Position numbers and translations under genes: made by a program
In this document: positions 1 to 64,000 of the stretch, piece after piece
Numbering within the stretch: position 1 is the stretch's first letter
Layout of the letters: the number at the start of each line of letters is the position of its first letter
The notes under the pieces: model-generated
Databases searched by the model: none
Told to the model about the DNA's origin: nothing
What the model saw: the letters and a program-made list of their open reading frames with translations, nothing else
NCBI GenBank assembly: GCA_036504735.1
Contig: DASXUQ010000009.1
Span: 229,204-293,203, forward strand
Length of the DNA stretch: 64,000 nucleotides
Direction of reading: 5' to 3'
Origin: a bacterium
GTDB lineage: Bacteria > Electryoneota > RPQS01

Positions 1-13
1 GCGGCGCGAATTT

Positions 14-33
14 TCCAAGGGGGTAGCGGGGAT
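14..33. repeat. partial G-run palindromic element (family B) at the window edge
   Basis: A short piece reading CCAAGGGGGTAGCGGGGA matches the ends of the large C-run/G-run elements seen elsewhere, for example 20715-20865. It lies downstream of the leftmost gene. Positions 40-85 hold an A-rich degenerate word repeat of the GAAAAATCGAAAAT type. Confidence 0.5.
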
Positions 34-88
34 CTTTCATAAAACGAAAAATCGAAAATAAAAAATTAGAAAATCGAACACACTGAAA

Positions 89-562
89 TCAGGAGCGTTT
101 TTGTCCTTCGGCGATCATGCCAACGGCCTTTTCGATGCGCGCGGCGCGGGTTTCGGCCTTCTTGGCTTCCTCGATCCAGCGCACGTATTCCTTCTTATGG
201 GAATAAGCGAACTTCTCGAAGACTGCTTTGGCGGCCTTGTTCTTGTTCAGCGCCTTCTGAAAATCTTCCGGCGCCTCCACGGAGCGCTCGGCGGTGTCGC
301 GCTCGAGGATCACGTGCACCACATCGCCTTCGCCTTTGCCAATCTTCTCGCGGATTGCCTTCAGCACACCCAACTGATGACAACCGCCGCCCATGTTGGC
401 CAGCGAGCCGCGATAGGGCACGCCGTCGATCAAGGCATTGACCGGCACCCGTCCCTTGGTAGCGTAGATGTCCATGATTTTGGCAGGGACTTCCACCCAC
501 GCGCCGCCGCCGTCACCGAAAATGAGCGGAGCTTTGAATTCCTGTTGGTCGGATTTGGGCAT
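89..562 (-). CDS. DUF1905 / YdeI-OmpD-associated (OmdA) family protein
   Basis: This 157-residue soluble protein has the two-part layout of the DUF1905 plus YdeI/OmdA family. Residues about 5-95 form the beta-rich DUF1905 part, with the GSLANMGGG segment near residue 55. Residues about 105-150 form the helical tail with FAYSHKKEYVRWIEEAKKAETR, a hallmark seen here as 'SHKKEYVRWI' followed by 'ETRAARI'. The family is sometimes called bacteriocin-protection, but its biochemical role is not established. A GGAG lies about a dozen bases upstream of the ATG at 562. A second member of the wider YdeI group, with a different N-terminal half, lies at 59672-60250. Family call is firm, function unknown. 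Confidence 0.85.
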   Translation of the reverse strand: MPKSDQQEFKAPLIFGDGGGAWVEVPAKIMDIYATKGRVPVNALIDGVPYRGSLANMGGGCHQLGVLKAIREKIGKGEGDVVHVILERDTAERSVEAPEDFQKALNKNKAAKAVFEKFAYSHKKEYVRWIEEAKKAETRAARIEKAVGMIAEGQKRS

Positions 563-583
563 TGTTTTACACTACTCCGTTGC

Positions 584-706
584 TTGTCATCCTGCAGCAT
601 TGTCCCATTACTTTGTCATCCTGTAGACCGTCTTCGGGATACAGGATCTCTCTTCTCTGCTGCTTCCCGAGAGATCCTGCATTTGAAGCCAAATGCAGGA
701 TGACAA
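584..706. repeat. family A nested-hairpin element (TGTCATCCTG...CAGGATGACA)
   Basis: The full unit at 613-706 begins TTGTCATCCTG and ends in its reverse complement. Inside are smaller palindromes: CTGTA...TACAG, AGGATCTCTC...GAGAGATCCT and TGCATTTG...CAAATGCA. A half copy precedes it at 584. The same unit recurs at 18585-18678 and, inverted, at 43981-44075 and 60293-60377. It sits between convergent or co-directional genes and could act in transcript ends. Confidence 0.85.
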
Positions 707-732
707 TGCTGAGATAACCGCCACATTACGTA

Positions 733-1740
733 TTAGCTCACAAGAATGCGCGAGCCCCACCAGCTCAAGCTTTCATCATAGCGGTAGTGCGTCTGCATAT
801 GGCCGGCGTTGAATTCGCGGTGCTCGATGGACAGGCCGGCGGCGCGGAGTTTTTTTACCAGAATGCGCGCTCCCCACTGCAGGTTGAATTCATCCTGCAT
901 TCCGCATTCGATGTAGATGCCGCGGAGTTTGTGCAGGTTTTCGGTTACGGCACTTAACTGTGCCATGCGCACCGGATCATGCGCCAGCCAGCGCAACCAG
1001 ACGTCTTCCCGCAGTTCGGCGGTTTCCAGATCGAAAGGATAATCGAAGCCCCACGGGCTCTCGCGGTTGGGAGAATAGCAGGCAGCCATGGCGGTCACGT
1101 TCAGCGCCTGCATGTAACTTTTGGACATCGGTCCGGGTTGGCCGATCTTCCGGATAAATTCCTGCGGCCCGCCCGCCTTCTGCAACTCTCCTGCGGTGGC
1201 GGGGAAATCGGGCAGCAGGCTGTACTCGAAATAGCAATCTCCGCTGTGCATGATCATCCAGCCGAACAGATCGGGATGCCGCGCGGCCAGCACAAACGCG
1301 CCGAAGCCGCCGGAGGATTTTCCGGCAATCACCGTCTGCTCGGGCTTAAGTCCTGCGCGGAACGTGGCGCGCACCCACGGAATCACTTCTCCCGTGATGT
1401 GATCTTCATAATCGCCCACCGCGCTGCTGTTCAGATACTGGCTGCCGCCCAGCCGCGTGAAAGCATCGGGAAAAACGGCGACGCACGGTGGAAGCCGCTT
1501 TTCGGAAATCAGCCGCTCGATGCGCTGCGGCATGGTCTCGCCCCAGGGCATCCAGTTCAGATGCGAGAGACCCGATCCGGTGAAGCCCGCCAGAACCAGC
1601 AACAGCGGATAGTCCCGCGTGCCGTCATAGCCTTCAGGCAGATACACCGGAATCTCGCGCACGGCACTGTCGCCGAGGGGATTGCCCTCGAGGCAGCGGC
1701 TGTGCAGCGATTCGATGAGTAGTTGACCGTGAAGCTTCAT
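733..1740 (-). CDS. alpha/beta-hydrolase esterase (esterase D / enterochelin esterase-like)
   Basis: A 335-residue serine hydrolase of the putative-esterase (PF00756-like) type. The oxyanion/strand segment PLLLVLAGFTGSG (residues 45-57) is followed by the nucleophile elbow GKSSGG (about 140-145; Ser142 fits G-x-S-x-G). Likely acid and base are the Asp in CGMQDEF and the His in AGHMQTHY near the C-terminus. No signal peptide is visible, so it is probably cytoplasmic. Its ATG overlaps the TGA of the preceding secreted-protein gene (ATGA at 1737-1740), so the two are translationally coupled. The natural substrate cannot be read from sequence; carboxyl esters of sugars, thiols or siderophores are all possible in this family. 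Confidence 0.85.
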   Translation of the reverse strand: MKLHGQLLIESLHSRCLEGNPLGDSAVREIPVYLPEGYDGTRDYPLLLVLAGFTGSGLSHLNWMPWGETMPQRIERLISEKRLPPCVAVFPDAFTRLGGSQYLNSSAVGDYEDHITGEVIPWVRATFRAGLKPEQTVIAGKSSGGFGAFVLAARHPDLFGWMIMHSGDCYFEYSLLPDFPATAGELQKAGGPQEFIRKIGQPGPMSKSYMQALNVTAMAACYSPNRESPWGFDYPFDLETAELREDVWLRWLAHDPVRMAQLSAVTENLHKLRGIYIECGMQDEFNLQWGARILVKKLRAAGLSIEHREFNAGHMQTHYRYDESLSWWGSRILVS

Positions 1741-3611
1741 TTGATGAGCAGCACCTTGCGCGTCACGGCCTGGTCATCGGCGTTCAGCCGCACGAAATAC
1801 AACCCGCTGGCATGGCGAGCGGCGTCCCACGTGTGAATATGTCCGCCTGCCGCCGCATGGGTCTCGGTCAGCGTTTCCACTAAGCGGCCCGTCAGATCGT
1901 AGACGCGCAGCGAGACATTTCCGGCGCGAACGAGATCATAGCGGATTTCGAAGGTGGCATTACCGGGATTGGGCCAGACCGTCAGCGCAGGGCGGCTGGG
2001 AAGGTCGGCGTCGTGCTGTGGCGAGGTGCCCAGCGGTACCGAGGCCGTGCAGAGAATCTCCACGCGTCCGCTGGCGACGTTACTGACGCTCAGATAGCGG
2101 CTGAAGCTGCCGCCCGAACGGCTGGTAAAAGCTACATACAAGGGCATGGATTGACCCGGATGCAACGGCACCGGAATTCCCTGCCAGATCGGCGTAAACA
2201 GCGTGTCCCCGCCGAAGACTCCCGTCACAGTATCCATCGCGCTGCCCGCATTGGTCAGGGTCACGGCCAGTGTGTCCGTATGACCCGCGGCGACTATGCC
2301 GAAGTCGAGAGTGTCGGGATCGGCCAGCAGCAGCGCCCGCGAACTGTCGGGCAGATAAAGCTGGGTGCGCCAGATGCCGCCGCGAAAATCGGAGAACACT
2401 CCGGCGGCCAGCACATCCACATACGCATTGCTGATGCGGATGGCCTTGAGTGCGCGGATCTCCGCCGTCAACTGCAATTCCACCACCCAGGTCTGCCCGC
2501 CGTCGGTGGTACTCCACACGCGGCCTGTACCCGCCTGATAGTTGCCGCCCGCGGCAAAACCGATTTGCGGCGTCACCATTTCCACGGCGCGGACCGGCAC
2601 CAGTGTGCTTAACACGCGGCCCGACCAGGTCTGTCCACCATCGGAGGTGACATGCACCCAGCCGTGCGAGGTGGGAGTAGTCATGCCGCCGCCGGCAAGA
2701 CCATGCAGGCTGTCCGCAAAACTGATACAGGTATCGAACAGGGAATCGGCGGCCACGCGAATACGCCAGTGCCGGCCACGGTCATTGCTCACCCATTGAT
2801 GAGAGCCAACGGCCAGCAGCCGGTTGCCGATGCTGGTGAATCCGGAAACCCACGTCTGTTCGGGAGTCAGGCTGTCTTCGCGTCCGGCGCGCTGAAAAGT
2901 CTTGCTGGTGTTGACTTCCGCCCACAAATTGCCGAACCGCAGTGTGTCATTTTCCCACAGCCGGCCCGTCATGCCGCCGAAGACCAGACCCGTGGTCGAG
3001 TCCGGCACCAGCACACCACTCAGCCAGACGGGAGTGTCGAGCTGGCGGAATGGATACAGACGGTGACCACCCTGATAGTAGATGACGCGCACATTGGATG
3101 TATCGGCGGTGGCGCTGTAGGCGCTGACCAGCACGGTATCCAGGTTGATGCCGGGCCGGGTGATCGGACGCGCCGCCAGTCCACTGATGTACATCGGCGA
3201 GCGCAGCACGCCCCAATCCGAAGGAATAGTGGACGGCTGCGGGTGCAGATCGAGGTTGTGCCACGTGCGGCCGCAATCGGAGGTTTCGAAAACCGTATGC
3301 AGCGTCGCCAGAAAGCCGTTAGTGTTGCGGCAAAACGCAAACTGCACAGGCACGGCATTCAGATAGGCCGCGTAATTCTGCGAGGTCGTGTCGGCGTCGT
3401 ACAGGTACTGCACAAACTGCCACGGCTCATCCAGCGAGGACCCGGCTCTTTCGCCCGGACGCGGCGCTACATAGGCCACGGGTGAGACGGGCCGCAGCGG
3501 AGGCAGCTCAAAGGCGACGTTCGGTCCGTTGCCGAAGGTGCGCGCGAGGGCCGGTCCGGCCCCGAGCACCGCGCACAGGCAGAGGATACACAGCGCACTC
3601 AGTGGTTTCAC
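1737..3611 (-). CDS. secreted beta-propeller (BNR/Ycf48-like) protein with T9SS sorting domain
   Basis: A 624-residue exported protein. A signal peptide covers residues 1-23 (hydrophobic core, cleavage after ALA). Residues about 60-420 carry repeated Asp-box-like strands: SDCGRTW, NDRGRHW, SDGGQTW and TDGGQTW, as in sialidase/Ycf48-type propellers. Residues about 430-520 look like an Ig-like ASPM/SPD-2/Hydin or 'choice-of-anchor' domain (DFGIVAAGHTDTL). The last 80 residues are the type A sorting/FlgD-like Ig module, with VWPNPGNATFEIRYDL, 'YDLTGRLVETL', 'ASGLYFVRL' and the terminal VLLIK. It is expected to be secreted by a T9SS-like machine and attached to or released from the surface. The role of the propeller is unknown. 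Confidence 0.85.
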   Translation of the reverse strand: MKPLSALCILCLCAVLGAGPALARTFGNGPNVAFELPPLRPVSPVAYVAPRPGERAGSSLDEPWQFVQYLYDADTTSQNYAAYLNAVPVQFAFCRNTNGFLATLHTVFETSDCGRTWHNLDLHPQPSTIPSDWGVLRSPMYISGLAARPITRPGINLDTVLVSAYSATADTSNVRVIYYQGGHRLYPFRQLDTPVWLSGVLVPDSTTGLVFGGMTGRLWENDTLRFGNLWAEVNTSKTFQRAGREDSLTPEQTWVSGFTSIGNRLLAVGSHQWVSNDRGRHWRIRVAADSLFDTCISFADSLHGLAGGGMTTPTSHGWVHVTSDGGQTWSGRVLSTLVPVRAVEMVTPQIGFAAGGNYQAGTGRVWSTTDGGQTWVVELQLTAEIRALKAIRISNAYVDVLAAGVFSDFRGGIWRTQLYLPDSSRALLLADPDTLDFGIVAAGHTDTLAVTLTNAGSAMDTVTGVFGGDTLFTPIWQGIPVPLHPGQSMPLYVAFTSRSGGSFSRYLSVSNVASGRVEILCTASVPLGTSPQHDADLPSRPALTVWPNPGNATFEIRYDLVRAGNVSLRVYDLTGRLVETLTETHAAAGGHIHTWDAARHASGLYFVRLNADDQAVTRKVLLIK

Positions 3612-3682
3612 GCAACCTCCGAAGAAAAAGCGAAAATAAAGCAGGCCGCCGGGGGCGGTCCTTATCCCTTAGCACTTAGCCC

Positions 3683-5110
3683 TTACTTCAAAAGCATCAG
3701 CTTTTGCGTGGTGGCAAAGTCCGGCGTGCTCAGACGCGCGAAGTAGATCCCGGAAGGCAGGGCACTGCCATCGAATCCGATGCGGTGCTCGCCGGCTTCA
3801 TACACGCCATCGGCCAGAGTGCCGACCTGCCGGCCACTCACATCATACAATCCGATGTGCGCCCGCGCGCTGTGCGGCAGACTCAAACTCAGCGTGGTGG
3901 AGGCATTGAAGGGATTGGGATAAGCCGACAGCGCATAGCCCAGGGGGATCGGATCCCGGCGCGGCTCGATTCCCGCGGTCATGCGGTCGCGGCCCGTTTT
4001 CAGAATATAGAAATCCCAGTTGTGCGTCTGCGAGGTGGTGTAGCCCGCCATGATGTAGCAATCGTCGCGGGTCGGCTGCATGGCATACGGCAGCATGCTC
4101 CACGTGCTGTTGGTATACTCTTCATCCCAGCGGACAATACCGTCGGTGTCGATGCGCGCAATGTAGAAGTGGCCGCGCAGTGTGCCGCTGACAATGTAAT
4201 TGCTGTCCGCCAGAATGTCCACCGAATAGAAGGCACCGCTGGTGCCCGCCGGGCCGTAGGTGTGCGTCCATTGCGTGCGGCCGAGGGAATCGGTCTTCAC
4301 CAGATACGGCTTGTCGTCACCCGAGGAGGTGTTGCTCTTGCCCGCCACAATGTAGCCGCCGTCGTACGTCTGCTTCACCGCACGGAAAAGCTCATCCCCC
4401 GAGCCGCCGATGTACTTTGTCCATTGGGAGTGGCCCGTGGCATCGGTCTTGACCAGATAGCCGTCGCCTTCGAAGTAGTGGGTGCGCCCGGCGATGATGT
4501 AGCCGCCGTCGGCAGTCTGCTGCACCGAATAGCCGGCGTCATCGTTGTGGTTGATGTACCGCGTCCAGGTCGGGTTGCCCTGCGCATCGGTCTTGCGCAA
4601 ATAGATGTTGAAGGTCTGCCCCACCGCGTCGGAGGCTCCGGTCAGGATGTAACCGCCATCCGTGGTCTGCTGCACGTCGTTGGCGTACTCTTCGGCGGTG
4701 CCGGTGTAGGTGCGGTTCCACTGCTGAATACCGAGGGAGCTGATCTTCATCAGGTAGACATGCAGCGGCCCGTTTTCCTGCGTCTGGGAATAGCCGGTGA
4801 CAATGTAGTAGTTGTCCGCCGTGCGGCGGATGGCTAGCGCCGCATCGTGGTACGGCGTACCGTAGGTGCGATACCAAGGGGAATTGCCGAGGCTGTCCAG
4901 CGCGGCCACATACATGTCCCAGCCGCCCGCTCCCCAGCTTCCCGTGTAGCCGCACAGCAGATAGGTGCCGGCGCCGGTCTGCACAATTCCGGTGACGGTG
5001 TCAATCGAATCTCCGGCGATGGTCCGCGTCCAACGCGTCAGCGGGTTCGGCTGCGCAAATACCACGCTGCCGCACAATACCCAGATCCCAATCCACAAGC
5101 TGCGTGTCAT
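3683..5110 (-). CDS. secreted repeat protein with T9SS sorting domain
   Basis: The start is set at the second ATG (5110). It follows a strong GGGAGGG site and begins a clean signal peptide (MTRSLWIGIWVLCGSVVFA). The mature part holds about seven repeats of roughly 50 residues built around DGGYIVAG / DGGYIIAG / DGGYILTG and 'YLVKTDxxGxxxWT', a propeller-like repeat common in FCB-group surface proteins. The C-terminus (about residue 400 on) is the sorting module: AYPNPFNASTTLSLSLP, 'YDVSGRQVGTLADG', 'LPSGIYFARL', ending LMLLK. It lies 71 bases upstream of the next secreted-protein gene on the same strand. It is closely similar in layout to 7528-8934, which suggests duplication. Confidence 0.85.
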   Translation of the reverse strand: MTRSLWIGIWVLCGSVVFAQPNPLTRWTRTIAGDSIDTVTGIVQTGAGTYLLCGYTGSWGAGGWDMYVAALDSLGNSPWYRTYGTPYHDAALAIRRTADNYYIVTGYSQTQENGPLHVYLMKISSLGIQQWNRTYTGTAEEYANDVQQTTDGGYILTGASDAVGQTFNIYLRKTDAQGNPTWTRYINHNDDAGYSVQQTADGGYIIAGRTHYFEGDGYLVKTDATGHSQWTKYIGGSGDELFRAVKQTYDGGYIVAGKSNTSSGDDKPYLVKTDSLGRTQWTHTYGPAGTSGAFYSVDILADSNYIVSGTLRGHFYIARIDTDGIVRWDEEYTNSTWSMLPYAMQPTRDDCYIMAGYTTSQTHNWDFYILKTGRDRMTAGIEPRRDPIPLGYALSAYPNPFNASTTLSLSLPHSARAHIGLYDVSGRQVGTLADGVYEAGEHRIGFDGSALPSGIYFARLSTPDFATTQKLMLLK

Positions 5111-5279
5111 GTTCCCTCCCTGAAACAAAACGCTGAAACTCTGAAAAGCTGAAAGAAGCGCTATCGTCGTCGGTGTTCCGTTCCCTTCCCAAGTACGTAA
5201 GGGGACCGAATGACAAGTTGTGTCTGATCGGTCTTCCCTTCATCCCTCATCCCTCATCCTTCCGCCTTCATCCTTCTCT
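5111..5279. repeat. degenerate word repeats between genes
   Basis: Positions 5125-5158 repeat a GCTGAAA word, and 5235-5280 repeat CTTCATCC / CTCATCC. The same words recur at 7498, 9215, 15340, 38279, 42821, 55047, 61349 and 61775. They have no coding signal here. They fill the gap between the DoxX-like gene and the secreted protein. Confidence 0.6.
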
Positions 5280-5783
5280 TCACTTCCACACGCTCTCCCG
5301 GTCCAGCGCATATCTCCTCTGCCCGGCGGGAGCCGAGCGCCAGAAGATGAAGATGCACATGACCAGCCAAAGAGCATCCTCCAGAATCTTGTTGATCCCG
5401 ACTTTGCTGGCCAGAGCCTTGGAGACACCGCCGCTGCCGAAACAGCCGCAGTCGATATTCAGGCCGCGCGCCACCGCCTGGCCGATGAGCACAATAAACA
5501 TCAGCAACATGGCTCCGGCAATCAGGCTGGCTATGCGTTTCCATTTGTTGGAAAAGAGCGCAATGGCCACCACCGCTTCGAGCGCCGGCAAAAAGATCGC
5601 CACCGGATAGATGTAATCCTGGCCAATGATGGGGAAGGATACGCGGTAGTTGGCAATCGCCTTGGCAAAGTCGAGGGGATCGAGCAATTTGGGGATTGCT
5701 GCCAACAGATACACCACGGCAATCCCGAGGCGGCAGACCCACTCCAGCACGAGGAGTATGATACGTTTAGAGGTAGAGTTCAT
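5280..5783 (-). CDS. MauE/DoxX-family four-helix membrane protein
   Basis: A 167-residue integral membrane protein with four hydrophobic segments (about residues 8-28, 50-72, 75-98 and 128-150). The pattern fits the DoxX/MauE superfamily: 'AAIPKLLDPLDFAKAIANYR' near the N-terminus and the loop DCGCFG around residue 112. MauE-type proteins act in thiol-disulphide or maturation chemistry, and the DCGCFG cysteines fit that idea. The ATG at 5783 is preferred over the GTG one codon earlier. The rhodanese gene 205 bases upstream on the same strand supports a sulfur- or redox-related unit. Confidence 0.8.
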   Translation of the reverse strand: MNSTSKRIILLVLEWVCRLGIAVVYLLAAIPKLLDPLDFAKAIANYRVSFPIIGQDYIYPVAIFLPALEAVVAIALFSNKWKRIASLIAGAMLLMFIVLIGQAVARGLNIDCGCFGSGGVSKALASKVGINKILEDALWLVMCIFIFWRSAPAGQRRYALDRESVWK

Positions 5784-5926
5784 CACGTCAAAGGTACCGC
5801 TTTTTTTTCACAAAGTCAAGGAGAAGTCCTGAAAAATCCAGTAAGTTAGAATGAACGCAGAGCATAGAAATGGCCCGCCGATCCGGGCAAAATCCGGGCC
5901 CTTCCGGTCTATCCTAAAACAAAACA

Positions 5927-5956
5927 AGGTACCCTCAGCGGTACCCTGTCTTGTTG
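5927..5956 (-). terminator. hairpin between rhodanese and MauE-like genes
   Basis: CAAGGTACC, a short loop, then GGTACCCTGTCTTG form an imperfect inverted repeat just downstream of the rhodanese stop at 5988. There is no long T-run, so it may be a weak terminator or a processing site between the two genes. Confidence 0.4.
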
Positions 5957-5987
5957 AATTGTGACATGGATCTGGTTGTCCGGAATG

Positions 5988-6518
5988 CTATTCTTTCTTC
6001 TCGATAAATTCCGTCTCTTTGGACCATTCATTCCAGCCGCCCTCATAGACCGCCAGCCGCTTGTAGCCCTTCCCCTGCATGTATTCGGCCAAGTCTTTGG
6101 ACAGGTGACAGTCGCCGCCGTCACAGTAGAGCAGATACAGATCCCCCGCGGGCATGCTGTTGAACGCTTCGGTGTACTGTGCAACCTTTTCGAACGGGAT
6201 GTTCACCGCGCCGGGAATATGGCCGGCATTGTACAGCGGGACATCGCGGGCGTCAATGAAGTGCACATTGTACTTGGTGCGCTTGGAATACAGACCCATC
6301 GTCGTGGAAAAGTCCACCAAATAGGCCTGTTCGGCGGGGACAAACGCACTGTCGGGCGATGCCGTGTTGACTGCGGCAAAGCCCATCTTGGGCTGAATCA
6401 GTTCTATCGGCTTGGGGAAACCCCAGAAAGGCACCGTTGTTTTCTGCACTACGCGCGCACCGACTCCCAGCAGCACAGCGGCCACCAGCATTACCAAGAA
6501 TTGCCTGGAGAGCATCAT
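5988..6518 (-). CDS. membrane-anchored rhodanese-domain protein
   Basis: A 176-residue protein. An N-terminal hydrophobic segment (residues 5-24) serves as signal or anchor, and one rhodanese domain spans about residues 80-170. Conserved parts are FIDARDVPLYNAGHIPGAVN (the CH2A-type start) and the active-site loop LLYCDGGDC, with the predicted persulfide Cys in YCDGG. Rhodaneses move sulfane sulfur between thiols; here the domain would face the periplasm. An AGGATAATGGA region precedes the ATG. Together with the downstream MauE-like protein it suggests extracytoplasmic sulfur or disulphide chemistry. The specific acceptor is not evident. Confidence 0.85.
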   Translation of the reverse strand: MMLSRQFLVMLVAAVLLGVGARVVQKTTVPFWGFPKPIELIQPKMGFAAVNTASPDSAFVPAEQAYLVDFSTTMGLYSKRTKYNVHFIDARDVPLYNAGHIPGAVNIPFEKVAQYTEAFNSMPAGDLYLLYCDGGDCHLSKDLAEYMQGKGYKRLAVYEGGWNEWSKETEFIEKKE

Positions 6519-6567
6519 TCCATTATCCTGTGTTTCAATCTTTCTGTATCAGAACCCGCTGACCATT

Positions 6568-7431
6568 CTACTCCAAAGAGGGCTCGTGGGGTTCCGTCGC
6601 TGCCAGCAGGTGAACTTCTGATTTTATAAACTCAAAGGCTTCCTCGGGAGTATTGCAAATCTTGAAAAGATTCAAGTCCTCCGGAGAAATCACGCCCCAG
6701 TCCAGCATGGTGTCGAAATGCAGCACACTTTCCCAGTAGGCGCCGCCGTAGAGCACAATGGGTAGCCGCTTACGGACCTTCTTGGTCTGGATGAGGGTCA
6801 GCATTTCGAACAGCTCATCCATCGTGCCGAACCCGCCCGGAAAGACCACCAGCGCCCGCGCCAGATACATAAACCAGTACTTGCGCATGAAGAAGTAGTG
6901 GAACTCGAAGGTCAGCCGCGGATCCAGATAACGGTTTGCACTCTGCTCCATCGGCAGGCTGATGCCCAGCCCCACGGTCCGGCCGCCGGCTTCAATCGCC
7001 CCCCGGTTGGCTGCTTCCATGATGCCGGGGCCGCCGCCCGAACAGATGACATGGCGGTCGCGGGCATCCGGCAGAGCCTGAAAGTACTCCGTCAGCATCC
7101 GGGCAAGCTGCTCCGTTTCGGCATAATAACGGGACAATTTTTCCATACAGCTCATGCGGTGCATGATCCGCTTCCGGTCGGCGGCGGACGCCTGCTCCGC
7201 TTCCGCCCGGGCCTGACGCATGGCCACATCCAGTTCCTCGGGCGAGAGTGCCCGGGCCGAACCGAACATGACAATCGTGCCCCGGACTTTGTACTGCCGG
7301 AGCCGGGCCTGCGGTTCGAGATATTCGGCCATCATGCGGACAATCCGCGCCTGCGGGCTGTAAAGGAATTCTTTGTTATTGTACGCTTTAGGGTAGAATT
7401 CCCGTGCGTTGCCGTTGCTGTTTTCTGCCAA
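6568..7431 (-). CDS. LOG-family protein (TIGR00730-like, Rossmann fold)
   Basis: This 287-residue protein carries the family signatures GGGPGIMEAANRGA (about residues 135-148) and PGGFGTMDELFE (about residues 208-219). It belongs to the long-form LOG group, once annotated as lysine decarboxylase. Characterised LOG proteins are cytokinin riboside 5'-monophosphate phosphoribohydrolases that cleave nucleotide 5'-monophosphates at the N-glycosidic bond. The N-terminal 45 residues extend beyond the core and hold 'YSPQARIVRMMAEYLEP', typical of the longer bacterial subgroup. The true substrate in bacteria outside plant association is uncertain. Confidence 0.85.
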   Translation of the reverse strand: MAENSNGNAREFYPKAYNNKEFLYSPQARIVRMMAEYLEPQARLRQYKVRGTIVMFGSARALSPEELDVAMRQARAEAEQASAADRKRIMHRMSCMEKLSRYYAETEQLARMLTEYFQALPDARDRHVICSGGGPGIMEAANRGAIEAGGRTVGLGISLPMEQSANRYLDPRLTFEFHYFFMRKYWFMYLARALVVFPGGFGTMDELFEMLTLIQTKKVRKRLPIVLYGGAYWESVLHFDTMLDWGVISPEDLNLFKICNTPEEAFEFIKSEVHLLAATEPHEPSLE

Positions 7432-7527
7432 AAGAAAATCTCCAGGAATAAAACCGAAATCTGAAAGCCGAAGAAAGACGCAGCCACCTATAGCCTCCGA
7501 GCTTCATCCTTCTGCCTTCATCCTTCG

Positions 7528-8934
7528 CTATTTCATCAGCATCAATTTCTGTGTCTGTGAGAGGGTCCCCGTTTCCAGCCGGGCAAAATAGAGTCCTGAT
7601 GCAAGTGCGGTGCCATCAAAGCTCAAACGGTGCTCCCCCGCCTCAACATGTCGGTCCAGCAGGGTCTCCACGAGCCGCCCCGTCACATCGAATACCTTCA
7701 CTTTAACCGTGCCCGTTATCGGCATCGAAAAGGAAAGCGTGGTCGCCGGATTGAAGGGATTCGGATAAGCCGGATGCAGAGCCGGAGTTGTTGGCTGTGA
7801 AGCACCTGGCTGCACCCCGTTCGGGTCGGCGCTGAATTTCAAGAGCTTCAAATACATGTTGTCGCTGGAATCCATAAAATATCCGCCCACCAGGAACCCA
7901 CCATCGGGCGTGGATTGGACGAATGAACACACCGACATCCAGTTCTGGTTGTAAATCGTATTCCAGAGGGTCGTGCCTTGGGAATTGATTTTGATGATTC
8001 GTAAATCGGTCTGTCCGCTCGTCGAAACCAAAACCGCTGAGCCGTCCGCCGTAGTATCCATGCAGCAAAAGTATTCGTCGCTGGCGAGATCAAGCGTCCG
8101 TTCCCAACGAAGTGTCCCATCCGGCGCCAGGCATGAAACACCGAGATCCATGCCCCCATTTTCCCTGCCCGCAATTAGACAATCACCAGACCGCAGCAGC
8201 CGAATCTCACAGGGGCTCAAGAGAGCCTGCGGGTGCTGGATGGTGCAACGCCAGAGGCTATCCCCCGCAGAGTTGTATTTGATGATGCCTTGCCATGACG
8301 TGCTTGTGGACTTCTCGGCAAAGAGGATGCCGCTGTCGGCCGTTTCCTGCACCGCGCGAAACGTGTTGGTATAACCAATGTCCACGGTGCGCCGCCAGAG
8401 GAACGAACCGTCATTAGCCAGCCGGCACAGCGCTGCGGTCTCGCCACCTCCCGCGCGTGGGCTTTCTCCGCCGATCACGATCCCGCCATCCGACAGGGCA
8501 GCCATGGCCCAGCAGGTCGCTGGACAGGAATCGCTTCTTTGCCGGCTCCAGAGGCTGTCGCCTTGCGCACTGACGCCGCAGGTCCATCCATGAAACCCGG
8601 CAATGACATAGGTGCCATCCGCCGCGCGTGCGGCGTAGCGGGGAGCTTGGGCGGGATACGACCGTGTCCAGAGGGTGTCGCCCGATACATCCGTGCCCAT
8701 CAGAACAAGCCGGAATGTCGAATCGGGGCTGCCCGAGTTGGCAATGGAATCAGATGCGATCAGAACATACCCCGTGTCCGCTGTCGCATAGCCGTGCAGG
8801 AGCGTTGGAAAGTTCCACGTCGTGCCATAATTGAAACTGTAGCTGTGGGCCCATTCTACATTGGGTTGGGCCTGCACATGCGTGATAAGAGACAACACCA
8901 TCCACACACCAAAGAACATCCCGAAGCGATTCAT
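7528..8934 (-). CDS. secreted repeat protein with T9SS sorting domain
   Basis: The start is placed at the ATG at 8934, just after a GGTGG and three codons inside a possible GTG start. The protein is about 468 residues. A signal peptide (FGMFFGVWMVLSLITHVQA) is followed by propeller-like repeats with 'LWRRT', 'DGTLRWERTL', 'TTADGSAVLVS' and 'TPDGGFLVGGY'. The C-terminal module holds AYPNPFNPATTLSFSMP, 'FDVTGRLVETLLDRHVEAGEH' and 'LASGLYFARLETG', ending LMLMK. Its layout matches 3683-5110. The stop is 27 bases from the start of a word-repeat stretch (CTTCATCCTT) at 7500-7527. Confidence 0.85.
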   Translation of the reverse strand: MNRFGMFFGVWMVLSLITHVQAQPNVEWAHSYSFNYGTTWNFPTLLHGYATADTGYVLIASDSIANSGSPDSTFRLVLMGTDVSGDTLWTRSYPAQAPRYAARAADGTYVIAGFHGWTCGVSAQGDSLWSRQRSDSCPATCWAMAALSDGGIVIGGESPRAGGGETAALCRLANDGSFLWRRTVDIGYTNTFRAVQETADSGILFAEKSTSTSWQGIIKYNSAGDSLWRCTIQHPQALLSPCEIRLLRSGDCLIAGRENGGMDLGVSCLAPDGTLRWERTLDLASDEYFCCMDTTADGSAVLVSTSGQTDLRIIKINSQGTTLWNTIYNQNWMSVCSFVQSTPDGGFLVGGYFMDSSDNMYLKLLKFSADPNGVQPGASQPTTPALHPAYPNPFNPATTLSFSMPITGTVKVKVFDVTGRLVETLLDRHVEAGEHRLSFDGTALASGLYFARLETGTLSQTQKLMLMK

Positions 8935-8970
8935 AGCAGCCACCGTTCTTATGGTAAAATTGCGTCCCGC

Positions 8971-10233
8971 CTATTTGATCAGCAGCAGCTTCTGCGTATC
9001 TGTGTGCTCGCCAGCCTCCAGCCGCACAAAGTAGATCCCCGATGGCAACATGCTGCCTTCCATCCACAGTCGATGCTCGCCTGCATTCATTCGTTGATCG
9101 GCCAGCGTCTCCACCAACCTCCCTGAGATATCAAACACCGTCACCTTCACCGCGCTTGCCTTTGGCAGAGAAAAAGAAATTGTCGTTACCGGATTGAAGG
9201 GATTGGGGGCACAAGAAAGGCTGAAGGCGGAAGGATGAAGGACGAACCCTCGGTCTGCTGCGTCCAGCGCCGCCGAGCAGTCGTACACATCCAGCCGGCG
9301 ATAGGATGTCACGAAGGCATAGGGTCCGCTCATCGCCACTTCCCCCGTCCATGCGGCGGACCTGTGATAGCCGCTTAAGACCGGTTGCGTGGGGTCCGTA
9401 ACATCGTACACCAGCAGACCCTCATCGCCCGCCGGAACCATCACATGATGGCCCACCGCGGCGATTCCGTCGCTGTAACCATGCGTGATCACATAAGTGA
9501 CATGGTGCGCTGCGCGCGGTTCGGAGACATCGATCACACTGAACGCGCCGCCGAACAGCGTGACATAGGCATAGCCATCCAGCACCGCCACGTGGATCGC
9601 GTCCGAGTCCGGCACAACCGCAACTTCTATCGGCAAAGCCGGATCATGGACGTCCACCACATGCAGACCGCCGGAGGCGGCGACATAGGCATAATCGCCG
9701 GCAAGGCACAGTCCGGAGGGATCATCCGCAAACGGCAGAAATCCGACAAGCTGCGGGTGGCGCGGATCGGCGATGTTGGCGGTAAACAGGCCGCGCGGCA
9801 CATAGCGCACCGCATACAGATAGTTCCCCTGCAGCGCAACATCCCACACCAGTCCGTCGCCTTCGCCGATATTGCTCAGATGCTCGGGCAAGCGCGGATT
9901 GCGGATGTCATACAGATCCACCTGCCCCGCGGCAGACGCGATGGCGCACAGGCTGTCGGACACGGCAATGCCCAGCGCCCCCCAGATGGTGGAGACGGTA
10001 TCGAACGCCGCACTGTCCGGATGCGCGGGATTGGAAACATCCACCACCCACAGCCCTTCCACCGTACTATCCCCGCCCGTCCCCGCAAACGCATAGTCCC
10101 CCTGCACCGCCACCCCATTCAAAAACCCCCGCGAAAGCCCCACCGATCCAATGCGGCGGATGTTGAGGGAATCCTGCGAGAAGGCGGAGGCGCTCAACCA
10201 GAAGATGACAAAGAGCAGAGCAAAGTATTTCAT
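8971..10233 (-). CDS. secreted LVIVD-repeat protein with T9SS sorting domain
   Basis: The ATG at 10233 starts a clear signal peptide (KYFALLFVIFWLSASAFS), with GGAG upstream. Residues about 30-320 contain six or seven LVIVD-type repeats: VVDVSNPAHP, LYDIRNPRLP, TANIADPRHP, VVDVHDPALP, VIDVSEPRAA and VYDVTDPTQP. These form a seven-bladed propeller in related proteins. The last 85 residues are the sorting module: 'CAPNPFNPVTTISFSLP', 'FDISGRLVETLADQ', 'LPSGIYFVRL', ending LLLIK. It lies 37 bases upstream of the next secreted-protein gene, likely in one operon. Ligand or partner unknown. Confidence 0.87.
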   Translation of the reverse strand: MKYFALLFVIFWLSASAFSQDSLNIRRIGSVGLSRGFLNGVAVQGDYAFAGTGGDSTVEGLWVVDVSNPAHPDSAAFDTVSTIWGALGIAVSDSLCAIASAAGQVDLYDIRNPRLPEHLSNIGEGDGLVWDVALQGNYLYAVRYVPRGLFTANIADPRHPQLVGFLPFADDPSGLCLAGDYAYVAASGGLHVVDVHDPALPIEVAVVPDSDAIHVAVLDGYAYVTLFGGAFSVIDVSEPRAAHHVTYVITHGYSDGIAAVGHHVMVPAGDEGLLVYDVTDPTQPVLSGYHRSAAWTGEVAMSGPYAFVTSYRRLDVYDCSAALDAADRGFVLHPSAFSLSCAPNPFNPVTTISFSLPKASAVKVTVFDISGRLVETLADQRMNAGEHRLWMEGSMLPSGIYFVRLEAGEHTDTQKLLLIK

Positions 10234-10263
10234 ATCACGTCTCCGTTCCTTCAAGCGGCTCCG

Positions 10264-10914
10264 TCAGCAATGCGCTTCGAGAACATCAAACAACCGCTTG
10301 CAGTGCGGCGCAGCAGCGCAGACGCGGTTACGATCCAAGAGCTTCAAGATACCAGCAGAGTGTTTGCGTTTTTGATATACACCCTTAGTGGTCTCGCGCG
10401 TTGCGGCCTCCATGCCATGGTAAATATCATTCTTCGGGACTTGCTCAACTTTCGAATGCGAAGGCAATGCGTTTTCTCGAAATCGCTGTCCATAGTGAGT
10501 TCGAAGTGCTTCACGATCCGCCAGAAACCACGCTTCCATCACTTGGACCATCATGTGATAGTGTTCGTCCGGTAATTCAGGCAGGTTCCAGGATGGGTTG
10601 CTGGTCTGCAGGAACTGACGATAATTGACTTTGGCGGGAACATCCTGATCCGAATCCACCACCAAAACCACAAACGCCGTTTCCGAACTCGCCAGCGTGG
10701 CCTTGAAGTCGCTCACCGTATTATCTTTGCTGCCGCCGGGAATGATCCGAAAGCTGACCTTTTCTTTGAATTCACGGAAGAAAACCTCCAGACCTTCGCG
10801 GAATTCAATTTGCTGACTCCTGTTCTGACCACCGCCTTCAATATTGATCCAAATTTGCTTCTTCGGTATTTGCGGTTTCACCAGCGGGTTCCCCCAATGG
10901 CGCCCTTCAACCAC
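10264..10914 (-). CDS. DUF4276 family protein, partner of the AAA ATPase
   Basis: A 216-residue protein with the DUF4276 pattern. An early strand-loop WINIEGGG (about residues 22-29) and VVLVVDSDQDVP (about residues 83-94) resemble the acidic sites of Toprim-like enzymes. It starts at a GTG (10914) inside the ATPase gene, overlapping it by 37 bases. The two proteins are therefore made together. ATPase plus Toprim-like pairs occur in phage-defence systems such as PARIS, AbiL and OLD-related modules, where the ATPase senses and the partner acts. Base composition is visibly lower in GC than the flanking genes. The role as effector is inference. Confidence 0.7.
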   Translation of the reverse strand: MVEGRHWGNPLVKPQIPKKQIWINIEGGGQNRSQQIEFREGLEVFFREFKEKVSFRIIPGGSKDNTVSDFKATLASSETAFVVLVVDSDQDVPAKVNYRQFLQTSNPSWNLPELPDEHYHMMVQVMEAWFLADREALRTHYGQRFRENALPSHSKVEQVPKNDIYHGMEAATRETTKGVYQKRKHSAGILKLLDRNRVCAAAPHCKRLFDVLEAHC

Positions 10915-12083
10915 ACTTCGCCCAGAGAATAGCGCTCAAGCCAATCTTTCATCTTTTCCGGCTCCAAGCGCTGCATCCTCGTCCCCCTACCGTCATGCTC
11001 GCAAACCACGATAGCCTCGGGAATATCGGAGAGTGCCGAGATGAGAAGGTCGGAATGCGTCGTGACAATAAGCTGCGTTCGCGTGGCCGCATCTTTCAAT
11101 AGCTCGGCAATCTTATGAATCATATCAGGATGAAGGCCAAGTTCGGGCTCCTCAATACAAACAAGAGGTGGCGGCGTCGGATGTAAGAGTACCGTGAGAA
11201 GAGAAAGAAAGCGAAGGAACCCGTCGGACATCCGTGTGGCAGGGACGGCTTCGTTGAGCCTTTCTTCTTTCACATAGAGTTGTATTGCACTTCCAGAGGG
11301 CGAAATGTGCAACGAGGTGATTCGCGGATAAAGTCCACGCAAGTGCTCTGTCACGCGTTCTCCTAACTCCGAATCGAGAAACAACGAATTCAGAACCGAA
11401 GCGAGATTTCTCGCGTTTTCCTGAAGGAAATCGCCGCGAAGATCTGCGCTCTGCGGTTGGCGATTTGCAGCGTGTCGCCCAGAAGACCAATCCGTATAAA
11501 GTCGAATTTCGGCCAGTGAGTTCCCAATCCGCGCCGCCTCCGGGTGAAAGAGTTCATCTCGAGTACGGTCGAACAGCGATTTTTGTGGATCAGGATCTTG
11601 ATCATAAATGAAGAGATACTCTTCGGCAGACCTCTCGGGAAGTCGGCGCTTCACCTGTGCTGCTTTCTGCAATCGTACAAATAGCCTCTCTTCAGGCTGG
11701 TGGTCGCGCAGCAGAAGTAGCACCTCATTCATAATTTCAGCACGATAGTTCGCTATGACAAAAGATAGTGTGTACTGAATGGACGCTTGTTCACCGGTCC
11801 AGGGGAAATTGACCGTTATTATCGGCACGTTCTGTGTCGCTTGTTGATCGCCAGAAGTCACACCCTTAGACATCCACTCTATGGCGCCACTCATCAGGAA
11901 AGGTTCCGTGAAATCATCCCGTAATGATCGGAGAATGCTCACTACATCAATCAGATTCGACTTCCCCGACCCGTTCGGCCCGATCAGCACATTCAACGGC
12001 TGGAGTTCAAGATCGATCCCCTCTTCGTCAAATGAGAGAAGGTTCTGCACCTTGATGCGACGGATGAATCTTTTGCCTTCCAT
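10878..12083 (-). CDS. AAA family (ABC/OLD-type) ATPase, probable defence sensor
   Basis: This 401-residue ATPase has the P-loop GPNGSGKSNLID (about residues 35-46). The ABC-like signature region is MSDGFLRFLSLLTVLL (about 283-298), Walker B with catalytic Glu is LVCIEEPELGLHP (about 305-317), and a switch histidine lies in VTTHSDLL. It lacks the long coiled-coil of SMC proteins and is shorter than typical RecF-region proteins in its middle part. I read it as an AAA_21/OLD-like ATPase, not RecF. AAGGAG precedes the ATG at 12083. Together with the overlapping DUF4276 gene it forms a compact two-gene cassette between housekeeping genes, with less GC than its neighbours. Confidence 0.8.
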   Translation of the reverse strand: MEGKRFIRRIKVQNLLSFDEEGIDLELQPLNVLIGPNGSGKSNLIDVVSILRSLRDDFTEPFLMSGAIEWMSKGVTSGDQQATQNVPIITVNFPWTGEQASIQYTLSFVIANYRAEIMNEVLLLLRDHQPEERLFVRLQKAAQVKRRLPERSAEEYLFIYDQDPDPQKSLFDRTRDELFHPEAARIGNSLAEIRLYTDWSSGRHAANRQPQSADLRGDFLQENARNLASVLNSLFLDSELGERVTEHLRGLYPRITSLHISPSGSAIQLYVKEERLNEAVPATRMSDGFLRFLSLLTVLLHPTPPPLVCIEEPELGLHPDMIHKIAELLKDAATRTQLIVTTHSDLLISALSDIPEAIVVCEHDGRGTRMQRLEPEKMKDWLERYSLGEVWLKGAIGGTRW

Positions 12084-12115
12084 GAGTGACTCCTTGGCCT
12101 AATTGCTTTTCTGAA

Positions 12116-13246
12116 TTACCACCCGATCCCGAATTTCCCTAACTGCTCTTTCATCCAGGAATAGGGCATGACCGTCTCCTGGGTGTGGGCGCCGGGGGGA
12201 ACTTTGCCTTGCAAAATGGCAAGGGTGATGGCGGCGGCGGGGAAGGCGGTCATCTGGCCCATGGCGCTGATGCCGTGCTGCTCATCCTGCCGCACCACCA
12301 GTTCGATCTTTTCTTCGCGGCCACCGTCGCCGCGGGCGGTAACACGCGTCAGCACCACGTCGGGCACATTCTTGGGCAGGGTTTCTTCGAGCACCGCTGC
12401 CAGCATCTCCCGCGGACTGGCTTCAGCGCCGCTTTCAAGATGATACTTGCGGGTGGAAGTCATGCCGGTATCGCGCAGCAGCTTGAGGGCGTCGAAGTGT
12501 CCCGGATAGCGGATGGTCTTGTAATCGAGCCGGTCCACCTTGCCCAGCAGTGTGCGCGGCAGAGTGGAGGTGCCGCCGGAGGTGACAAACGCTTCAAACG
12601 TGCCGAGGCCGTCAAACTCGAGACTTTCCAGATCGGACGGCGCGAGTACCAGCGCCTCTTTGCCGTCGCGGATTTCCCGCGCGTCTTCGAGGTACTCGTT
12701 TAAGAGCCCGTGGATCGAAAAAAACTGCGCGTACTTCAGCGGCCCTTCCGGCTTCTGCGGCAGTCCGCCCACGCGCAGATGCACTTCCTCGCAGCGCTTG
12801 AAACGGTGCACGAGATCCCACGCCAGAATGCTGACCAACCCCGGCGCCAGTCCCGTATCGGGGATGAACACGATGCCCTTGCGCGCGGCTTCATTGCTCA
12901 TGCCCAGCGTAAGATCGGTGATCTGCGGATTGCCGCCGAGGTCCACCATGGAAATGCGGCTGCGCAGGGCGGCGCGGGCCACGCGGGGATTCAGAAAATA
13001 GGGCACGCAGGACAGGCACACCTTGGTGCCGCCCAGCACATTGCCGACTTCGATCTCGCTGGCCGCATCGGCAATCTTGGTTTCTACCAGATCACTGTTC
13101 AGCCACTGCGCCGCACTGCGCAGCGTTGCCTCGCTGCTGTCCGCCAGCCGCACCGGAAACGGCCCGTCGGGATGATGTACAAAAAAATACGCCGCGACGC
13201 GTCCCATCAGCCCCGCGCCGAGAATCAGAATTTCTGGATTAGGCAT
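12116..13246 (-). CDS. saccharopine dehydrogenase-like NAD(P)-binding oxidoreductase, copy 1
   Basis: A 376-residue protein with an N-terminal Rossmann motif ILGAGLMGRVAAYFF (residues 7-21). It has the saccharopine dehydrogenase/lysine 6-dehydrogenase core: 'CLSCVPYFLNPRVARAAL', 'MVDLGGNPQIT', 'PDTGLAPGLVSILAWDLVHRF' and 'FVTSGGTSTLPRTL'. It would reduce or oxidise an amino-acid-derived imine, such as lysine or a saccharopine-like adduct. The exact substrate is not determined by sequence alone. The paralog at 13602-14732 has the same length and collinear motifs, so the pair arose by tandem duplication. Between them lie word repeats and a broken sorting domain. Confidence 0.82.
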   Translation of the reverse strand: MPNPEILILGAGLMGRVAAYFFVHHPDGPFPVRLADSSEATLRSAAQWLNSDLVETKIADAASEIEVGNVLGGTKVCLSCVPYFLNPRVARAALRSRISMVDLGGNPQITDLTLGMSNEAARKGIVFIPDTGLAPGLVSILAWDLVHRFKRCEEVHLRVGGLPQKPEGPLKYAQFFSIHGLLNEYLEDAREIRDGKEALVLAPSDLESLEFDGLGTFEAFVTSGGTSTLPRTLLGKVDRLDYKTIRYPGHFDALKLLRDTGMTSTRKYHLESGAEASPREMLAAVLEETLPKNVPDVVLTRVTARGDGGREEKIELVVRQDEQHGISAMGQMTAFPAAAITLAILQGKVPPGAHTQETVMPYSWMKEQLGKFGIGW

Positions 13247-13300
13247 AGGATTCCGAAAATAGGAAATTGGAAATTAGAAATAGAAAACTCTTGGCGCCGC
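13247..13300. repeat. degenerate GGAAATTAGAAAT word repeat
   Basis: Positions 13250-13290 read as tandem variants of GGAAATTxGAAA. The same words occur at the end of rnpA (35750-35772) and inside the YdeI-like gene (60004-60040). Confidence 0.6.
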
Positions 13301-13382
13301 TCATTTCAGCACCACAAACTTCTGCAATACCGACCGTTGCCCGCTGGACACTTTCAGCACATACATACCCGACGCTTCTGCC

Positions 13383-13407
13383 GTAGGGGCACGGCATGCC
13401 GTGCCCG
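13383..13407 (+). repeat. REP-like palindrome, gamma family variant
   Basis: GTAG followed by GGGCACGGC-AT-GCCGTGCCC. It differs from the main gamma type (GGACACGGC arms) by compensating changes on both arms. This suggests that pairing is conserved. Confidence 0.8.
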
Positions 13408-13498
13408 TCTGTATCCCCGTCACCACCTGCTCCCCAAACTTCTGCAACGCGGCTGAGCACAAACCGCCGACGCCACCAGCACCATCACCCAAAGCAAA

Positions 13499-13524
13499 CC
13501 CCTGCCGAACCAACCGGGCAGGGG
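13499..13524 (-). terminator. probable terminator of the second dehydrogenase gene
   Basis: CCCCTGCC and GGCAGGGG form an 8-bp stem with a short loop. On the minus strand it is followed by TTTGCTTT. It lies about 80 bases past the stop at 13602. A Rho-independent terminator is likely but the T-run is broken. Confidence 0.5.
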
Positions 13525-13601
13525 TCGGGATGGATCGCAAGAGACATCTGTTGCCGCTGCCTTCACGATGCCCTCCAAAAATTGCGCGCGGCGTCTCCGC
13601 T

Positions 13602-14732
13602 TTACAGCGTGATGCCGTAATAGCCGAGCTGCTCTTTCATCCAGCCAAAGGGAATCACGGTTTCCTGCGCGTGAGAGCCGGGAGCAACTTTGCCTTGCAG
13701 AATCGCCAGCGTCACTGCCGCGGCAGGGAATCCCGTCACCTGCTCCATGGCCGAGAGGCCGCTGGAAGCATCGGGCTTGACCACCAGTTCGATCTTCTCC
13801 TGCTTGCCGCCGTCACCCGTGGCCGCTACGCGCACCAGCACCATGTCCGCCACATCCTTGGGCAGTTTGGCTTCGAGCACCTTCACCAGCATTTCGCGCG
13901 GACTAAGCTGCCCGCACTTGAATTCATACGGCGTCAGATCGGCCAGGCCAAGGTCGCGCAGATATTCCAGCGCTTCCATATGGCCGGGATAGCGCATCGT
14001 CTTATAGCTCAGCCGGTTGACCTTGCCTTCGAGGGTGCGCGGCAGCGTGGACGTGCCGCCGGAGGTCACAAAGGCTTCAAACGTGCCGTGGCCGGGGAAG
14101 TCGATGGTTTCCAGATCGGAGAGCGAGGGCACCGTCACCACTTTGCCGTTGCGGATTTCGCGCGCGTCTTCGAAATATTCATTGACCAGACCGTGGATCG
14201 AAAAGAACGCCGTGTAGTTCAGCGGTCCCGTCGGCACCTGCGGTAGACCGCCCGCCCACAAGCGCACGTCATCGCACTTCTTGAAGCGGTGCACCAGTTC
14301 CCACACCACGATGTTCAGCAGTCCCGGAGAAAAACCGGTGTCGGGGATGAAGGCCACGCCGCGCGCGCGGCAGTCTTCGTCCATCTTCAGGATCTCATCG
14401 GTGACGTCGGCCTTCAGGCCGAGGTCCACATACGATACGCCCAGCGACAGGCAGGCGCGGGCGATGGCGGGATTCAAAAAATAGGGGACGCAGGACAGGC
14501 AGACGCGCACTCCTGAGAGCGCGCGCAGCAGCATATCGTTGCGCGTGGCGTCGAGCCGCATGGTATGCACCCGGTTGCCGTCGGCGAGGATCTTCTCCGC
14601 GCTGTCCAGCACCGCTTCATCATGATCGGCCAGCAGAACGGGAAAGGGACCTTGGGGGTGATTGCGGAAGAAATACGCCGCTGCGCGGCCCATCAGGCCG
14701 GCGCCGACGATCAGGATTTCGGGTTTATCCAT
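13602..14732 (-). CDS. saccharopine dehydrogenase-like NAD(P)-binding oxidoreductase, copy 2
   Basis: A 376-residue paralog of 12116-13246. Shared landmarks in order are the Rossmann VGAGLMGRAAAYFF (residues 8-21), CLSCVPYFLNPAIARA, 'YVDLGLKADVTDEIL', PDTGFSPGLLNIVVWELVHRF (split here as PDTGFSPGLL and NIVVWELVHRF), 'FVTSGGTSTLPRTLEGKV' and the C-terminal 'SHAQETVIPFGWMKEQLG'. Equal length and collinearity argue for a recent family expansion, perhaps with different substrates or a heteromeric enzyme. A role in lysine or polyamine metabolism is plausible but not shown. The two genes are 355 bases apart on the same strand. Confidence 0.82.
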   Translation of the reverse strand: MDKPEILIVGAGLMGRAAAYFFRNHPQGPFPVLLADHDEAVLDSAEKILADGNRVHTMRLDATRNDMLLRALSGVRVCLSCVPYFLNPAIARACLSLGVSYVDLGLKADVTDEILKMDEDCRARGVAFIPDTGFSPGLLNIVVWELVHRFKKCDDVRLWAGGLPQVPTGPLNYTAFFSIHGLVNEYFEDAREIRNGKVVTVPSLSDLETIDFPGHGTFEAFVTSGGTSTLPRTLEGKVNRLSYKTMRYPGHMEALEYLRDLGLADLTPYEFKCGQLSPREMLVKVLEAKLPKDVADMVLVRVAATGDGGKQEKIELVVKPDASSGLSAMEQVTGFPAAAVTLAILQGKVAPGSHAQETVIPFGWMKEQLGYYGITL

Positions 14733-14799
14733 GACGCGTTCTTTCTGGCGGACAGCGCCCGCCGATGTGGAAGTTCACCGGGAGTTTTTCCCGGAGCGG

Positions 14800-15267
14800 T
14801 TACGGTTCGACGTGCTCGATGGGCTCGGCGATGGCGGGCTTTTCCTGATGAATGATCGCTCCCATCGGCTCTTCCAGTTCGAGCAGGCGATGGGTCAGCA
14901 GATTGCAGGCCACTGCCGGGTGATCCTGCACCAGCCGCTCGGCTTCGCTGCGGCTCTTGACCTTCAGCAGCCACATGCCGCCGATGGACGAGGGATAGCC
15001 GCCGCTCATCAGCAGTTGCCCGCGACGGATCATGTCATGCATGCGCTCGGTCAGCTTGGGACGGATAGCGGCAAAGTGGGTCTTGCGCGCGCCCGGCACA
15101 GGTTGAAAGTGCACCTGAAAATACAAATGCTCGGGGCGCTTTTCCAGTGGCACACTTTCCACGGGAGCGGCAGGTCGGGGCACGCGCAGCCGACGGCGCA
15201 CCACCGGAGGCTCTTTTTTCGGTTCCTGATCGTTTAGCATAAGGTTCCTGTTGCTCTTATCGTTCAT
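14800..15267 (-). CDS. YCII-domain protein with a proline/arginine-rich N-terminal extension
   Basis: A 155-residue protein. Residues about 45-140 form a YciI-like ferredoxin fold: 'HLYFQVHFQPVPGARKTHFAAIRP', 'LLMSGGYPSSIGGMWLLKVKS', 'EAERLVQDHPAV'. The first 43 residues are basic and proline-rich (RRRLRVPRPAAPVE), which is not usual for YciI. YCII proteins are small putative enzymes, some related to muconolactone isomerase or chlorodienelactone chemistry; most have no known reaction. A second start (residue 10) is possible. It lies 67 bases upstream of the dehydrogenase start and may share its transcript. Confidence 0.72.
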   Translation of the reverse strand: MNDKSNRNLMLNDQEPKKEPPVVRRRLRVPRPAAPVESVPLEKRPEHLYFQVHFQPVPGARKTHFAAIRPKLTERMHDMIRRGQLLMSGGYPSSIGGMWLLKVKSRSEAERLVQDHPAVACNLLTHRLLELEEPMGAIIHQEKPAIAEPIEHVEP

Positions 15268-15354
15268 GGATCAACGTCAATTCGGGTCCATCACTGCTTT
15301 CCCCGTGTACGCAGGGAAGCTCCGGAGGAAAGGATTTCCTTCATCCTTCCGCCT

Positions 15355-15783
15355 TCATCCTTCTTTCGTTGCTTCCGCCACCTTCTTCAGCTTTTCGAGA
15401 AAGTAGCCGCCCCAGGAGTTGCGCTCGCGGTCGCACAACTCTTCAGAGGGAAAGCCTTCCATCTTGAGCGTCAGCACCGACTTGGCCTCATGGGTCTCGA
15501 TGCTGAAGGCCTGGCGCGTGAGAAAGGTGCCCTCGTCGGAATCTTCGGTGTTCACCCACAGCGGCGTAACCAGCCCGAGGAGGAACGGCGGATCATAGAC
15601 CACGATTTCGCTTTCGATCAGGCGGCCTTCCTCGTCGCGCTTGCGGATCCTGCCCGCCAGACACATATCATCCTGCACCCACTGGCAGTAATCCCACTGG
15701 GTGATCCGTGCCGGATCGGTAATCGCCGCAAATACCGTATGCGGCGGCGCGGCAATAACAGTCTTGAGTTCAAAGGAGTGCAT
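15355..15783 (-). CDS. SRPBCC / AHSA1-like START-fold protein
   Basis: A 142-residue small ligand-binding-fold protein. The opening FELKTVIAAPPHTVFAAITD (residues 4-23) with 'PARITQWDYCQW' is typical of activator-of-Hsp90/polyketide-cyclase-like SRPBCC domains. The long C-terminal helix is 'NSWGGYFLEKLKKVAEATKEG'. The last codons run into the CTTCATCC word repeat, so the end of the protein is partly repeat-encoded. Ligand unknown. Another SRPBCC gene, with a very different basic tail, is at 59094-59636. Confidence 0.78.
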   Translation of the reverse strand: MHSFELKTVIAAPPHTVFAAITDPARITQWDYCQWVQDDMCLAGRIRKRDEEGRLIESEIVVYDPPFLLGLVTPLWVNTEDSDEGTFLTRQAFSIETHEAKSVLTLKMEGFPSEELCDRERNSWGGYFLEKLKKVAEATKEG

Positions 15784-15877
15784 GGGCGTTTGTCGGAAAA
15801 TGAAAAATCAAAAATGAAAAACCTGAAAGGGGAGATGCCCCGGCGGCCTTTTTCATTTCTAATTTTGAGTTTTTTAT

Positions 15878-16801
15878 TTAAGCTAAAATCGTTCTGTCGG
15901 TTTCTTCCACGGAAAACGTGACGGGCGTGCTGCCGCAAGGGTCGCCATCCAGTTGCACAAAGGACGGCGGTGTGGTGGTCACGGTGATTTCCGTAGCCAT
16001 GCCGCAGGTCACACCGTGCATCTTGGAGAGGGTTTCGAAGAGCATTCCCACCGCAAACCGGCCGATATTCCACTTGGACTTGCCGCCCAGAATCGCATAG
16101 GTCAGTTGCGGCAGACTGGGGTCTTTGAGCGGGAGCACGTGAAACGGTCCGCCGTAGTGCTGGCCGCGGCCCACGATGACACCCAGCACATCTTCTTCCC
16201 AGGGGACTCCGTCGATCGTAATCTGGAACTTCGGCGGCGAGTAGGAAAGATAGCTGGGGAAAATCTGCAGCGCGTAGGCCCCTTGGCTCAAAAACTGTTT
16301 GAGAGGGTAGCCGGTGCGATGCACCACCAGCGCGTCGAAGCCCACCGAGGCCACGCTGGCAAAGGGGCGGCCATTGCCGCAGCCCAGGCGCACCGAGCGC
16401 GTGTGGCCCGAGGCCAGCAGGCCCATCCACATGTCCGGAGAGCGCGGGATATTCCAGTTGAGGGCAAACAGATTGGACGTGCCGCCGGGATAGTAGGCAA
16501 TGCGCACGTGCAGCGGCAACTGCGCGATCACTTCCCACAGCGTGCCGTCGCCGCCGATGATGATCACCGCTTCCATGCCGAGACGCACGCCTTCCAGCAC
16601 CACCCGCGAGCATTCCAGCGCGCCGTGCGGACAGACCACCTTGTAGCCGCGCGCTTGGAGCAACGACACCAGTTTGCGCGCCCGCAGTTTGGAGCCCGCG
16701 TGTCCTGACACCGGATTGTAGATCGCCAGTGTCACGTCCGGCGCAAAGGGATGTTCGGCGCGAGTCTCGCTCGCCTCCATCAGATAATCGGCTTCAACCA
16801 T
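15878..16801 (-). CDS. diacylglycerol kinase-family lipid kinase (YegS/DagK-like)
   Basis: About 307 residues if started at the ATG at 16801, which follows an AGGG. An upstream in-frame ATG at 16894 would add residues encoded by a REP palindrome and is less likely. DAGK_cat landmarks are LAIYNPVSGHAGSK (N-terminal strand and Gly loop), IIIGGDGTLWEVI (the GGDGT nucleotide motif) and YYPGGTSNLFALN (the GT-N-FA motif). The C-terminal half is the beta-rich lid with 'VQLDGDP', a usual ending of this family. It phosphorylates a membrane lipid, probably diacylglycerol or a sphingoid-like base, on the cytoplasmic face. Lipid specificity is unknown. Confidence 0.85.
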   Translation of the reverse strand: MVEADYLMEASETRAEHPFAPDVTLAIYNPVSGHAGSKLRARKLVSLLQARGYKVVCPHGALECSRVVLEGVRLGMEAVIIIGGDGTLWEVIAQLPLHVRIAYYPGGTSNLFALNWNIPRSPDMWMGLLASGHTRSVRLGCGNGRPFASVASVGFDALVVHRTGYPLKQFLSQGAYALQIFPSYLSYSPPKFQITIDGVPWEEDVLGVIVGRGQHYGGPFHVLPLKDPSLPQLTYAILGGKSKWNIGRFAVGMLFETLSKMHGVTCGMATEITVTTTPPSFVQLDGDPCGSTPVTFSVEETDRTILA

Positions 16802-16844
16802 GAATAACCCTAATGATAATCCACATTCCCCCCGCTCTTCATAT

Positions 16845-16869
16845 GTAGGGACACGGCTTGCCGTGTCCG
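16845..16869 (+). repeat. REP-like palindrome, gamma family
   Basis: GTAG followed by GGACACGGC-TT-GCCGTGTCC, upstream of the lipid kinase start. It is the same sequence as the copy upstream of the transposase at 51718 and the inverse of the one inside that gene. Confidence 0.9.
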
Positions 16870-16901
16870 CCTGCCGCGTGTCCGTCTGCCGCATGCGCTC
16901 G

Positions 16902-17387
16902 TCAATCCGCAGGCGTCAAGTCTTTTTCCATATACAACGCGCCGGGAATAGGATTGTAGCGGTACGGTTCGATCTCCCGGAATCCCTGCGCCCGATACAG
17001 CGCCACGGCCGTCTGCATCTGCTGGGCAATGGTGTCGAGCCGCATCTGCCTGTAGCCGATCTCCCGCGCTTCGGTCATCAATTGCTCAGAGAGCAGCTTG
17101 CCGATTCCCAGCCCCCGCGCCTGGGGCCGCACATACAGCCGCTTCATCTCGCACACCGTTTCGCTGATCCGCCTGAGCGCCCCGCACCCCACCGCTGCCC
17201 CGTCGAGATACGCAATCAACAATCTCCCCACCGCCCCCGCATACTCCCCCGGCAACCCCGCCACTTCCTCTTCAAATCCCTGAAACCCCAAATCAAACCC
17301 CAACGACTCGGCATACTCTATGAAGAGGGCGCGGGCCTCTACGATCTGCTTTTCATCCTGTGCCTGAAGAATGGAGAGCATGCTCAT
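16902..17387 (-). CDS. GNAT family N-acetyltransferase
   Basis: The start at 17387 follows GGGAGAAAAG and gives 161 residues; an upstream in-frame ATG at 17417 lies next to a REP. The protein has the acetyl-CoA binding core of the GNAT fold: 'GCGALRRISETVCEMKRLYV' (strand 4), then 'RPQARGLGIGKLLSEQLM' with the R/Q-x-x-G-x-G/A loop as ARGLGIG (about residues 94-100), and the later 'MRLDTIAQQMQTAVALYRAQGF'. It transfers acetyl from acetyl-CoA to an amine on a small molecule or protein; substrate unknown. It lies immediately downstream of a REP-associated transposase gene. Confidence 0.85.
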   Translation of the reverse strand: MSMLSILQAQDEKQIVEARALFIEYAESLGFDLGFQGFEEEVAGLPGEYAGAVGRLLIAYLDGAAVGCGALRRISETVCEMKRLYVRPQARGLGIGKLLSEQLMTEAREIGYRQMRLDTIAQQMQTAVALYRAQGFREIEPYRYNPIPGALYMEKDLTPAD

Positions 17388-17411
17388 CTTTCTTTTCTCC
17401 CGAGGAGAAGA

Positions 17412-17433
17412 GCGCACAGCCGTGCGGCACTAC
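17412..17433 (-). repeat. REP-like palindrome, alpha family
   Basis: On the minus strand GTAG is followed by TGCCGCACGG-CTGTGCGC. It lies just downstream of the alpha transposase gene (17441-18004), in the same orientation as the copy upstream of that gene. Confidence 0.85.
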
Positions 17434-17440
17434 AACCATG

Positions 17441-18004
17441 TCACATCAACACCCCGGTCTTGTGCTGGTCTGCTGCCCAGCGCTCGGGATTCTTGAGAAT
17501 GTACTGCCGCGCTTTGTCAACGCTCTCGTATTGGCGGATGATATGCTCATAGAAACGTGGCTGCCAGACACGTGCAGCGGCTGTGCGCCGAAGGTCATTG
17601 ATGCGACGCGTTGTTGTCGCCTTGAATTGGGCAATGAAGGAGCAAAGGGACCGTGGTGCACGATCACGCGATCCGCGAAGCGGTTCGGCCTGTAGCGCCG
17701 CACGGCTGTGCGCTCTGTCTCTTTCATCAAGCAAATCCCCGGCAGGCCGGAGCCCTACCAACCCATGAAGATGATCGGGCATGACAATGAACTGGTCCAA
17801 TATCAGCTCGGCTCGCACCTCGCCCGAACGCCGCCATTCCTCATCCACGATCCGGCCCAAATCATTCAAGACCATTTGTCCGGATTGAATCTCTCCGAAC
17901 AGTTGTTCGCGGTTCGTCGTACAAATCGTGACGAAATAGAGATAAGGTTCGGTGTAGGCTACAAACGGCAGCCGAACGGATTTGTGAGGAGGCTTTTGAT
18001 CCAT
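17441..18004 (-). CDS. REP-associated tyrosine transposase (RAYT), alpha
   Basis: A 187-residue Y1/HUH transposase of the IS200-like REP-associated group. Landmarks are YLYFVTICTTNREQLFG (residues 21-37) and the metal-binding HUH motif in MPDHLHGL (His78, His80). FYEHIIR (Tyr152) is the likely nucleophile, and 'ARQYILKNPERW' gives the family ending. Residues 98-103 (AHSRAA) are encoded by an alpha palindrome in the sense CTAC-3' orientation, with family copies at both gene flanks (17412, 18027). Known relatives bind and cleave REP hairpins tagged by GTAG. It is not flanked by insertion-sequence ends, so it is probably a domesticated single-copy gene. Confidence 0.88.
   Translation of the reverse strand: MDQKPPHKSVRLPFVAYTEPYLYFVTICTTNREQLFGEIQSGQMVLNDLGRIVDEEWRRSGEVRAELILDQFIVMPDHLHGLVGLRPAGDLLDERDRAHSRAALQAEPLRGSRDRAPRSLCSFIAQFKATTTRRINDLRRTAAARVWQPRFYEHIIRQYESVDKARQYILKNPERWAADQHKTGVLM
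17692..17713 (+). repeat. REP-like palindrome (alpha) inside the alpha transposase gene
   Basis: On the plus strand GTAG is followed by CGCCGCACGG-CTGTGCGC. It is in frame in the transposase at residues about 98-103, inverted relative to the two flanking copies when read along the gene. Confidence 0.9.
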
Positions 18005-18026
18005 GCACCTCTCCTAAGGATAAGGA

Positions 18027-18048
18027 GCGCACGGCCGTGCGGCGCTAC
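18027..18048 (-). repeat. REP-like palindrome, alpha family, upstream of the transposase
   Basis: On the minus strand GTAG is followed by CGCCGCACGG-CCGTGCGC. It lies 23 bases upstream of the start at 18004, where it could also affect expression of the transposase. Confidence 0.88.
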
Positions 18049-18061
18049 GGCATCGTGTCCA

Positions 18062-18175
18062 TCACCGCCCGCTCACCCTGTGCCGTCCGCCCATCCACTC
18101 CGACCGGGGCCGCCCCCGCACACAGACCGCATACAGAGCAAAAATGATCAGCACGATGATGAGCGCGATGCGCAT
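18062..18175 (-). CDS. possible 37-residue single-pass membrane peptide
   Basis: An ATG at 18175 opens a 37-codon frame. It begins MRIALIIVLIIFALYAVCV, a convincing transmembrane helix, then a short basic tail (RGRPRSEWMGGRHRVSGR) and TGA. A GGCGGA sits close upstream. It lies between the isomerase-like gene and the alpha transposase on the same strand. No homology is recognised; a chance frame cannot be excluded. Confidence 0.35.
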   Translation of the reverse strand: MRIALIIVLIIFALYAVCVRGRPRSEWMGGRHRVSGR

Positions 18176-18235
18176 TCCGCCGCGAAGAGGACGCCGGGGA
18201 GGAGCCAAAAGGAAGAACCGTCTTCTTTCCGCGTT

Positions 18236-18544
18236 TCAGTTTTTCAGCGTTGCCGCGTTTTCCGCAAACAGCCTGGCAAATCCCGGATACGGTTTCAAGG
18301 GCAGAAGCTCGAAGGCAATCAAACCTTCGCGCACCAGCGGCAAAGAATTCAGGGCAGCCTGTGCGGCGGCAAGGTCCGGGCACTCCAGCATCAGCACGGC
18401 CTCGGTGACGTCGGTGCGGAAGTAGATCTCGCGCAGCGTCCCGTCCTGCACCAGTTCCCACACGCGCTGCGCTTCGGCCTTCAGGTGCGGCTCAAACCGC
18501 GCATCCCGCGCGCCGATGTTCTTTTCCAGAGCAAGAATTTTCAT
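18236..18544 (-). CDS. small muconolactone isomerase/YciI-like protein
   Basis: The ATG at 18544 follows GGAGTTT and yields 102 residues; the longer frame upstream is made of family A repeat. The protein begins MKILALEK and runs through 'AQRVWELVQDGTLREIYFRT', 'VTEAVLMLECPDLAAAQAAL' and 'LPLVREGLIAFELLPLKPYPGFARLF'. This is the ferredoxin-like pattern of muconolactone delta-isomerase/YciI-type small proteins, often annotated as superoxide-dismutase-like or hypothetical. It is probably a cytoplasmic dimeric enzyme or stress protein. The reaction is unknown. Confidence 0.7.
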   Translation of the reverse strand: MKILALEKNIGARDARFEPHLKAEAQRVWELVQDGTLREIYFRTDVTEAVLMLECPDLAAAQAALNSLPLVREGLIAFELLPLKPYPGFARLFAENAATLKN

Positions 18545-18584
18545 AAACTCCGTTTGGCCTCTTTGATTCGCTCCTTCTCTACCC

Positions 18585-18678
18585 TTGTCATCCTGCAGAC
18601 CGTCTTCGGGATGCAGGATCTCTCTTCTCCGCGACTCCCCGAGAGATCTTGCATTTGAGGACAAATGCAGGATGACAA
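18585..18678. repeat. family A nested-hairpin element
   Basis: TTGTCATCCTGCA at one end and TGCAGGATGACAA at the other, with the same inner core (CTCTTCTCCGC...GAGAGAT) as 613-706. It lies just past the gyrB stop and upstream of the small isomerase-like gene, so it may take part in ending or processing gyrB transcripts. Confidence 0.85.
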
Positions 18679-18721
18679 GTGGAGGACTGTCGCAGAAATC
18701 AAGGCGACTCGCAAGCCGGGA

Positions 18722-20695
<1,974 letters not shown>

Positions 20696-20714
20696 CTACT
20701 GTCCCGATCCCTGA

Positions 20715-20865
20715 ACCCCCTTCTGATTCCCCCTTTTTGCAAAGGGGGAAGGGCATCGGGGATCCCCCGTTCACGGGGGATTAAGGGGATCAGGTCTCCC
20801 CCCTTAGCATAAGGGGGGACCAAGGGGGGTTCTGTCTCCCCCGTTCACGGGGGACCAAGGGGGTA
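20715..20865. repeat. family B C-run/G-run palindromic element
   Basis: A mosaic of hairpins: TTCCCCCTTT...AAAGGGGGAA, TCCCCCGTTCACGGGGGA twice, and CCCCCCTTAGCATAAGGGGGG. It lies upstream of gyrB and downstream of the small membrane-protein operon. Related mosaics are at 26121, 43102, 47430, 54322, 61386 and 63114. Confidence 0.9.
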
Positions 20866-20930
20866 ATTCGCCAGAGCAAACCCCTATAAAGTTAAACGCT
20901 TCAGCGCCTGCCGAATCTCCTTTGGCGCGG

Positions 20931-21134
20931 TCACATTTCCGGCCAGAGCATGCCTAAGTTCGGGCGGCCATACCATAGCCAATATACGAAAATCGCCAGC
21001 AGGATGGTTGCCAGAATTGCGGCGGCGGTGCGGCTCATCCCCACCGGTCGCCCGGCAAAGACGCCGTTGAAAATCAACAGCCCGGCCAGCGCAAGGAAGA
21101 TCCCCGCGCCAAGATATTTGATCAGGGTATGCAT
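20931..21134 (-). CDS. small two-helix membrane protein, tandem paralog 2
   Basis: A 67-residue protein with two hydrophobic segments (about residues 8-26 and 35-54), and the opening MHTLIKYLGAGIF with FNGVFAGRPVG between the helices. The next gene upstream, 21156-21362, has the same opening and 'FNRVFAERPV', so the pair is a tandem duplication. No family is recognised; function unknown. It is the last gene of a probable fabH-like operon. Confidence 0.7.
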   Translation of the reverse strand: MHTLIKYLGAGIFLALAGLLIFNGVFAGRPVGMSRTAAAILATILLAIFVYWLWYGRPNLGMLWPEM

Positions 21135-21155
21135 TCCAAAATGCCCGCATTTCCG

Positions 21156-21362
21156 CTACATCTGCGGCCACCACTCGGCTACACTGGGATAGCTCCACAG
21201 CAGCCAGACAATGAACAGCGCAAGCGTGATAACCCCGACCCCGATCGTGACCGCTTTGCCTTGCCACACCGGCCGCTCGGCAAACACCCGGTTGAAAATG
21301 ACAATCGCGGCTATGGCCACGACGAACCCCGCGCCGCCATATTTGATCAGCGTATGCATCAT
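21156..21362 (-). CDS. small two-helix membrane protein, tandem paralog 1
   Basis: 68 residues beginning MMHTLIKYGGAGF, with two hydrophobic segments (about residues 10-27 and 38-57) and the inter-helix FNRVFAERPVWQG. It is collinear with its neighbour at 20931-21134. The ATG pair at 21362/21359 leaves one codon of ambiguity. The spacing of 21 bases to the next gene suggests one transcript with the ketoacyl synthase. Function unknown. Confidence 0.7.
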   Translation of the reverse strand: MMHTLIKYGGAGFVVAIAAIVIFNRVFAERPVWQGKAVTIGVGVITLALFIVWLLWSYPSVAEWWPQM

Positions 21363-21369
21363 GCCGCCG

Positions 21370-21645
21370 TCATTTTTCGAACGCACCGTTTTGCATGCCG
21401 ATCCAGAAGGCCCGGAAGAAGTTGTGCCGGACGGCAATGCAAAACGCCAGCCCAAGCACCGCCAGCAGAACCAGCGCAATCGTGATCAGCGCCGTGGTCC
21501 GCCGGCCTTCGGTGAGCATCGGCGGTTCCATGATCCTCGATGTTCCCCAAGACACGCCGCCGCGTTTCATGGCTCGCCACACGGCCAGCCCACCCAGTGC
21601 CAACAGTCCGAGCGGTGCGTTCCAGCGCGAAAGCCACATCAACAT
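21370..21645 (-). CDS. small membrane protein of the fabH-like operon
   Basis: The ATG at 21645 (AGGA upstream) gives 91 residues; a GTG at 21687 would add 14. There are two hydrophobic segments (about residues 10-24 and 48-72), separated by a polar loop with 'WGTSRIMEPPMLTEGRRT'. It resembles no family I can name. It is directly followed, seven bases later, by the tandem MHTLIKY pair and preceded by the ketoacyl synthase, all on one strand. Confidence 0.6.
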   Translation of the reverse strand: MLMWLSRWNAPLGLLALGGLAVWRAMKRGGVSWGTSRIMEPPMLTEGRRTTALITIALVLLAVLGLAFCIAVRHNFFRAFWIGMQNGAFEK

Positions 21646-21704
21646 GGTCGTGTTTTCCTGGAGAGCATCAGCGATTGATTTCCCCACCGCAGGCGGCCCC
21701 GGGT

Positions 21705-21721
21705 GCAGGGGTCACCCCTGC
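21705..21721. repeat. family D palindrome overlapping the ketoacyl synthase stop codon
   Basis: GCAGGGGT-C-ACCCCTGC, a perfect 8-bp inverted repeat. The TGA of the ketoacyl synthase (21712-21714) lies in its centre, so the last residues of the protein are repeat-encoded. Other copies are at 24769, 36134, 50783 and 54170. Confidence 0.85.
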
Positions 21722-22881
21722 TTGAACAGGTCCTTTGTCTGCTCCGCTGCCCAGGAAATATCCTTGGCGCGCGGGTGCTTGTCCGACCAGCGCACAATCG
21801 CCAGCCCATAGGTCAGCCCGCCGCCGAAGGCATACATGAGGATCGGATCGCCCGGCTGGATCTCCGAGAATTGCGGATCGTGCAGATGCCGCGTGAAGGC
21901 TTCGCCCAGCGCCAGCGGCACCGCCGCCGAGGTCGTGTTGCCGAAGCGGTTGATATTGCGGATGACACGCTCGGGACGCAGCCCCACCGCGCGCGCCAGC
22001 GCCGTCGTAATCCGGTCATTGGCCTGATGCATGCAAAAGGCCGCGATGTCATCCGCCTTCAGTCCGTTTTTTTCCAGCGCTTCGCTGATCAGACGCGTGC
22101 CCAGCGGCACCACTGTTTCGTACACTTGTGGACCCTTCATCCACACCCGCCGCAAGCCGCGCGAGACCGCTTCATCGGGATAGTTCGCCGCCTCCGGAAC
22201 CACCATGCTGCCGATCAGATCAATGCCGGAGGTATCCTGCCCGGACGTCATGTACAGGAAACAGTCATCTACCGGGGCGCATGCCGCCAGCACCACGGCC
22301 GCCGCCGCATCGCCGAACAGCATGAAGGAGCCACGGTCGCGGGGATTGGCCGCTCCCGCCATAGCATCCGCGCCCACCACCAGCACGCGCTCCGCCATAC
22401 CCGAGCGGATGGCCATGTAGCCCTGTTCGAGGGCGTACATGAAGCTCGAACAGGCGGCGGTCACATCATGTCCGGAAATCTTCGGATCCTGAAAGGAGTG
22501 CGTGACCCAGGCCGCTTCCGACGGCCAGTGGTCTTCCGGCGTCACCGTGCCGACAATAATCCGGTCGATATCTTCAATGGTGCATCCGGCGGCATCTAAG
22601 GCCCGCCGGCAGGCCAGCGCGGAATAGTCGTAGAGCTTTTCGCCCGGGTTCATCCAGCGCCGCAGTTCGACGCCCGCCGCCTTGCGCACCCACTTCCCGT
22701 CCGTCGGCTTTCCCGCCGCAATATTGACACTTTCCGGAGGATCCAGAAAGGGAATTATCGCTTCCGTGACGTCCTGATTGGTCACCTGTCGAACCGGCAA
22801 CCCCCACCCCAACCCAGCAATATAAGCGCCGTACGGTCCGACGCGCGTCCCTGCCTTTGCGGCAGAATATACTTCACTCAT
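21712..22881 (-). CDS. 3-oxoacyl-ACP synthase III family (FabH-like) ketosynthase
   Basis: A 389-residue thiolase-fold enzyme. The active-site Cys is in VTAACSSFMYALEQGY (about residue 140). The catalytic His is in AFCMHQANDRI and the Asn in NRFGNTTSAAVPLAL, giving the Cys-His-Asn triad of FabH-type enzymes. It would condense an acyl-CoA starter with malonyl-ACP. The length exceeds E. coli FabH (about 317), with an N-terminal addition (VRQVTNQDVTEAIIPFLDPPE). It may therefore belong to a FabH-like subgroup of secondary or special lipid synthesis. The C-terminus runs into a palindrome. No other fatty-acid genes are adjacent. Confidence 0.85.
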   Translation of the reverse strand: MSEVYSAAKAGTRVGPYGAYIAGLGWGLPVRQVTNQDVTEAIIPFLDPPESVNIAAGKPTDGKWVRKAAGVELRRWMNPGEKLYDYSALACRRALDAAGCTIEDIDRIIVGTVTPEDHWPSEAAWVTHSFQDPKISGHDVTAACSSFMYALEQGYMAIRSGMAERVLVVGADAMAGAANPRDRGSFMLFGDAAAAVVLAACAPVDDCFLYMTSGQDTSGIDLIGSMVVPEAANYPDEAVSRGLRRVWMKGPQVYETVVPLGTRLISEALEKNGLKADDIAAFCMHQANDRITTALARAVGLRPERVIRNINRFGNTTSAAVPLALGEAFTRHLHDPQFSEIQPGDPILMYAFGGGLTYGLAIVRWSDKHPRAKDISWAAEQTKDLFKQG

Positions 22882-23112
22882 TCTACATCATCCCAAAAGT
22901 TGTTATGCTGCGCTCCGCACCGTGCGGGCCAGCGGAAAAGAGAATACGATTTTTCTGAACACGGTTACGGTCTAAACGTAACCAACTTGTAGGGGAGGGG
23001 CAAGCGGAAAGAAGCCACAATGAGCATTCCGTCCCACGCGCGACCCGCCCGTCTTACCGAAATGACAAAAAGAAGATTGCAGCAACAAGAGCGATCAGAT
23101 GAGTTTCTGCGG

Positions 23113-23805
23113 TCAGCGCTTTTCACCGATTGATACACTCTGCTCTCCAGACTCGTTTGTCACAACGACGTTATGGTCGCCGTATATGATGTATTGAACG
23201 AGTCTCTGAACCTTCTTTTGATCAGCGGCCTGTTCGCCGATTTTGCTTGCTTCTTTCTCAGGATATATCCGTTCCAGTTCTAGCACGAATTCCAATAACC
23301 GATTACGGATGATATATAGTATTTGTTCTAATTGAGCCTTGTTCAGCACTTTCCATGCTTGCATGCAACGCATACCGGGATAAAGAATATCTGCGAATGG
23401 TGTCAGGTAGCGCTCGGGCCAGAGGACCTTTACGCTTGCTTCCCGGTCCATGCTTAGCAAGCCCTCGATTTCTTTTACACCTTGAGCTACCCGGTGATAC
23501 GGAATTGTGTTCTCAAATTCTTCTTTGATCTCATCGGGTAAATACGAAGATCCTATCTGTAGATTCTTGGCCTGTCTCCCCCAGGCGTCGACAAATAGAC
23601 CGAGATTTGCCACACGGACAATCCGATAGTCAGGGACCGCCATCATGTCTTCAATGTAGCCTGACATTTCGCGCTGAACCCAGTCTTTTAATTGTCCGTT
23701 GTCTAGCAGATATGCCACCTCCAAGGCGTTCCGTAGCACAACAGACAGAGGAAGGTCATGATTCACTGCCGCTCGGCGCAAATCTTTCAGCTCGGACACA
23801 TCCAA
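23113..23805 (-). CDS. AbiTii-domain protein, copy 2 (probable phage-defence related)
   Basis: A 230-residue protein. The N-terminal 180 residues fit the AbiTii domain: 'LPLSVVLRNALEVAYLLDNGQLKDWVQREMSGY', then 'VPDYRIV' and 'LEQILYIIRNRLLEFVLELERIYPE'. AbiTii is one half of the lactococcal AbiT abortive-infection system. The C-terminus has YIIYGDHNVVVTNESGEQSV, a strand-turn segment matched in the upstream copy. The gene is AT-richer than its surroundings. It is 30 bases downstream of its paralog in the same direction. No AbiTi partner is visible. A role in defence is inferred from the family only. Confidence 0.72.
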   Translation of the reverse strand: MDVSELKDLRRAAVNHDLPLSVVLRNALEVAYLLDNGQLKDWVQREMSGYIEDMMAVPDYRIVRVANLGLFVDAWGRQAKNLQIGSSYLPDEIKEEFENTIPYHRVAQGVKEIEGLLSMDREASVKVLWPERYLTPFADILYPGMRCMQAWKVLNKAQLEQILYIIRNRLLEFVLELERIYPEKEASKIGEQAADQKKVQRLVQYIIYGDHNVVVTNESGEQSVSIGEKR

Positions 23806-23835
23806 CTCCTTCTGTTCAACATTTGCGCTTCAACT

Positions 23836-24621
23836 CTATGACCCGAAAAATGCCTGCCACAAACCGACTACCGTTCCCCAAACCCCCTTGCCCTTCTCAT
23901 TGACGGTCTTGCCTTCGGACACCTCACTGCTTGGGTTAGCGACATTGACAGCGCCCTTTTGGATAGGCACGTGCTGTTGGCCAGAGGCGTTTGAGACTAT
24001 ATAGTTATTATCGCCCAAGATAATGGTGTGAACGGAATGCTCTATAGCGGCTGCTGATTCCTTGATCTCTTGCGGCGTTGGTGTACGATCTTTGGGAAGC
24101 GTTTTCTCTAAGTCAATCACAAAATCTAATAGCCGGTTCCTGACGGTGTCCAGCACTTGTTCCAACTGTGCTGAGGAAAGGATCTTATGCGCTTCCATCA
24201 GCACCATATCTTGAAATATCTTTTCGCCGACTGCGGCTACGGTGTTTGGCGGCCACTGAACAATCAGTTGGTTGTCGCCCTTGTTCTCTACGGTTGATTC
24301 AATGGCCTTGATCCCATCGTACAGGACGTGTTTGCCTGCCCATTCCTGAAGCTTTGACGACAGATTGAATGTCGGTATTGGCTGATTGCGAATGCCGCTT
24401 CCGAAGGGGCCCGAGAAGTTGCCTATTGAGTGGGTGGACAGGACACGATACGATGGGACGGTATCGCCATCAAATGCGTAACCTTTCATCTCCTTGTCAA
24501 CCCAACCCAACAACTCTTTGCTGCCCAGATCCGTTGCGAGTACTTTCGCTCTCCGCAATATTCCCGATAATGGAGTTTTCTCGTCGAGAATTGACTCCTT
24601 GAGGTCCGACAATGCAGACAT
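23836..24621 (-). CDS. AbiTii-domain protein, copy 1
   Basis: The ATG at 24621 follows a strong GGAGGAG and gives 261 residues. The AbiTii domain (about residues 1-190) has 'LSGILRRAKVLATDLGSKELL' then 'GWVDKEMKGY', 'VPSYRVLSTHS' and 'LEQVLDTVRNRLLDFVIDLEK'. A conserved strand IILGDNNYIVSNASGQQ follows. The last 50 residues differ from the paralog and end in a Trp-rich helix (VWGTVVGLWQAFFGS) that could touch a membrane. Low GC compared with neighbours suggests transfer. Diverged paralogs side by side may form a hetero-oligomer. Confidence 0.72.
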   Translation of the reverse strand: MSALSDLKESILDEKTPLSGILRRAKVLATDLGSKELLGWVDKEMKGYAFDGDTVPSYRVLSTHSIGNFSGPFGSGIRNQPIPTFNLSSKLQEWAGKHVLYDGIKAIESTVENKGDNQLIVQWPPNTVAAVGEKIFQDMVLMEAHKILSSAQLEQVLDTVRNRLLDFVIDLEKTLPKDRTPTPQEIKESAAAIEHSVHTIILGDNNYIVSNASGQQHVPIQKGAVNVANPSSEVSEGKTVNEKGKGVWGTVVGLWQAFFGS

Positions 24622-24649
24622 ATATGTCTCCTCCGAAATTTTCTGTCCC

Positions 24650-24678
24650 CGCCGGGGGCACTCGCGCACCCCCGGCGG
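24650..24678 (-). terminator. strong hairpin between the AsnRS-like gene and the AbiTii genes
   Basis: CCGCCGGGGG and CCCCCGGCGG pair as a perfect 10-bp stem. It lies past the AsnRS-like stop (24696) and just before the AbiTii start (24621). It lacks a T-run on either side, so it may be an attenuator or a repeat-family member. Confidence 0.5.
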
Positions 24679-24695
24679 AGAACATCAGATATTCA

Positions 24696-25877
24696 TTAAG
24701 CTGCCTCGACTTCTTCGAGGGACCGCGCCGTCTGCGGCGCTGTCCCACCGCCGAAGGCGGCTATGGGTGCAGGGGTCACCCCTGCATGTCTGAAGTTGGC
24801 AAAGGTGACAGGAAACGCGTCAATGGCTTCAATCGTCGCCTGGCCCATCAGGCCCTGCGCGATGCGGTTCATGCCGAAGCCGCAGCCGGCGTGAGGCAGA
24901 CCGTGGGAGCCGACTTCTTCGAAGTACGGTTCGAAATCTTCCAGCACCGATTCTGCCGCTTCATCCATCGTCGGATATTTGCCCGCGGCCACGAGCCACT
25001 CAAAGCGGCGGTTCACCAGATGCTCGAACATCAGCGAATGCACCAGGCGGTCTTTCAGCAGATCCAGCTTGTGCAGCCGCACCGCCGCGCCCACCGATTC
25101 GCCGCTGCCGGGCAGAATCAGGTCCGCGCTGTCAATCCGCCCTTCGCCGTCGGGCAGCATGTTGAAGAACTTGATTACCTTCAGCTCGCGCTTTGTAGCG
25201 CCGCACGGCTGTGCGCTCTGCAGTTCCGGATGCTCCCACAGCGGATCGGGGAACTTCATCATAAAGACCGGCCCATGCGCTTCGGCCAGCTTCAATTCCT
25301 GCCAGTGGGTAAAGTCCTCGCCCCACAAAATCGGCTCGCCGAGGCTCTGCAGTTCGGCAATCGCTTCGCTGTAAGTCAGACGGGCAAAGGGCGTGCTGGC
25401 CCACTTGTCTAAAAGTTTGACGCGCGCATCCGAAAGGCCAAGCCCTTCGGCATTGGCGGCAAGCTGGCTGCACAGCGCCTGCACAAAGCTCTGAATTTCG
25501 TTCAGCAGGGCATCATACAGGTCGGCAGGTTCGCCGCGGAATTCGATTTCATGGAGGGAAAATTCGAGGCAGTGACGGCCATCGGAGGGATCATGCTGTT
25601 CACCGCGGAAACTGCGGCCGGCGGTGAAGACTTTGGGGAATTTGCCGAGCGCGCCTTCAAGGTGAAGCTGCCCGGTCTGCTTGAGGAACACGGGCTGTGC
25701 GCCCCAGTTCAAGCGTCCGTCGAGGGAGGCTTCCATCAGGGAATCTACGAATTCGCAGGCGCCCGAGGCGCGCACTAAGGCGGGTACTTCCACGTAGGTG
25801 TAACCGCGTGACCACCAGTGATTGAAACTGGTGCGCGTGAGCAGATCCCACAACTTCACTTGCTGAGTCGTCTTCAT
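24696..25877 (-). CDS. class II AsnRS-like enzyme lacking the anticodon-binding domain
   Basis: A 393-residue class II synthetase core without the N-terminal OB-fold anticodon domain. Motif 2 is seen as SFRGEQHDPSDGRHCLEFSL (about residues 89-108) and motif 3 as GCGFGMNRIAQGLMG (about residues 339-353). It resembles the AsnRS-related proteins that act as asparagine synthetases in archaea, so making free asparagine is possible, but tRNA ligation is not excluded. Residues around 'SAQPCGATKRE' are encoded by an alpha REP. The last 25 residues (PAPIAAFGGGTAPQ...) come from a family D palindrome. The downstream end therefore grew by repeat insertion. GGAG precedes the ATG. Confidence 0.72.
   Translation of the reverse strand: MKTTQQVKLWDLLTRTSFNHWWSRGYTYVEVPALVRASGACEFVDSLMEASLDGRLNWGAQPVFLKQTGQLHLEGALGKFPKVFTAGRSFRGEQHDPSDGRHCLEFSLHEIEFRGEPADLYDALLNEIQSFVQALCSQLAANAEGLGLSDARVKLLDKWASTPFARLTYSEAIAELQSLGEPILWGEDFTHWQELKLAEAHGPVFMMKFPDPLWEHPELQSAQPCGATKRELKVIKFFNMLPDGEGRIDSADLILPGSGESVGAAVRLHKLDLLKDRLVHSLMFEHLVNRRFEWLVAAGKYPTMDEAAESVLEDFEPYFEEVGSHGLPHAGCGFGMNRIAQGLMGQATIEAIDAFPVTFANFRHAGVTPAPIAAFGGGTAPQTARSLEEVEAA
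24769..24785. repeat. family D palindrome inside the AsnRS-like C-terminus
   Basis: GCAGGGGT-C-ACCCCTGC, next to a smaller GCCGCC-TTCG-GGCGG-type hairpin at 24745-24761. Both are translated in frame as the C-terminal tail of the AsnRS-like protein. Confidence 0.85.
25195..25216 (+). repeat. REP-like palindrome (alpha) inside the AsnRS-like gene
   Basis: GTAG followed by CGCCGCACGG-CTGTGCGC, identical to the copy inside the alpha transposase. It is in frame, and read on the gene strand it encodes AQPCGA. Confidence 0.88.
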
Positions 25878-26341
25878 GTTAAGCTCCGATCTTTCTGTTT
25901 AGAACCGTTTTTTCTTAGGGGCGAATCTCTGTTCGCGCCATACCTAATTCTGGTGCGGATCACTGTCCGCGTCATCCCATCGGTTTGCCCGCAGCAGGTT
26001 CATAACTCCCCTGCCGGCCTGTCACTGTTCGCTTTTCGATCTCCTATAGTTTATTTGCCGCGTTATCTTATTATTGTCATCCTGCATTCTTCTTAGAATG
26101 CAGGATCTCTCTTCTCTGCCCTTCCCCCTTTGAAAAAGGGGGAATCAGAAGGGGGTTCTGCTTCGTTGCAAGTAGAAGGCCCAAGTCCTTCCCCCACTTT
26201 GTGGGGGAAGTTAGATGGGGGTAACGCACAAGCCGGGGATGGGGGTCCGCCCTCACACAACTAAGCACCACGCTCCCGCGTGGTGCGGGTGCGGCGAATC
26301 CAGCACGCCGGAGTGTGCTGGCTAATGAGAACATCCACCGC
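25878..26341. other. non-coding stretch packed with palindromes
   Basis: No gene is seen here. It holds a beta-like palindrome (25917-25940, GGGGCGAA...TTCGCGCC) and a related GGTGCGGATCACTGTCCGCG unit near 25951. A partial family A unit lies at 26074-26119 and a family B mosaic at 26121-26223. Hairpins near 26270-26320 include CACCACGC-TCCC-GCGTGGTG and CCAGCACGCC...GTGTGCTGG. It separates the AsnRS-like gene from the membrane-protein operon. Confidence 0.75.
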
Positions 26342-26959
26342 TCACGCCGTCACCATCCCCTTGCGCTCCGCCAAACTTTCCTGCAGCATCTGCAACGCTT
26401 CCGCCCGGTTTTCGATCCGCTTCAAACTGATGCGACGTTCGCCGCCACCTTTGCGGTGAACCGTAAGGCGGTTGTCTTTCAACTCTATGCTCTCAACGTC
26501 GGACCATGCCATTGCCAGGGAGGAAATGGGCCGTGTGCGCAGGGAAAAACCGTGATCGGTTACGCGCAGGCGGCGCAGTTTGGGCAGCTTTTGCTGCAGG
26601 ATCCCGGCCAGCATGACCACGAACCCCGCGGCCATGGTCAGCGTGCCCGGCTGCCACCACTTGTGCCCGTGCAGCTTGTGGACTCCTTCCATCATGATCA
26701 CCACGCCGGCGACGACATCGTACCACGCCACGCGGGAATGGCTGTGCGCTCCCTTGCGTGACGCTTCCCGCTTGAACAGGATCATCAGCGCGAGACCGGC
26801 GGCAATGCCCAGCAGGTTCAGCGCCAGATGCTCCTGCTCCCCCTGCACCAATTCTCCCATACCGAGGATAATCAGCATCAGCGCCGGCGCCAAGTGCGAG
26901 CGGTGCTGCGCCATGTGGGCGCGGTGCGTCAGCTTCAGGTGCAGGGTTTTAGAGGCCAT
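26342..26959 (-). CDS. membrane protein with C-terminal PH-like domain, function unknown
   Basis: A 205-residue protein. Three or four hydrophobic segments (about residues 23-40, 45-60, 82-95 and 105-122) are followed by a cytoplasmic part of about 75 residues. That part reads 'RVTDHGFSLRTRPISSLAMAW' / 'VESIELKDNRLTVHRKGGGE', a pattern like bacterial PH (bPH) domains. The N-terminus is His-rich (LKLTHRAHMAQHRSH), as is the loop HSHSRVAW. No named family is recognised. It ends a four-gene run that starts with the SDR gene, with 12 bases to the next gene. Confidence 0.6.
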   Translation of the reverse strand: MASKTLHLKLTHRAHMAQHRSHLAPALMLIILGMGELVQGEQEHLALNLLGIAAGLALMILFKREASRKGAHSHSRVAWYDVVAGVVIMMEGVHKLHGHKWWQPGTLTMAAGFVVMLAGILQQKLPKLRRLRVTDHGFSLRTRPISSLAMAWSDVESIELKDNRLTVHRKGGGERRISLKRIENRAEALQMLQESLAERKGMVTA

Positions 26960-26971
26960 GATGTCAACGGC

Positions 26972-27304
26972 CTACAGTTGATGCCATTCGCTGGGTGGAC
27001 GTTTCTTCGGCCAGAAGGTGATCGCCACCATCGTCAGCAGGGCTCCGGCAAGAAGTGACCAGAAGAGTGTGTCGCCAGGCTGGAACAGCGGCGCCAGTTT
27101 CACGGCCAGATAAATCAGAAAGCCGTAGACCAGTGCGAAGATCAACACGTATGCAAAGCGGTCCAGCCCGTGCTCGCCTGCCAGCGCGTCGTGCGCTGAA
27201 TAGGCCTGGCGCAGACTGAGCGTACCGTGCCACTTGGGCAGAAAGATCATCACCAGTAGCACGATAGCCGTCGTCAGGACACGCAGCAGAATGGAAGCGG
27301 TCAT
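26972..27304 (-). CDS. three-helix membrane protein, function unknown
   Basis: 110 residues with hydrophobic segments at about 5-22, 48-70 and 76-95, and a short basic end (PKKRPPSEWHQL). It sits eight bases from the preceding gene at 27313 and 12 from the next, so co-translation is likely. I recognise no family. The window's operon 28339-26342 thus contains one dehydrogenase and three small membrane proteins. Confidence 0.6.
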   Translation of the reverse strand: MTASILLRVLTTAIVLLVMIFLPKWHGTLSLRQAYSAHDALAGEHGLDRFAYVLIFALVYGFLIYLAVKLAPLFQPGDTLFWSLLAGALLTMVAITFWPKKRPPSEWHQL

Positions 27305-27312
27305 CGGTTACC

Positions 27313-27546
27313 TCACAGCGCCGGGCGGCTCGTCATCACATGGACAAACAGGCCGATAATCACCACCATCGCCACAAACAGGCTGATGACCAGCATAATC
27401 CGCTGCCGTGGTCCCAGCCGTTTGCTCTGCAGATACTCCAGCCATCCCACATGCGGCCGCTTCCCGCCCAAAGACCACAATGCTAATCCGAAAACCGCCG
27501 CCACAATCCCTATTCCGGTCAACGTCATGCGGTCTGCAAGCGTCAT
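27313..27546 (-). CDS. two-helix membrane protein, function unknown
   Basis: The ATG at 27546 follows GGGAGAAAGG, giving 77 residues; an upstream ATG would start inside the SDR gene. Hydrophobic segments span about residues 8-24 and 49-70, with a loop 'GGKRPHVGWLEYLQSKRLGPRQR' between (basic, probably cytoplasmic). No family is recognised. It is placed directly after the SDR stop at 27572. Confidence 0.6.
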   Translation of the reverse strand: MTLADRMTLTGIGIVAAVFGLALWSLGGKRPHVGWLEYLQSKRLGPRQRIMLVISLFVAMVVIIGLFVHVMTSRPAL

Positions 27547-27571
27547 CGAAAAACCTTTCTCCCGGCAAGGG

Positions 27572-28339
27572 TTATTTGGCGGTATACCCGCCATCAATCA
27601 CCAGTTCGCTGCCGGTGACAAACCGCGATTCGTCGGAGGCCAGATAAAGGATGGCATAGGCGATATCCAGCGGCTCGCCCAGGAATCCGATGGGGTGCTG
27701 GCTGGTCAGAATGCCGCGCATGGTTTCCAGATCCCCCAGCGCTTTCATCGCGTTTTCGACCAGCGGCGTCCACACAAATCCCGGATGCACCGAATTGACG
27801 CGGATATGATCCGCCGCATAAAACAGGGCATCGGTTTTGGTGAGCAACCGCACGGCGCCTTTGGATGCATGATAGGGCGGGGCATCCTGCGCGCCGACCA
27901 GTCCGTAAATCGAAGAAAGGTTGATGATGCTGCCGCCGCCGGCGCGCTTCATGTGCGGCACCGTATGCTTGGTGCAGAAGAACACACCCTTCACGTTCAC
28001 CGCCATCACCTGGTCCCATTCTGCTTCGGTGATCTCGGTCGTCGGCTTGGAGACGCCGCCGATGCCTGCGTTGTTCACCAGAATATCGATCTCGCCGAAA
28101 GTGGCCACAACATCACGGATCACGCGCCGCACATTCTCTTCGCTGGAGACATCCAGCATGAAGAACTGGGCTGAGCCGCCCTTGCTCCGGATCCGCGCCG
28201 CGCATTCTTCACCAGCATCGGCCAGAATGTCGGTCACCGCGACTTTCGCGCCTTCTTTGGCCAGAAGTTCACAGGTCGCCTGCCCGATCCCCAGCGCTCC
28301 CCCCGTCACCACAGCTACTTTTCCATCTACTCGTCCCAT
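27572..28339 (-). CDS. short-chain dehydrogenase/reductase (SDR)
   Basis: 255 residues from the ATG at 28339 (GGAGAG upstream). Classical SDR motifs are VVTGGALGIGQ (TGxxxGIG cofactor loop, about residues 11-21), NNAGIGG (about residues 86-92), INLSSIYG with the catalytic Ser, and the YxxxK site as YHASK (about residues 155-159). The ending 'DESRFVTGSELVIDGGYTAK' is typical. It resembles glucose/cyclopentanol-type NAD(P)-dependent alcohol dehydrogenases. The Asp in TDILAD after strand 2 favours NAD. Substrate unknown. It heads a run with three membrane-protein genes. Confidence 0.88.
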   Translation of the reverse strand: MGRVDGKVAVVTGGALGIGQATCELLAKEGAKVAVTDILADAGEECAARIRSKGGSAQFFMLDVSSEENVRRVIRDVVATFGEIDILVNNAGIGGVSKPTTEITEAEWDQVMAVNVKGVFFCTKHTVPHMKRAGGGSIINLSSIYGLVGAQDAPPYHASKGAVRLLTKTDALFYAADHIRVNSVHPGFVWTPLVENAMKALGDLETMRGILTSQHPIGFLGEPLDIAYAILYLASDESRFVTGSELVIDGGYTAK

Positions 28340-28440
28340 CTTGCTCTCCGTATCGTTAAGGATCCTTTTTCGGTTTCCCTGAATACGGTCAAGCAAGATG
28401 CGAGTTCCCAGAGGAAAATATGAAAACCGACGAATCTGCC

Positions 28441-28731
28441 TTACCTCAACCAGATCTCCGTGACCACACCTTCGCCCATCCCTTCGGCGATGCGTTTGAG
28501 AAGTTCGGGTTCCAGATATTGCAGTTCCGTGCGCCAGACATCGTGGTCACAATGGACTTCCAGCCGCTTGCCGTGGAACCTGTACGGCTGGGCATGCGCC
28601 GAGATTTCCGGCCCCACCAGCTCGGCCCACATCTGCTTGAGCTTGGCCATCTGAAAATTCGACTGCCACTTCTTCTGCCGCAGCAGACTCGCCAGCAGAT
28701 CGTCAATCCTAAGTGCTTGTTCTTTGCGCAT
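28441..28731 (-). CDS. DUF721 / DciA-like protein
   Basis: 96 residues from the ATG at 28731; a TTG six codons upstream is possible. The domain reads 'LRIDDLLASLLRQKKWQ' then 'MAKLKQMWAELVGPEISAHAQPYRFHGKRLEVHCDHDVWRTEL', split here for clarity: 'WAELVGPEISAHAQP' is the KH-like hallmark, followed by 'LEVHCDHDVWRTELQ' and 'LEPELLKRIAEGMG'. DciA proteins load or operate the replicative helicase DnaB in bacteria that lack DnaC. They commonly sit near dnaN, recF and gyrB, as here, which supports the call. Confidence 0.82.
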   Translation of the reverse strand: MRKEQALRIDDLLASLLRQKKWQSNFQMAKLKQMWAELVGPEISAHAQPYRFHGKRLEVHCDHDVWRTELQYLEPELLKRIAEGMGEGVVTEIWLR

Positions 28732-28788
28732 TTTGAGAGTAGGCTCCAACGGAGTAATATACTGATTTTCTACGAGAATAACAACCTT

Positions 28789-29049
28789 TCAGAGCCCTTT
28801 CGGCAACTCCCGTAAGCCATAATTGCACAAATGTTTAACTTCCCTTTGCATACGTTTTTCCCGCCCCGTAAGTTCCTGCTCCCCGTCCCCGCCTCCGCCC
28901 CAAGTGGATGATACACTAGTCCCACTTACGAATAAAAGCGAGCCTTGGTAGCCCGCTCTTTTCATCTTTGATTGCGCCGTTTCCCTGTCTGTAGTCGTGT
29001 GAACGCGCCCGGACGCTAAGTCGAGTGTACAACTCAATTTACGCGGCAT
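28789..29049 (-). CDS. hypothetical 86-residue protein upstream of dciA
   Basis: An ATG at 29049 opens a frame whose second half (ELTGREKRMQREVKHL, then YGLRELPKGL) has the charge pattern of a helical protein; the first half does not resemble any family. It reads toward dciA, 58 bases upstream of its likely start. No clear ribosome site is present. Alternatively the stretch is a leader containing hairpins (see 28934-28962). Low confidence. Confidence 0.35.
   Translation of the reverse strand: MPRKLSCTLDLASGRVHTTTDRETAQSKMKRAGYQGSLLFVSGTSVSSTWGGGGDGEQELTGREKRMQREVKHLCNYGLRELPKGL
28934..28962. terminator. imperfect bidirectional hairpin
   Basis: AAAAGCGAGC, seven-base loop, GCCCGCTCTTTT: A-run on one side and T-run on the other, as in bidirectional terminators, though the stem has mismatches. 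It falls within the doubtful 28789-29049 frame and counts against it. Confidence 0.4.
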
Positions 29050-29077
29050 AACTTTTTTATTTCCTTGCGCTTACCTC

Positions 29078-29106
29078 TTGACAAGACAAAAATATTTTCG
29101 TATCAT
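29078..29106 (+). promoter_or_regulatory. sigma70-type promoter candidate
   Basis: TTGACA at 29078-29083, 17 bases, then TATCAT at 29101-29106. A TGTCAA at 29109-29114 makes an inverted repeat with the -35 box, which could be an operator. No coding gene follows on this strand; a hairpin with a T-run does (29153-29183). Confidence 0.5.
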
Positions 29107-29112
29107 TATGTC

Positions 29113-29183
29113 AATTCGCCTACGGGCGAAGGGAGATGAGTTTCCATCGCAGAAGGACCGCGGCCGCGGTCCTTTCTGTTTTT
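29113..29183 (+). ncRNA. candidate small RNA of about 70 nt
   Basis: From the expected start near 29113 the transcript would begin with the hairpin TTCGCC-TACG-GGCGAA (29115-29130). After about 20 bases it would end in the perfect stem AAGGACCGCGG/CCGCGGTCCTT (29153-29174) followed by TCTGTTTTTG. Promoter, 5' hairpin and terminator in 106 bases, with no gene on that strand, suggest a free-standing RNA. An overlapping short peptide (ATG at 29136) is possible but lacks a spaced ribosome site. It lies between DUF3800 and dciA where recF is often found. Confidence 0.42.
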
Positions 29184-29198
29184 GTACGTTCAGCTCGC

Positions 29199-30050
29199 TC
29201 ACTTCGTTGGGTATAGTTTGAGGCCCCAGCCCTTTGTTCGCCCATGAATGTCTTTATCAATTAGGTGACCTACCTCGCCCATAAAGTGCTGATCACGTTC
29301 TCGTAGTGGCCGAGTATCGGCGTGGTATTCAAAAATTGTGGCCCAAGTCAGCGGATTAGTTATCAGATCTACCAGTTCCAGTCCTTCAACTTTATCACCC
29401 TTAGATCGAAATGGGAGATCATGACGAGGTATGGCTGTTTGGATTCTTTTTGGACTGAGTGTACCTTGCTGGTCGAAGAGCAGGTGCCCACTGCTCCAGA
29501 TCTTCATGTAAGCTTCATTCACCAGTCGGTTCTGTTGTGGGGTTCTGGATTCGGCTACCACACGTGCCGCCCACTGTGTTTGTCTTTTTCCAAGGGTATC
29601 AAGATGAAACACGATACGCTCGATATGAAGCGCCAGCGCAAGTTCATAGGGGTCTTTGTGGGGATTCTTCTCCCATAGAGGAATTTTTCCCATCAGTGCC
29701 AATTTGTCAATACAGACACAGCGTAACTTCACATCAAGGCTTCCGAGAAAACGAACAATCTTCTGCCATGTCCTGGCTATTTGTTCGTCTGAATATTCAT
29801 CGAAAGGCGGTAGACGGTGGAACAAGGCTCGGTAATGGAGGTAAATTCCCGGATCACCAAACACATTTGCCTTGAAGACTCTATATCTCGGCAACAAGAT
29901 GTCTTGATAGTAATTGTGGCGAACACACAGAGCCGCAACCGATAGGTATCGTGCTAACGGTTGACCGCTGGGTTTCAGAGACGAGTTTCCGTACTCATCC
30001 AAAAACACGAGCATTGTGGTTCGCGGATCATATCGAAAGGTACTTGTCAC
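29199..30050 (-). CDS. DUF3800 family protein
   Basis: DUF3800 proteins open with an 'hhFhDExG' strand, seen here as MLVFLDEYGNSS. They later have a central helical part and a conserved acidic/His segment; here 'KVEGLELVDLITN' near residue 240 matches the 'GLQLADLIA' hallmark. The fold is RNase H-like, and family members are common in defence islands and near mobile DNA; no activity is generally established. A GTG at 30050 with GGAAG upstream gives about 283 residues; the ATG at 30014 is another start. AT-rich relative to dnaN. It splits the expected dnaN-dciA neighbourhood. Confidence 0.75.
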   Translation of the reverse strand: MTSTFRYDPRTTMLVFLDEYGNSSLKPSGQPLARYLSVAALCVRHNYYQDILLPRYRVFKANVFGDPGIYLHYRALFHRLPPFDEYSDEQIARTWQKIVRFLGSLDVKLRCVCIDKLALMGKIPLWEKNPHKDPYELALALHIERIVFHLDTLGKRQTQWAARVVAESRTPQQNRLVNEAYMKIWSSGHLLFDQQGTLSPKRIQTAIPRHDLPFRSKGDKVEGLELVDLITNPLTWATIFEYHADTRPLRERDQHFMGEVGHLIDKDIHGRTKGWGLKLYPTK

Positions 30051-30076
30051 GCCTGCTTCCAAATGTGATATGGAGC

Positions 30077-30106
30077 GAGAGCGGGCGCCGCACGCCCGCT
30101 CTCTTT
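30077..30106 (-). terminator. strong hairpin downstream of dnaN
   Basis: GAGAGCGGGCG, five-base loop, CGCCCGCTCTC: a perfect 11-bp stem 37 bases past the dnaN stop and upstream of DUF3800. Only CTCTTTAA follows on the plus strand and there is no T-run on the minus strand, so it may stabilise a 3' end instead of terminating by itself. Confidence 0.5.
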
Positions 30107-30142
30107 AATGACCGCTTTGCCCCGAACGAGTCCCAGTCCGGT

Positions 30143-31258
30143 TCAGTTCAATCGGACCGGCATGATGAGCATCAGCAGGTCTTCATCCTCTTCCTGCTCG
30201 GTGGGCTTAACGATGCCCGCCGAGGTGGGAGTCCCCAGTTCGAATACCACTTCATCGCCCATGTCGATCTGCTTCAAAACATCCAGCACATAGCCGGCGT
30301 TGTAGCCGATGTCCATCGGATCGCCCGTATAAGCGCAGGGCAGGGTTTCCTGGCCTTCGTTGCCCTGCTCGATATCTTCCACCATAATCCGCATCTGGTC
30401 GCCCGTAAGCTTCAGACGGATCTGGCGCGAAATTTCATTGGAGACGATGGACGCGCGCAGCACAGCCTGCATAAACTGGTAACGGTCCACCGTGAGCGTA
30501 TTCTTGTTTTCCGAAGGAATCACCGCTTCGTAATTCGGATAGCGGCCTTCGATCAGCTTGGTAATCAGCGTCGTGTTGCCTACGCGGAAGCCGAGCTGAT
30601 TGGTTCCGAACAGGACCTGCACTTCGCCTTCGCCGGCGCACATCCGGGCCACGGTATTCATGGCCTTGGCGGGTATAATACACTCGCGCGGTTCGCCGCT
30701 GTAGCCGCTGTGCTTGACGTTGATCTTCGCCAGGCGGTGACCGTCGGTGCTGACCATGCGCAATTCTTCGGGAAATATCTTCAGATAAATTCCCGTGAGC
30801 TGCGGACGCAGTTCGTCGCGCGACACGGCAAAGATCGTCTTCTCGATCATGCGCTTCAGCTTGGCGCGGTCAATCGTAAAGGCTTCCGCTTCCTCGAGCG
30901 AGGGCACCTTGGGATAGTTCTGCACACCTTCTGCCGAGAGATTATATTCCTTGTCTTCGGCGTTGAGTTTGATCCGGCCGCTCTCGTTGGCTTCCACGGT
31001 GACCATCACGTCGGGAAAGACGCGGATCTCCTCGAGAAACTTGCGCGCCGGCAGCAGCGCACGGCCATCTTTCTGACCCTTAACCTCCATCCGCGTCTCC
31101 ATCGAGACTTCCAGATCGGTGGCGGTGATGGTCAGCGTATTGCCCGCAAGCTGCGTCAGGAAATGCGTGAGCACCGGCATCGGGCTTTTGGCGGGTACAA
31201 CTCCGGCGAGGGGTTGCAAGCCAGTTTGCAGACTGCTCTGGGAGGCGGAAAACTTCAT
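30143..31258 (-). CDS. dnaN: DNA polymerase III beta sliding clamp
   Basis: 371 residues, the usual length, with three clamp domains. Markers include the opening MKFSASQSSLQTGLQPLAGVV, 'LLPARKFLEEIRVFPD', 'RLAKINVKHSGYSGEPRECIIPAKAMNTV' (shown in parts: RLAKINV and IIPAKAMNTVARM), 'LIEGRYPNYEAVIP' and the C-terminal 'LMLIMPVRLN', the MPMRL-type end that forms the protein-binding pocket. It encircles DNA as a dimer and tethers polymerase. GAGG precedes the ATG at 31258. It is downstream of dnaA on the same strand, separated by 248 bases. Confidence 0.97.
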   Translation of the reverse strand: MKFSASQSSLQTGLQPLAGVVPAKSPMPVLTHFLTQLAGNTLTITATDLEVSMETRMEVKGQKDGRALLPARKFLEEIRVFPDVMVTVEANESGRIKLNAEDKEYNLSAEGVQNYPKVPSLEEAEAFTIDRAKLKRMIEKTIFAVSRDELRPQLTGIYLKIFPEELRMVSTDGHRLAKINVKHSGYSGEPRECIIPAKAMNTVARMCAGEGEVQVLFGTNQLGFRVGNTTLITKLIEGRYPNYEAVIPSENKNTLTVDRYQFMQAVLRASIVSNEISRQIRLKLTGDQMRIMVEDIEQGNEGQETLPCAYTGDPMDIGYNAGYVLDVLKQIDMGDEVVFELGTPTSAGIVKPTEQEEDEDLLMLIMPVRLN

Positions 31259-31506
31259 GAAGGCCTCATTACAAGTAGGTTAAGAGAGAGTAAAAATTCG
31301 TAATAGTAGTAGCCCCTGTGGCTTTGTGGAAAAGGGCGGCTAAACTGTTTGATTTCGGCTCTCTGCGGTGTGCACGGCGAGTGACTTGCGAGCCGCTTTC
31401 TCAAACAGTTTTCCGCTCTCGTTCACTCTCTCCCTGAAGGTCAAGTCAGTCAGGTTCTTCAGAGGAGCGGAAAAGAGTGGCTTTCCCGTCTTCTGTCCAC
31501 AGTTAT
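31259..31506. promoter_or_regulatory. dnaA-dnaN intergenic region with DnaA-box-like sites
   Basis: No gene is seen. TTATTCACC at 31503-31511 is one mismatch from the DnaA box. TGTCCACAG nearby and TGTGGAAAA near 31325 are weaker matches. It should hold the dnaN promoter and may contribute to the origin. Confidence 0.4.
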
Positions 31507-32889
31507 TCACCGCTGTCCACTCAACAGAGTGGATACAGCAAGGGTCTGGCTAAGAGTGCGCAGCGCGTTCAGGACTTCCGGATCCTGGGCTACGCGGCGG
31601 TCGTGAATCGTGTCGCGGGCGTGAATCACCGTCGAGTGATCACGGCCGCCGAAGGCTTCGCCGATCGCCTTCAGAGAGAGCGCCGTGTGTTCGGTCATGA
31701 GCATGATGCCGATCATGCGCGCGAACACTAATTCTTTCTTGCGCGACTTGCCGCGCAACGCTTCAGGAGTGACCCGGAAATGTTCAGCCACCGCGCTGAT
31801 AATTTTCTCCGTGGGCGGCCGCATACCGTTCTGGCCGCTGCGGCAGCGAAGTACTTCCCTCGCGAGGTCCAGCACCGGGGGGACACGCATCAGTTGACAC
31901 CTTGCCGCTAATGTGACATAGGCTCCTTCCAGATCGCGGATGTTGCTGGTCACATGGGACGCCAGAAAATCCGCGACGTCGCGCGTGAGCGGGAAATGAT
32001 CCTGCTCCGCTTTGGTGCGCAAAATCGCCACCCGGGTTTCATAGTCCGGCGGATCGATGTTGGTGACCAGGCCCGAGTCGAAGCGCGAGATCAACCGCTG
32101 ATCGAACCCCGCCATGTCCGAGACCGGGCGGTCCGAGGTCATGACGATGCGTTTGCCGTTCTGATACAGCGTGTTGAACGAATGGAAGAATTCGATCTGC
32201 GTCCGTTCCTTGGCCGCAAAGAACTGGACGTCATCTACCAGCAGCAGATCAATGGAGCGGTAGCGGTGGGAAAAGTCGGTGGTCTGCCGGGACTGCACGG
32301 ACTGAATAAAGTCCGCGGTGAAGCGCTCGGCGCTCACATACAGTACACGGTGCGTCTTGTATTTGGCCAGCACCCGGTTGCCGATAGCCTGCAGCAGATG
32401 GGTTTTGCCGAGGCCGGTTCCGCCGTAAATCAGCAGTGGATTCCACGGGCTGCGGTGCGCCACGTCGGCGACGGCCATGCAGGCCGCGCGGGCAAAGGAG
32501 TTGGAGTCCCCTTCGATAAAATTCTCGAACTGGTAGCGGGGATTGAGAAAGGTCTCGATCTCCTCACTGACCGTTTCGGAAGGGGAGTGCACGCGCGGCA
32601 TCGCGGGAGCAGTTACTTCTCCCTTGTGGGGCTGCACATACAGCTTAAGCCGGATTCCTTCGCCGCTGACCTTGCGCAGTGCGGTCTCAAGATTCCTGAT
32701 ATAGTGGCCTTCGATCCATTCCCTGTGGAACTGGCTGGGAACCGCGAGCACCAGGGCGTTGCTCTCCAGTTTCTGCGGGACTAAGGGCTGGATCCACGTT
32801 ACAAAACTCTGATCGGGAATCTGACTCTTAAAAGCATCAAGCAACGCGGCCCATAATTCGGTCGCGGAGGAGTAGTCAAAAGAAGTCAT
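31507..32889 (-). CDS. dnaA: chromosomal replication initiator DnaA
   Basis: 460 residues. Domain I is at about 1-85 ('SFVTWIQPLVPQ', 'FHREWIEGHYI'), with a short linker to about 115. The AAA+ domain has Walker A YGGTGLGKTHLL (about 155-166), Walker B LLLVDDVQFFAAKE (about 215-228) and sensor 'VMTSDRP'. Domain IV (about 365-460) has the box-binding helix-turn-helix signature GGRDHSTVIHARDTI. DnaA-ATP melts oriC and loads helicase. It reads away from the putative origin region to its right. Confidence 0.97.
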   Translation of the reverse strand: MTSFDYSSATELWAALLDAFKSQIPDQSFVTWIQPLVPQKLESNALVLAVPSQFHREWIEGHYIRNLETALRKVSGEGIRLKLYVQPHKGEVTAPAMPRVHSPSETVSEEIETFLNPRYQFENFIEGDSNSFARAACMAVADVAHRSPWNPLLIYGGTGLGKTHLLQAIGNRVLAKYKTHRVLYVSAERFTADFIQSVQSRQTTDFSHRYRSIDLLLVDDVQFFAAKERTQIEFFHSFNTLYQNGKRIVMTSDRPVSDMAGFDQRLISRFDSGLVTNIDPPDYETRVAILRTKAEQDHFPLTRDVADFLASHVTSNIRDLEGAYVTLAARCQLMRVPPVLDLAREVLRCRSGQNGMRPPTEKIISAVAEHFRVTPEALRGKSRKKELVFARMIGIMLMTEHTALSLKAIGEAFGGRDHSTVIHARDTIHDRRVAQDPEVLNALRTLSQTLAVSTLLSGQR

Positions 32890-33688
32890 AGAAGATAAGG
32901 TGGCTTAATGCAGAGGTGAAGGCTGGACTCTGCGCTCGAACATACAGTTCTCGAGGCGGCAGCCCGAAGGGCCGCCACATGCGGGATAGGACAATAAAAG
33001 GGAGCAAAGCCTGCTTGCGGCAGGACTACCGCTGACTGGCCCCCAGTTATCTACATGGCCGCCACGCTATAGGAAATTCTTTCTGCGGCAAAAAACGGCA
33101 CGGGGGGTTGTTCAGCAGGCACTACAATATAACACGATTTCCCCTGATGTCAACTCAGTAACTCCTCATTTGAAGAGAACTTACAACCTTTACAAGACTG
33201 TATTTTTTGGCTCTGGGGAATTGGCATACCGCTTGGCCCCGAAGCTGAGAGGAGAGCCCGGACACACCGCTACCTCCAACTCCTCCACATTCGCACCGCC
33301 GACATGTGCATAACCCGCCGGACTCAGCCAAGGTTTCCGCTGTAGCATGCTCCCTGTGGCCTATTCCGGATAATAGCGTCTGCAAACTCGCCGTTCCCAC
33401 ACTCCTATCCTATTATAGTCTCCGGCCCAAAAAGGCAGCAGAGCCCCCCAGAAAGGCTCTGCTATTGCATATAAACACAGAATATAGCTCTACTTGAGCA
33501 GCAAGATATTCCTCATGAAGCCCGCCCTGTCCCCTTCCGCTCGGCTACCAACAATAAGAGACCCACCACAGCATCAGCCACCACGCGCTGTAGACATAAT
33601 ACTTGGTTTCCGAGGGTAATTCAGCGCTTCGTGGGTCTCAAAGGATGGGAACGCCCGTGCGAAGCGCAACTTCCACCGTGACACCTTG
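32890..33688. other. putative origin of replication (oriC) region
   Basis: About 800 bases without a gene. DnaA-box-like sites: TTATCTACA (33047-33055) and TGTGCATAA (33305-33313, the complement of TTATGCACA). AT-richer tracts run at about 33118-33215 and 33395-33495. A hairpin GCAGAGCC...GGCTCTGC at 33433-33455 may terminate. The position between dnaA and the rpmH operon, where gene direction flips, is the main evidence. Box density is modest, and the exact site may extend to 34982-35302. Confidence 0.5.
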
Positions 33689-34981
33689 CTACTTCAGCAA
33701 TACCATTTTCCCTGTTTGGCGGAAGCCGGACGATGTTGTGAGGGAACAGAAATAGAGACCGGACGGCAACGCTGTGCCGTCAAAGGTCAGCGTGTGGCTC
33801 CCCGCCATATATTGCCCGTCGGCCAGGGTTTGTACCTTTCGTCCCATCCTGTCGAAGACCAAAAGACTTACCCTTTCGGCTTTCGGCAGGCTGAAGCTGA
33901 TCCGTGTGGCCGGATTAAAGGGATTCGGATAGTTGGGTGCCAAGAAGCACTCCCGCGGCAAGTATCCCCCGGCCAACGACGGGACGGTCAACGGTCCAGC
34001 GCTGGCACTATCCAACTCCACCCGCCCACCGTTCACATCCACAGCCACCAACATGTAATGGTAAACGTCCCCAATGGCCACACCGCCGTCTATGTAGCTG
34101 TAGGAATGCAGGGTGTCCGAATGAGTGCCGCTGACTCGAGCAATCGTTGTACCGTCGCGCATAATCTCAAAATGGTCGTTCTGTATTTCCGATGCTGTCG
34201 TCCAACTCAAATTCACCGCGTGATCCGCCGGGACGGCTTCGAAGCTGACCAATTCGATACCTATCATGAGACCGCAAATCCAATAGTCTTCCACTTCGCC
34301 TACAGAATCCAAAGCACAGGTGCCACTGTCCGCCGGACAAGCCGGATCTTGCGGATTCAAGCCGTAGCCATACCGCCCCATTTGGTGGCTGCTGAGGCGG
34401 AAACGGAACACGCCCCAATGCGGGCCGCCATGCAGAGGGATATTTATCGGGTTCGGAAAGGTGTAAATATGCAGTCCGGGATCGACCACGGCATCCTGAA
34501 TAATCCATTCGGAAGAGCCACTGGCACTGCAGGTAACGTCATCGTCGAAGCTTCCGTTCAGGTTTCCATCCTGCCATCCATTTAGGTAGAGCGAGCCGCC
34601 GCAATCATGGTATGCCGTATAGTTGGGACCCGAAGATACTAACACAGCGATCGTGACCTGCGAGCACGGTTGCCAAGGGATGCCAAAGAACGCCACGCCG
34701 TCTGTTCCCGGGTCGAGCCCCGGAAAGTTACCACTGCAACTATCTGCGGCAAGCGAGTCCCTCGGCTGAGCTTCCCCCGTGATTTGTGGTCCGAGCCAAG
34801 CAACACCGGAAAGGCCGTGGCCCGGATTGTTGACTTGGGTCGGATAGCAGGCCGCGAGATTGCCCATGTCCACTTCGGTATAAGTGAAGAGGCACGGCTG
34901 AGCAGCTCCGGTCTGCAATCCTGCCATCACCAGACACGCGACAAGTGCAGTAACAGTCAGTCCTTGGAAAAGCGCCTTCAT
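33689..34981 (-). CDS. secreted GEVEDY/Fn3-like protein with T9SS sorting domain
   Basis: About 430 residues from the ATG at 34981. A signal peptide (ALFQGLTVTALVACLVMAGL) is followed by a Cys-rich part: CLFTYTEVDMGNLAACYPT and 'TYHDCGG'-like segments. It then has a GEVEDYWICG motif (about residue 250), the ending of the GEVEDY domain found in FCB secreted proteins. A fibronectin III-like domain follows ('VNLSWTTASEIQNDHFEI'). The sorting module has APNYPNPFNPATRISFSLP, 'DRMGRKVQTLADGQ' and 'LPSGLYFCSL', ending MVLLK. It lies between the origin region and rpmH, the only gene there. Confidence 0.83.
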   Translation of the reverse strand: MKALFQGLTVTALVACLVMAGLQTGAAQPCLFTYTEVDMGNLAACYPTQVNNPGHGLSGVAWLGPQITGEAQPRDSLAADSCSGNFPGLDPGTDGVAFFGIPWQPCSQVTIAVLVSSGPNYTAYHDCGGSLYLNGWQDGNLNGSFDDDVTCSASGSSEWIIQDAVVDPGLHIYTFPNPINIPLHGGPHWGVFRFRLSSHQMGRYGYGLNPQDPACPADSGTCALDSVGEVEDYWICGLMIGIELVSFEAVPADHAVNLSWTTASEIQNDHFEIMRDGTTIARVSGTHSDTLHSYSYIDGGVAIGDVYHYMLVAVDVNGGRVELDSASAGPLTVPSLAGGYLPRECFLAPNYPNPFNPATRISFSLPKAERVSLLVFDRMGRKVQTLADGQYMAGSHTLTFDGTALPSGLYFCSLTTSSGFRQTGKMVLLK

Positions 34982-35302
34982 AGAGGTACGGCCTAACTTA
35001 TTAGGGAGGAGATTTGTGCACAAGTTAGCCTAACTCACCCAAAAAATCAATACCACGCATGGAAAACCCAAAGCCGGAAAGGAATATCAAGACATAATTT
35101 AGGTTCATCCTTCATAATTTATTTTCCGGACTTCCATCCTTATATCCCTCCGCCCTCATTCCTGCAAAGAAGAGTTGCGCCTTGATGCTCATTTTCTTAT
35201 ATTTAGGTTTCCCTGTCCGCTTTCGGCGAGATCTCGACTGCGTCGGACCGGATCACGGCGGGCTTATTTGAGTTACAACGACACACATAAAGCAGACCTC
35301 GC
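34982..35302. promoter_or_regulatory. upstream region of rpmH
   Basis: No gene is seen. The part 35036-35145 is AT-rich. TTGTGCACA at 35014-35022 is one mismatch from a DnaA box. It must carry the rpmH promoter and the promoter of the leftward secreted-protein gene, and could belong to oriC. Confidence 0.4.
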
Positions 35303-35452
35303 ATGAAACGTACGTATCAACCTTCTCGCCGTAAACGTGCCAATAAACACGGGTTCCGCACGCGCATGGCCACCAAGGCCGGCCGGGATGTCCTGAAGAG
35401 GCGGCGGGCGAAGGGTCGCAAGCGGCTGACCGTATCGGATGAGCGACACTAA
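35303..35452 (+). CDS. rpmH: 50S ribosomal protein L34
   Basis: A 49-residue basic protein: [18 protein letters not shown] and '[24 protein letters not shown]' (the second part is the universal L34 core). The extra tail TVSDERH lies in the overlap with rnpA, whose ATG is at 35439. L34 is part of the large ribosomal subunit. First gene of the classic rpmH-rnpA-yidD-yidC cluster to the right of the origin. Confidence 0.97.
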
Positions 35453-35770
35453 GTTTCCGCGCTCCGAGCGGCTAACCGGCCGCGCCGAGCTGGGACTGGT
35501 AAAGAAAGAAGGCCGGCGCCGGGTCCTCCCCGAGTTGGTCCTTTTTTTTTATCCGCTCCCCACAGCCGCCACATCGGCTTCGGTGCGACCAAACGGGTCG
35601 GCAACAGCCCCGCCCGCCATTTCCACGTGCGCAAACTCCGCGAGTTCTATCGCCTGAATAAACAAATCTTTCCAGAAAACGGCCAGCTCTTCTTGCTGAT
35701 GCGTAAGCCCATTGAAGACTGGAAAGGGTTTGAAGAGCGGCTGCGCAGAGAAATTGGAAATTTGAAATAG
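35439..35770 (+). pseudogene. rnpA: ribonuclease P protein component, frame broken at a T9 run
   Basis: The frame opened at 35439 begins like RnpA ([10 protein letters not shown], then 'LGLVKKEGRRRVLPELVLFF') but leaves homology after a run of nine T at 35542-35550. The -1 frame resumes as HIGFGATKRVGNSPARHF, then 'VRKLREFYRLNK', the RNR-box region of RnpA, and stops at 35770. One more T would restore a continuous protein of about 110 residues. Options are an assembly or sequencing error in the homopolymer, slippage at the T-run that makes full protein, or a true loss. The gene is normally essential, so loss is the least likely. Confidence 0.85.
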
Positions 35771-35856
35771 GAAACCTCATTCCGACCTTCCCGTGCAACG
35801 TGGAGGAAGGAACAGAACGTCTGCTTTTGGCATTTGGGCTTTTTGGTTTTTGCCCC

Positions 35857-36093
35857 ATGCGTATCCTCTCCTGGCTGCTTCTCCGATTGATCGATCTGTA
35901 TGCGGTGACGATTGGGCCGCATTTTGGAGGGCGCTGCCGCTTTGAGCCGTCCTGCTCGCGCTATGCCCATGAAGCCATCGCGGTGCACGGCCCGTTTAAG
36001 GGAGTACGTCTGACCGTTGTCCGGCTGGCCAAGTGCGGCCCGTGGCACCACGGCGGGTTCGATCCCGTACCGCCGAAAAAGACAGGATTGTAG
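35857..36093 (+). CDS. yidD: membrane protein insertion efficiency factor YidD
   Basis: 78 residues from the ATG at 35857. The family hallmark PHFGGRCRFEPSCSRYAHEAI (the C-R-F-x-P-S-C-S-x-Y block) and LAKCGPWHHGGFDPVP are complete. YidD is an amphipathic helper at the inner membrane that aids YidC/Sec insertion. Position between rnpA and yidC is the usual one. The bases just before it (35825-35856) are a TTTGGG word repeat with no clear ribosome site, so coupling to rnpA is possible. Confidence 0.93.
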   Translation: MRILSWLLLRLIDLYAVTIGPHFGGRCRFEPSCSRYAHEAIAVHGPFKGVRLTVVRLAKCGPWHHGGFDPVPPKKTGL

Positions 36094-36130
36094 ACTGGAC
36101 AGATACCACGTTGTTTTTCCCGCGAAGCGG

Positions 36131-36160
36131 GCCGCGGGTGCAAGGAGCACCCCTGCCCGC
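36131..36160. repeat. family D palindrome between yidD and yidC
   Basis: GCCGCGGGTGC-AAGGA-GCACCCCTGCCCGC, a variant of the GCAGGGGT palindrome, followed by a TTTGCCGTTTGCTGTTTGG word repeat. Confidence 0.7.
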
Positions 36161-36226
36161 TGTTTGCCGTTTGCTGTTTGGACCATGCTCGATTATGTGC
36201 AGAAAAAGAAATAACAAAAGGTTCGC

Positions 36227-37993
36227 ATGTTCGACCGCAGAACTCTTATCGCCTTCGCCGTTGTTGCGCTGATTCTGATTCTCCTTCCCAAGTATATGCA
36301 GTGGGTCAATCCGCCGCGGCCCGTTCCGGTAACCACCGAAGCGCCTAAGACCCCGCCGGCAGACACGACCACTACCGCTGCCGCGCCGAGCGCGCCGGTA
36401 AAGGCTCCGGCGGATACCGTCGCCACCACAATGCAACCCAAGACAGAACCGGGAGTCATCTCGCCCGACACGGCGCAGCCGGTGCCGGGGTATGTGACCG
36501 TGGAGACGCCGCTGTTTGACATGGCCATTGGGTCGAATGCGCAGGTGACGCGGTATAATCTGAAGAAGTACCACGTGACTACCGGCCAGCCGGTGGCGCT
36601 GCATCAGCCGCCGACTCAGGTAAGTCCGGCCATCGGCGCGGTGGACTTCGATTTCGGCGATGCCAATCCCCACACGCTGAAGAATCTGCGCTTCAAGGCC
36701 AGCAAGACTACTCTGAATATCGGCGAGGGCGGCGCGGACTCGGTGGTGTTTACGGCGGGCGATTCGGTGGGCCAGCAGATCCGGCTAACTTATATTATCC
36801 GCGGCGACAAGTACGGGTTTGATCTGGCGCTGCGCACGGAAAAGCTGGCCGTGCCCGAGACCGGGGAATTCCACGTGCTGTGGAAGGGCGGCGTGCCGGT
36901 GACCGAGCCGGATCCGGCGCGGGATATTCAGTATGCCGGAGCCTATGCCAAGGTCGGCGATGAGGTGGTGACGGTTAAGGCGGGCAAGGATCCCAAAAAG
37001 GAATTTACCCAGACGGGCTCGACCGGGTTTGTGGCGGTGCGCTCCAAGTACTTCATCGCGGCGGTGATTCCCAATTTGCCGGCGGCGGGAACGGAGATTG
37101 TAGGCCGCAATGCCGCGCCCAAGGACAAAACCTCTCTGCCTTCCTATGATGCCACGCTGCGCGAGACCTGGGGCAAGAACGCGCTGGGCTACTGGACGGT
37201 CTATTGGGGACCGATGAAGTATGAGAATCTGAAGGCCCTGAATGCCGGCGTTGAAGAGACGATGAACTGGGGCTGGGCGATTATCAAGCCGATCTCGCGC
37301 CTGATTTTGAAGGCACTGGTGGGGCTGCACAGTGTCATTTCCAACTACGGCATTGTGATCATCATCTTTGCGATCTTCATTAAGCTGCTGCTCTGGCCGC
37401 TGACGCGCAAGTCGCAGATCTCGATGAAGAAGATGAGCGCTTTGCAGCCGGAAATTCAGGAGCTGCGGGAGACGCACAAGAATAACCCGCAGGCGATGAA
37501 CGCGGCGATCATGCGGCTCTACAAGGAGCGCGGGATCAATCCGGCGTCGGGCTGCCTGATGCTGCTGCCGCAGATGCCGGTACTGTACGCGTTGTATGCG
37601 ATCTTTTCCAGCACCATCGAATTCCGCCAGGCGCCGTTCTTCGGATGGATCAAGGATCTGGCGCAGCCGGACATCGTGGCTCAGTTGCCGTTTTCGATTC
37701 CGCTCTACGGCGCGCACGTCACGATTCTGCCGCTGATTATGGGCGTCACGCAGTTCTTCATGGCCAAGCGCACGGCCACGGACCCGAACCAGAAGGCGAT
37801 GATCTACCTCATGCCCGTGATGATGATGCTGATCTTCAATAACCTTCCCTCGGGCCTGACGCTCTACTACACGCTCTTCAATCTGCTGGCCATCGTCGAG
37901 CAGAACTTCATCAAGGTCCCCGACTTCACGCCTTCGGTGCAAGTGATCGAAGAAAAAAGCCAAAAGGCCAAAAAGCCAAAAAGCCAAAATTAG
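36227..37993 (+). CDS. yidC: membrane protein insertase YidC
   Basis: 588 residues. An N-terminal transmembrane segment (about 6-24) and a Pro/Thr/Ala linker lead to the periplasmic beta-supersandwich domain (about 85-320). The conserved five-helix core (about 350-580) has 'IISNYGIVIIIFAIFIKLLLWPLT' in its first helix, 'MKKMSALQPEIQELRE' in the cytoplasmic hairpin and 'GCLMLLPQMPVLYALYAIF' after it. It inserts membrane proteins with or without Sec. The C-terminal tail EEKSQKAKKPKSQN is encoded by a tandem AAAAGCC word repeat, so its length is probably variable. Confidence 0.96.
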   Translation: MFDRRTLIAFAVVALILILLPKYMQWVNPPRPVPVTTEAPKTPPADTTTTAAAPSAPVKAPADTVATTMQPKTEPGVISPDTAQPVPGYVTVETPLFDMAIGSNAQVTRYNLKKYHVTTGQPVALHQPPTQVSPAIGAVDFDFGDANPHTLKNLRFKASKTTLNIGEGGADSVVFTAGDSVGQQIRLTYIIRGDKYGFDLALRTEKLAVPETGEFHVLWKGGVPVTEPDPARDIQYAGAYAKVGDEVVTVKAGKDPKKEFTQTGSTGFVAVRSKYFIAAVIPNLPAAGTEIVGRNAAPKDKTSLPSYDATLRETWGKNALGYWTVYWGPMKYENLKALNAGVEETMNWGWAIIKPISRLILKALVGLHSVISNYGIVIIIFAIFIKLLLWPLTRKSQISMKKMSALQPEIQELRETHKNNPQAMNAAIMRLYKERGINPASGCLMLLPQMPVLYALYAIFSSTIEFRQAPFFGWIKDLAQPDIVAQLPFSIPLYGAHVTILPLIMGVTQFFMAKRTATDPNQKAMIYLMPVMMMLIFNNLPSGLTLYYTLFNLLAIVEQNFIKVPDFTPSVQVIEEKSQKAKKPKSQN

Positions 37994-38384
37994 ACGCGGG
38001 CACTTACGCTGTGAACGAGGGGTACAAGGGGGCGATGCGGACTTCTAAGACTGTGTTGTCACCTTTGGTAGCTGCTTGGAAAGGCTGGGGTTCGGCGGCG
38101 GGGAGTTATCGGCTCGACGTCAATAACTCTTCATAGGGGAAATTCTTTAGCCTTGCCAGAAGAGACTGAAGACTAAAGACTTGGGACCGGTGCCGAAAAT
38201 CGCGGTTTTGCAGGGGAAATGCAAAATAAGGTGCGGCGGGATGAACAGGATGCGAAGTGCTTGCACCATTATTAGAGCGAAGGATGAAGGCGTAAAGATG
38301 AAGGATGAAGTTAAGAGGTAGAGATATTGTAGATTAGGGTGGCATGGGGAGAGATGGGGAAGCTCTCCAACAGGAGAAACTGCG
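37994..38384. other. 391-base intergenic stretch upstream of the NLR-like gene
   Basis: No gene is seen. It contains word repeats (GAGACTGAAGACTAAAGAC at 38160 and GATGAAGGCGTAAAGATGAAG at 38282). The promoter of the NLR-like gene should lie here; I cannot identify boxes with confidence. A GGAG at 38373 serves the GTG start. Confidence 0.5.
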
Positions 38385-40928
38385 GTGCCAACACCAGAGA
38401 TTGTCACACTTCTGACTCAGCTCGGCCAGATCGTACCGGGAATCGAGGCGAACATTGTGACCGCCCTGCTCTTCAAGTTCGGCGGCAAGTTGGCACGCCC
38501 GTTGGTCAAACGAATCCGCGAGGAACTGTCTGCAACGAGCGGTGCGGATTTGTGGAAGCAGTTGGAAGCGGTGGAAGCGGGCACTGTAGAACCAAATGAT
38601 CTCGCGGCGTTGAATGGGGAAATTGCGAGGCTTATGGCACAGAGCCAGAGTTTTCAGGCGGACATCGCGGCTCTGCTGTCGGAAATCATCGCCGCCAGTG
38701 GCGAGGCTCGGGAGTTGATGGAGCAGACGCTGGCGGGGATGAAGACGCATGACGATGTGACGCGTGCAGATCATGACAAGCAGACGGTGCTGTTAGAAAA
38801 TATCCTTGCGCGACTTGCGACACTGGCAGCGCAGAGTCCCGTGGTTGCCGTGGGGAATGCTTTTCCCGAGCCGGTGACGCTCTACGGTCGGCCCGATGAG
38901 ACCAACCGCTTGAAGGACTTGTTGAGCTGCCACCAACCGCGGGTGATTCAACTGATCGGCCAGAGCGGAGTGGGCAAGACGGCACTGGCCGCGCGGGTGG
39001 TGCATGATTTGAAGCTGGACTATGTCCGCGTGGAGATGCACGGCGAAAGCGCCGAAGCGGTGACGAACAGGCTCTTTGAAATCTTGATTGGACAACAGGC
39101 ACCGCAGAGACCGCATGCGGAACTTGTGGCGGCGATTGTGGACGCATGGCAGAAGCGGAAATGCCTGCTGGTGCTGGACAATCTGCACAGCCTGCTGACG
39201 CCGGAGGCCGTTCCGAAAGACGATGCGGCCAAGCTGTTGCTGGAAAAGCTCGGCGAGCACGGCCAACTGCTGACCTTGGGCTGGCCGGGAACGGACGCGC
39301 TGGGGACGAGTAACGAGCACGTGCTCACGTGGCCGCTGGAAGGGATCAAGGAAACTCCCGGTGTTGCCAAGATGCGGGCGGAGGGTGTGAGCGGTGAGCC
39401 CAAAACGATCAGCCTTGAAAAGGTTGTGGAAACGCTCGATGGCAATCCGAAGATGCTCGAGATTTTGGCCACGCTGATTCGAAAATATGGTGGCCAGGCG
39501 ACGATTCTCGATCAATATCCGGATTGGGTTTCCGGCAGTATGGCACCTTTGCGCGCGGTGTGGGATGCCATCGGGAAGGAGTTGCAGGAACTGGTGGCGG
39601 CGCTGTGCGTGTTCCGGCGGGGAAGGAATGCCATGCGGTTAGGTGCGTTCCTTAACCGCAAGAATGTGCAGCCGCAGCTTGAGAGCTTGATGGCTTGGAG
39701 GTTGGTGCGGCCACTGGATGGGGTGCAGGATTATGGGCCGGATCATGATCTGGTTAGGAAGGTGGTAGGCGAGCATTTTGGCGAAGAGAAGCTGCATAAG
39801 TTGCATGGCCGTGCGATCGCGATTTGGTCTCGGGATACGGGGAACATTGGTAAGGAGAAGACACCGACGACACTTGAAGAGATTCGGCCGCTGCTCGAAG
39901 CCGGGTATCATCTGGCACAGAGGAAAGACGGCGACGCATTGTTAGAACTCATATGGTCGAAGCGGGGCGGACAGACACTTGATGAACTTGCCGGCATGTT
40001 CGGAGCTTGGACAGACATCATGGAGTTGTGGGCGGCGGCTTCTCTATATGCCTCGGATGAACGCAACCGTGCCGCAGCCCGACAGAATATGGGCATTTAC
40101 ATGCAGAGACGGGGCGACTGGGAAAGGGCCCTGGCGGAATACCGGGCATGTCTTGCGATCATGGAGAAGTTGGGCGATTTCGCAGGAGTGGCGAACAGCC
40201 GCGGTCAGATCGGGAGGGTGTATCACGATCAAAGGGAGTGGGAGAAGGCGCTTTCGGAATACCGGGCCAGCTTGGAGATTGCGGAGAAGATCAGGTATGT
40301 GGCGGGGGTGGCGAAGAGCCGTCACAATATCGGGGTGGTATATCAGGATGGAGGAAAGTGGGAGGAGGCGTTGGCTGAATACCGGGCCAGCTTAGAGATT
40401 GCGGAGAAGCTGGGGGACGTGGCGGGAGTAGCCAAGAGTCGTCACGAGATCGGGATGGTGTACCAAGCTCTGGGCGAGTGGGAGAGGGCGCTTTCGGAAT
40501 ACCGGGCCAGCTTAGAGATTGCGGAGAAGCTGGGGGACGTGGCGGGAGCAGCCAAGAGTCGTCACGAGATCGGGAGAGTGTATCAGAAGCAGGGGGAGTG
40601 GGAGAAGGCTCTGACGGAATACCGCACCAGTCTGGAGATTGCAGAGAAGATCGGGGATAAGCGGGGTGTGGCCGAAACGCACGGACAGATGGGCCTGCTC
40701 TATAAAGAGATCAAAGGATATGCCGAGGCGCTCCCGCACTCGCTGATGGCACTGTCGGTTTTTGCCCAAATAGGAGATCCACGAGTGAAGATCGTCGTAG
40801 GGCATTTGGTTCTCCTCCATCGGGCATGGGGTTCCGAGAATTTCGACACGGCGTGGAAGGAGCAGACGGGGGAAGAGGTGCCGGAGTGGGTGAAGGGGGA
40901 GACTGAAGGAATGCGGGAAGACAGGTAA
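38385..40928 (+). CDS. STAND/NLR-like ATPase with TPR repeats, possible immune sensor
   Basis: 847 residues from a GTG with GGAG upstream. The N-terminal part (about 1-160) is helical, unlike any effector I can name. The NTPase follows: P-loop LIGQSGVGKTALA (about 190-202), Walker B CLLVLDNLHSLL (about 260-271), and a winged-helix part with 'LDGNPKMLEILATLI'. From about residue 560 there are at least five TPRs of 40 residues whose DNA repeats every 120 bases are nearly identical, built as 'EWEKALSEYRASLEIAEK' and 'GVAKSRHEIGxVYQ'. Such proteins include bacterial antiviral sensors, but also regulators. The N-terminal effector role is unassigned. Confidence 0.8.
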   Translation: MPTPEIVTLLTQLGQIVPGIEANIVTALLFKFGGKLARPLVKRIREELSATSGADLWKQLEAVEAGTVEPNDLAALNGEIARLMAQSQSFQADIAALLSEIIAASGEARELMEQTLAGMKTHDDVTRADHDKQTVLLENILARLATLAAQSPVVAVGNAFPEPVTLYGRPDETNRLKDLLSCHQPRVIQLIGQSGVGKTALAARVVHDLKLDYVRVEMHGESAEAVTNRLFEILIGQQAPQRPHAELVAAIVDAWQKRKCLLVLDNLHSLLTPEAVPKDDAAKLLLEKLGEHGQLLTLGWPGTDALGTSNEHVLTWPLEGIKETPGVAKMRAEGVSGEPKTISLEKVVETLDGNPKMLEILATLIRKYGGQATILDQYPDWVSGSMAPLRAVWDAIGKELQELVAALCVFRRGRNAMRLGAFLNRKNVQPQLESLMAWRLVRPLDGVQDYGPDHDLVRKVVGEHFGEEKLHKLHGRAIAIWSRDTGNIGKEKTPTTLEEIRPLLEAGYHLAQRKDGDALLELIWSKRGGQTLDELAGMFGAWTDIMELWAAASLYASDERNRAAARQNMGIYMQRRGDWERALAEYRACLAIMEKLGDFAGVANSRGQIGRVYHDQREWEKALSEYRASLEIAEKIRYVAGVAKSRHNIGVVYQDGGKWEEALAEYRASLEIAEKLGDVAGVAKSRHEIGMVYQALGEWERALSEYRASLEIAEKLGDVAGAAKSRHEIGRVYQKQGEWEKALTEYRTSLEIAEKIGDKRGVAETHGQMGLLYKEIKGYAEALPHSLMALSVFAQIGDPRVKIVVGHLVLLHRAWGSENFDTAWKEQTGEEVPEWVKGETEGMREDR
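40080..40700 (+). repeat. 120-bp tandem repeats encoding TPRs
   Basis: Five consecutive units (anchor GGAATACCGGGC at 40137, 40257, 40377, 40497, then a variant at 40617) are spaced exactly 120 bases. The central copies differ by few bases. In-frame gain or loss of units is likely between strains. Confidence 0.9.
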
Positions 40929-40959
40929 GCCCGGCAGGTAAGCTGAGGTCCTTCACTTC

Positions 40960-41498
40960 GTTCAGGTCGAAGACTCCGTTGGAGTCCACGGACTCTAACG
41001 AGATGACAAGGGTTGTGAACGGCACGGTGCGGGGAAACGAAAGACTTGAGCCGCAGCCGCAAGGAAGCTGAGGTCCTTCAGCCCGCAGCGGGCTTCAGGA
41101 TGACAAATCTTAAGGGGCAGGGCTTCATGGGGAGAATCGTTCAGGTCGAAGACTCCGTTGGAGTCTACGGACTCTAACGAGATGACAAGGGTTGTGAATG
41201 GCGCGGTGCGGGGAAACGAAAAACTTGAGCCGCAGCCGCAGGGAAGCGGAGGTCCTTCAGCCCGCAGCGGGCTTCAGGATGACAAATCTTAAGGGGCAGG
41301 GTTTCATGGGGAGAATCATCATGTCGAAGTACATTATGGGTGGAGTCCACGGACTCTAACGAGATGACAAGGGTTGTGAGTGGGACGGTGCGGGGAAACG
41401 GGAGATTTGAGCCCGGCAGGGAAGCTGAGGTCCTTCAGCCCGAAGCGGGCTTCAGGATGACAAATCTTAGGGGACGGGGCTTCATGGGAAGAATCATC
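40960..41498 (+). repeat. three tandem copies of a 179-182 bp leader of the next gene
   Basis: The anchor TGGAGTCxACGGACTCTAAC recurs at 40980, 41159 and 41341. Each unit also holds a half family A motif (CTTCAGGATGACAAATCTTA) and TTCATGGGGAGAATC. The second unit even carries the first codons of the downstream gene (MSKYIMG at about 41322) before the third unit begins. No gene is otherwise present in 40929-41498. Confidence 0.88.
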
Positions 41499-43094
41499 AT
41501 GTCAAAGTACATTATGGGTTTGGTGTTGTTGTGCGCGGTGAGCGGGTTTGCGCAGGGCGGGTGGGTGCAGATAAGCAGTCCGACCACGAATGATCTGACC
41601 TCGGTGGATTTTTCCTGGATACCGAATGGGCTGGCGGTGGGTGATGCGCGGACGATTCTACGAACATCCGACAACGGGATAACCTGGAGCATCGTGAACG
41701 CGGGCGAAGGGGCGCGGCTGAATGCCGTCGCGATGACGGAGGACTCGATCGCGGTGGCTACAGGGCTGGACGGGCAGATCCTCTACACCGACAGATACGG
41801 TTCACAGTGGGAAGTGGTTCAGGAAGGCTGGATGATCGACTACCATGCGGCACATCAGCTCTCGCGGAATGTGGGCGTCGTGATGGGCAGGAACACGGTC
41901 CTGCAGCCGTTCGGTTCCTGGACGACCAACGAGTGGCAGAGCAAGACCGATTTCAATTTCTATGTGAATCACGATGGTTCAGGAAACGAAGGGGCTGTGA
42001 TGGGGGTGCACTTCCTGGACAACGCCTTGGGTTGCGCCGTGGTGCATATCTGGGACGGCCACGGGGCGATTGTCAAGACCACCGACGGCGGGGCAAACTG
42101 GACAACAACCTACTGGGGCGACTATCCACTGAATGCGATTACCGCCGCGCATGAAATTTCGGACGCCATGTTTGCCGCCGGTTCCAATGGCACTTTTCTG
42201 ATCTCGACTGATAACGGCGACACATGGACGGCAGGCGCGCCGGCCGGAACCGATATCTACGGCCTGAGTTTTGTAAATTCTCAACTGGGCTGGGTTGTCG
42301 GCAACGGCGGCAGGATCAAACGCACGACCGACGGCGGAGTCGGTTGGCAGGATCAGGCCAATCCCGCTGGCGATGAAACGCTGCGGGGAGTGCGTTTCAT
42401 CACCGCGGATATCGGCATAGCGGTCGGCGACGGCGGTGTAATTTTACGCACGACGACGGGCGGCATGCCCGGCAATACTCCTCCCGGCGCGTTTGCAAGA
42501 GTTTCACCGCCGGACAGTTCGTATCTGGGGTGCGGGGAAGAAAGTCTTGCCTGCATTCATTTCGGCTGGACCACGTCACAGGATGCGGACAACGATTCGG
42601 TGCGGTATCTGCTGCGGGTCAACGATCAGCACGGCGACACGCTGCACTTTGTCACGCGGGATACGGTGTTCACCGACAGCCTGCGCGCGTTCGTGGAGAC
42701 CGGGGATATCGTCTTCCACATCAACTGGCGTGTTTGGGCGACCGATGGACAGGATACGGTTGAAGCCGAAAACGGCGCGGGATTCTTCACCGCCACTGTG
42801 CCCGACGCCGCGACGCCCTTCATCCCTCATCCTTCAGCTTTCAGCCTTACGTGCTATCCTAATCCGTTCAATCCCACAACAACGCTGGCGATCTCATTGC
42901 CGCAGGCGGGCGAGACGACGCTGGCGGTGTATTCGATTGAAGGGCGGAAGGTGCTGGAGCAGCGGTTCGGTGTGCTGACGGCGGGTGAACATCGCGTGAC
43001 CTTTGACGGATCGAATCTGCCTTCGGGAATTTATATCTCGCGGGTGGAAGCCGGACGCGCGCGGTTCAGCCATAAGCTGGTGCTGCTGAAGTAA
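41499..43094 (+). CDS. secreted Ycf48/BNR-like propeller protein with T9SS sorting domain
   Basis: 531 residues from the ATG at 41499. A signal peptide (KYIMGLVLLCAVSGFAQ) precedes propeller repeats with 'TSDNGITWSIV', 'TTDGGANWTTT', 'STDNGDTWTAG' and 'TTDGGVGWQDQ', and repeated GNGG/GDGG turns, as in Ycf48-like proteins. A Fn3-like segment (about 345-430) is followed by the sorting module: CYPNPFNPTTTLAISLP, 'YSIEGRKVLEQRFGV' and 'LPSGIYISRV', ending LVLLK. The upstream leader is triplicated. The propeller ligand is unknown. Confidence 0.85.
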   Translation: MSKYIMGLVLLCAVSGFAQGGWVQISSPTTNDLTSVDFSWIPNGLAVGDARTILRTSDNGITWSIVNAGEGARLNAVAMTEDSIAVATGLDGQILYTDRYGSQWEVVQEGWMIDYHAAHQLSRNVGVVMGRNTVLQPFGSWTTNEWQSKTDFNFYVNHDGSGNEGAVMGVHFLDNALGCAVVHIWDGHGAIVKTTDGGANWTTTYWGDYPLNAITAAHEISDAMFAAGSNGTFLISTDNGDTWTAGAPAGTDIYGLSFVNSQLGWVVGNGGRIKRTTDGGVGWQDQANPAGDETLRGVRFITADIGIAVGDGGVILRTTTGGMPGNTPPGAFARVSPPDSSYLGCGEESLACIHFGWTTSQDADNDSVRYLLRVNDQHGDTLHFVTRDTVFTDSLRAFVETGDIVFHINWRVWATDGQDTVEAENGAGFFTATVPDAATPFIPHPSAFSLTCYPNPFNPTTTLAISLPQAGETTLAVYSIEGRKVLEQRFGVLTAGEHRVTFDGSNLPSGIYISRVEAGRARFSHKLVLLK

Positions 43095-43101
43095 TCCCGA
43101 T

Positions 43102-43221
43102 ACCCCCCTTTTATCCCCCCTTATTCTAAGGGGGGAGACCTGACCCCCCTTAGTCCCCCCGTAGACGGGGGGAGACCTGATGGCCCTTCCCCCTTTGAAA
43201 AAGGGGGAATCAGAAGGGGGT
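43102..43221. repeat. family B element upstream of the transporter gene
   Basis: C-runs and G-runs pair as CCCCCCTTATTCTAAGGGGGG, CCCCCCGTAGACGGGGGG and TTCCCCCTTTGAAAAAGGGGG. It lies 38 bases before the VIT1-like start. Confidence 0.9.
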
Positions 43222-43258
43222 GCTACTTTCACCTGCAAAATTTAGACGAGGGTATTTC

Positions 43259-43969
43259 ATGGCGGAGACGGCGGCGGAGCATAGTCACAAGGAAGAGCAC
43301 TTCTCCGGTACGGAGACCGTGCGGGATATTGTGATTGGGATGTCGGACGGGCTGACGGTGCCGTTTGCGCTGGCGGCGGGACTCTCGGGCGCGGTGGATC
43401 AGGCACATATTGTCGTGATTGCGGGGTTGGCGGAGATTGCGGCGGGCGCCATTGCCATGGGCCTCGGCGGCTATCTGGCGGCCAAGACCGAATCTGAACA
43501 TTATGCCAGCGAGCGCAAGCGCGAAGAGTGGGAGTGCGTGCATCTGCCGGAACGCGAGCGGGCCGAAGTGGAAGAGGTGCTGATGGGCTACGGCGTGGAC
43601 CAGGACGGGGCACAGCTTGTGACCACGCGCCTGATGGAGAACCGGAAGAAGTGGGTGGACTTCATGATGCGCTTCGAACTGGGCCTTGAGGAGCCGGATC
43701 CGAAGCGGGCGCGGGTGAGTGCGGCGACGATTGGAGTATCCTATATTGTGGGCGGGCTGGTGCCGCTCTTTCCGTACATGCTGATGAGCACCAGTGCGCG
43801 GGCATTGGTGGTGTCGGTGATCGTGACGCTGATTGCGCTGTTCATCTTCGGCTTTGTCAAGGGCCATTTTACCGGTATCAGCACATGGCGCAGCGGTCTG
43901 CAGACGATGCTGATCGGCGGCTTGGCGGCGGCGGCGGCGTTTGGCATTGCCAAATGGATTAGCGCATAG
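43259..43969 (+). CDS. VIT1/CCC1-family transporter
   Basis: 236 residues from the ATG at 43259 (GAGG upstream). The hallmark VRDIVIGMSDGLTVPFALAAG (about residues 21-41) and 'GLAEIAAGAIAMGLGGYLAAKTE' (about 58-80, with the small-residue helix of the family) are clear. A cytoplasmic alpha-helical, charged region (about 80-140) follows, rich in Glu as in metal-binding domains. Then come three more helices. The family exports Fe2+ or Mn2+ from the cytosol in exchange for protons. Metal specificity cannot be read directly. Confidence 0.9.
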   Translation: MAETAAEHSHKEEHFSGTETVRDIVIGMSDGLTVPFALAAGLSGAVDQAHIVVIAGLAEIAAGAIAMGLGGYLAAKTESEHYASERKREEWECVHLPERERAEVEEVLMGYGVDQDGAQLVTTRLMENRKKWVDFMMRFELGLEEPDPKRARVSAATIGVSYIVGGLVPLFPYMLMSTSARALVVSVIVTLIALFIFGFVKGHFTGISTWRSGLQTMLIGGLAAAAAFGIAKWISA

Positions 43970-43980
43970 GTCGCACGGGT

Positions 43981-44108
43981 TTGTCATCCTGTAAACCGCT
44001 GCGGTTTACAGGATCTCTCGGGAAGCCGCAGAGAAGAGAGATCCTGCATCCCGCAGACGGGCTGCAGGATGACAAGGTAAGGGGAGCGGGCTGCAGGATG
44101 ACAAGGTG
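43981..44108. repeat. family A nested-hairpin element, inverted, plus half copy
   Basis: The full unit at 43981-44075 has the reverse-complement order of the one at 613-706: CTGTAAACCGC-TGC-GGTTTACAG first, then the core GATCTCTCGGGAAG, then TGCATCCCGCAGACGGGCTGCA. A half copy (GGGCTGCAGGATGACAAGG) ends at 44106. Confidence 0.85.
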
Positions 44109-44160
44109 GGTTGAGTGATAGTTATAGTTGAGAAGGTATTCATGAAGGATGGGAGTTCTT

Positions 44161-44658
44161 ATGAACACGTTATTATTGGCGGCCGTGCTGCTGTTTCCGA
44201 CGGTGCACGGGCGGAGCGTGATGCAGCGCCATGTCGCGCTGCCTTCAGACCTTGCCGGCAGGCCGACGATTGTGCTGATTACCTTCGGGCAGGATCAGCA
44301 GATTATGGCCGATAGCTGGCTGCCGCTGTTCGGGCAGATTCAGACGGAATATCCCGCCGTCGGCTACCGCGAAGTGTCGGTCTCGAATTTCAATGACCGT
44401 TTGACGCGTTGCACGGTGGATGCTTACAACAATTTCAGTACGCAGGATCCGGCGGTGTATGAAAACACCGTGGTGCTGAGCGCCGGCCGCAGCCGCTTTT
44501 TAAGAGACCTGCATCTGCCCAATGACCACACCACGTATACCTTGCTGCTGGATGCGGCGGGTTTTGTGCGCTGGAGGGCCGCCGGAACCATGACGCCGCT
44601 GAATGGGCAGCGCCTTAAGGAAGCTGTGGGGGAATTGTCTGAAAAGAGTAAAAGTTAA
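44161..44658 (+). CDS. exported thioredoxin-fold-like protein, function unknown
   Basis: 165 residues from the ATG at 44161 (GGGAG upstream). The N-terminal MNTLLLAAVLLFPTVHG is a signal peptide. The body 'LAGRPTIVLITFGQDQQIMADSWLPLFGQI' (shown in parts as PTIVLITFGQDQQ and SWLPLFGQI) and 'TYTLLLDAAGFVRWRAAG' follow the order of thioredoxin-like proteins such as the ATP10/redoxin type. No CxxC site is present, so it is not a classic redox enzyme. Function unknown. Confidence 0.6.
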   Translation: MNTLLLAAVLLFPTVHGRSVMQRHVALPSDLAGRPTIVLITFGQDQQIMADSWLPLFGQIQTEYPAVGYREVSVSNFNDRLTRCTVDAYNNFSTQDPAVYENTVVLSAGRSRFLRDLHLPNDHTTYTLLLDAAGFVRWRAAGTMTPLNGQRLKEAVGELSEKSKS

Positions 44659-44679
44659 AAATTGAAGAAGGAGCACATT

Positions 44680-44889
44680 ATGAAGTACGGAGCACGCAAT
44701 CAACTGGTCGGCAAGGTGACGGAGATCAAGAAGGGGCAGCTTATGTGCGAGGTCAAGCTTGACCTGTCCAGCCCCGGTTCGATGGCGTCGGTGATGACAA
44801 TCGAATCGCTCGAAGAGTTGAATCTTCAGCCCGGCGACACGGTGAAGGTGGTGGTGAAGGCGGTCAATGTGCTGCTGGTAAAGGAGTGA
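44680..44889 (+). CDS. TOBE-domain molybdate-binding-type (Mop) protein
   Basis: 69 residues from the ATG at 44680, with AAGGAG upstream. The sequence 'SARNQL'-type opening appears as GARNQLVGKVTEIKKG, followed by 'CEVKLDL', 'VMTIESLEELNLQPGD' and 'VKVVVKAVNVLLVKE', a full single Mop/TOBE domain. Such proteins bind molybdate or tungstate as hexamers. No molybdenum transporter is nearby. The ending 'KAVNVLL' (instead of K-A-x-x-V-ML) is normal. Confidence 0.88.
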   Translation: MKYGARNQLVGKVTEIKKGQLMCEVKLDLSSPGSMASVMTIESLEELNLQPGDTVKVVVKAVNVLLVKE

Positions 44890-44919
44890 GTCTATTCCCG
44901 TTATCTGGAGGCAATAGTT

Positions 44920-45390
44920 ATGGACTTATTGCATCACTTCCGGAAGCTGTTCGAATATGACGAGTGGGCGAACCGGGAAGTCATTGAGGCGATTCGCGTC
45001 TCCGGAGCGCCGCCGTCGCCGCAGGTGCTCAAACGGCTGGGGCACATCGTGGGTGCCGAGGCCATGTGGCTGGCACGCTGGAGACAGCAGGCGAGTCCCA
45101 AAGTGTGGCCGGAGTTGTCTCTGGCACAGTGCGAGCAGGAATTGAGCGACATCGCCAAAGGCTGGCACGATCAGTTGCGAATGATCACTCCCGAGCAGCT
45201 TGACGGGAAGATCACTTATGTCAACAGCAAGGGCGAGCCGTGGGCGAACCTTGTGTCCGACGTGCTCACCCAGTTGGTGATGCACTCGGCGTATCATCGC
45301 GGACAGATTGCCTCGGACATGCGTGCGGCGGGCCTCGAACCGGCTTACACGGATTATGTTCATGCGGTGCGGCAGAGCCTGATTGCTTAA
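44920..45390 (+). CDS. DinB family protein
   Basis: 156 residues with GGAGG upstream. The DinB four-helix bundle is marked by 'LFEYDEWANREVIEAI' (residues 7-22), 'HIVGAEAMWLARW' with the first metal His, and 'LTQLVMHSAYHRGQIASDM' with the HxxxHR ligand pattern. DinB-like proteins bind a divalent metal and include thiol transferases; many are stress-induced. The reaction is unknown. Two further DinB-like genes follow at 49405 and 51176. Confidence 0.87.
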   Translation: MDLLHHFRKLFEYDEWANREVIEAIRVSGAPPSPQVLKRLGHIVGAEAMWLARWRQQASPKVWPELSLAQCEQELSDIAKGWHDQLRMITPEQLDGKITYVNSKGEPWANLVSDVLTQLVMHSAYHRGQIASDMRAAGLEPAYTDYVHAVRQSLIA

Positions 45391-45442
45391 AAAGCGAAAA
45401 GCGAAGAGCGTAAAAAGCGAAAATGAAGACGGTGAGAGCATC

Positions 45443-45808
45443 ATGAAAGTTGTCTTGCTGAGGGATGGGGAAACCTATCAACCGGAGCCGGAGTGGAAAC
45501 GGGTAAGCCTGGCCGGAAGCGCGAACATGTCCTTAGAGTATTTTGAAAAGCCGGCGGGGCACTCCTCGCCGCTGCACACCCATCCGTCCGAGCAGGTGTC
45601 GCTCATTTTGCAGGGGCAGATGAAGGTGGTGAATGGCGACGGGGAAGAGGCGCTGCTGGGTCCGGGAGACACGGCCTGGTTCGCACCCAACGAACCGCAC
45701 CGCATCGAGAACCCCACGGACAGCCTGGCGATTGGCGTGGATATTTTTGTTCCGGCGCGCGGTTTTGATTTCTGGACGAAGAAGCTTCAGGAAAAGAAGG
45801 CCCCGTGA
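45443..45808 (+). CDS. cupin-domain protein
   Basis: 121 residues from the ATG at 45443. The cupin motif 1 appears as SPLHTHPSEQVSLILQG (His-x-His and Glu metal ligands) and motif 2 as LGPGDTAWFAPNEPHRI (third His). It is a single small beta-barrel, probably metal-binding. Cupins of this size include sensors and simple dioxygenase or isomerase enzymes; no specific role can be chosen. It follows the DinB-like gene after a GCGAAAA word repeat at 45390-45425. Confidence 0.85.
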   Translation: MKVVLLRDGETYQPEPEWKRVSLAGSANMSLEYFEKPAGHSSPLHTHPSEQVSLILQGQMKVVNGDGEEALLGPGDTAWFAPNEPHRIENPTDSLAIGVDIFVPARGFDFWTKKLQEKKAP

Positions 45809-45938
45809 GCGCCGCCCGGCCTGTGATGCGATGCCCGTGACCGCGACCGAATCCCCTTGCCTGCGATCTGCCCTGCCCATACCCGGCGGGGCTGTCGTGC
45901 TGGCTTTTATTGCCCGGAAACTTAAGAGGAGTTGACGC

Positions 45939-47234
45939 ATGAAGCGTAGCGTTTCTCTTGTCACACTTGTGGTTGCGGCACTGACCCTCGGCGGCTGTGC
46001 CTCGATGAAGCTGTCGGTCAAGCCCGAGACTCCCCCCGCGCCGGCGACGCAGACGGTGCAGGCCTATACATCCTTCTGGGATGCCGTGGACAATGTGGAT
46101 CTGCCGTATGCCCAACGGCAGGAAGAGAGCGCCGAGCATAAGGACTTGGCCGCGGCCATGCAGACGGCGCTGGACGGCAAGACCGATGAGGCGGTGGAAG
46201 CTGTGCGCAAGGTGTGGATGTCCACGGCGGATTCGGCCACACGCCACCGGTCGCGGGAGCTGCTGGAGAACCTGCTGTTTACCCGCGCGCGCTGGAAAGA
46301 TATTCTGGATTTGTACACACGTGACACCAGCACGGTAGATCCACAGGAAGACATGCGCGCGCTGGTTAAGGTTTATGCCGCTGCTCCCCAAGAGCAGGTG
46401 GATCTGCCCGCTGCGCCGGATACGACGGCAATCAAACTCAACGGCGTGGGTCTGCCGACGGTGGAGGTGATGGTCAACGGCCATCCACGGCGGTTCATCG
46501 TAGATACAGGAGCCGCGGTGAGCGTGCTCTCTTCGGATTTCGCGAAGGAATGCGGCGTCAGGGCGGCGGAAGAAAGCGCACAGGCGGGAACATCCAACAC
46601 CAAAACCGTGGCCATTCAGGCGGCGGTGGTAGACAGCCTGCGCTGGGGCAAGCTGCTGGTACAACACCATCCCGTGGCGATCATTGAAGCCTCCCATCTG
46701 CGCTTCAGGTTGCTGGGGGTGATCACGCTGCTGAGGATTGACGGCATTGTCGGCTGGAATCTGCTCCGCGAATTGAATGTAAAAATGGATTACCGGAACA
46801 AGATCGCCGTGGTGCAGCCGCCACAGAAAAAGGACGGCATGCCGCGCAACCTGTTTGATCTGGGCGAGCCGATGGTAATGCTCCAGAATGAGCAGGGCAC
46901 ACGGTTCAATTTTCTGTTGGACACGGGCGCCAATTCCACCTGTCTTGGCCAGAGCGGCCTTAACAAGCTCCCCGCCCAAACCTATCACAAGCGGCGTACG
47001 ATGGTTGGCGGTGCGGGCGGCATGGAGAGTTTCAAGGCCGCCGTAGTGCCGCACCTGACGCTGTACACCAATGGCTACGCGTTGCAGTTCAAAAACCTGC
47101 GCACCGGACCTGAAGCCAAGACATCCGGCGTGAAGCGCGACGGGATTTTGGGCAGCGATGTGGCGGCCAAGGGGGCGATCACCCTCGATTTTCAGAATGG
47201 CCGTTTCGAGTATGAATTGCCGGCAACACATTGA
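45939..47234 (+). CDS. lipoprotein with two retropepsin-like aspartyl protease motifs
   Basis: 431 residues. A lipoprotein signal ends at the lipobox LGGC (Cys20), so it is membrane-anchored outside the cytoplasm. Residues about 45-150 are helical. The first protease-like domain has FIVDTGAAVSVLS (Asp189-Thr-Gly) and the second FLLDTGANSTCLG (about 328-332). Each is followed by a GxxGxx strand (VGWNLL; ILGSDV). Retropepsins normally dimerise to bring two DTG loops together; here both lie in one chain. AAGAGGAG precedes the ATG. mnmE starts at its stop codon. Target proteins are unknown. Confidence 0.85.
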   Translation: MKRSVSLVTLVVAALTLGGCASMKLSVKPETPPAPATQTVQAYTSFWDAVDNVDLPYAQRQEESAEHKDLAAAMQTALDGKTDEAVEAVRKVWMSTADSATRHRSRELLENLLFTRARWKDILDLYTRDTSTVDPQEDMRALVKVYAAAPQEQVDLPAAPDTTAIKLNGVGLPTVEVMVNGHPRRFIVDTGAAVSVLSSDFAKECGVRAAEESAQAGTSNTKTVAIQAAVVDSLRWGKLLVQHHPVAIIEASHLRFRLLGVITLLRIDGIVGWNLLRELNVKMDYRNKIAVVQPPQKKDGMPRNLFDLGEPMVMLQNEQGTRFNFLLDTGANSTCLGQSGLNKLPAQTYHKRRTMVGGAGGMESFKAAVVPHLTLYTNGYALQFKNLRTGPEAKTSGVKRDGILGSDVAAKGAITLDFQNGRFEYELPATH

Positions 47235-48817
47235 CATCAGCTTTTGACACGATCTGCGCCCTTTCGACCCCGCCCGGCATCGGTGGGATTGCCGTGCTGC
47301 GTGTGAGCGGAAGCAAGGCATGGGAGGTGGTGGAGCAATTGACAGGTAGGGGCGGGTTAAGTCCGCGCAACCCGCCCGTGCTGCCGGAGGCGAATACGGT
47401 ACACTTTGCGCGCATCTACGCGCGAGAGATACCCCCCTTAATCCCCCCTTATGCTAAGGGGGGAGACCCGCCCCCCCTTGGTCCCCCCGCTAAAGCGGGG
47501 GGAGACCCGATGGCTGATGTGACGATATCGCAAGGCGGGGCAGGGCAGGCCCAAAGAGCCCTGCCGCCGCGAAGGTTACGATCACCGCAAGACTCAGATT
47601 CTTCCCCCTTTGAAAAAGGGGGAAAAGAAGGGGGTTCGTACTTAGACAACGGCGAACTCATCGATGAGGTCATCCTTACCTTCTTCCGGGCGCCGAAATC
47701 GTACACGGGAGAAGATGTGGTGGAGATCTCCTGTCATGGCGGCCGGTATGCGGCGGCGCGGATTCTGGAACTGCTGCTGGAGCAAGGGGCGCGGATGGCA
47801 CGGCCGGGAGAATTTACCGAGCGCGCCTTTCTGAACGGCAAGCTGGATCTGGCACAGGCCGAAGCCGTGGCGGAGCTGATTCATTCGCGCACCCAGCAGG
47901 CAGGACGCGCGGCGGCACGGCAACTGGCGGGCGGGTTGTCACACAAGGTGTCGGCGATGCGCTCGCGGCTGCTGGATCTGCTGGCGCTTTTGGAACTGGA
48001 ATTGGATTTTTCTGAGGAGGATGTCGAGTTTCAGGCGCAGAGCGAGCGGCTTTCGACCCTGCGAGAACTGATGGAGGAGATGCGGGCGCTAACGGCGACC
48101 TTTGCGCGGGGACGGGTGGTGCGCGAGGGGCTGCGGGTGGCGATTGTCGGCGCGCCCAATGCGGGGAAGTCGACCTTGTTGAATGCGCTCTCCGGACAGG
48201 ACCGGGCGATTGTCAGCCCCGAGCCGGGCACTACCCGCGACGTGGTGGAAGCGCATATTGAAGTTGAAGGCATCGAACTGATTTTGCAGGACACGGCGGG
48301 GCTGCGCGAGGCGGCGGGCAGCATCGAGAGCGAAGGCATTGCCCGCACGCGCCGCGCCATCGAGCAGGCCGACGTGGTGCTGCTGGTGGTGGATGCGAGC
48401 GATCCCCATTGGCCTGAAGAGAATACCTTCGGCAAGCGGACGCTGCTGGTGTGGAATAAGACAGACCTGAACGGCGTCGTAGGGGCGCACAGCCGTGCGC
48501 CCGTTGCCTTCGTTTCCGCGCATCGCATCTCCGCTTTAACAGGCGCGGGGGTGGAAGAACTGCTGCATCAGATTCTCGCGCTGACGATAGGGGAGGAGTT
48601 CGGCGCACAGGAGATTATCATTTCCGAAGCGCGGCATCACGACGCACTGACGCGCGCCATCGGTAGCCTGGAGCGCGCGCAATTGCAAATTGGTCAATCC
48701 ACCCTGATGGCTTCCGATCTGCGTGACGCGGTGAATGCCTTAGGCGAGATCACCGGCGAAACGGTGGGCGAAGAAATTCTGGACAGGATCTTTTCGAAGT
48801 TTTGTATCGGAAAGTAG
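47231..48817 (+). CDS. mnmE: tRNA modification GTPase MnmE with a repeat-encoded insertion
   Basis: 528 residues from a TTG overlapping the TGA of the previous gene. The N-terminal folate-binding domain opens DTICALSTPPGIGGIAVLRVSG. The G domain has GAPNAGKSTLLN (P-loop), 'PGTTRDVVE' (switch), DTAGLRE and NKTD. The C-terminus CIGK is the catalytic end of the family. Residues about 65-137 are an extra stretch of 73 residues, encoded by a family B palindrome mosaic (47430-47636), within the first domain. Without it the length is about 455, as usual. MnmE with MnmG makes the 5-carboxymethylaminomethyl group on wobble U34. A REP lies in frame at 48479. Confidence 0.95.
   Translation: MTSAFDTICALSTPPGIGGIAVLRVSGSKAWEVVEQLTGRGGLSPRNPPVLPEANTVHFARIYAREIPPLIPPYAKGGDPPPLGPPAKAGGDPMADVTISQGGAGQAQRALPPRRLRSPQDSDSSPFEKGGKEGGSYLDNGELIDEVILTFFRAPKSYTGEDVVEISCHGGRYAAARILELLLEQGARMARPGEFTERAFLNGKLDLAQAEAVAELIHSRTQQAGRAAARQLAGGLSHKVSAMRSRLLDLLALLELELDFSEEDVEFQAQSERLSTLRELMEEMRALTATFARGRVVREGLRVAIVGAPNAGKSTLLNALSGQDRAIVSPEPGTTRDVVEAHIEVEGIELILQDTAGLREAAGSIESEGIARTRRAIEQADVVLLVVDASDPHWPEENTFGKRTLLVWNKTDLNGVVGAHSRAPVAFVSAHRISALTGAGVEELLHQILALTIGEEFGAQEIIISEARHHDALTRAIGSLERAQLQIGQSTLMASDLRDAVNALGEITGETVGEEILDRIFSKFCIGK
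47430..47636 (+). repeat. family B element inserted in frame in mnmE
   Basis: The mosaic has CCCCCCTTATGCTAAGGGGGG, CCCCCCGCTAAAGCGGGGGG and TTCCCCCTTTGAAAAAGGGGG hairpins around a short unique segment. It is 207 bases, a multiple of three, without a stop codon, and encodes a Pro/Gly-rich loop. Confidence 0.92.
48479..48503 (+). repeat. REP-like palindrome (alpha/beta mixed) inside mnmE
   Basis: GTAG followed by GGGCGCAC-AGCC-GTGCGCCC, in frame between the G4 (NKTD) and the C-terminal helices, encoding VGAHSRAPV. Confidence 0.85.
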
Positions 48818-48840
48818 GGGCGCACCTATGTGTGCGCCCG
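48814..48840 (+). repeat. REP-like palindrome (beta) at the end of mnmE
   Basis: GTAG followed by GGGCGCACC-TAT-GTGCGCCC. It overlaps the mnmE stop (TAG at 48815-48817) and precedes the beta transposase by 26 bases. Confidence 0.88.
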
Positions 48841-48865
48841 GTGCGAGAGAAGGTGCGAGGGAGCC

Positions 48866-49384
48866 ATGGATTCCGTCCGCCCGTTTCCGAAACGCAAGCA
48901 CATTCGGTTGCCACATTTTGATTATTCCGGCGTGGCTTCCTATTCTCTGACGATATGTACTCACCATCGGATCTGTTTCTTCGGTACGGTGGTTGACGAG
49001 CAGATGCGGCCCGGTCCCGCAGGGGAAATGGTGGAACGATGGTGGCTCGAACTCGAGCAGCGGTATGATGTGATGCTTGATGAATATGTGGTCATGCCAA
49101 ACCACTTTCACGGACTTCTGCTGGCGTGTAATCAGACGGGCGCACACGCAGGTGCGCCCCTACAGCAGATCATACGATGGTTCAAGACGATGTCCACGAA
49201 CGACTATATGCGCCATGTCAAAGAGCAGGGGTGGCTGCCGTTTGACCGGCGGTTGTGGCAGCGCAATTTCTACGAGCACATTCTTCGTGACAACGTGGAT
49301 CTGGTCAACCATCAGCAGTATATTCGAGATAACCCGGTGCATTGGGAGCGCGACCAGCACAATCCGAGTTTTCTGTTATCATGA
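48866..49384 (+). CDS. REP-associated tyrosine transposase (RAYT), beta
   Basis: 172 residues from the ATG at 48866 (GGGAG upstream). Landmarks are SYSLTICTHHRICFFG (residues 25-40), the HUH motif MPNHFHGLL (His80, His82), 'LWQRNFYEHILRD' with the probable nucleophilic Tyr, and 'QQYIRDNPVHWERD'. Residues 91-99 (TGAHAGAPL) are encoded by a beta palindrome inverted relative to the upstream copy at 48814. It sits directly after mnmE and begins the block that separates mnmE from mnmG. No terminal repeats of an insertion sequence are seen. Confidence 0.88.
   Translation: MDSVRPFPKRKHIRLPHFDYSGVASYSLTICTHHRICFFGTVVDEQMRPGPAGEMVERWWLELEQRYDVMLDEYVVMPNHFHGLLLACNQTGAHAGAPLQQIIRWFKTMSTNDYMRHVKEQGWLPFDRRLWQRNFYEHILRDNVDLVNHQQYIRDNPVHWERDQHNPSFLLS
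49138..49163 (-). repeat. REP-like palindrome (beta) inside the beta transposase gene
   Basis: On the minus strand GTAG is followed by GGGCGCACC-TGC-GTGTGCGCC. It is in frame, about ten codons past the HUH motif. Confidence 0.9.
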
Positions 49385-49404
49385 CTTAATGGGAAAAATT
49401 CTTT

Positions 49405-49911
49405 ATGAAAACACTTACCGAACTTCAGAACTACAAGTATCGCGCGGCGCGGGCGCTGCTGATCTTGCAGGAGTATGGGCTGCGGCATTTTTTGGAAAGC
49501 TGGCGCAAGGCTAAAGCGCAAGGGGTCGTGCTGCCGGAGACGGACAATCCCGCCTTCGAGTCTCTGGAGTATCTGGTGCGTCACGTGCTGCAAGTGGCGC
49601 AGGAAAACATGACCTGGATCTGCGAAAAGCTGGGTCTGCCCGATCCGTGCATCACTGAACCGCCCGACGTGCTGGCGATCGACAAGGAAGCCGACTGGTA
49701 CCTGATCTACCTGCTGGAAAAGCTGCGCGAGCCGCTGGAGAACGTGGAGCCGGAACGGTTCTACGATGTCTCCTACGAAACCCCCTGGAAAGAGATGTAT
49801 ACGGTTCACATGATGCTCGAACATCTGGTGTGCCACGCTTTCCGCCACGTCCTGCAAATCGAAGAACTCTGTGCCGCGCAACAGCCGGCCGAACACCATC
49901 AATCCGTGTGA
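49405..49911 (+). CDS. DinB-like protein, copy A of the mnmE-mnmG block
   Basis: 168 residues. A helical bundle with 'LQNYKYRAARALLILQEYGLRHFLESWRKAKA', 'LEYLVRHVLQVAQENMTWICEKLGLPDP' (parts shown) and the DinB-like ending 'MLEHLVCHAFRHVLQIEEL', where His residues match the metal sites. It is a paralog of 51176-51655, with the same order: 'YRAARALLIL' / 'YRGARAMILM' and 'CEKLGLPDP' in both. Reaction unknown. The next gene encodes an OmpA-like protein. Confidence 0.78.
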   Translation: MKTLTELQNYKYRAARALLILQEYGLRHFLESWRKAKAQGVVLPETDNPAFESLEYLVRHVLQVAQENMTWICEKLGLPDPCITEPPDVLAIDKEADWYLIYLLEKLREPLENVEPERFYDVSYETPWKEMYTVHMMLEHLVCHAFRHVLQIEELCAAQQPAEHHQSV

Positions 49912-49946
49912 TCCGATTTCTGTTTATCCACCGAGGAACTTTCCCG

Positions 49947-50783
49947 ATGAAAACGTTTGTCTCATCCGTACTTTTCGTGTGCGCGCTCTGTCTGTTTGCC
50001 CTGACGGCTTTGGGTGATCCTTTAGATACCGAAGGCTGTGTGGATCCGCCGCAGTTCAACCGTCTGCCCGGCTATGTTATCAACAACTGTGAGATCAACG
50101 ACTTTAACGCCTTTGATTTTCCCATGGCGGGCGACGAGACCACGGTGCAGCGCGCGGAAGGGAAGTTCTGGAAGGTGGACTACTATTTCCACGAAGGCAA
50201 GGCGGCATCCTATGTGGGCCTGCTGCACAATTTCAAGAACGCCGTGGAAAAGGCCGGGGGCAAAGTGGTCTACCTCGACGACAAGGATATGATGCGTCTG
50301 ACGGGAAAGATCAGTAAGGGTGCGGCGGAGACCTGGGTGCACGTGGCCGGACGCGACGACGGCGCGGGCTACACGCTGGTGGTGGTGCAGAAAGAAGCTA
50401 TGAAGCAGGAGATCACCTCCAACATCATGCTGGACTCGCTGAACGCCACGGGGCATATTGCGCTGGCCATCAATTTCGATACCGGCAAGGCAACGATCAA
50501 GGACGATTCCAAGCCGATCATCGAGCAGATGGTGGACCTGATGAAGAGCAACGCCGGTCTGAAGGTGGAGATCCAGGGGCACACGGATAATGTCGGCAAG
50601 AGCGATGCCAATCAGAAGCTGTCTGAAGAACGCGCCGCGAGTGTCAAAAAGGCGCTGGTGGATAACGGGATTGATGCCGCGCGCATGAGCGCCGTTGGAT
50701 ACGGTGACACCAAGCCTGTCGCCGACAACAAGACCGACGAAGGCAAAGCGCAGAACCGCAGAGTGGAACTGGTCAAAAAATAG
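49947..50783 (+). CDS. OmpA-family peptidoglycan-binding protein
   Basis: 278 residues from the ATG at 49947. A signal peptide (SSVLFVCALCLFALTALG) leads to a unique domain (about 25-150) and a C-terminal OmpA-like domain (about 165-278). The latter has 'INFDTGKATIKDDSKPIIEQM' at its start, 'VEIQGHTDNVG' with the conserved Gly-His-Thr-Asp, 'NQKLSEERAASVKKAL' and 'VGYGDTKPVADN', ending RRVELVKK. The domain binds diaminopimelate in the cell wall. The N-terminal part lacks a beta-barrel, so it is a periplasmic or lipoprotein-like linker. The stop codon abuts a family D palindrome. Confidence 0.88.
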   Translation: MKTFVSSVLFVCALCLFALTALGDPLDTEGCVDPPQFNRLPGYVINNCEINDFNAFDFPMAGDETTVQRAEGKFWKVDYYFHEGKAASYVGLLHNFKNAVEKAGGKVVYLDDKDMMRLTGKISKGAAETWVHVAGRDDGAGYTLVVVQKEAMKQEITSNIMLDSLNATGHIALAINFDTGKATIKDDSKPIIEQMVDLMKSNAGLKVEIQGHTDNVGKSDANQKLSEERAASVKKALVDNGIDAARMSAVGYGDTKPVADNKTDEGKAQNRRVELVKK

Positions 50784-50822
50784 CAGGGGTGACCCCTGCA
50801 CCCAAGGCCGCCTTCGGCGGGA
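50783..50822. repeat. family D palindrome upstream of the TfoX-like gene
   Basis: GCAGGGGT-G-ACCCCTGC followed by GCCGCC-TTC-GGCGG. The second hairpin's right arm (GGCGGGAGGAAC) appears to provide the ribosome-binding site of the following gene at 50829. Confidence 0.82.
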
Positions 50823-50828
50823 GGAACA

Positions 50829-51179
50829 ATGCCGGTTTCTGAAGATTATCTTGCGTACGTGCTCGAGCAGATGCGACTCGTGCGCGGTGTGACGACGAGA
50901 AAGATGTTCGGCGCGCTTTGCCTGTTTCATCAGGCCAAGGCCTTTGCGCTGATTGACGAGGACGTGCTGTATCTGAAGGTGGATGATTCCAACCGCGGGA
51001 ATTTTGTGGCGGCAGGAATGAGCGCGTTTACACCCGATGCCAACAAGCCCGAGTACAAGATGAACTATTTTGAAGTGCCCATCGATGTGCTCGAAGAGCC
51101 GGAGGCGCTGCGGGAGTGGGCGAAGAAGGCGATTGCCGTAGCCAACAAGGCGGCCCTTAAGAAGAGGAAGAAAGCATGA
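50829..51179 (+). CDS. TfoX N-terminal domain protein
   Basis: 116 residues. The TfoX/Sxy N-terminal domain is complete: 'EDYLAYVLEQMRLVRGVTTRKMFGALCLF' (shown in parts as EQMRLVRGVTTRKMFGAL) with 'FALIDEDVLYLKVDD' and 'PEYKMNYFEVPIDVLEEPEALREW'. In enterobacteria Sxy activates competence genes with CRP; stand-alone N-terminal domains are widespread and their role is less clear. The Lys-rich end (KAALKKRKKA) may bind nucleic acid. Its stop overlaps the next start (ATGA). Confidence 0.85.
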   Translation: MPVSEDYLAYVLEQMRLVRGVTTRKMFGALCLFHQAKAFALIDEDVLYLKVDDSNRGNFVAAGMSAFTPDANKPEYKMNYFEVPIDVLEEPEALREWAKKAIAVANKAALKKRKKA

Positions 51180-51655
51180 GCACTGTTGCCGATTTGCCGG
51201 ACTACCGTTATCGCGGCGCGCGGGCGATGATCCTGATGCACGAACGCGCGATGGCGGAATTTATCGCGACCTGGCGGAGGGCGAAGGCCGCGAACCTCGC
51301 GCTTCCCCAAACCGAAGATCCCGATTATGCGTCGCTGGAGGCGCTGCTGCATCATGTGCTGCGCGCCGCGCGCGGCTATATGGTGTGGATGTGTGAAAAG
51401 CTCGGTCTTCCCGATCCGCAAATTGATCCGGCCCCGCCCGCTGAGCGTGTGGCCGCCGAAGCCGAGGGTTACCTTCTGCACCTGAACTCCCGCTGGCGTC
51501 TGCCTTTGGTTTCGATAGATGAGGAAGCTATGTCCCGACCCTCCTACAAATCCCGCTGGAATATGGACTATCCCATCGAAGCCATGATGGAGCACGCCTT
51601 GGTGCATCCGCAGCGGCACAGGTTTCAATTGGAAGAGATGATGATGGGGCGGTAA
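51176..51655 (+). CDS. DinB-like protein, copy B of the mnmE-mnmG block
   Basis: 159 residues. A paralog of 49405-49911: 'YRYRGARAMILMHERAMAEFIATWRRAKA', 'LEALLHHVLRAARGYMVWMCEKLGLPDP' (parts shown) and 'MMEHALVHPQRHRFQLEEM' at the end, with His residues in equivalent places. It overlaps the TfoX-like gene by four bases and is followed by the gamma transposase. The two copies flank OmpA and TfoX, consistent with duplication of a segment. Reaction unknown. Confidence 0.75.
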   Translation: MSTVADLPDYRYRGARAMILMHERAMAEFIATWRRAKAANLALPQTEDPDYASLEALLHHVLRAARGYMVWMCEKLGLPDPQIDPAPPAERVAAEAEGYLLHLNSRWRLPLVSIDEEAMSRPSYKSRWNMDYPIEAMMEHALVHPQRHRFQLEEMMMGR

Positions 51656-51673
51656 TGGGTGAACGATTGATGG

Positions 51674-51698
51674 GTAGGGACACGGCTTGCCGTGTCCG
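51674..51698 (+). repeat. REP-like palindrome (gamma) upstream of the gamma transposase
   Basis: GTAG followed by GGACACGGC-TT-GCCGTGTCC, 20 bases before the transposase start at 51718. Confidence 0.92.
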
Positions 51699-51717
51699 TC
51701 ATCGTGAGGACAATGCC

Positions 51718-52281
51718 ATGTCGCAAGGCGACGATGATCTGCCACATCGAAAAATCACTCGGCTCCCGTGGTATGATTACGCAGGTCGTGGGGGATATTC
51801 CGTCACCATCTGCACATGGCAGCGTGCGGAGTTGTTCGGAAAAATATATGACGGCAAAATGTTGATGAGCCGGGAAGGTGAGATCGCCGCATCAGATTGG
51901 CTCCAAATTCCAACGCATTATCCAAAGATCGTGCTCAATGTATTTGTGATCATGCCGAACCACATGCATGGTATTCTCTTTCTTCCCCAAGCGGAATATG
52001 ATGAGGCTCTTCGAATCGGGCCGGACACGGCAAGCCGTGTCCCTACCCGTACTTTTGGACCTTTGCATCCATGCTCGCTGCATACGATTGTCGGCAATTA
52101 CAAAGCAGGCGTGACTCGCAAGATTCGAGCAACGGTTAACCAGCCAATCATTGTTTGGCAATCCCGTTTCCACGAGCACATTATCCGCGATGAGGTCGAT
52201 CTTTCAAATCACCAGCAGTATATTAAAAACAATCCTTCAAATTGGGAGCGGGACAAGCATAATCCGGACTTTGTCGAATGA
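51718..52281 (+). CDS. REP-associated tyrosine transposase (RAYT), gamma
   Basis: 187 residues from the ATG at 51718 (GAGG upstream). Landmarks are GYSVTICTWQRAELFG (residues 26-41), the HUH motif MPNHMHGILF (His82, His84), 'VWQSRFHEHIIRD' and 'QQYIKNNPSNWERD'. Where the alpha and beta proteins have Tyr (FYEHI), this one has His (FHEHI), so either the catalytic Tyr is elsewhere or activity is altered. Residues 101-109 (GPDTASRVP) are encoded by a gamma palindrome inverted to the upstream copy. The stop overlaps the mnmG start (ATGA), so mnmG translation may depend on it. Confidence 0.87.
   Translation: MSQGDDDLPHRKITRLPWYDYAGRGGYSVTICTWQRAELFGKIYDGKMLMSREGEIAASDWLQIPTHYPKIVLNVFVIMPNHMHGILFLPQAEYDEALRIGPDTASRVPTRTFGPLHPCSLHTIVGNYKAGVTRKIRATVNQPIIVWQSRFHEHIIRDEVDLSNHQQYIKNNPSNWERDKHNPDFVE
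52022..52046 (-). repeat. REP-like palindrome (gamma) inside the gamma transposase gene
   Basis: On the minus strand GTAG is followed by GGACACGGC-TT-GCCGTGTCC, the same sequence as at 51674 in the opposite direction, in frame about 17 codons past the HUH motif. Confidence 0.92.
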
Positions 52282-54143
52282 CTTCTTCTTATGACATCCT
52301 TATTATAGGTGGTGGCCATGCGGGGTGCGAGGCGGCGCTGGCGTGTGCGCGCATGGGACTACGCACCTGTCTGGTGACGCAGAATCTGCAAACCATCGGG
52401 CAAATGTCGTGTAATCCTGCGGTTGGAGGGCTTGCCAAGGGGCAACTGGTTAAGGAAATTGACGCGTTGGGCGGGGAGATGGGGCGCGTTACCGACCTTG
52501 CAACCCTGCAATTCCGCATGCTGAACCGCTCCAAGGGGCCGGCGGTCTGGTCGCCGCGCGCGCAGTGTGACCGGCAACTCTATGCCCGGACCATGCGGCA
52601 AGCACTGGATGCTCAGAAAAATCTTGATCTTAAGCAGAACATGGCGATTGACTTCGGCACGGCGGGCGGCCGTCTTTCCGAAGTCATCTGCGTGACCGGC
52701 CAGCGCTTCGAGTGTCGCGCCGCGGTGCTGTGTGCGGGGACTTTTTTGAATGGCCTGATCCATATGGGAGAGTTCTCGATGCCGGCGGGACGGATCGGCG
52801 AAGGGCCGGCCACGCAGCTTTCCGAAAATTTGTTACGCAAAGACTTTAACCTTGGTCGACTGAAAACCGGTACGCCCCCACGGCTGGATGGCCGCAGCAT
52901 TGACTACAGCAAGTGCGAACCGCAGCCGGGAGACGGGCGGATTATTCCCTTCTCCAAGCGCACGCAAGCCAAATATAGTAAACAACTTAGTTGTTATCTT
53001 ACGCGGACTACCGAAGAGACGCACGACATTCTTAGAAATGGTCTTACGCGCTCGCCGCTCTTCTCGGGTAAAATTGTGGGCCGGGGACCGCGCTACTGCC
53101 CATCCATTGAAGACAAGATTGTGCGCTTTGCCGACAAGGATCATCACCAGATCTTCCTCGAGCCCGAAGGCTGGGAGACGGCGGAAGTTTATATGAATGG
53201 CTTCAGTTCGAGCCTGCCCGAAGAGATCCAGTACGCCGCCCTGCGCACCGTGCCGGGACTGGAAAAGGCGGAGATGATGCGGCCCGGCTATGCAGTGGAG
53301 TACGACTTTTTTCCCGCGCATCAGATCCATTACTCTTTGGAAACCAAGCCATTAGAGGGACTGTTCTTTGCCGGGCAGATCAACGGCACCACGGGTTATG
53401 AGGAAGCCGCGGCACAGGGGTTGATGGCCGGGATCAATGCGGCCAGGAAGGTCAAAGGAGAAGAGCCGCTGATTCTGCGCCGCGATCAGGCGTATATCGG
53501 GGTGCTGGTGGATGATCTGATCCGCAAGACTCCCGAAGAGCCCTACCGCATGTTTACCTCCCGCGCCGAGTACCGGCTGCTGCTGCGCCAGGACAATGCG
53601 GACTTGCGCCTGACGGACATTGGACGCGGCCTTGGCTTGGTTAGCGATGAGCAATACGAGCTTTGCCAGCAGAAGAAGCAGCTCATTGCCGATGTGGAAG
53701 GCTTCTTAGCCGAAACGAAGCTGGAAGAGCTATCCGACAGCGGTATCCTGGCTGATCCCAGCCTGAAAGGGATCCGCTTTGCGGCACTTTTGAAGCGGCC
53801 GGAGATTTCCCTGACCGATCTGCTGGCCACACAGCCGGAGTTGTCCGCCATCCGCCGCATCGGCGAGGATGAAGACCTGCTGGCCGCCGTGGAGATGGAT
53901 GTTAAGTACGAAGGCTATGTCAAACGGGAAACGCTGCGCGCCGAACAGTTGCAGGCCTTGGAGGGGATGAAGCTCCCGGTTGATCTTGATTATGCGCAGA
54001 TTGTGTCTATCTCCTCTGAAGGTCGGGAGAAGCTGGGCCGCTACCGCCCGCAAACCCTTGGTCAGGCGGGCCGGATTGACGGCGTGAGCCCGTCCGACTG
54101 CAGTGCCCTGCTGATTCATCTGAAAAAGATGAAGAGATCCTGA
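52278..54143 (+). CDS. mnmG: tRNA uridine-5-carboxymethylaminomethyl modification enzyme MnmG
   Basis: 621 residues, usual length. The FAD-binding opening IIGGGHAGCEAALACARMG (residues 7-25), the signature 'SCNPAVGGLAKGQLVKEIDALGG', 'GLKTGTPPR'-type segment as GRLKTGTPPRLDGRSID and 'GQINGTTGYEEAAAQGLMAGINAA' (parts shown) are present. The C-terminal helical domain that binds MnmE ends at 'LLIHLKKM'. It works with MnmE, FAD, NADH and methylene-folate on tRNA wobble uridine. Start overlaps the upstream transposase by four bases; no separate ribosome site is obvious. mnmE lies 3.5 kb upstream. Confidence 0.96.
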   Translation: MTSSYDILIIGGGHAGCEAALACARMGLRTCLVTQNLQTIGQMSCNPAVGGLAKGQLVKEIDALGGEMGRVTDLATLQFRMLNRSKGPAVWSPRAQCDRQLYARTMRQALDAQKNLDLKQNMAIDFGTAGGRLSEVICVTGQRFECRAAVLCAGTFLNGLIHMGEFSMPAGRIGEGPATQLSENLLRKDFNLGRLKTGTPPRLDGRSIDYSKCEPQPGDGRIIPFSKRTQAKYSKQLSCYLTRTTEETHDILRNGLTRSPLFSGKIVGRGPRYCPSIEDKIVRFADKDHHQIFLEPEGWETAEVYMNGFSSSLPEEIQYAALRTVPGLEKAEMMRPGYAVEYDFFPAHQIHYSLETKPLEGLFFAGQINGTTGYEEAAAQGLMAGINAARKVKGEEPLILRRDQAYIGVLVDDLIRKTPEEPYRMFTSRAEYRLLLRQDNADLRLTDIGRGLGLVSDEQYELCQQKKQLIADVEGFLAETKLEELSDSGILADPSLKGIRFAALLKRPEISLTDLLATQPELSAIRRIGEDEDLLAAVEMDVKYEGYVKRETLRAEQLQALEGMKLPVDLDYAQIVSISSEGREKLGRYRPQTLGQAGRIDGVSPSDCSALLIHLKKMKRS

Positions 54144-54154
54144 CCCGGTCCTAT

Positions 54155-54170
54155 TGTTTCACGTGAAACG
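54155..54170. promoter_or_regulatory. parS-like centromere site 1
   Basis: TGTTTCACGTGAAACG matches the bacterial parS palindrome (core GTTTCACGTGAAAC at 54156-54169). ParB binds such sites near the origin to load SMC and segregate chromosomes. A family D palindrome starts at its right end (54170). No parA or parB gene is in the window. Confidence 0.8.
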
Positions 54171-54184
54171 CAGGGTGACCCTGC
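54170..54184. repeat. short family D palindrome next to parS 1
   Basis: GCAGGGT-G-ACCCTGC, a shortened form of the GCAGGGGT palindrome, abutting the parS core. Confidence 0.7.
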
Positions 54185-54252
54185 ACCCCGGTCGCCTGCG
54201 CGGCGTCGAAGGGATTCTGCGCGGAAGACTGCGCGGTCTTTCGCAGGCTTAA

Positions 54253-54268
54253 TGTTTCACGTGAAACC
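54253..54268. promoter_or_regulatory. parS-like centromere site 2
   Basis: TGTTTCACGTGAAACC, core at 54254-54267, 98 bases from site 1. GCAGGGG follows it, as at site 1, so the pair may be a duplication. Confidence 0.8.
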
Positions 54269-54321
54269 GCAGGGGCTATGAGCTCTCTGCTTCTCCAATT
54301 CACGTCCCTGTTGCCACCCGA

Positions 54322-54440
54322 ACCCCCTTCTGATTCCCCCTTTTTCAAAGGGGGGAGGGCAATCGGGTCTCCCCCCGTTCACGGGGGGATTCAGGGGGGG
54401 CGGGTCTCCCCCCTTAGAATAAGGGGGGATGAAGGGGGGT
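54322..54440. repeat. family B element immediately upstream of rsmG
   Basis: Hairpins TTCCCCCTTTTTCAAAGGGGG, CCCCCCGTTCACGGGGGG and CCCCCCTTAGAATAAGGGGGG. Its last G-run (GAAGGGGGG at 54431-54439) lies 11 bases before the rsmG ATG and probably serves as the ribosome-binding site. Confidence 0.9.
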
Positions 54441-54449
54441 ACTATTTCT

Positions 54450-55067
54450 ATGACCAAAAAAATCTTTGAAGCTATTCAAGGCCTGGGCTGGGAAGCGGAT
54501 GATGTCCGCTGGACGGCGCTGGCCCACTTTGCCACGCGCGTTGAGCAGGCGGGCCTTTCGCTCGTGTCTCATGCCGACCGGGAGCGGCTGGTGCACCGCC
54601 ATATCCAGCCCAGCATTGAAGGGCTATCCTGTGTCCCGGAATCGGGGGAACTGTTGGATGTGGGCTCCGGCGGGGGCTTTCCGGCCATCCCCATTGCCTT
54701 GGCGCGCCCCAAGCTTACGGTCACGATGGTGGAGTCAAACTCCAGAAAATCAGCATTTTTGCAGCGCGTTTCACGTGAAACGGGCCTGACTAATGTGCAG
54801 GTGGTTAACTGGCGGGTGGAAAGTCTGGGAGCACTCTACCGCGGCTATTACCATGTGATTACCGCCCGTTCCGTGGCGGATCTGCCCGAGCTGATCAAAT
54901 GGACCCGCAAGTATCTGGTGGAAGACGGCTACTGGCTGCTCTGGAAAGGCAAGAAGTGGCGGGATGAAGCCAACCTCGACCGCCTGAAAGTCGAGCTGGC
55001 CGATGAACGGACCTTGAGCGACGGCGGACGGCTGGTGCTTTTGAGAAGGATGAAGGCGGAAGGATGA
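54450..55067 (+). CDS. rsmG: 16S rRNA (guanine-527-N7)-methyltransferase RsmG
   Basis: 205 residues from the ATG at 54450. The SAM-binding loop LLDVGSGGGFPAIPIALARP (about residues 66-85), 'MVESNSRKSAFLQRVSRETGL' (parts shown) and 'ITARSVADLPELIKW' are the RsmG pattern. It methylates G527 of 16S rRNA, a position linked to streptomycin sensitivity. The codons for RVSRET contain a perfect parS core (54768-54781). The C-terminus RRMKAEG is encoded by the GATGAAGGCGGAAGG word repeat. Confidence 0.95.
   Translation: MTKKIFEAIQGLGWEADDVRWTALAHFATRVEQAGLSLVSHADRERLVHRHIQPSIEGLSCVPESGELLDVGSGGGFPAIPIALARPKLTVTMVESNSRKSAFLQRVSRETGLTNVQVVNWRVESLGALYRGYYHVITARSVADLPELIKWTRKYLVEDGYWLLWKGKKWRDEANLDRLKVELADERTLSDGGRLVLLRRMKAEG
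54768..54781. promoter_or_regulatory. parS-like site 3, inside the rsmG coding region
   Basis: GTTTCACGTGAAAC, a perfect core palindrome read in frame as Val-Ser-Arg-Glu with flanking bases. It lies about 500 bases from site 2. Intragenic parS sites are known in other bacteria. Confidence 0.8.
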
Positions 55068-55158
55068 GGGATGAAGGAAGGACGCCCCACGGCATGAAAG
55101 CTTGGGGGCAGGCTCCTGCCTGTCCGCTCTGTAACAGATAGCATAAACTGAACATACC

Positions 55159-56109
55159 ATGACGAAATCTGTTTTCGAAGAACTTCAGGGTCTGACTACC
55201 GAGCAGCGTAATCCGGCCACCATGCGGCTGGATACGATGTCGGTGCCGGAGATTCTGCTGGCGATGAATGAGCAGGACCGCACCGTGCCGGAGCGAGTGG
55301 CGGCGGCCCTGCCGGATATTGAGCAGGCGGTGAACCTGATTGTCCCGGCCCTGCAGCGCGGCGGCCGGCTGATTTATGTGGGTGCGGGGACCTCCGGCCG
55401 GCTGGGTGTTTTGGATGCCGCCGAGTGTCCACCGACCTTTGGCACCGAACCCTGGCAGGTGCAAGGGTTTATTGCGGGCGGTTATGGAGCCTTAGTCAAG
55501 GCGGTGGAAGGCGCGGAAGATAACGCCGGACAGGCCGTGCGCGACTTGGATTTGTGTTCTTTATGCGCCAATGATGTGGTCTGCGGAATTACGGCCTCGC
55601 GGCGCACGCCATATGTTATCAGTAGTTTGCAGTACGCACGCGAGCGGGGTAGCAAGACAGTGTTTATTATATGCAACGATCCGCCTCCCCCTACCCCCCC
55701 GCAAGCAGGGGGGACAGACGACTTTGCCGATGTGGTGATTTCTGTCCCGGTAGGGCCTGAAGCCCTGACGGGCTCGACCCGCCTGAAAGCCGGCACCGCT
55801 ACCAAGTTGGTGCTGAACATGCTGACCACGGCTTCGATGGTGCGGCTGGGCAAGTGCTATGAGAACCTGATGGTGGATTTGCGTACGACCTCGGAAAAAC
55901 TCAAAGCTCGCATGCGCCGCATCCTGATGGACCTCACCCAATGCGACTATGAGTGGGCCGATGCCTTAATGAAAGATGCCGACGGTGAACTGAAGACGGC
56001 CCTGGTGATGCATTGGAAAAATGTCGGCGCGGACAGAGCGCGGGAATTGCTCGAAGCGAACGGCGGAGTGATAAGAAGAGTGATTGAAGGAACGCATGAT
56101 GCTAATTGA
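55159..56109 (+). CDS. murQ: N-acetylmuramic acid 6-phosphate etherase MurQ
   Basis: 316 residues. The SIS-fold signatures are GGRLIYVGAGTSGRLGVLDAAECPPTFGT (parts shown: YVGAGTSGRLGVLDA and ECPPTFGT), 'GVAEDNAGQ'-type EGAEDNAGQAVRDL and 'GSTRLKAGTATKLVLNMLTT'. MurQ splits the lactyl ether of MurNAc-6-phosphate to GlcNAc-6-phosphate and lactate in cell-wall recycling. After 'FIICND' an extra loop PPPPTPPQAGGTDD is encoded by a C-run/G-run palindrome (55681-55715), making the protein slightly longer than usual. Partners such as AnmK are not nearby. Confidence 0.94.
   Translation: MTKSVFEELQGLTTEQRNPATMRLDTMSVPEILLAMNEQDRTVPERVAAALPDIEQAVNLIVPALQRGGRLIYVGAGTSGRLGVLDAAECPPTFGTEPWQVQGFIAGGYGALVKAVEGAEDNAGQAVRDLDLCSLCANDVVCGITASRRTPYVISSLQYARERGSKTVFIICNDPPPPTPPQAGGTDDFADVVISVPVGPEALTGSTRLKAGTATKLVLNMLTTASMVRLGKCYENLMVDLRTTSEKLKARMRRILMDLTQCDYEWADALMKDADGELKTALVMHWKNVGADRARELLEANGGVIRRVIEGTHDAN
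55681..55715 (+). repeat. family B hairpin inserted in frame in murQ
   Basis: CCTACCCCCCC-GCAAG-CAGGGGGGACAG forms a hairpin within the coding sequence. It adds a Pro/Gly-rich loop of about ten residues on the SIS domain. Confidence 0.8.
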
Positions 56110-56222
56110 TAAAGGTAACATCGGTGACTCTTACAGGGACACACTTCTGGAGAATGCGACTGGAGAGTAAACGCTCATCTTGGCCATACTGAATAACGTC
56201 TTTCTAAAACAGGGGTCGTGAT

Positions 56223-57161
56223 ATGCCCATAATACCGGAACAGCAGATTCCCACGCACCTATGGAGCAATGCTGTACTTCACCTTCCAAAGGAGCTTGTC
56301 CGCTTGTATCAAAAAAATCTTGAAGATGAAGGCTTACTGGATGAAGCGTGTAAGCGGACACCATCAGACTCGGAACTCATAGGAGGGTCTTCTGATGAAG
56401 AGACTATGGCCCACTTTGCGCATCGATTTGCTGCTTCATGTGCGAGAGTCGAGTATCTAATTCTTGATCCTAGTTCGAAATTCCAAGAGGAGTCAAGTGA
56501 CATTCTTACGCTCCTATCTGAAGGACAAGTTTCGATTCTTGACGTGCCATGCGGGTGCGGAGCTGCTGTGCTATCGATGATTGCGACTGTGGCGGATTTG
56601 CGTCAAAGTGGAGTTTTGCCAAAATTGCCTCTGAATGTGGACATCGTCGGAGGTGATATTTCGCCGAAGGCGGCGGAAATGTATCAAAAGCAACTGGCAG
56701 AAATATCAGAATGGTTGACGGCGCAAGGGATCCACCTTACCAGAAAGGCGGAATTCTGGGACGCAAAACGCCCTACGACAACCGCGCAGTTAGTTGACGT
56801 ATGGTTGGATGGAAGGCCACGTGCATCGGGCCAATATCTCGTTGTAGTCGCAGCGTTCGGGGGAGCGATGAAATCCCAGTTCAATGATTTCTCGCGGACC
56901 TTTAACCATGTTGCAGAGCGGCTGTACCAAGGCTCGCGAACACTGTTGTGGGTTGAGCCTGGTATGACAAGCAGCGAGAAGCTCCTCGATAAGGTAGCAG
57001 ACTGGTTCAGGGACAAGATAAGCTGGCTTAAACCCAAAGGCGAGCCACAGCCGAGCATTCGTTTTGACTGGTTTCACCCTATTAAGGCTTTCGAACTACA
57101 CGGCACAATTCTCGTTCGCGAGTTCAGGTCCACACAGGAGACCACAGATGCCAGACTTTGA
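56223..57161 (+). CDS. class I SAM-dependent methyltransferase-like protein paired with a reverse transcriptase
   Basis: 312 residues. Motif I is ILDVPCGCGAAVLS (about 105-118) and motif II VDIVGGDISPKAAEMY (about 139-154). A later 'GQYLVVVAAFGGAM' strand (about 196-210) and LLWVEPGMTSSEKL near 240 complete a Rossmann methyltransferase pattern that distantly resembles Rsm22-type enzymes. The N-terminal 100 residues are helical and acidic. No catalytic NPPY/DPPY or target-recognition domain is seen, so the methyl acceptor is unknown. The last 14 bases overlap the reverse transcriptase start. The whole gene is richer in A/T than murQ before it, suggesting transfer. Confidence 0.75.
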   Translation: MPIIPEQQIPTHLWSNAVLHLPKELVRLYQKNLEDEGLLDEACKRTPSDSELIGGSSDEETMAHFAHRFAASCARVEYLILDPSSKFQEESSDILTLLSEGQVSILDVPCGCGAAVLSMIATVADLRQSGVLPKLPLNVDIVGGDISPKAAEMYQKQLAEISEWLTAQGIHLTRKAEFWDAKRPTTTAQLVDVWLDGRPRASGQYLVVVAAFGGAMKSQFNDFSRTFNHVAERLYQGSRTLLWVEPGMTSSEKLLDKVADWFRDKISWLKPKGEPQPSIRFDWFHPIKAFELHGTILVREFRSTQETTDARL

Positions 57162-58899
57162 GACCCTTGCCGTGAGAGCCTTAAACGAATACCGCAACCT
57201 CTATGGTCCAACGTATCTGGGGCTTAGGCTGCTACTGGACTCGGTAATTGTAGATCCAAAGTCCGAATATGGCGCGCGCCTGATTACACGCAAATTGCTC
57301 TCAGGTTTTGAGCCTAGGTGTCGTTCCTTTCAGGGCATCAAAAGTGCCAACATTAAAGGGCAACCAGAATACCGAACCTTCACGACGTGCAGTCCCATGA
57401 CATGTATGATTGAAGCGTTCATATTGGCGTTCTTGGGTAAACAATCGCAGTTCAACAGCCACACCGCAGTTTACAGCTACCAATGGCCGCCGTCGCTAAG
57501 AAGCGGAAGGAGTTTCGCTTTTTACATGCATGGCTTCACAAAGCTGAATTCCCACATCTCAACACTTCTGACAGATCAGCAAGCGGAGGGAGTGCTGATT
57601 ACTGACATCAAGAGATTCTACGCAAGCGTTCGAACCGAACCGTTGCTCAGGAGACTTCGGGAAAAATTACACTCGATTGAGGACACTAGATATTCCGATG
57701 CAATCGAGAATTTTGCAGCAGCATTGACAAACACCAGCGGTTCAGGAGGAATTCCGGTTGGCCCGCTCCTGAGTGCCATGCTAGGCAACGTAGCATTGGA
57801 ACGTGTAGACACGGAATTAAGCAAGTCTTTTCCCAACAAATATTGTCGTTATGTGGACGACATCTTCATCGTTTGTTCGAGGGCCGAAGAAAAGCTCGTC
57901 AGGCAGCGGATCGCGGCGGTGCTCGAAAACGAAGGGTTGGTTATGCACGAGCGAAAAACTGATTACGTCAGCCGCGAAACTTGGCAAAGACACCACTCTG
58001 GCCTTTATGAACCAACGGCTGAACCGCAGTTTCAAGATCTTGTGAGTGGATTGGTCACCTACCTTGCTGTACATCCGGACAAAGTGAATGACCTTCGAGG
58101 GATTTTCGCCGACGCAGGAGTGAACATCCCTCTCAGTCGGCTCGCCGCGATCTCGACGAGCCCACGATGGTGGGGCTACATAGCTTGGAAAAGTCGCAAA
58201 TGCGGTCTGCGCCCACTACACTTCGTGAAGTCCATATTCGTAAATCAAAAGACAATTCTACAAATGGCTATCCAGATGCGCGATAGGTATTCGCGCCAAC
58301 TGGAACAGATCGTGGCCAAGGGAATACCATTAGGAACTGCTGAACGAAAGTGGTTCGCCCGCGAATGCAGGTACTATGCAAACCGACTTCTTTACTTGCG
58401 CCCGGTAGATGACCTTCCAGAGTTGTTGAAAGTCTTGCCATCGATTGATGAACTTGGCGAGAACCGCCTCCTGATCGAAGCTTACGTTAGCAAAGACGTA
58501 TCTACTCTCCTCAGGTATCCTGGTCGAGTTGTGTCAGCATTTGCCGAACTGTGGTCAGAGACACAATCATCACCTCCCAAGGTATTCCTCTCTGACTACA
58601 TTGATCCAACCGTGTTTGAGAGCCTCTGTGTTCTCTCGCTTTACCGTGTCTTAGAGGTTGACATCGCCGATCGCCATTCGCTCGATTCATCCTCAAATCA
58701 GCTTTACGATTTTTGCGCCGGTGCTGCTCCGCGTCAGCGAGAACTGAACGATCTGTCATATATTGATGAACTGCGGACGCTTCAATTAGGAAGATCGAAA
58801 GAGCAACAGCGCGACCTCATGATCAAGAGGTTTAGCCCGGACGAGACACTATCGTTGCGATTGCTGCGGCTTGGCGCGGGATCGTATGTCAGTGGATAG
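57148..58899 (+). CDS. reverse transcriptase of the defence (Abi/UG-like) type
   Basis: 583 residues from the ATG at 57148 inside the methyltransferase gene. RT motifs in order: motif A GVLITDIKRFYASV (Asp153), motif B GSGGIPVGPLLSAMLGN (198-214), motif C CRYVDDIFIVC (Asp237-Asp238) and motif D LVMHERKT. The long C-terminal part (about 290-583) is helical, with no maturase, endonuclease or integrase domain. Group II intron and retron hallmarks (VTG) are absent, as is a msr/msd-like RNA next to it. The build (RT plus C-terminal alpha-helical region) fits defence-associated RTs such as AbiA/AbiK/UG groups. Confidence 0.86.
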   Translation: MPDFETLAVRALNEYRNLYGPTYLGLRLLLDSVIVDPKSEYGARLITRKLLSGFEPRCRSFQGIKSANIKGQPEYRTFTTCSPMTCMIEAFILAFLGKQSQFNSHTAVYSYQWPPSLRSGRSFAFYMHGFTKLNSHISTLLTDQQAEGVLITDIKRFYASVRTEPLLRRLREKLHSIEDTRYSDAIENFAAALTNTSGSGGIPVGPLLSAMLGNVALERVDTELSKSFPNKYCRYVDDIFIVCSRAEEKLVRQRIAAVLENEGLVMHERKTDYVSRETWQRHHSGLYEPTAEPQFQDLVSGLVTYLAVHPDKVNDLRGIFADAGVNIPLSRLAAISTSPRWWGYIAWKSRKCGLRPLHFVKSIFVNQKTILQMAIQMRDRYSRQLEQIVAKGIPLGTAERKWFARECRYYANRLLYLRPVDDLPELLKVLPSIDELGENRLLIEAYVSKDVSTLLRYPGRVVSAFAELWSETQSSPPKVFLSDYIDPTVFESLCVLSLYRVLEVDIADRHSLDSSSNQLYDFCAGAAPRQRELNDLSYIDELRTLQLGRSKEQQRDLMIKRFSPDETLSLRLLRLGAGSYVSG

Positions 58900-59000
58900 C
58901 GCCTCGATACATTAAACAATTGAAATAGTGCATCGCATCCTGCGCTGGTATCGTCTAGCGTTTTGGCACAGCAAGCTGTGCAACTACTCTGCTCAAGGGC

Positions 59001-59026
59001 GGGCGAACACACAGGTTCGCCCCTAC
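59001..59026 (-). repeat. REP-like palindrome (beta variant) downstream of the RT gene
   Basis: On the minus strand GTAG is followed by GGGCGAACC-TGT-GTTCGCCC. It keeps pairing although the arms differ from the beta consensus (AA/TT in place of CA/TG). Confidence 0.85.
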
Positions 59027-59093
59027 AGGATCATTCATGATGTCCGCACTTGGGGACATAGTTATACCCTCAACCTTCAAGGAGAAAACTCTC

Positions 59094-59636
59094 ATGGCCA
59101 CGAAGAAAACTGTAAAGAAGACCGCGAAGAAAGCAGCCAAGAAGGCAGTAAAGAAGACGGCGAAGAAGGAACTGCCGCCGAGAGTCGAGAAGCAGAAGTT
59201 GCCGGTGGGCAAGGGGCCGATCACGTACACGACCTCGAACACGTTCAAGGCGTCGGTTTCCAAAGTGTGGGACGCGGCCACGAAGCGCGAACACCTCATC
59301 AAGTATTTCCTCGATGACATGCGCGGCAGCTTCGACAAGCCGGGCACGGTGGAATGGTATTGGAAAGAGTGGGGCTGGATGCCGGTGGAAGTGGTGAAGT
59401 ATGTCAAGAACAAAGAACTGGTGATTCAGGCACAGGAGATGATGGGTGGCAAATACAAGACCACCATCCGCTATGAAATCCTGCGCAAGGACAACAAGAC
59501 CATCTTCCGCGTCCACGAGAGCGGTTACCGGAGCAAGGACCTCAAGAGCGCCTTCATGATGTGTGAAGGCTGGACGGAATTCCATTGCTATCTGAAGGCC
59601 CACCTGATGGGTGTGGATCTGCGCAAGGCGGGCTAA
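59094..59636 (+). CDS. SRPBCC domain protein with a histone H1-like lysine/alanine tail
   Basis: 180 residues from the ATG at 59094 (AAGGAG upstream). Residues 1-26 are KKTVKKTAKKAAKKAV-type repeats, the Lys/Ala/Thr pattern of bacterial histone H1-like nucleoid tails. Residues about 40-175 are an SRPBCC/AHSA1-like domain: 'TTSNTFKASVSKVWDAATKREHLIKYFLDD' (parts shown: SVSKVWDAATKREHLIKYF), 'GTVEWYWKEWGWMPVEVVKY' and 'EGWTEFHCYLKAHLMG'. The tail could bind nucleic acid or act by charge, while the SRPBCC pocket would bind a ligand or client. The combination is unusual. Confidence 0.75.
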   Translation: MATKKTVKKTAKKAAKKAVKKTAKKELPPRVEKQKLPVGKGPITYTTSNTFKASVSKVWDAATKREHLIKYFLDDMRGSFDKPGTVEWYWKEWGWMPVEVVKYVKNKELVIQAQEMMGGKYKTTIRYEILRKDNKTIFRVHESGYRSKDLKSAFMMCEGWTEFHCYLKAHLMGVDLRKAG

Positions 59637-59671
59637 CACGCGCGTAAGACTCGAGACCGGAGACCAGAGAC

Positions 59672-60250
59672 TTGAAAACCGGCCGTACGTTCAAGACCCT
59701 GCATCTGACCACGCGTGAGGACTGGCGCACGTGGCTGGAGAAGCATCATGACCGCGAGAGCGAAGTCTGGCTGGTGTTCTATAAGCGGCACACCGGCAAG
59801 CCGCGTATTGCCTATGACGATGCGGTGGAGGAAGCGCTCTGCTTCGGCTGGATTGACAGCCTGGTGAAACGGCTCGATGAGGAGTGCTACGCGCAGAAGT
59901 TCACCCCGCGCAAGGCGGGCAGTAAGTGGTCGGACTCCAACCGCGCGCGGGTGAAAAAACTGCTCAAGGCGGGATTGATGACCGAGGCGGGGAGAGCGGT
60001 TTTGGAAAATAGGAAAGCTGAAATAGGAAATAGGAAAGAAGAGAAGACCGCGCTCGAGGTCGGCGCGGATGTGACGATGGCGATTCAGGCAAATGCCCCG
60101 GCGGCAAAGTATTTTGCCACGCTGCCGCCGGGGTATGTGCGGATGTGCATGAAATGGATTAACGATGCCAAGCGGCCCGCAACGCGCACGAAACGGATTG
60201 CGGAATTTGTGGGCCTGTGCGCGGGAGGGAAGAGGATCGGATTGAAATAG
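59672..60250 (+). CDS. YdeI/OmpD-associated-like protein
   Basis: 192 residues from a TTG at 59672, which follows a GAGACCAGAGACTTGA word repeat with no strong ribosome site. The family core is 'WRTWLEKHHDRESEVWLVFYKRHTGKPR', with 'YDDAVEEALCFGWIDSLVKRLDEE' and 'QKFTPRKAGSKWSDSNRARV' (parts). The C-terminal helices 'PGYVRMCMKWINDAKRPATRTKRI' are the OmdA hallmark. A segment NRKAEIGNRKEEK in the middle is encoded by a GGAAATAGGAAA word repeat. A role in bacteriocin protection is often named but not shown. Confidence 0.8.
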   Translation: MKTGRTFKTLHLTTREDWRTWLEKHHDRESEVWLVFYKRHTGKPRIAYDDAVEEALCFGWIDSLVKRLDEECYAQKFTPRKAGSKWSDSNRARVKKLLKAGLMTEAGRAVLENRKAEIGNRKEEKTALEVGADVTMAIQANAPAAKYFATLPPGYVRMCMKWINDAKRPATRTKRIAEFVGLCAGGKRIGLK

Positions 60251-60292
60251 ACGGGGCGCAGGCAACGCAGAACCCACTCACCTTGTCATCCT

Positions 60293-60446
60293 GTAAACCG
60301 CAGCGGTTTACAGGATCTCTCGGGGAGTCGGAGGGAAGAGAGATCCTGCATCCCGCAGACGGGCTGCAGGATGACAAGGTAAGGGGAGGCGGGCCGCAGG
60401 ATGACAAGGTAAGGGGAGCGGGCTGCAAGGATGACAAGGGTAGGTG
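60293..60446. repeat. family A element plus two half copies
   Basis: The full inverted unit at 60293-60377 is followed by GGGCCGCAGGATGACAAGG and GGGCTGCAAGGATGACAAGG. The arrangement parallels 43981-44108 and lies just upstream of the TSUP transporter gene. Confidence 0.85.
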
Positions 60447-60504
60447 ACACGGCGCAGGATATCCATAAGAGCATGCCGTCCGATTGCGGAAAGAACATCA
60501 TATT

Positions 60505-61341
60505 GTGAACACTTTCGAATTTACTTTAATCACCTTTGCCGGTGCGGTGGTTGCGGGGCTGTTGGGCTCGCTGACGGGCTTGGGCGGTGGGGTGGTGATT
60601 ACGCCCATGCTTACGCTGCTGTTCGGCGTGGATATCCGCTATGCCATCGGCGCGTCTCTGGTGACGGTGATTGCCACCTCCTCGGGCGCGGCGGCGGCCT
60701 ATGTCAAAGAGGGCTTCACCAACATCCGGGTGGGGATGTTCCTTGAAGTGGCCACCACCTTCGGCGCGCTGATCGGCGCGGGACTGGCGGGCCTCATCTC
60801 GCCGCATGTGATTGCCGTGATCTTCGGCCTGGTGCTGATCTACTCTTCGATTGCCACGCTGAATCCGCCCCAGGAAATTGCCGACGGCACACCGTCCGAT
60901 CCACTGGCAGCGAAACTGCGTCTGGGCAGCACCTATCCGACCGCCAATGGCAAGAAAGCTTATTCGGTGCACAAGGTCGGCGCGGGATTTTCCCTGATGA
61001 CCTTTGCCGGAATTCTCTCCGGTCTTTTGGGCATTGGCTCCGGCGCGCTGAAAGTGCTGGCCATGGACCGCCTGATGCGGCTGCCCTTCAAGGTCTCCAC
61101 CACCACCAGCAATTTTATGATTGGCGTCACGGCGGCGGCCAGTGCGGGGGTCTATCTGCACCGCGGCTACATCGATCCGGCGCTGGCCTTTCCGATTATG
61201 CTGGGCACGTTGGGCGGCGCCACCTTCGGCTCGCGCGTCCTGCCCAAGACACGCAACCGGACGCTGCGCATTATCTTCAGCATCGTGATTTTCGGTCTGG
61301 CGGCGGAGATGATGTATAACGGCTTTGCGGGGAAGATGTGA
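60505..61341 (+). CDS. TauE/SafE (TSUP) family membrane transporter
   Basis: About 278 residues from a GTG at 60505; a TTG at 60484 would add seven. There are eight hydrophobic segments in two repeats. The first repeat has GLLGSLTGLGGGVVITPML (about residues 18-36) and the second GILSGLLGIGSGALKVLAMD (about 172-191), the conserved G-rich helices of the TSUP family. They export small sulfur or organic anions such as sulfite, sulfonates or sulfoacetate. The immediately following DUF1634 gene is a common partner. The transported ion is not known. Confidence 0.88.
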   Translation: MNTFEFTLITFAGAVVAGLLGSLTGLGGGVVITPMLTLLFGVDIRYAIGASLVTVIATSSGAAAAYVKEGFTNIRVGMFLEVATTFGALIGAGLAGLISPHVIAVIFGLVLIYSSIATLNPPQEIADGTPSDPLAAKLRLGSTYPTANGKKAYSVHKVGAGFSLMTFAGILSGLLGIGSGALKVLAMDRLMRLPFKVSTTTSNFMIGVTAAASAGVYLHRGYIDPALAFPIMLGTLGGATFGSRVLPKTRNRTLRIIFSIVIFGLAAEMMYNGFAGKM

Positions 61342-61385
61342 GCAGAAAGGATGAAGGCGGAAGGATGAAGGATGAAGTCCGGGCC

Positions 61386-61418
61386 CAACCCCCCTTGCCC
61401 CCCCGTGAACGGGGGGGA
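61386..61418. repeat. family B hairpin before the DUF1634 gene
   Basis: AACCCCCCTTGCCCCCCCGTGAACGGGGGGG is seen as C-run then G-run (CCCCCCCG-TGAA-CGGGGGGG). It lies between the TSUP stop and the likely ATG at 61431 and is also readable in frame. Confidence 0.8.
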
Positions 61419-61430
61419 ATTGAGAACACG

Positions 61431-61772
61431 ATGGGGAATCTGCTGCGGGCGGGGGTGCTGACGGCGGCGGCGGTGGTGCTGATCGGTGGCATTTTCTATC
61501 TGCTGAAACACGGCACGGACATTCCCGATTACCGCACCTTTGCCGGAGAGTCCGCCGACTACACCAGCTTTTCCGGAATTTTCCGCAGCGTGCTGGCGCT
61601 GATGCCGCGCGGGATTATCCAGCTCGGTCTGATCCTGTTGATTATCACTCCGGTGGCGCGGGTGCTGTTTGCGCTGTTGGCTTTCATCCGCGAGCGCGAC
61701 CGGAACTTTGTTGTGATCACGCTGGTGGTGCTGGCGTTTCTGCTGTACGGATTCCTCGGTGGCAAGATTTGA
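61431..61772 (+). CDS. DUF1634 membrane protein, partner of the TSUP transporter
   Basis: 113 residues from the ATG at 61431. A GTG at 61338 overlapping the TSUP stop would add 31 residues, all encoded by word and family B repeats, so the shorter form is preferred. There are three hydrophobic segments (about residues 5-24, 58-80 and 88-108), with 'LMPRGIIQLGLILLIITPVARVLFALLAF' (parts) typical of DUF1634. The family is found next to TauE/SafE transporters and may form a complex. Function unknown. Confidence 0.82.
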   Translation: MGNLLRAGVLTAAAVVLIGGIFYLLKHGTDIPDYRTFAGESADYTSFSGIFRSVLALMPRGIIQLGLILLIITPVARVLFALLAFIRERDRNFVVITLVVLAFLLYGFLGGKI

Positions 61773-61809
61773 AGAAAACGCTGAAACGCTGAAAGGCTGA
61801 AACGCTGAA
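61773..61809. repeat. GCTGAAA word repeat
   Basis: AACGCTGAAA occurs four times with small changes before the next ATG. The same word occurs at 5125-5158. Confidence 0.7.
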
Positions 61810-62319
61810 ATGAAAGCGATTTTATGGGCAGTGGTCTGTCTGGTGGCGATCAGTGCGTATGCCAAAGAGCCGGCGGTGCAGTTTTTCGGCGCGGTGCGCG
61901 CGGAGAATTCGCGTGTGGATCTGGGGATTCTCTCCATCGAAAACTGGAAACAACCGGACCGCGTGGTGGCCGATGTGGACAGCGGTCTGGCCAGCTTGCG
62001 CTTCAAACGGGAGCTGGTGCTGCAACTCGCGCCGTGCGCCGGTGTGGACTCCGCCACGTTGAGCGCGATTCTCGGCCGCTTCACCGGTAAAGAGCTGAAC
62101 AGCATCAAACCGCGCGGGGAATGGCAGTTCAGCCAGCCGGTGCTGATTATGCTCGCCGATTCCAGCGCCTGCCCTCCCGCTTTGGAACTGAATCAACTCC
62201 GCTGGGTGGAAATCCAATACGGCTCCGATCTGAAGCAGGCCGTCGCCCGTGCCTCGCGCCTCGGCGAGATGTACCGCGAACAGCAACTGGGACCGATGAA
62301 CGGGATCTTCCGGAGATAG
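61810..62319 (+). CDS. exported protein of unknown function
   Basis: 169 residues. MKAILWAVVCLVAISAYAKE is a signal peptide. The mature part has two Cys ('LAPCAGVD' and 'DSSACPPA') that could pair, a GRFTGKELNSI segment, and a helical end (LKQAVARASRLGEMYREQQLG). No family is recognised. It lies between DUF1634 and the UPF0316 gene and may be transcribed with them. Confidence 0.6.
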   Translation: MKAILWAVVCLVAISAYAKEPAVQFFGAVRAENSRVDLGILSIENWKQPDRVVADVDSGLASLRFKRELVLQLAPCAGVDSATLSAILGRFTGKELNSIKPRGEWQFSQPVLIMLADSSACPPALELNQLRWVEIQYGSDLKQAVARASRLGEMYREQQLGPMNGIFRR

Positions 62320-62463
62320 ACGGGAGACTTGAGACCAGAAACTCGAGACCAGAGACTTGAGACTAAAGACCGGAGACATGAAAACTTGAAGACACTGCTC
62401 TTCTTCGAGTCTCAAGTCTCGCGTCTCGCGCCATGGGAACAGGATGAATGGAAAGAGACGTAG
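62320..62463. repeat. GAGACTTGAGACCAGA word repeat
   Basis: At least six variants of GAGACTTGAGACC/GAGACCAGAAACTC occur at 62325-62430. Related words occur at 59648-59672 and 38160-38180. No gene is seen. Confidence 0.75.
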
Positions 62464-63114
62464 ATGATAGAATTCCTGCACGCCAATACGTGGCTGCTGC
62501 TGACCGCGGTGTTTCTCTCGCGGATTGCGGATCAGACACTGGACACCTTCCGCACCATCAGCATTTTCCGCGGCTACCGCTTCTTAGCGGCGCTGATGGG
62601 CTTTCTGACGGTGCTGATCTGGATTAATGTGGCGGGGCAGGTGATCACCAACCTCTCCAGCAACTGGTATCTCTCTGTCGTGTATGCGGCGGGGTTTGCG
62701 GCGGGGCAGGCGACGGGCTTATGGGTTGAAGGCCGCATTGCGCTGGGGCATCAGTTTGTGCGGATTCTCGCACGGCAGGAAGTCGGCATCGCCGAGAAGC
62801 TGTGGGAACAGGGCTACTCCATGACCGAACTGGACGGCCACAGCAAAGCCGGCCCGATTGACGTGGTGTTTGTGGTGGTTAAGCGGCAGAAGGTCCGCGA
62901 ACTGTGCAAGCTGATCAATCAGCTCGACCCCGAAGCTTTCTTTACCGTTGAAGAGATCAAGCAGGTAGGCCTGCGGCACGTGGATCCGGGCTTGGTGCTG
63001 GGCCGCAAACTGCTGGGCGGCGTGGGTGACTTCGTCACCTACCCCATGCGCGAAGGCCGCAAGATTTTTTTGCGCTCGCAGGAAGAAGAGAAAGAGGACG
63101 ATAAGGAAGCGTAA
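62464..63114 (+). CDS. UPF0316 / DUF2179-domain membrane protein
   Basis: 216 residues with GGAAAGAG upstream. Three hydrophobic segments (about residues 9-25, 41-60 and 66-85) make the UPF0316 membrane part, including 'RIADQTLDTFRTISIFRGYR' (a family hallmark). The cytoplasmic half is a DUF2179-like alpha/beta domain: 'GIAEKLWEQGYSMTELDGHSKAGPIDVVFVVVKRQKV' (parts: GYSMTELDGHSKAGPIDVVF), 'LINQLDPEAFFTVEEI'. Such proteins are found in many Gram-positive and FCB bacteria; function is unknown. The stop lies at the edge of a family B repeat. Confidence 0.85.
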   Translation: MIEFLHANTWLLLTAVFLSRIADQTLDTFRTISIFRGYRFLAALMGFLTVLIWINVAGQVITNLSSNWYLSVVYAAGFAAGQATGLWVEGRIALGHQFVRILARQEVGIAEKLWEQGYSMTELDGHSKAGPIDVVFVVVKRQKVRELCKLINQLDPEAFFTVEEIKQVGLRHVDPGLVLGRKLLGGVGDFVTYPMREGRKIFLRSQEEEKEDDKEA

Positions 63115-63191
63115 CCCCCTTCTGATTCCCCCTTTTTCAAAGGGGGAAGGATCAGAGCGTCTCCCTCTGCTTTAGCGGGGATCAAAGGGGG
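63114..63191. repeat. family B element before the TMEM175-like gene
   Basis: CCCCCTTCTGATTCCCCC and GGGGGAAGGATC hairpins, then GCTTTAGCGGGGATCAAAGGGGG. It separates the UPF0316 and TMEM175-like genes by only about 100 bases. Confidence 0.85.
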
Positions 63192-63211
63192 TACTTCACA
63201 CGGAGCAAAAA

Positions 63212-63883
63212 CTGTCTACCCCAACCGAAAGACCGGAAAAAGACACCGCACGGATTGAAGCCTTCAGCGACGGCGTGTTTGCGATTGCGATCACGCTTTT
63301 AGTGCTGGAACTGCATGTGCCCAAGCCGTCCGAACTGCACGACGCCAGCCTGTTGAGCGTGCTGGCGGAGGACTGGCCGTCCTATTTCGGTTTCATTTTG
63401 AGTTTTTTTACGATTCTCATCATGTGGTTTAACCACCACAAGCTGTTCACGCACATCAAACGCTCGGACCATGTGCTGCCCTATGTCAACGGCTTTCTGC
63501 TCTTTTTCATCACGCTCACGCCGTGGCCGACGGCGCTGATGGCCGAGTACCTCGGCCACCCGCAGGAGCAGGTCGCCACCTCGGTCTTTGCGGCGTTCTT
63601 TGTAATGATGGCGGTGTCCTTTAATCTGCTGTGGCGGTATGCCAGCCACAAAGGCCGCCTGCTGGCGCGTGATACCGACCTGACCGAAGTGCGGCGCATT
63701 ACCAAAATGTACTCCCTCGGCCCCACCGGCTACTTCGCCGCCTTTCTGGTATCCTTTGTAAGCGTGCCCCTGTGTCTGATCATCAGCATGCTGCTGGCGA
63801 TCTTCTTCGCCTTCACCGGCATGAACCTGCCTAAGGACAAACAGCGCGCCAAGGGTCAGGTGGCGGCGAACGAACCGGAATAG
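63212..63883 (+). CDS. TMEM175-family potassium-channel-like protein, probable CTG start
   Basis: The family hallmark RIEAFSDGVFAIAITLLVLEL (parts: RIEAFSDGVFAIAI) requires reading upstream of the GTG at 63275. No ATG, GTG or TTG is available in frame for it. A CTG at 63212 lies six bases after GGAG and opens STPTERPEKDTARIEAF, giving about 223 residues. There are six hydrophobic segments in two groups, as in bacterial TMEM175 proteins, which conduct K+ without a TVGYG filter. The second hallmark 'FxSDG' repeat is absent, so this is a single-repeat subunit that would form tetramers. Confidence 0.78.
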   Translation: MSTPTERPEKDTARIEAFSDGVFAIAITLLVLELHVPKPSELHDASLLSVLAEDWPSYFGFILSFFTILIMWFNHHKLFTHIKRSDHVLPYVNGFLLFFITLTPWPTALMAEYLGHPQEQVATSVFAAFFVMMAVSFNLLWRYASHKGRLLARDTDLTEVRRITKMYSLGPTGYFAAFLVSFVSVPLCLIISMLLAIFFAFTGMNLPKDKQRAKGQVAANEPE

Positions 63884-63961
63884 AATTCTACTTCCACGCC
63901 TTGCGGTGCTGCACGAATAGAGAAAGAGGCAAACTGCCGTTTGCATCTACGATGGATACGT

Positions 63962-63986
63962 CGGACACGGCAAGCCGTGTCCCTAC
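63962..63986 (-). repeat. REP-like palindrome (gamma) at the window end
   Basis: On the minus strand GTAG is followed by GGACACGGC-TT-GCCGTGTCC. It lies 80 bases past the TMEM175-like stop; the rest of 63884-64000 has no gene. Confidence 0.9.
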
Positions 63987-64000
63987 CGATTTGGATACAT

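Follow-up and report, generated by a model that had tools for sequence, protein, structure and literature searches.

Within the window analysed here (64,000 nucleotides from a bacterium of the GTDB lineage Electryoneota; RPQS01), two overlapping genes, one resembling a methyltransferase and the other a reverse transcriptase (RT), lie between murQ and a gene of the SRPBCC family. What kind of system is this pair, and what might a methyltransferase do for an RT? A sequence-only reading had taken the two genes for an undescribed type of antiviral (DRT) system.

A UG36 reverse transcriptase and its overlapping neighbour

The methyltransferase-like gene (56223..57161; an ORF of 312 aa with a conserved family and a predicted fold) and the RT gene (57148..58899; 583 aa) are both on the plus strand, as are all features mapped below. 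They overlap by 14 bases (57148..57161), as first read. This overlap follows from the choice of ATG 57148 as the RT start, which the family alignment favours over the alternative TTG at 57064; in relatives, the overlap between the two genes is usually 1–11 bases. The observation that the pair is AT-richer than its neighbours is borne out by the G+C profile, which runs at ~0.47–0.53 over positions 56000–58999, compared with 0.58–0.61 in murQ and ~0.56–0.60 further downstream. Scans for promoters and terminators gave signals at chance level only.

Profile search and phylogeny, two of the checks suggested along with the sequence-only reading, both place the RT in group UG36. The PADLOC model RT_UG36 (PDLC03775) matches residues 5–579 of 583 with E=1.8e-137, the second-best PADLOC family being Drt8 (E=8.1e-23), and RT_UG35 scores only 50.7 bits; Pfam RVT_1 matches with E=2.7e-13. 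The curated NCBIfam cut-offs are missed for Drt3a (75.8 bits for a cut-off of 200), Drt2 (40.4 for 390), Drt4 (31.1 for 450) and Drt3b (18.6 for 350). A genome scan and one plasmid supplied 25 further near-full-length RTs, and all 26 aligned sequences match the UG36 profile. In an RT-domain tree that also took in UG35, UG17, UG19, UG9, Drt3a, Drt8 and AbiP2 rows, a branch with 99/96 support sets the UG36 RTs (28 rows) apart from the rest; the placement of UG36 beside AbiP2 is weakly supported. The window RT belongs to the more diverse of two UG36 subgroups and is not paired with the RT of G002, the group's other member from the same phylum, which fits the expectation of horizontal transfer.

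On profile and tree evidence, then, the RT is a member of an already named group rather than of an unnamed type, and every member of that group that we found has the methyltransferase beside it, an outcome that the earlier reading had itself set against novelty. What stands of its claim is a probably antiviral RT of UG type that is produced as a single unit with a protein resembling a methyltransferase. Our literature search, which the 2022 UG/Abi classification lay outside, found no test of UG36, no mechanism for it and no paper on UG36 or UG35. That classification reportedly (so its abstract) gives predicted partner genes for most groups, and the methyltransferase–RT pairing may be catalogued there already.

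All of the motifs quoted from the two proteins were found: DVPCGCGA, GGDIS and VEPG in the first, and TDIKRFYASV, GIPVGP and YVDD in the second. In the RT these are TDIKRFYASV (57601..57630), which contains the catalytic Asp153 (26/26 in the family alignment), GIPVGP (57748..57765; located from the ORF and the alignment) and the catalytic YVDD (57850..57861) with Asp237 and Asp238 (26/26). The C-terminal region had been described as helical and lacking a maturase or integrase, and both points hold: AlphaFold2 predicts the last ~290 residues to be mostly helical, with an alpha-repeat-like region at residues ~295–574 (58030..58869), and the Pfam and NCBIfam profile searches matched no maturase or integrase domain. 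The best long-alignment fold matches of the RT model include DRT4, DRT6, Abi-P2 and AbiK, with TM-scores of only ~0.3–0.4. As predicted for UG36, these Class 1 enzymes (DRT4 is UG15) have an RT core and a helical C-terminal domain; unlike it, they have no methyltransferase partner, and at such low TM-scores their domain arrangement may differ. Abi RTs of Class 1 make untemplated, protein-primed DNA (PMC11077055; class description in PMC13174585).

An obligate methyltransferase-like partner

The methyltransferase lies directly upstream of the RT in all 26 loci found through the RT. Starting instead from the methyltransferase, a search of ~1,590 genomes drawn from six groups turned up 17 strong matches, and an RT adjoins every one of the 16 that can be judged, the 17th being at a contig end. 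In each of 23 genomes searched among those with an RT-first locus, the methyltransferase is single-copy and sits at the RT (the L033 copy consists of two pieces of a broken gene). The pairing that was to be looked for beside related RTs is thus strictly conserved. Pairwise distances in the two families are correlated with r=0.965, a value that none of 2000 permutations reached, and dN/dS among Arcobacteraceae is 0.14–0.23 for the RT and 0.09–0.19 for the methyltransferase, indicating purifying selection. The two proteins form an obligate pair that evolves together, the active sites predicted for them are intact, and, judged by 26 divergent loci that share both genes and by dN/dS values of 0.09–0.23, their association is more than chance.

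Three weak methyltransferase matches without an RT (G003, G1474 and G1868) were set aside; on reading they resembled unrelated fragments or DNA methylase-like ORFs. In two metagenome-assembled genomes (L033, 7007–7980; L015, 10310–11128) the methyltransferase gene is broken or shortened, and the RT next to it appears intact.

In group UG35, a domain related to the methyltransferase is itself joined to an RT. The window protein stays below the Pfam and NCBIfam thresholds. All 25 members of its family match one PADLOC model, RT_UG35, in its methyltransferase part, and this is the only PADLOC match of the UG36 methyltransferase; for the window protein the match (PDLC03774, positions 76–153, E=7.5e-9) lies N-terminal to the model's RT part. 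In the UG35 proteins L103 and L105 (~1000 aa) a related methyltransferase-like domain is fused ahead of the RT. The two groups thus share the combination of a methyltransferase-like domain with an RT, but UG35 is a single fused protein of ~1000 aa in a separate clade of the RT tree, whereas the window genes are separate, overlapping ORFs. The PADLOC RT_UG36 model describes only the RT; that a methyltransferase gene goes obligatorily with it is shown by the genomes examined here. In a Methylococcales locus (L159, 1316–4024), the UG36 methyltransferase and RT form a single 902-aa ORF, either a natural fusion or the product of a frameshift or sequence error.

AlphaFold2 models the methyltransferase with a pLDDT of 91.7 and predicts the features of a class I SAM methyltransferase: a Rossmann-like fold, a GxG loop and an acidic ribose contact. 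Its fold matches in the PDB are mainly class I SAM methyltransferases of many kinds, none of which names a substrate. The predicted SAM-binding loop is motif I, DVPCGCGA (residues 107–114; 56541..56564), in which Gly113 is invariant and Gly111 is present in 24/25 members. Asp145, at the end of strand 2 (56655..56657), is the predicted contact to the SAM ribose (Asp or Glu in 25/25), and Asp180, after strand 3 (56760..56762), the predicted contact to the adenine (24/25); Glu245-Pro246 (56955..56960), within a W-[IV]-E-P motif, is invariant. At the motif IV position the family mostly has [NA]F[SNG]G, and the [DNS]PP[YF] signature of DNA and RNA amino-methyltransferases is absent from it, so that motif IV points to no target. 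By this criterion the protein falls outside the standard DNA and RNA amino-methyltransferases; the role of a restriction-type DNA methyltransferase, which we had considered, was rejected on motif IV.

A portable cassette in a defence hotspot

The most telling evidence for what the pair does is positional. Comparison with genomes of the same family shows that murQ (55159..56109) and the SRPBCC-family gene (59094..59636), both mapped as ORFs, are the upstream and downstream edges of a variable site. In G028, murQ adjoins the SRPBCC gene, leaving the site empty, and in G027 a type III restriction-modification (RM) system occupies the place of the window pair. Directly after murQ there is a type IIG RM enzyme in G035, CRISPR-Cas I-E genes in G031, and a HerA/TdpA-like ATPase with a Dam-type methylase in G029. 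Of nine family genomes (the window's among them) whose contigs continue past murQ, five have a recognised or likely defence system there. The 3′ side of murQ is a defence hotspot in this family, and this is the strongest evidence that we have for the function of the pair. Compared with one another, the window (55159–59636) and L139–L148 show UG36, type III RM, type IIG RM, CRISPR I-E and HerA-like/Dam genes alternating 3′ of murQ.

A dispersed palindrome, approximately ACACGGCAAGCCGTGT, has five copies in the window (at 16851, 51680, 52025, 58966 and 63965), where 0.17 would be expected. The RT is followed closely by one of them, and the empty site of G028 contains a similar palindrome. The element looks REP-like. 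Two of the copies lie inside an ORF just upstream of mnmG (51655–52281) that, by eye, resembles a REP-associated (Y1, IS200-like) transposase.

Relatives show the pair moving as a unit. Around the pair, an Aliarcobacter faecis plasmid (L014) and an Arcobacteraceae genome (L023) share a block of 96% DNA identity that comprises just the two genes: it opens 9 bases ahead of the methyltransferase gene and closes at the RT stop codon. Between L014 and L022, similarity extends ~280 bases beyond the RT. The L014 pair sits in a type I restriction-modification island, parts of which are common to L022 and L023, while the cargo between them differs. A 570-aa ATPase-like gene in L014 (7378–9090) overlaps the methyltransferase start by one base, and L022 and L023 have other genes in that place. 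Among 87 genes flanking the relatives, four members match the model for the type I methyltransferase and four that for the type I specificity subunit, and the flanks also include a NERD-UvrD helicase, a helicase with a DinG-type C-terminal domain, an N6/N4 DNA methylase and an MmeI-like enzyme. The plasmid search gave one full relative, and viral contigs (queried with both RT and methyltransferase) and phage records gave none. From these comparisons, the pair is a portable, horizontally moved cassette.

A fixed, portable pair that stands where relatives carry other antiviral systems is very probably a phage-defence system, whatever its mechanism. The original suggestion of an antiviral RT made as a unit with a methyltransferase is therefore probably right, given the strict pairing and the location in a defence hotspot.

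A candidate priming tail and the part of the methyltransferase

The RT ends in SYVSG (58882..58896), a tail that is modelled with low confidence (pLDDT <50) and whose conservation suggests a hydroxyl residue for protein priming: by prediction Ser582, or possibly Tyr580 or Ser579. A Ser or Tyr is found among the last two residues in all 26 of the first-aligned UG36 RTs (a set that includes one truncated protein, L030), as against 16% of 234 flanking ORFs. In an independent check on four RTs found later, two obey the rule, and the near-identical L161 and L162 have Ser at −3/−4 instead. Tails of this kind serve as priming sites elsewhere: DRT10 primes from its terminal Ser456 (PMC12632851), and DRT9 from tail tyrosines (PMC12483538). 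UG36 resembles DRT10 (UG17) and DRT9 in this Ser/Tyr C-terminal tail; those two use a cis noncoding RNA template and have no methyltransferase, the partner in DRT10 being a SLATT protein. UG17 (DRT10-group) RTs from several phyla (L040–L094, e.g. L049, L045 and L057) finish with S, SG or Y, in keeping with the priming serine published for the DRT10 terminus. For UG36, we think it somewhat more probable than not that the RT primes DNA from its own tail.

Our proposal for the pair is as follows. The RT would make single-stranded DNA primed from its own C-terminal hydroxyl residue (Ser or Tyr), and this DNA would stay attached to the RT protein. The methyltransferase, more speculatively, may be an effector or gatekeeper that the RT–DNA adduct holds or releases when a phage disturbs the cell; this last step is drawn by analogy with the DRT1 nitrilase and with the proposed role of the DRT10 SLATT protein. 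The closest precedent for an enzyme under RT control is DRT1, whose nitrilase is governed by protein-primed DNA (PMC13275509). As we picture UG36, both couple a protein-primed RT to an enzyme partner; in DRT1, unlike UG36, the nitrilase is fused and the priming residue is internal (Ser402). We would put at even chances the view of UG36 as a portable, two-gene defence system of the UG/Abi (DRT) kind, with DNA attached to the RT tail and the methyltransferase as obligate partner. That a protein-primed RT and a SAM methyltransferase regulate each other, either by tail DNA controlling the effector or by the methyltransferase licensing the priming tail, seems to us a little less than an even proposition, and casting the methyltransferase as an RT-controlled enzyme, an argument from analogy, is more tentative again.

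The main rival to an effector role keeps the same defence pair and has the methyltransferase modify the RT itself, or its DNA or RNA product, as a licence, a self-mark or a priming gate. The strict pairing and the UG35 fusion do place the methyltransferase next to the RT, and the searched genomes hold no second copy of it. The C-terminal carboxyl methyltransferase PPM1 is also among its many fold matches, but so are numerous other class I enzymes of a generic kind, and with N/A-F-S/N/G-G in the place of [DNS]PP[YF], an amino-methyl target in DNA or RNA is not indicated. We regard such modification as possible but rather unlikely.

It is less likely still that the RT is guided by a cis noncoding RNA, as in DRT2, DRT3, DRT9 and DRT10. 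After UG36, the RT core does score best to the Drt8, UG17 (DRT10) and Drt3a models, and UG17 and Drt3a belong to the RNA-templated Class 2 (PMC13174585; PMC12632851). Yet untemplated Class 1 RTs are among the best fold matches over long alignments, and a flanking noncoding RNA, sought by DNA comparison, a synonymous-site scan and Rfam, gave no signal: the block conserved between L014 and L023 leaves only those 9 bases outside the two genes, in several loci the gene upstream adjoins or overlaps directly, the synonymous scan has no marked rate trough and Rfam has no match. A non-defence or mobile-element RT, such as a domesticated retroelement with a regulatory methyltransferase, would suit a cassette that is AT-rich, patchy and horizontally moved, but it is improbable given the lack of a maturase or integrase, scores far below the cut-offs for the group II intron RT (58.5 bits for a cut-off of 300) and retron St85 (43.6 for 235) models, and the defence genes that replace one another at this site in sister genomes.

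Each DRT system investigated to date has proved to yield an unusual DNA product, and the partners (a nitrilase, a SLATT protein, a noncoding RNA) help to explain how it gives rise to immunity. Our literature search found no DRT described with methyltransferase activity, and mutual regulation of the RT and the methyltransferase would, if true, be a chemistry for which that search gave no DRT precedent. With its strict pairing, its predicted priming tail and a chromosomal slot whose contents are naturally swapped, UG36 becomes a concrete, transferable and testable two-gene system, and the slot 3′ of murQ is a place to seek further defence systems in this uncultured lineage.
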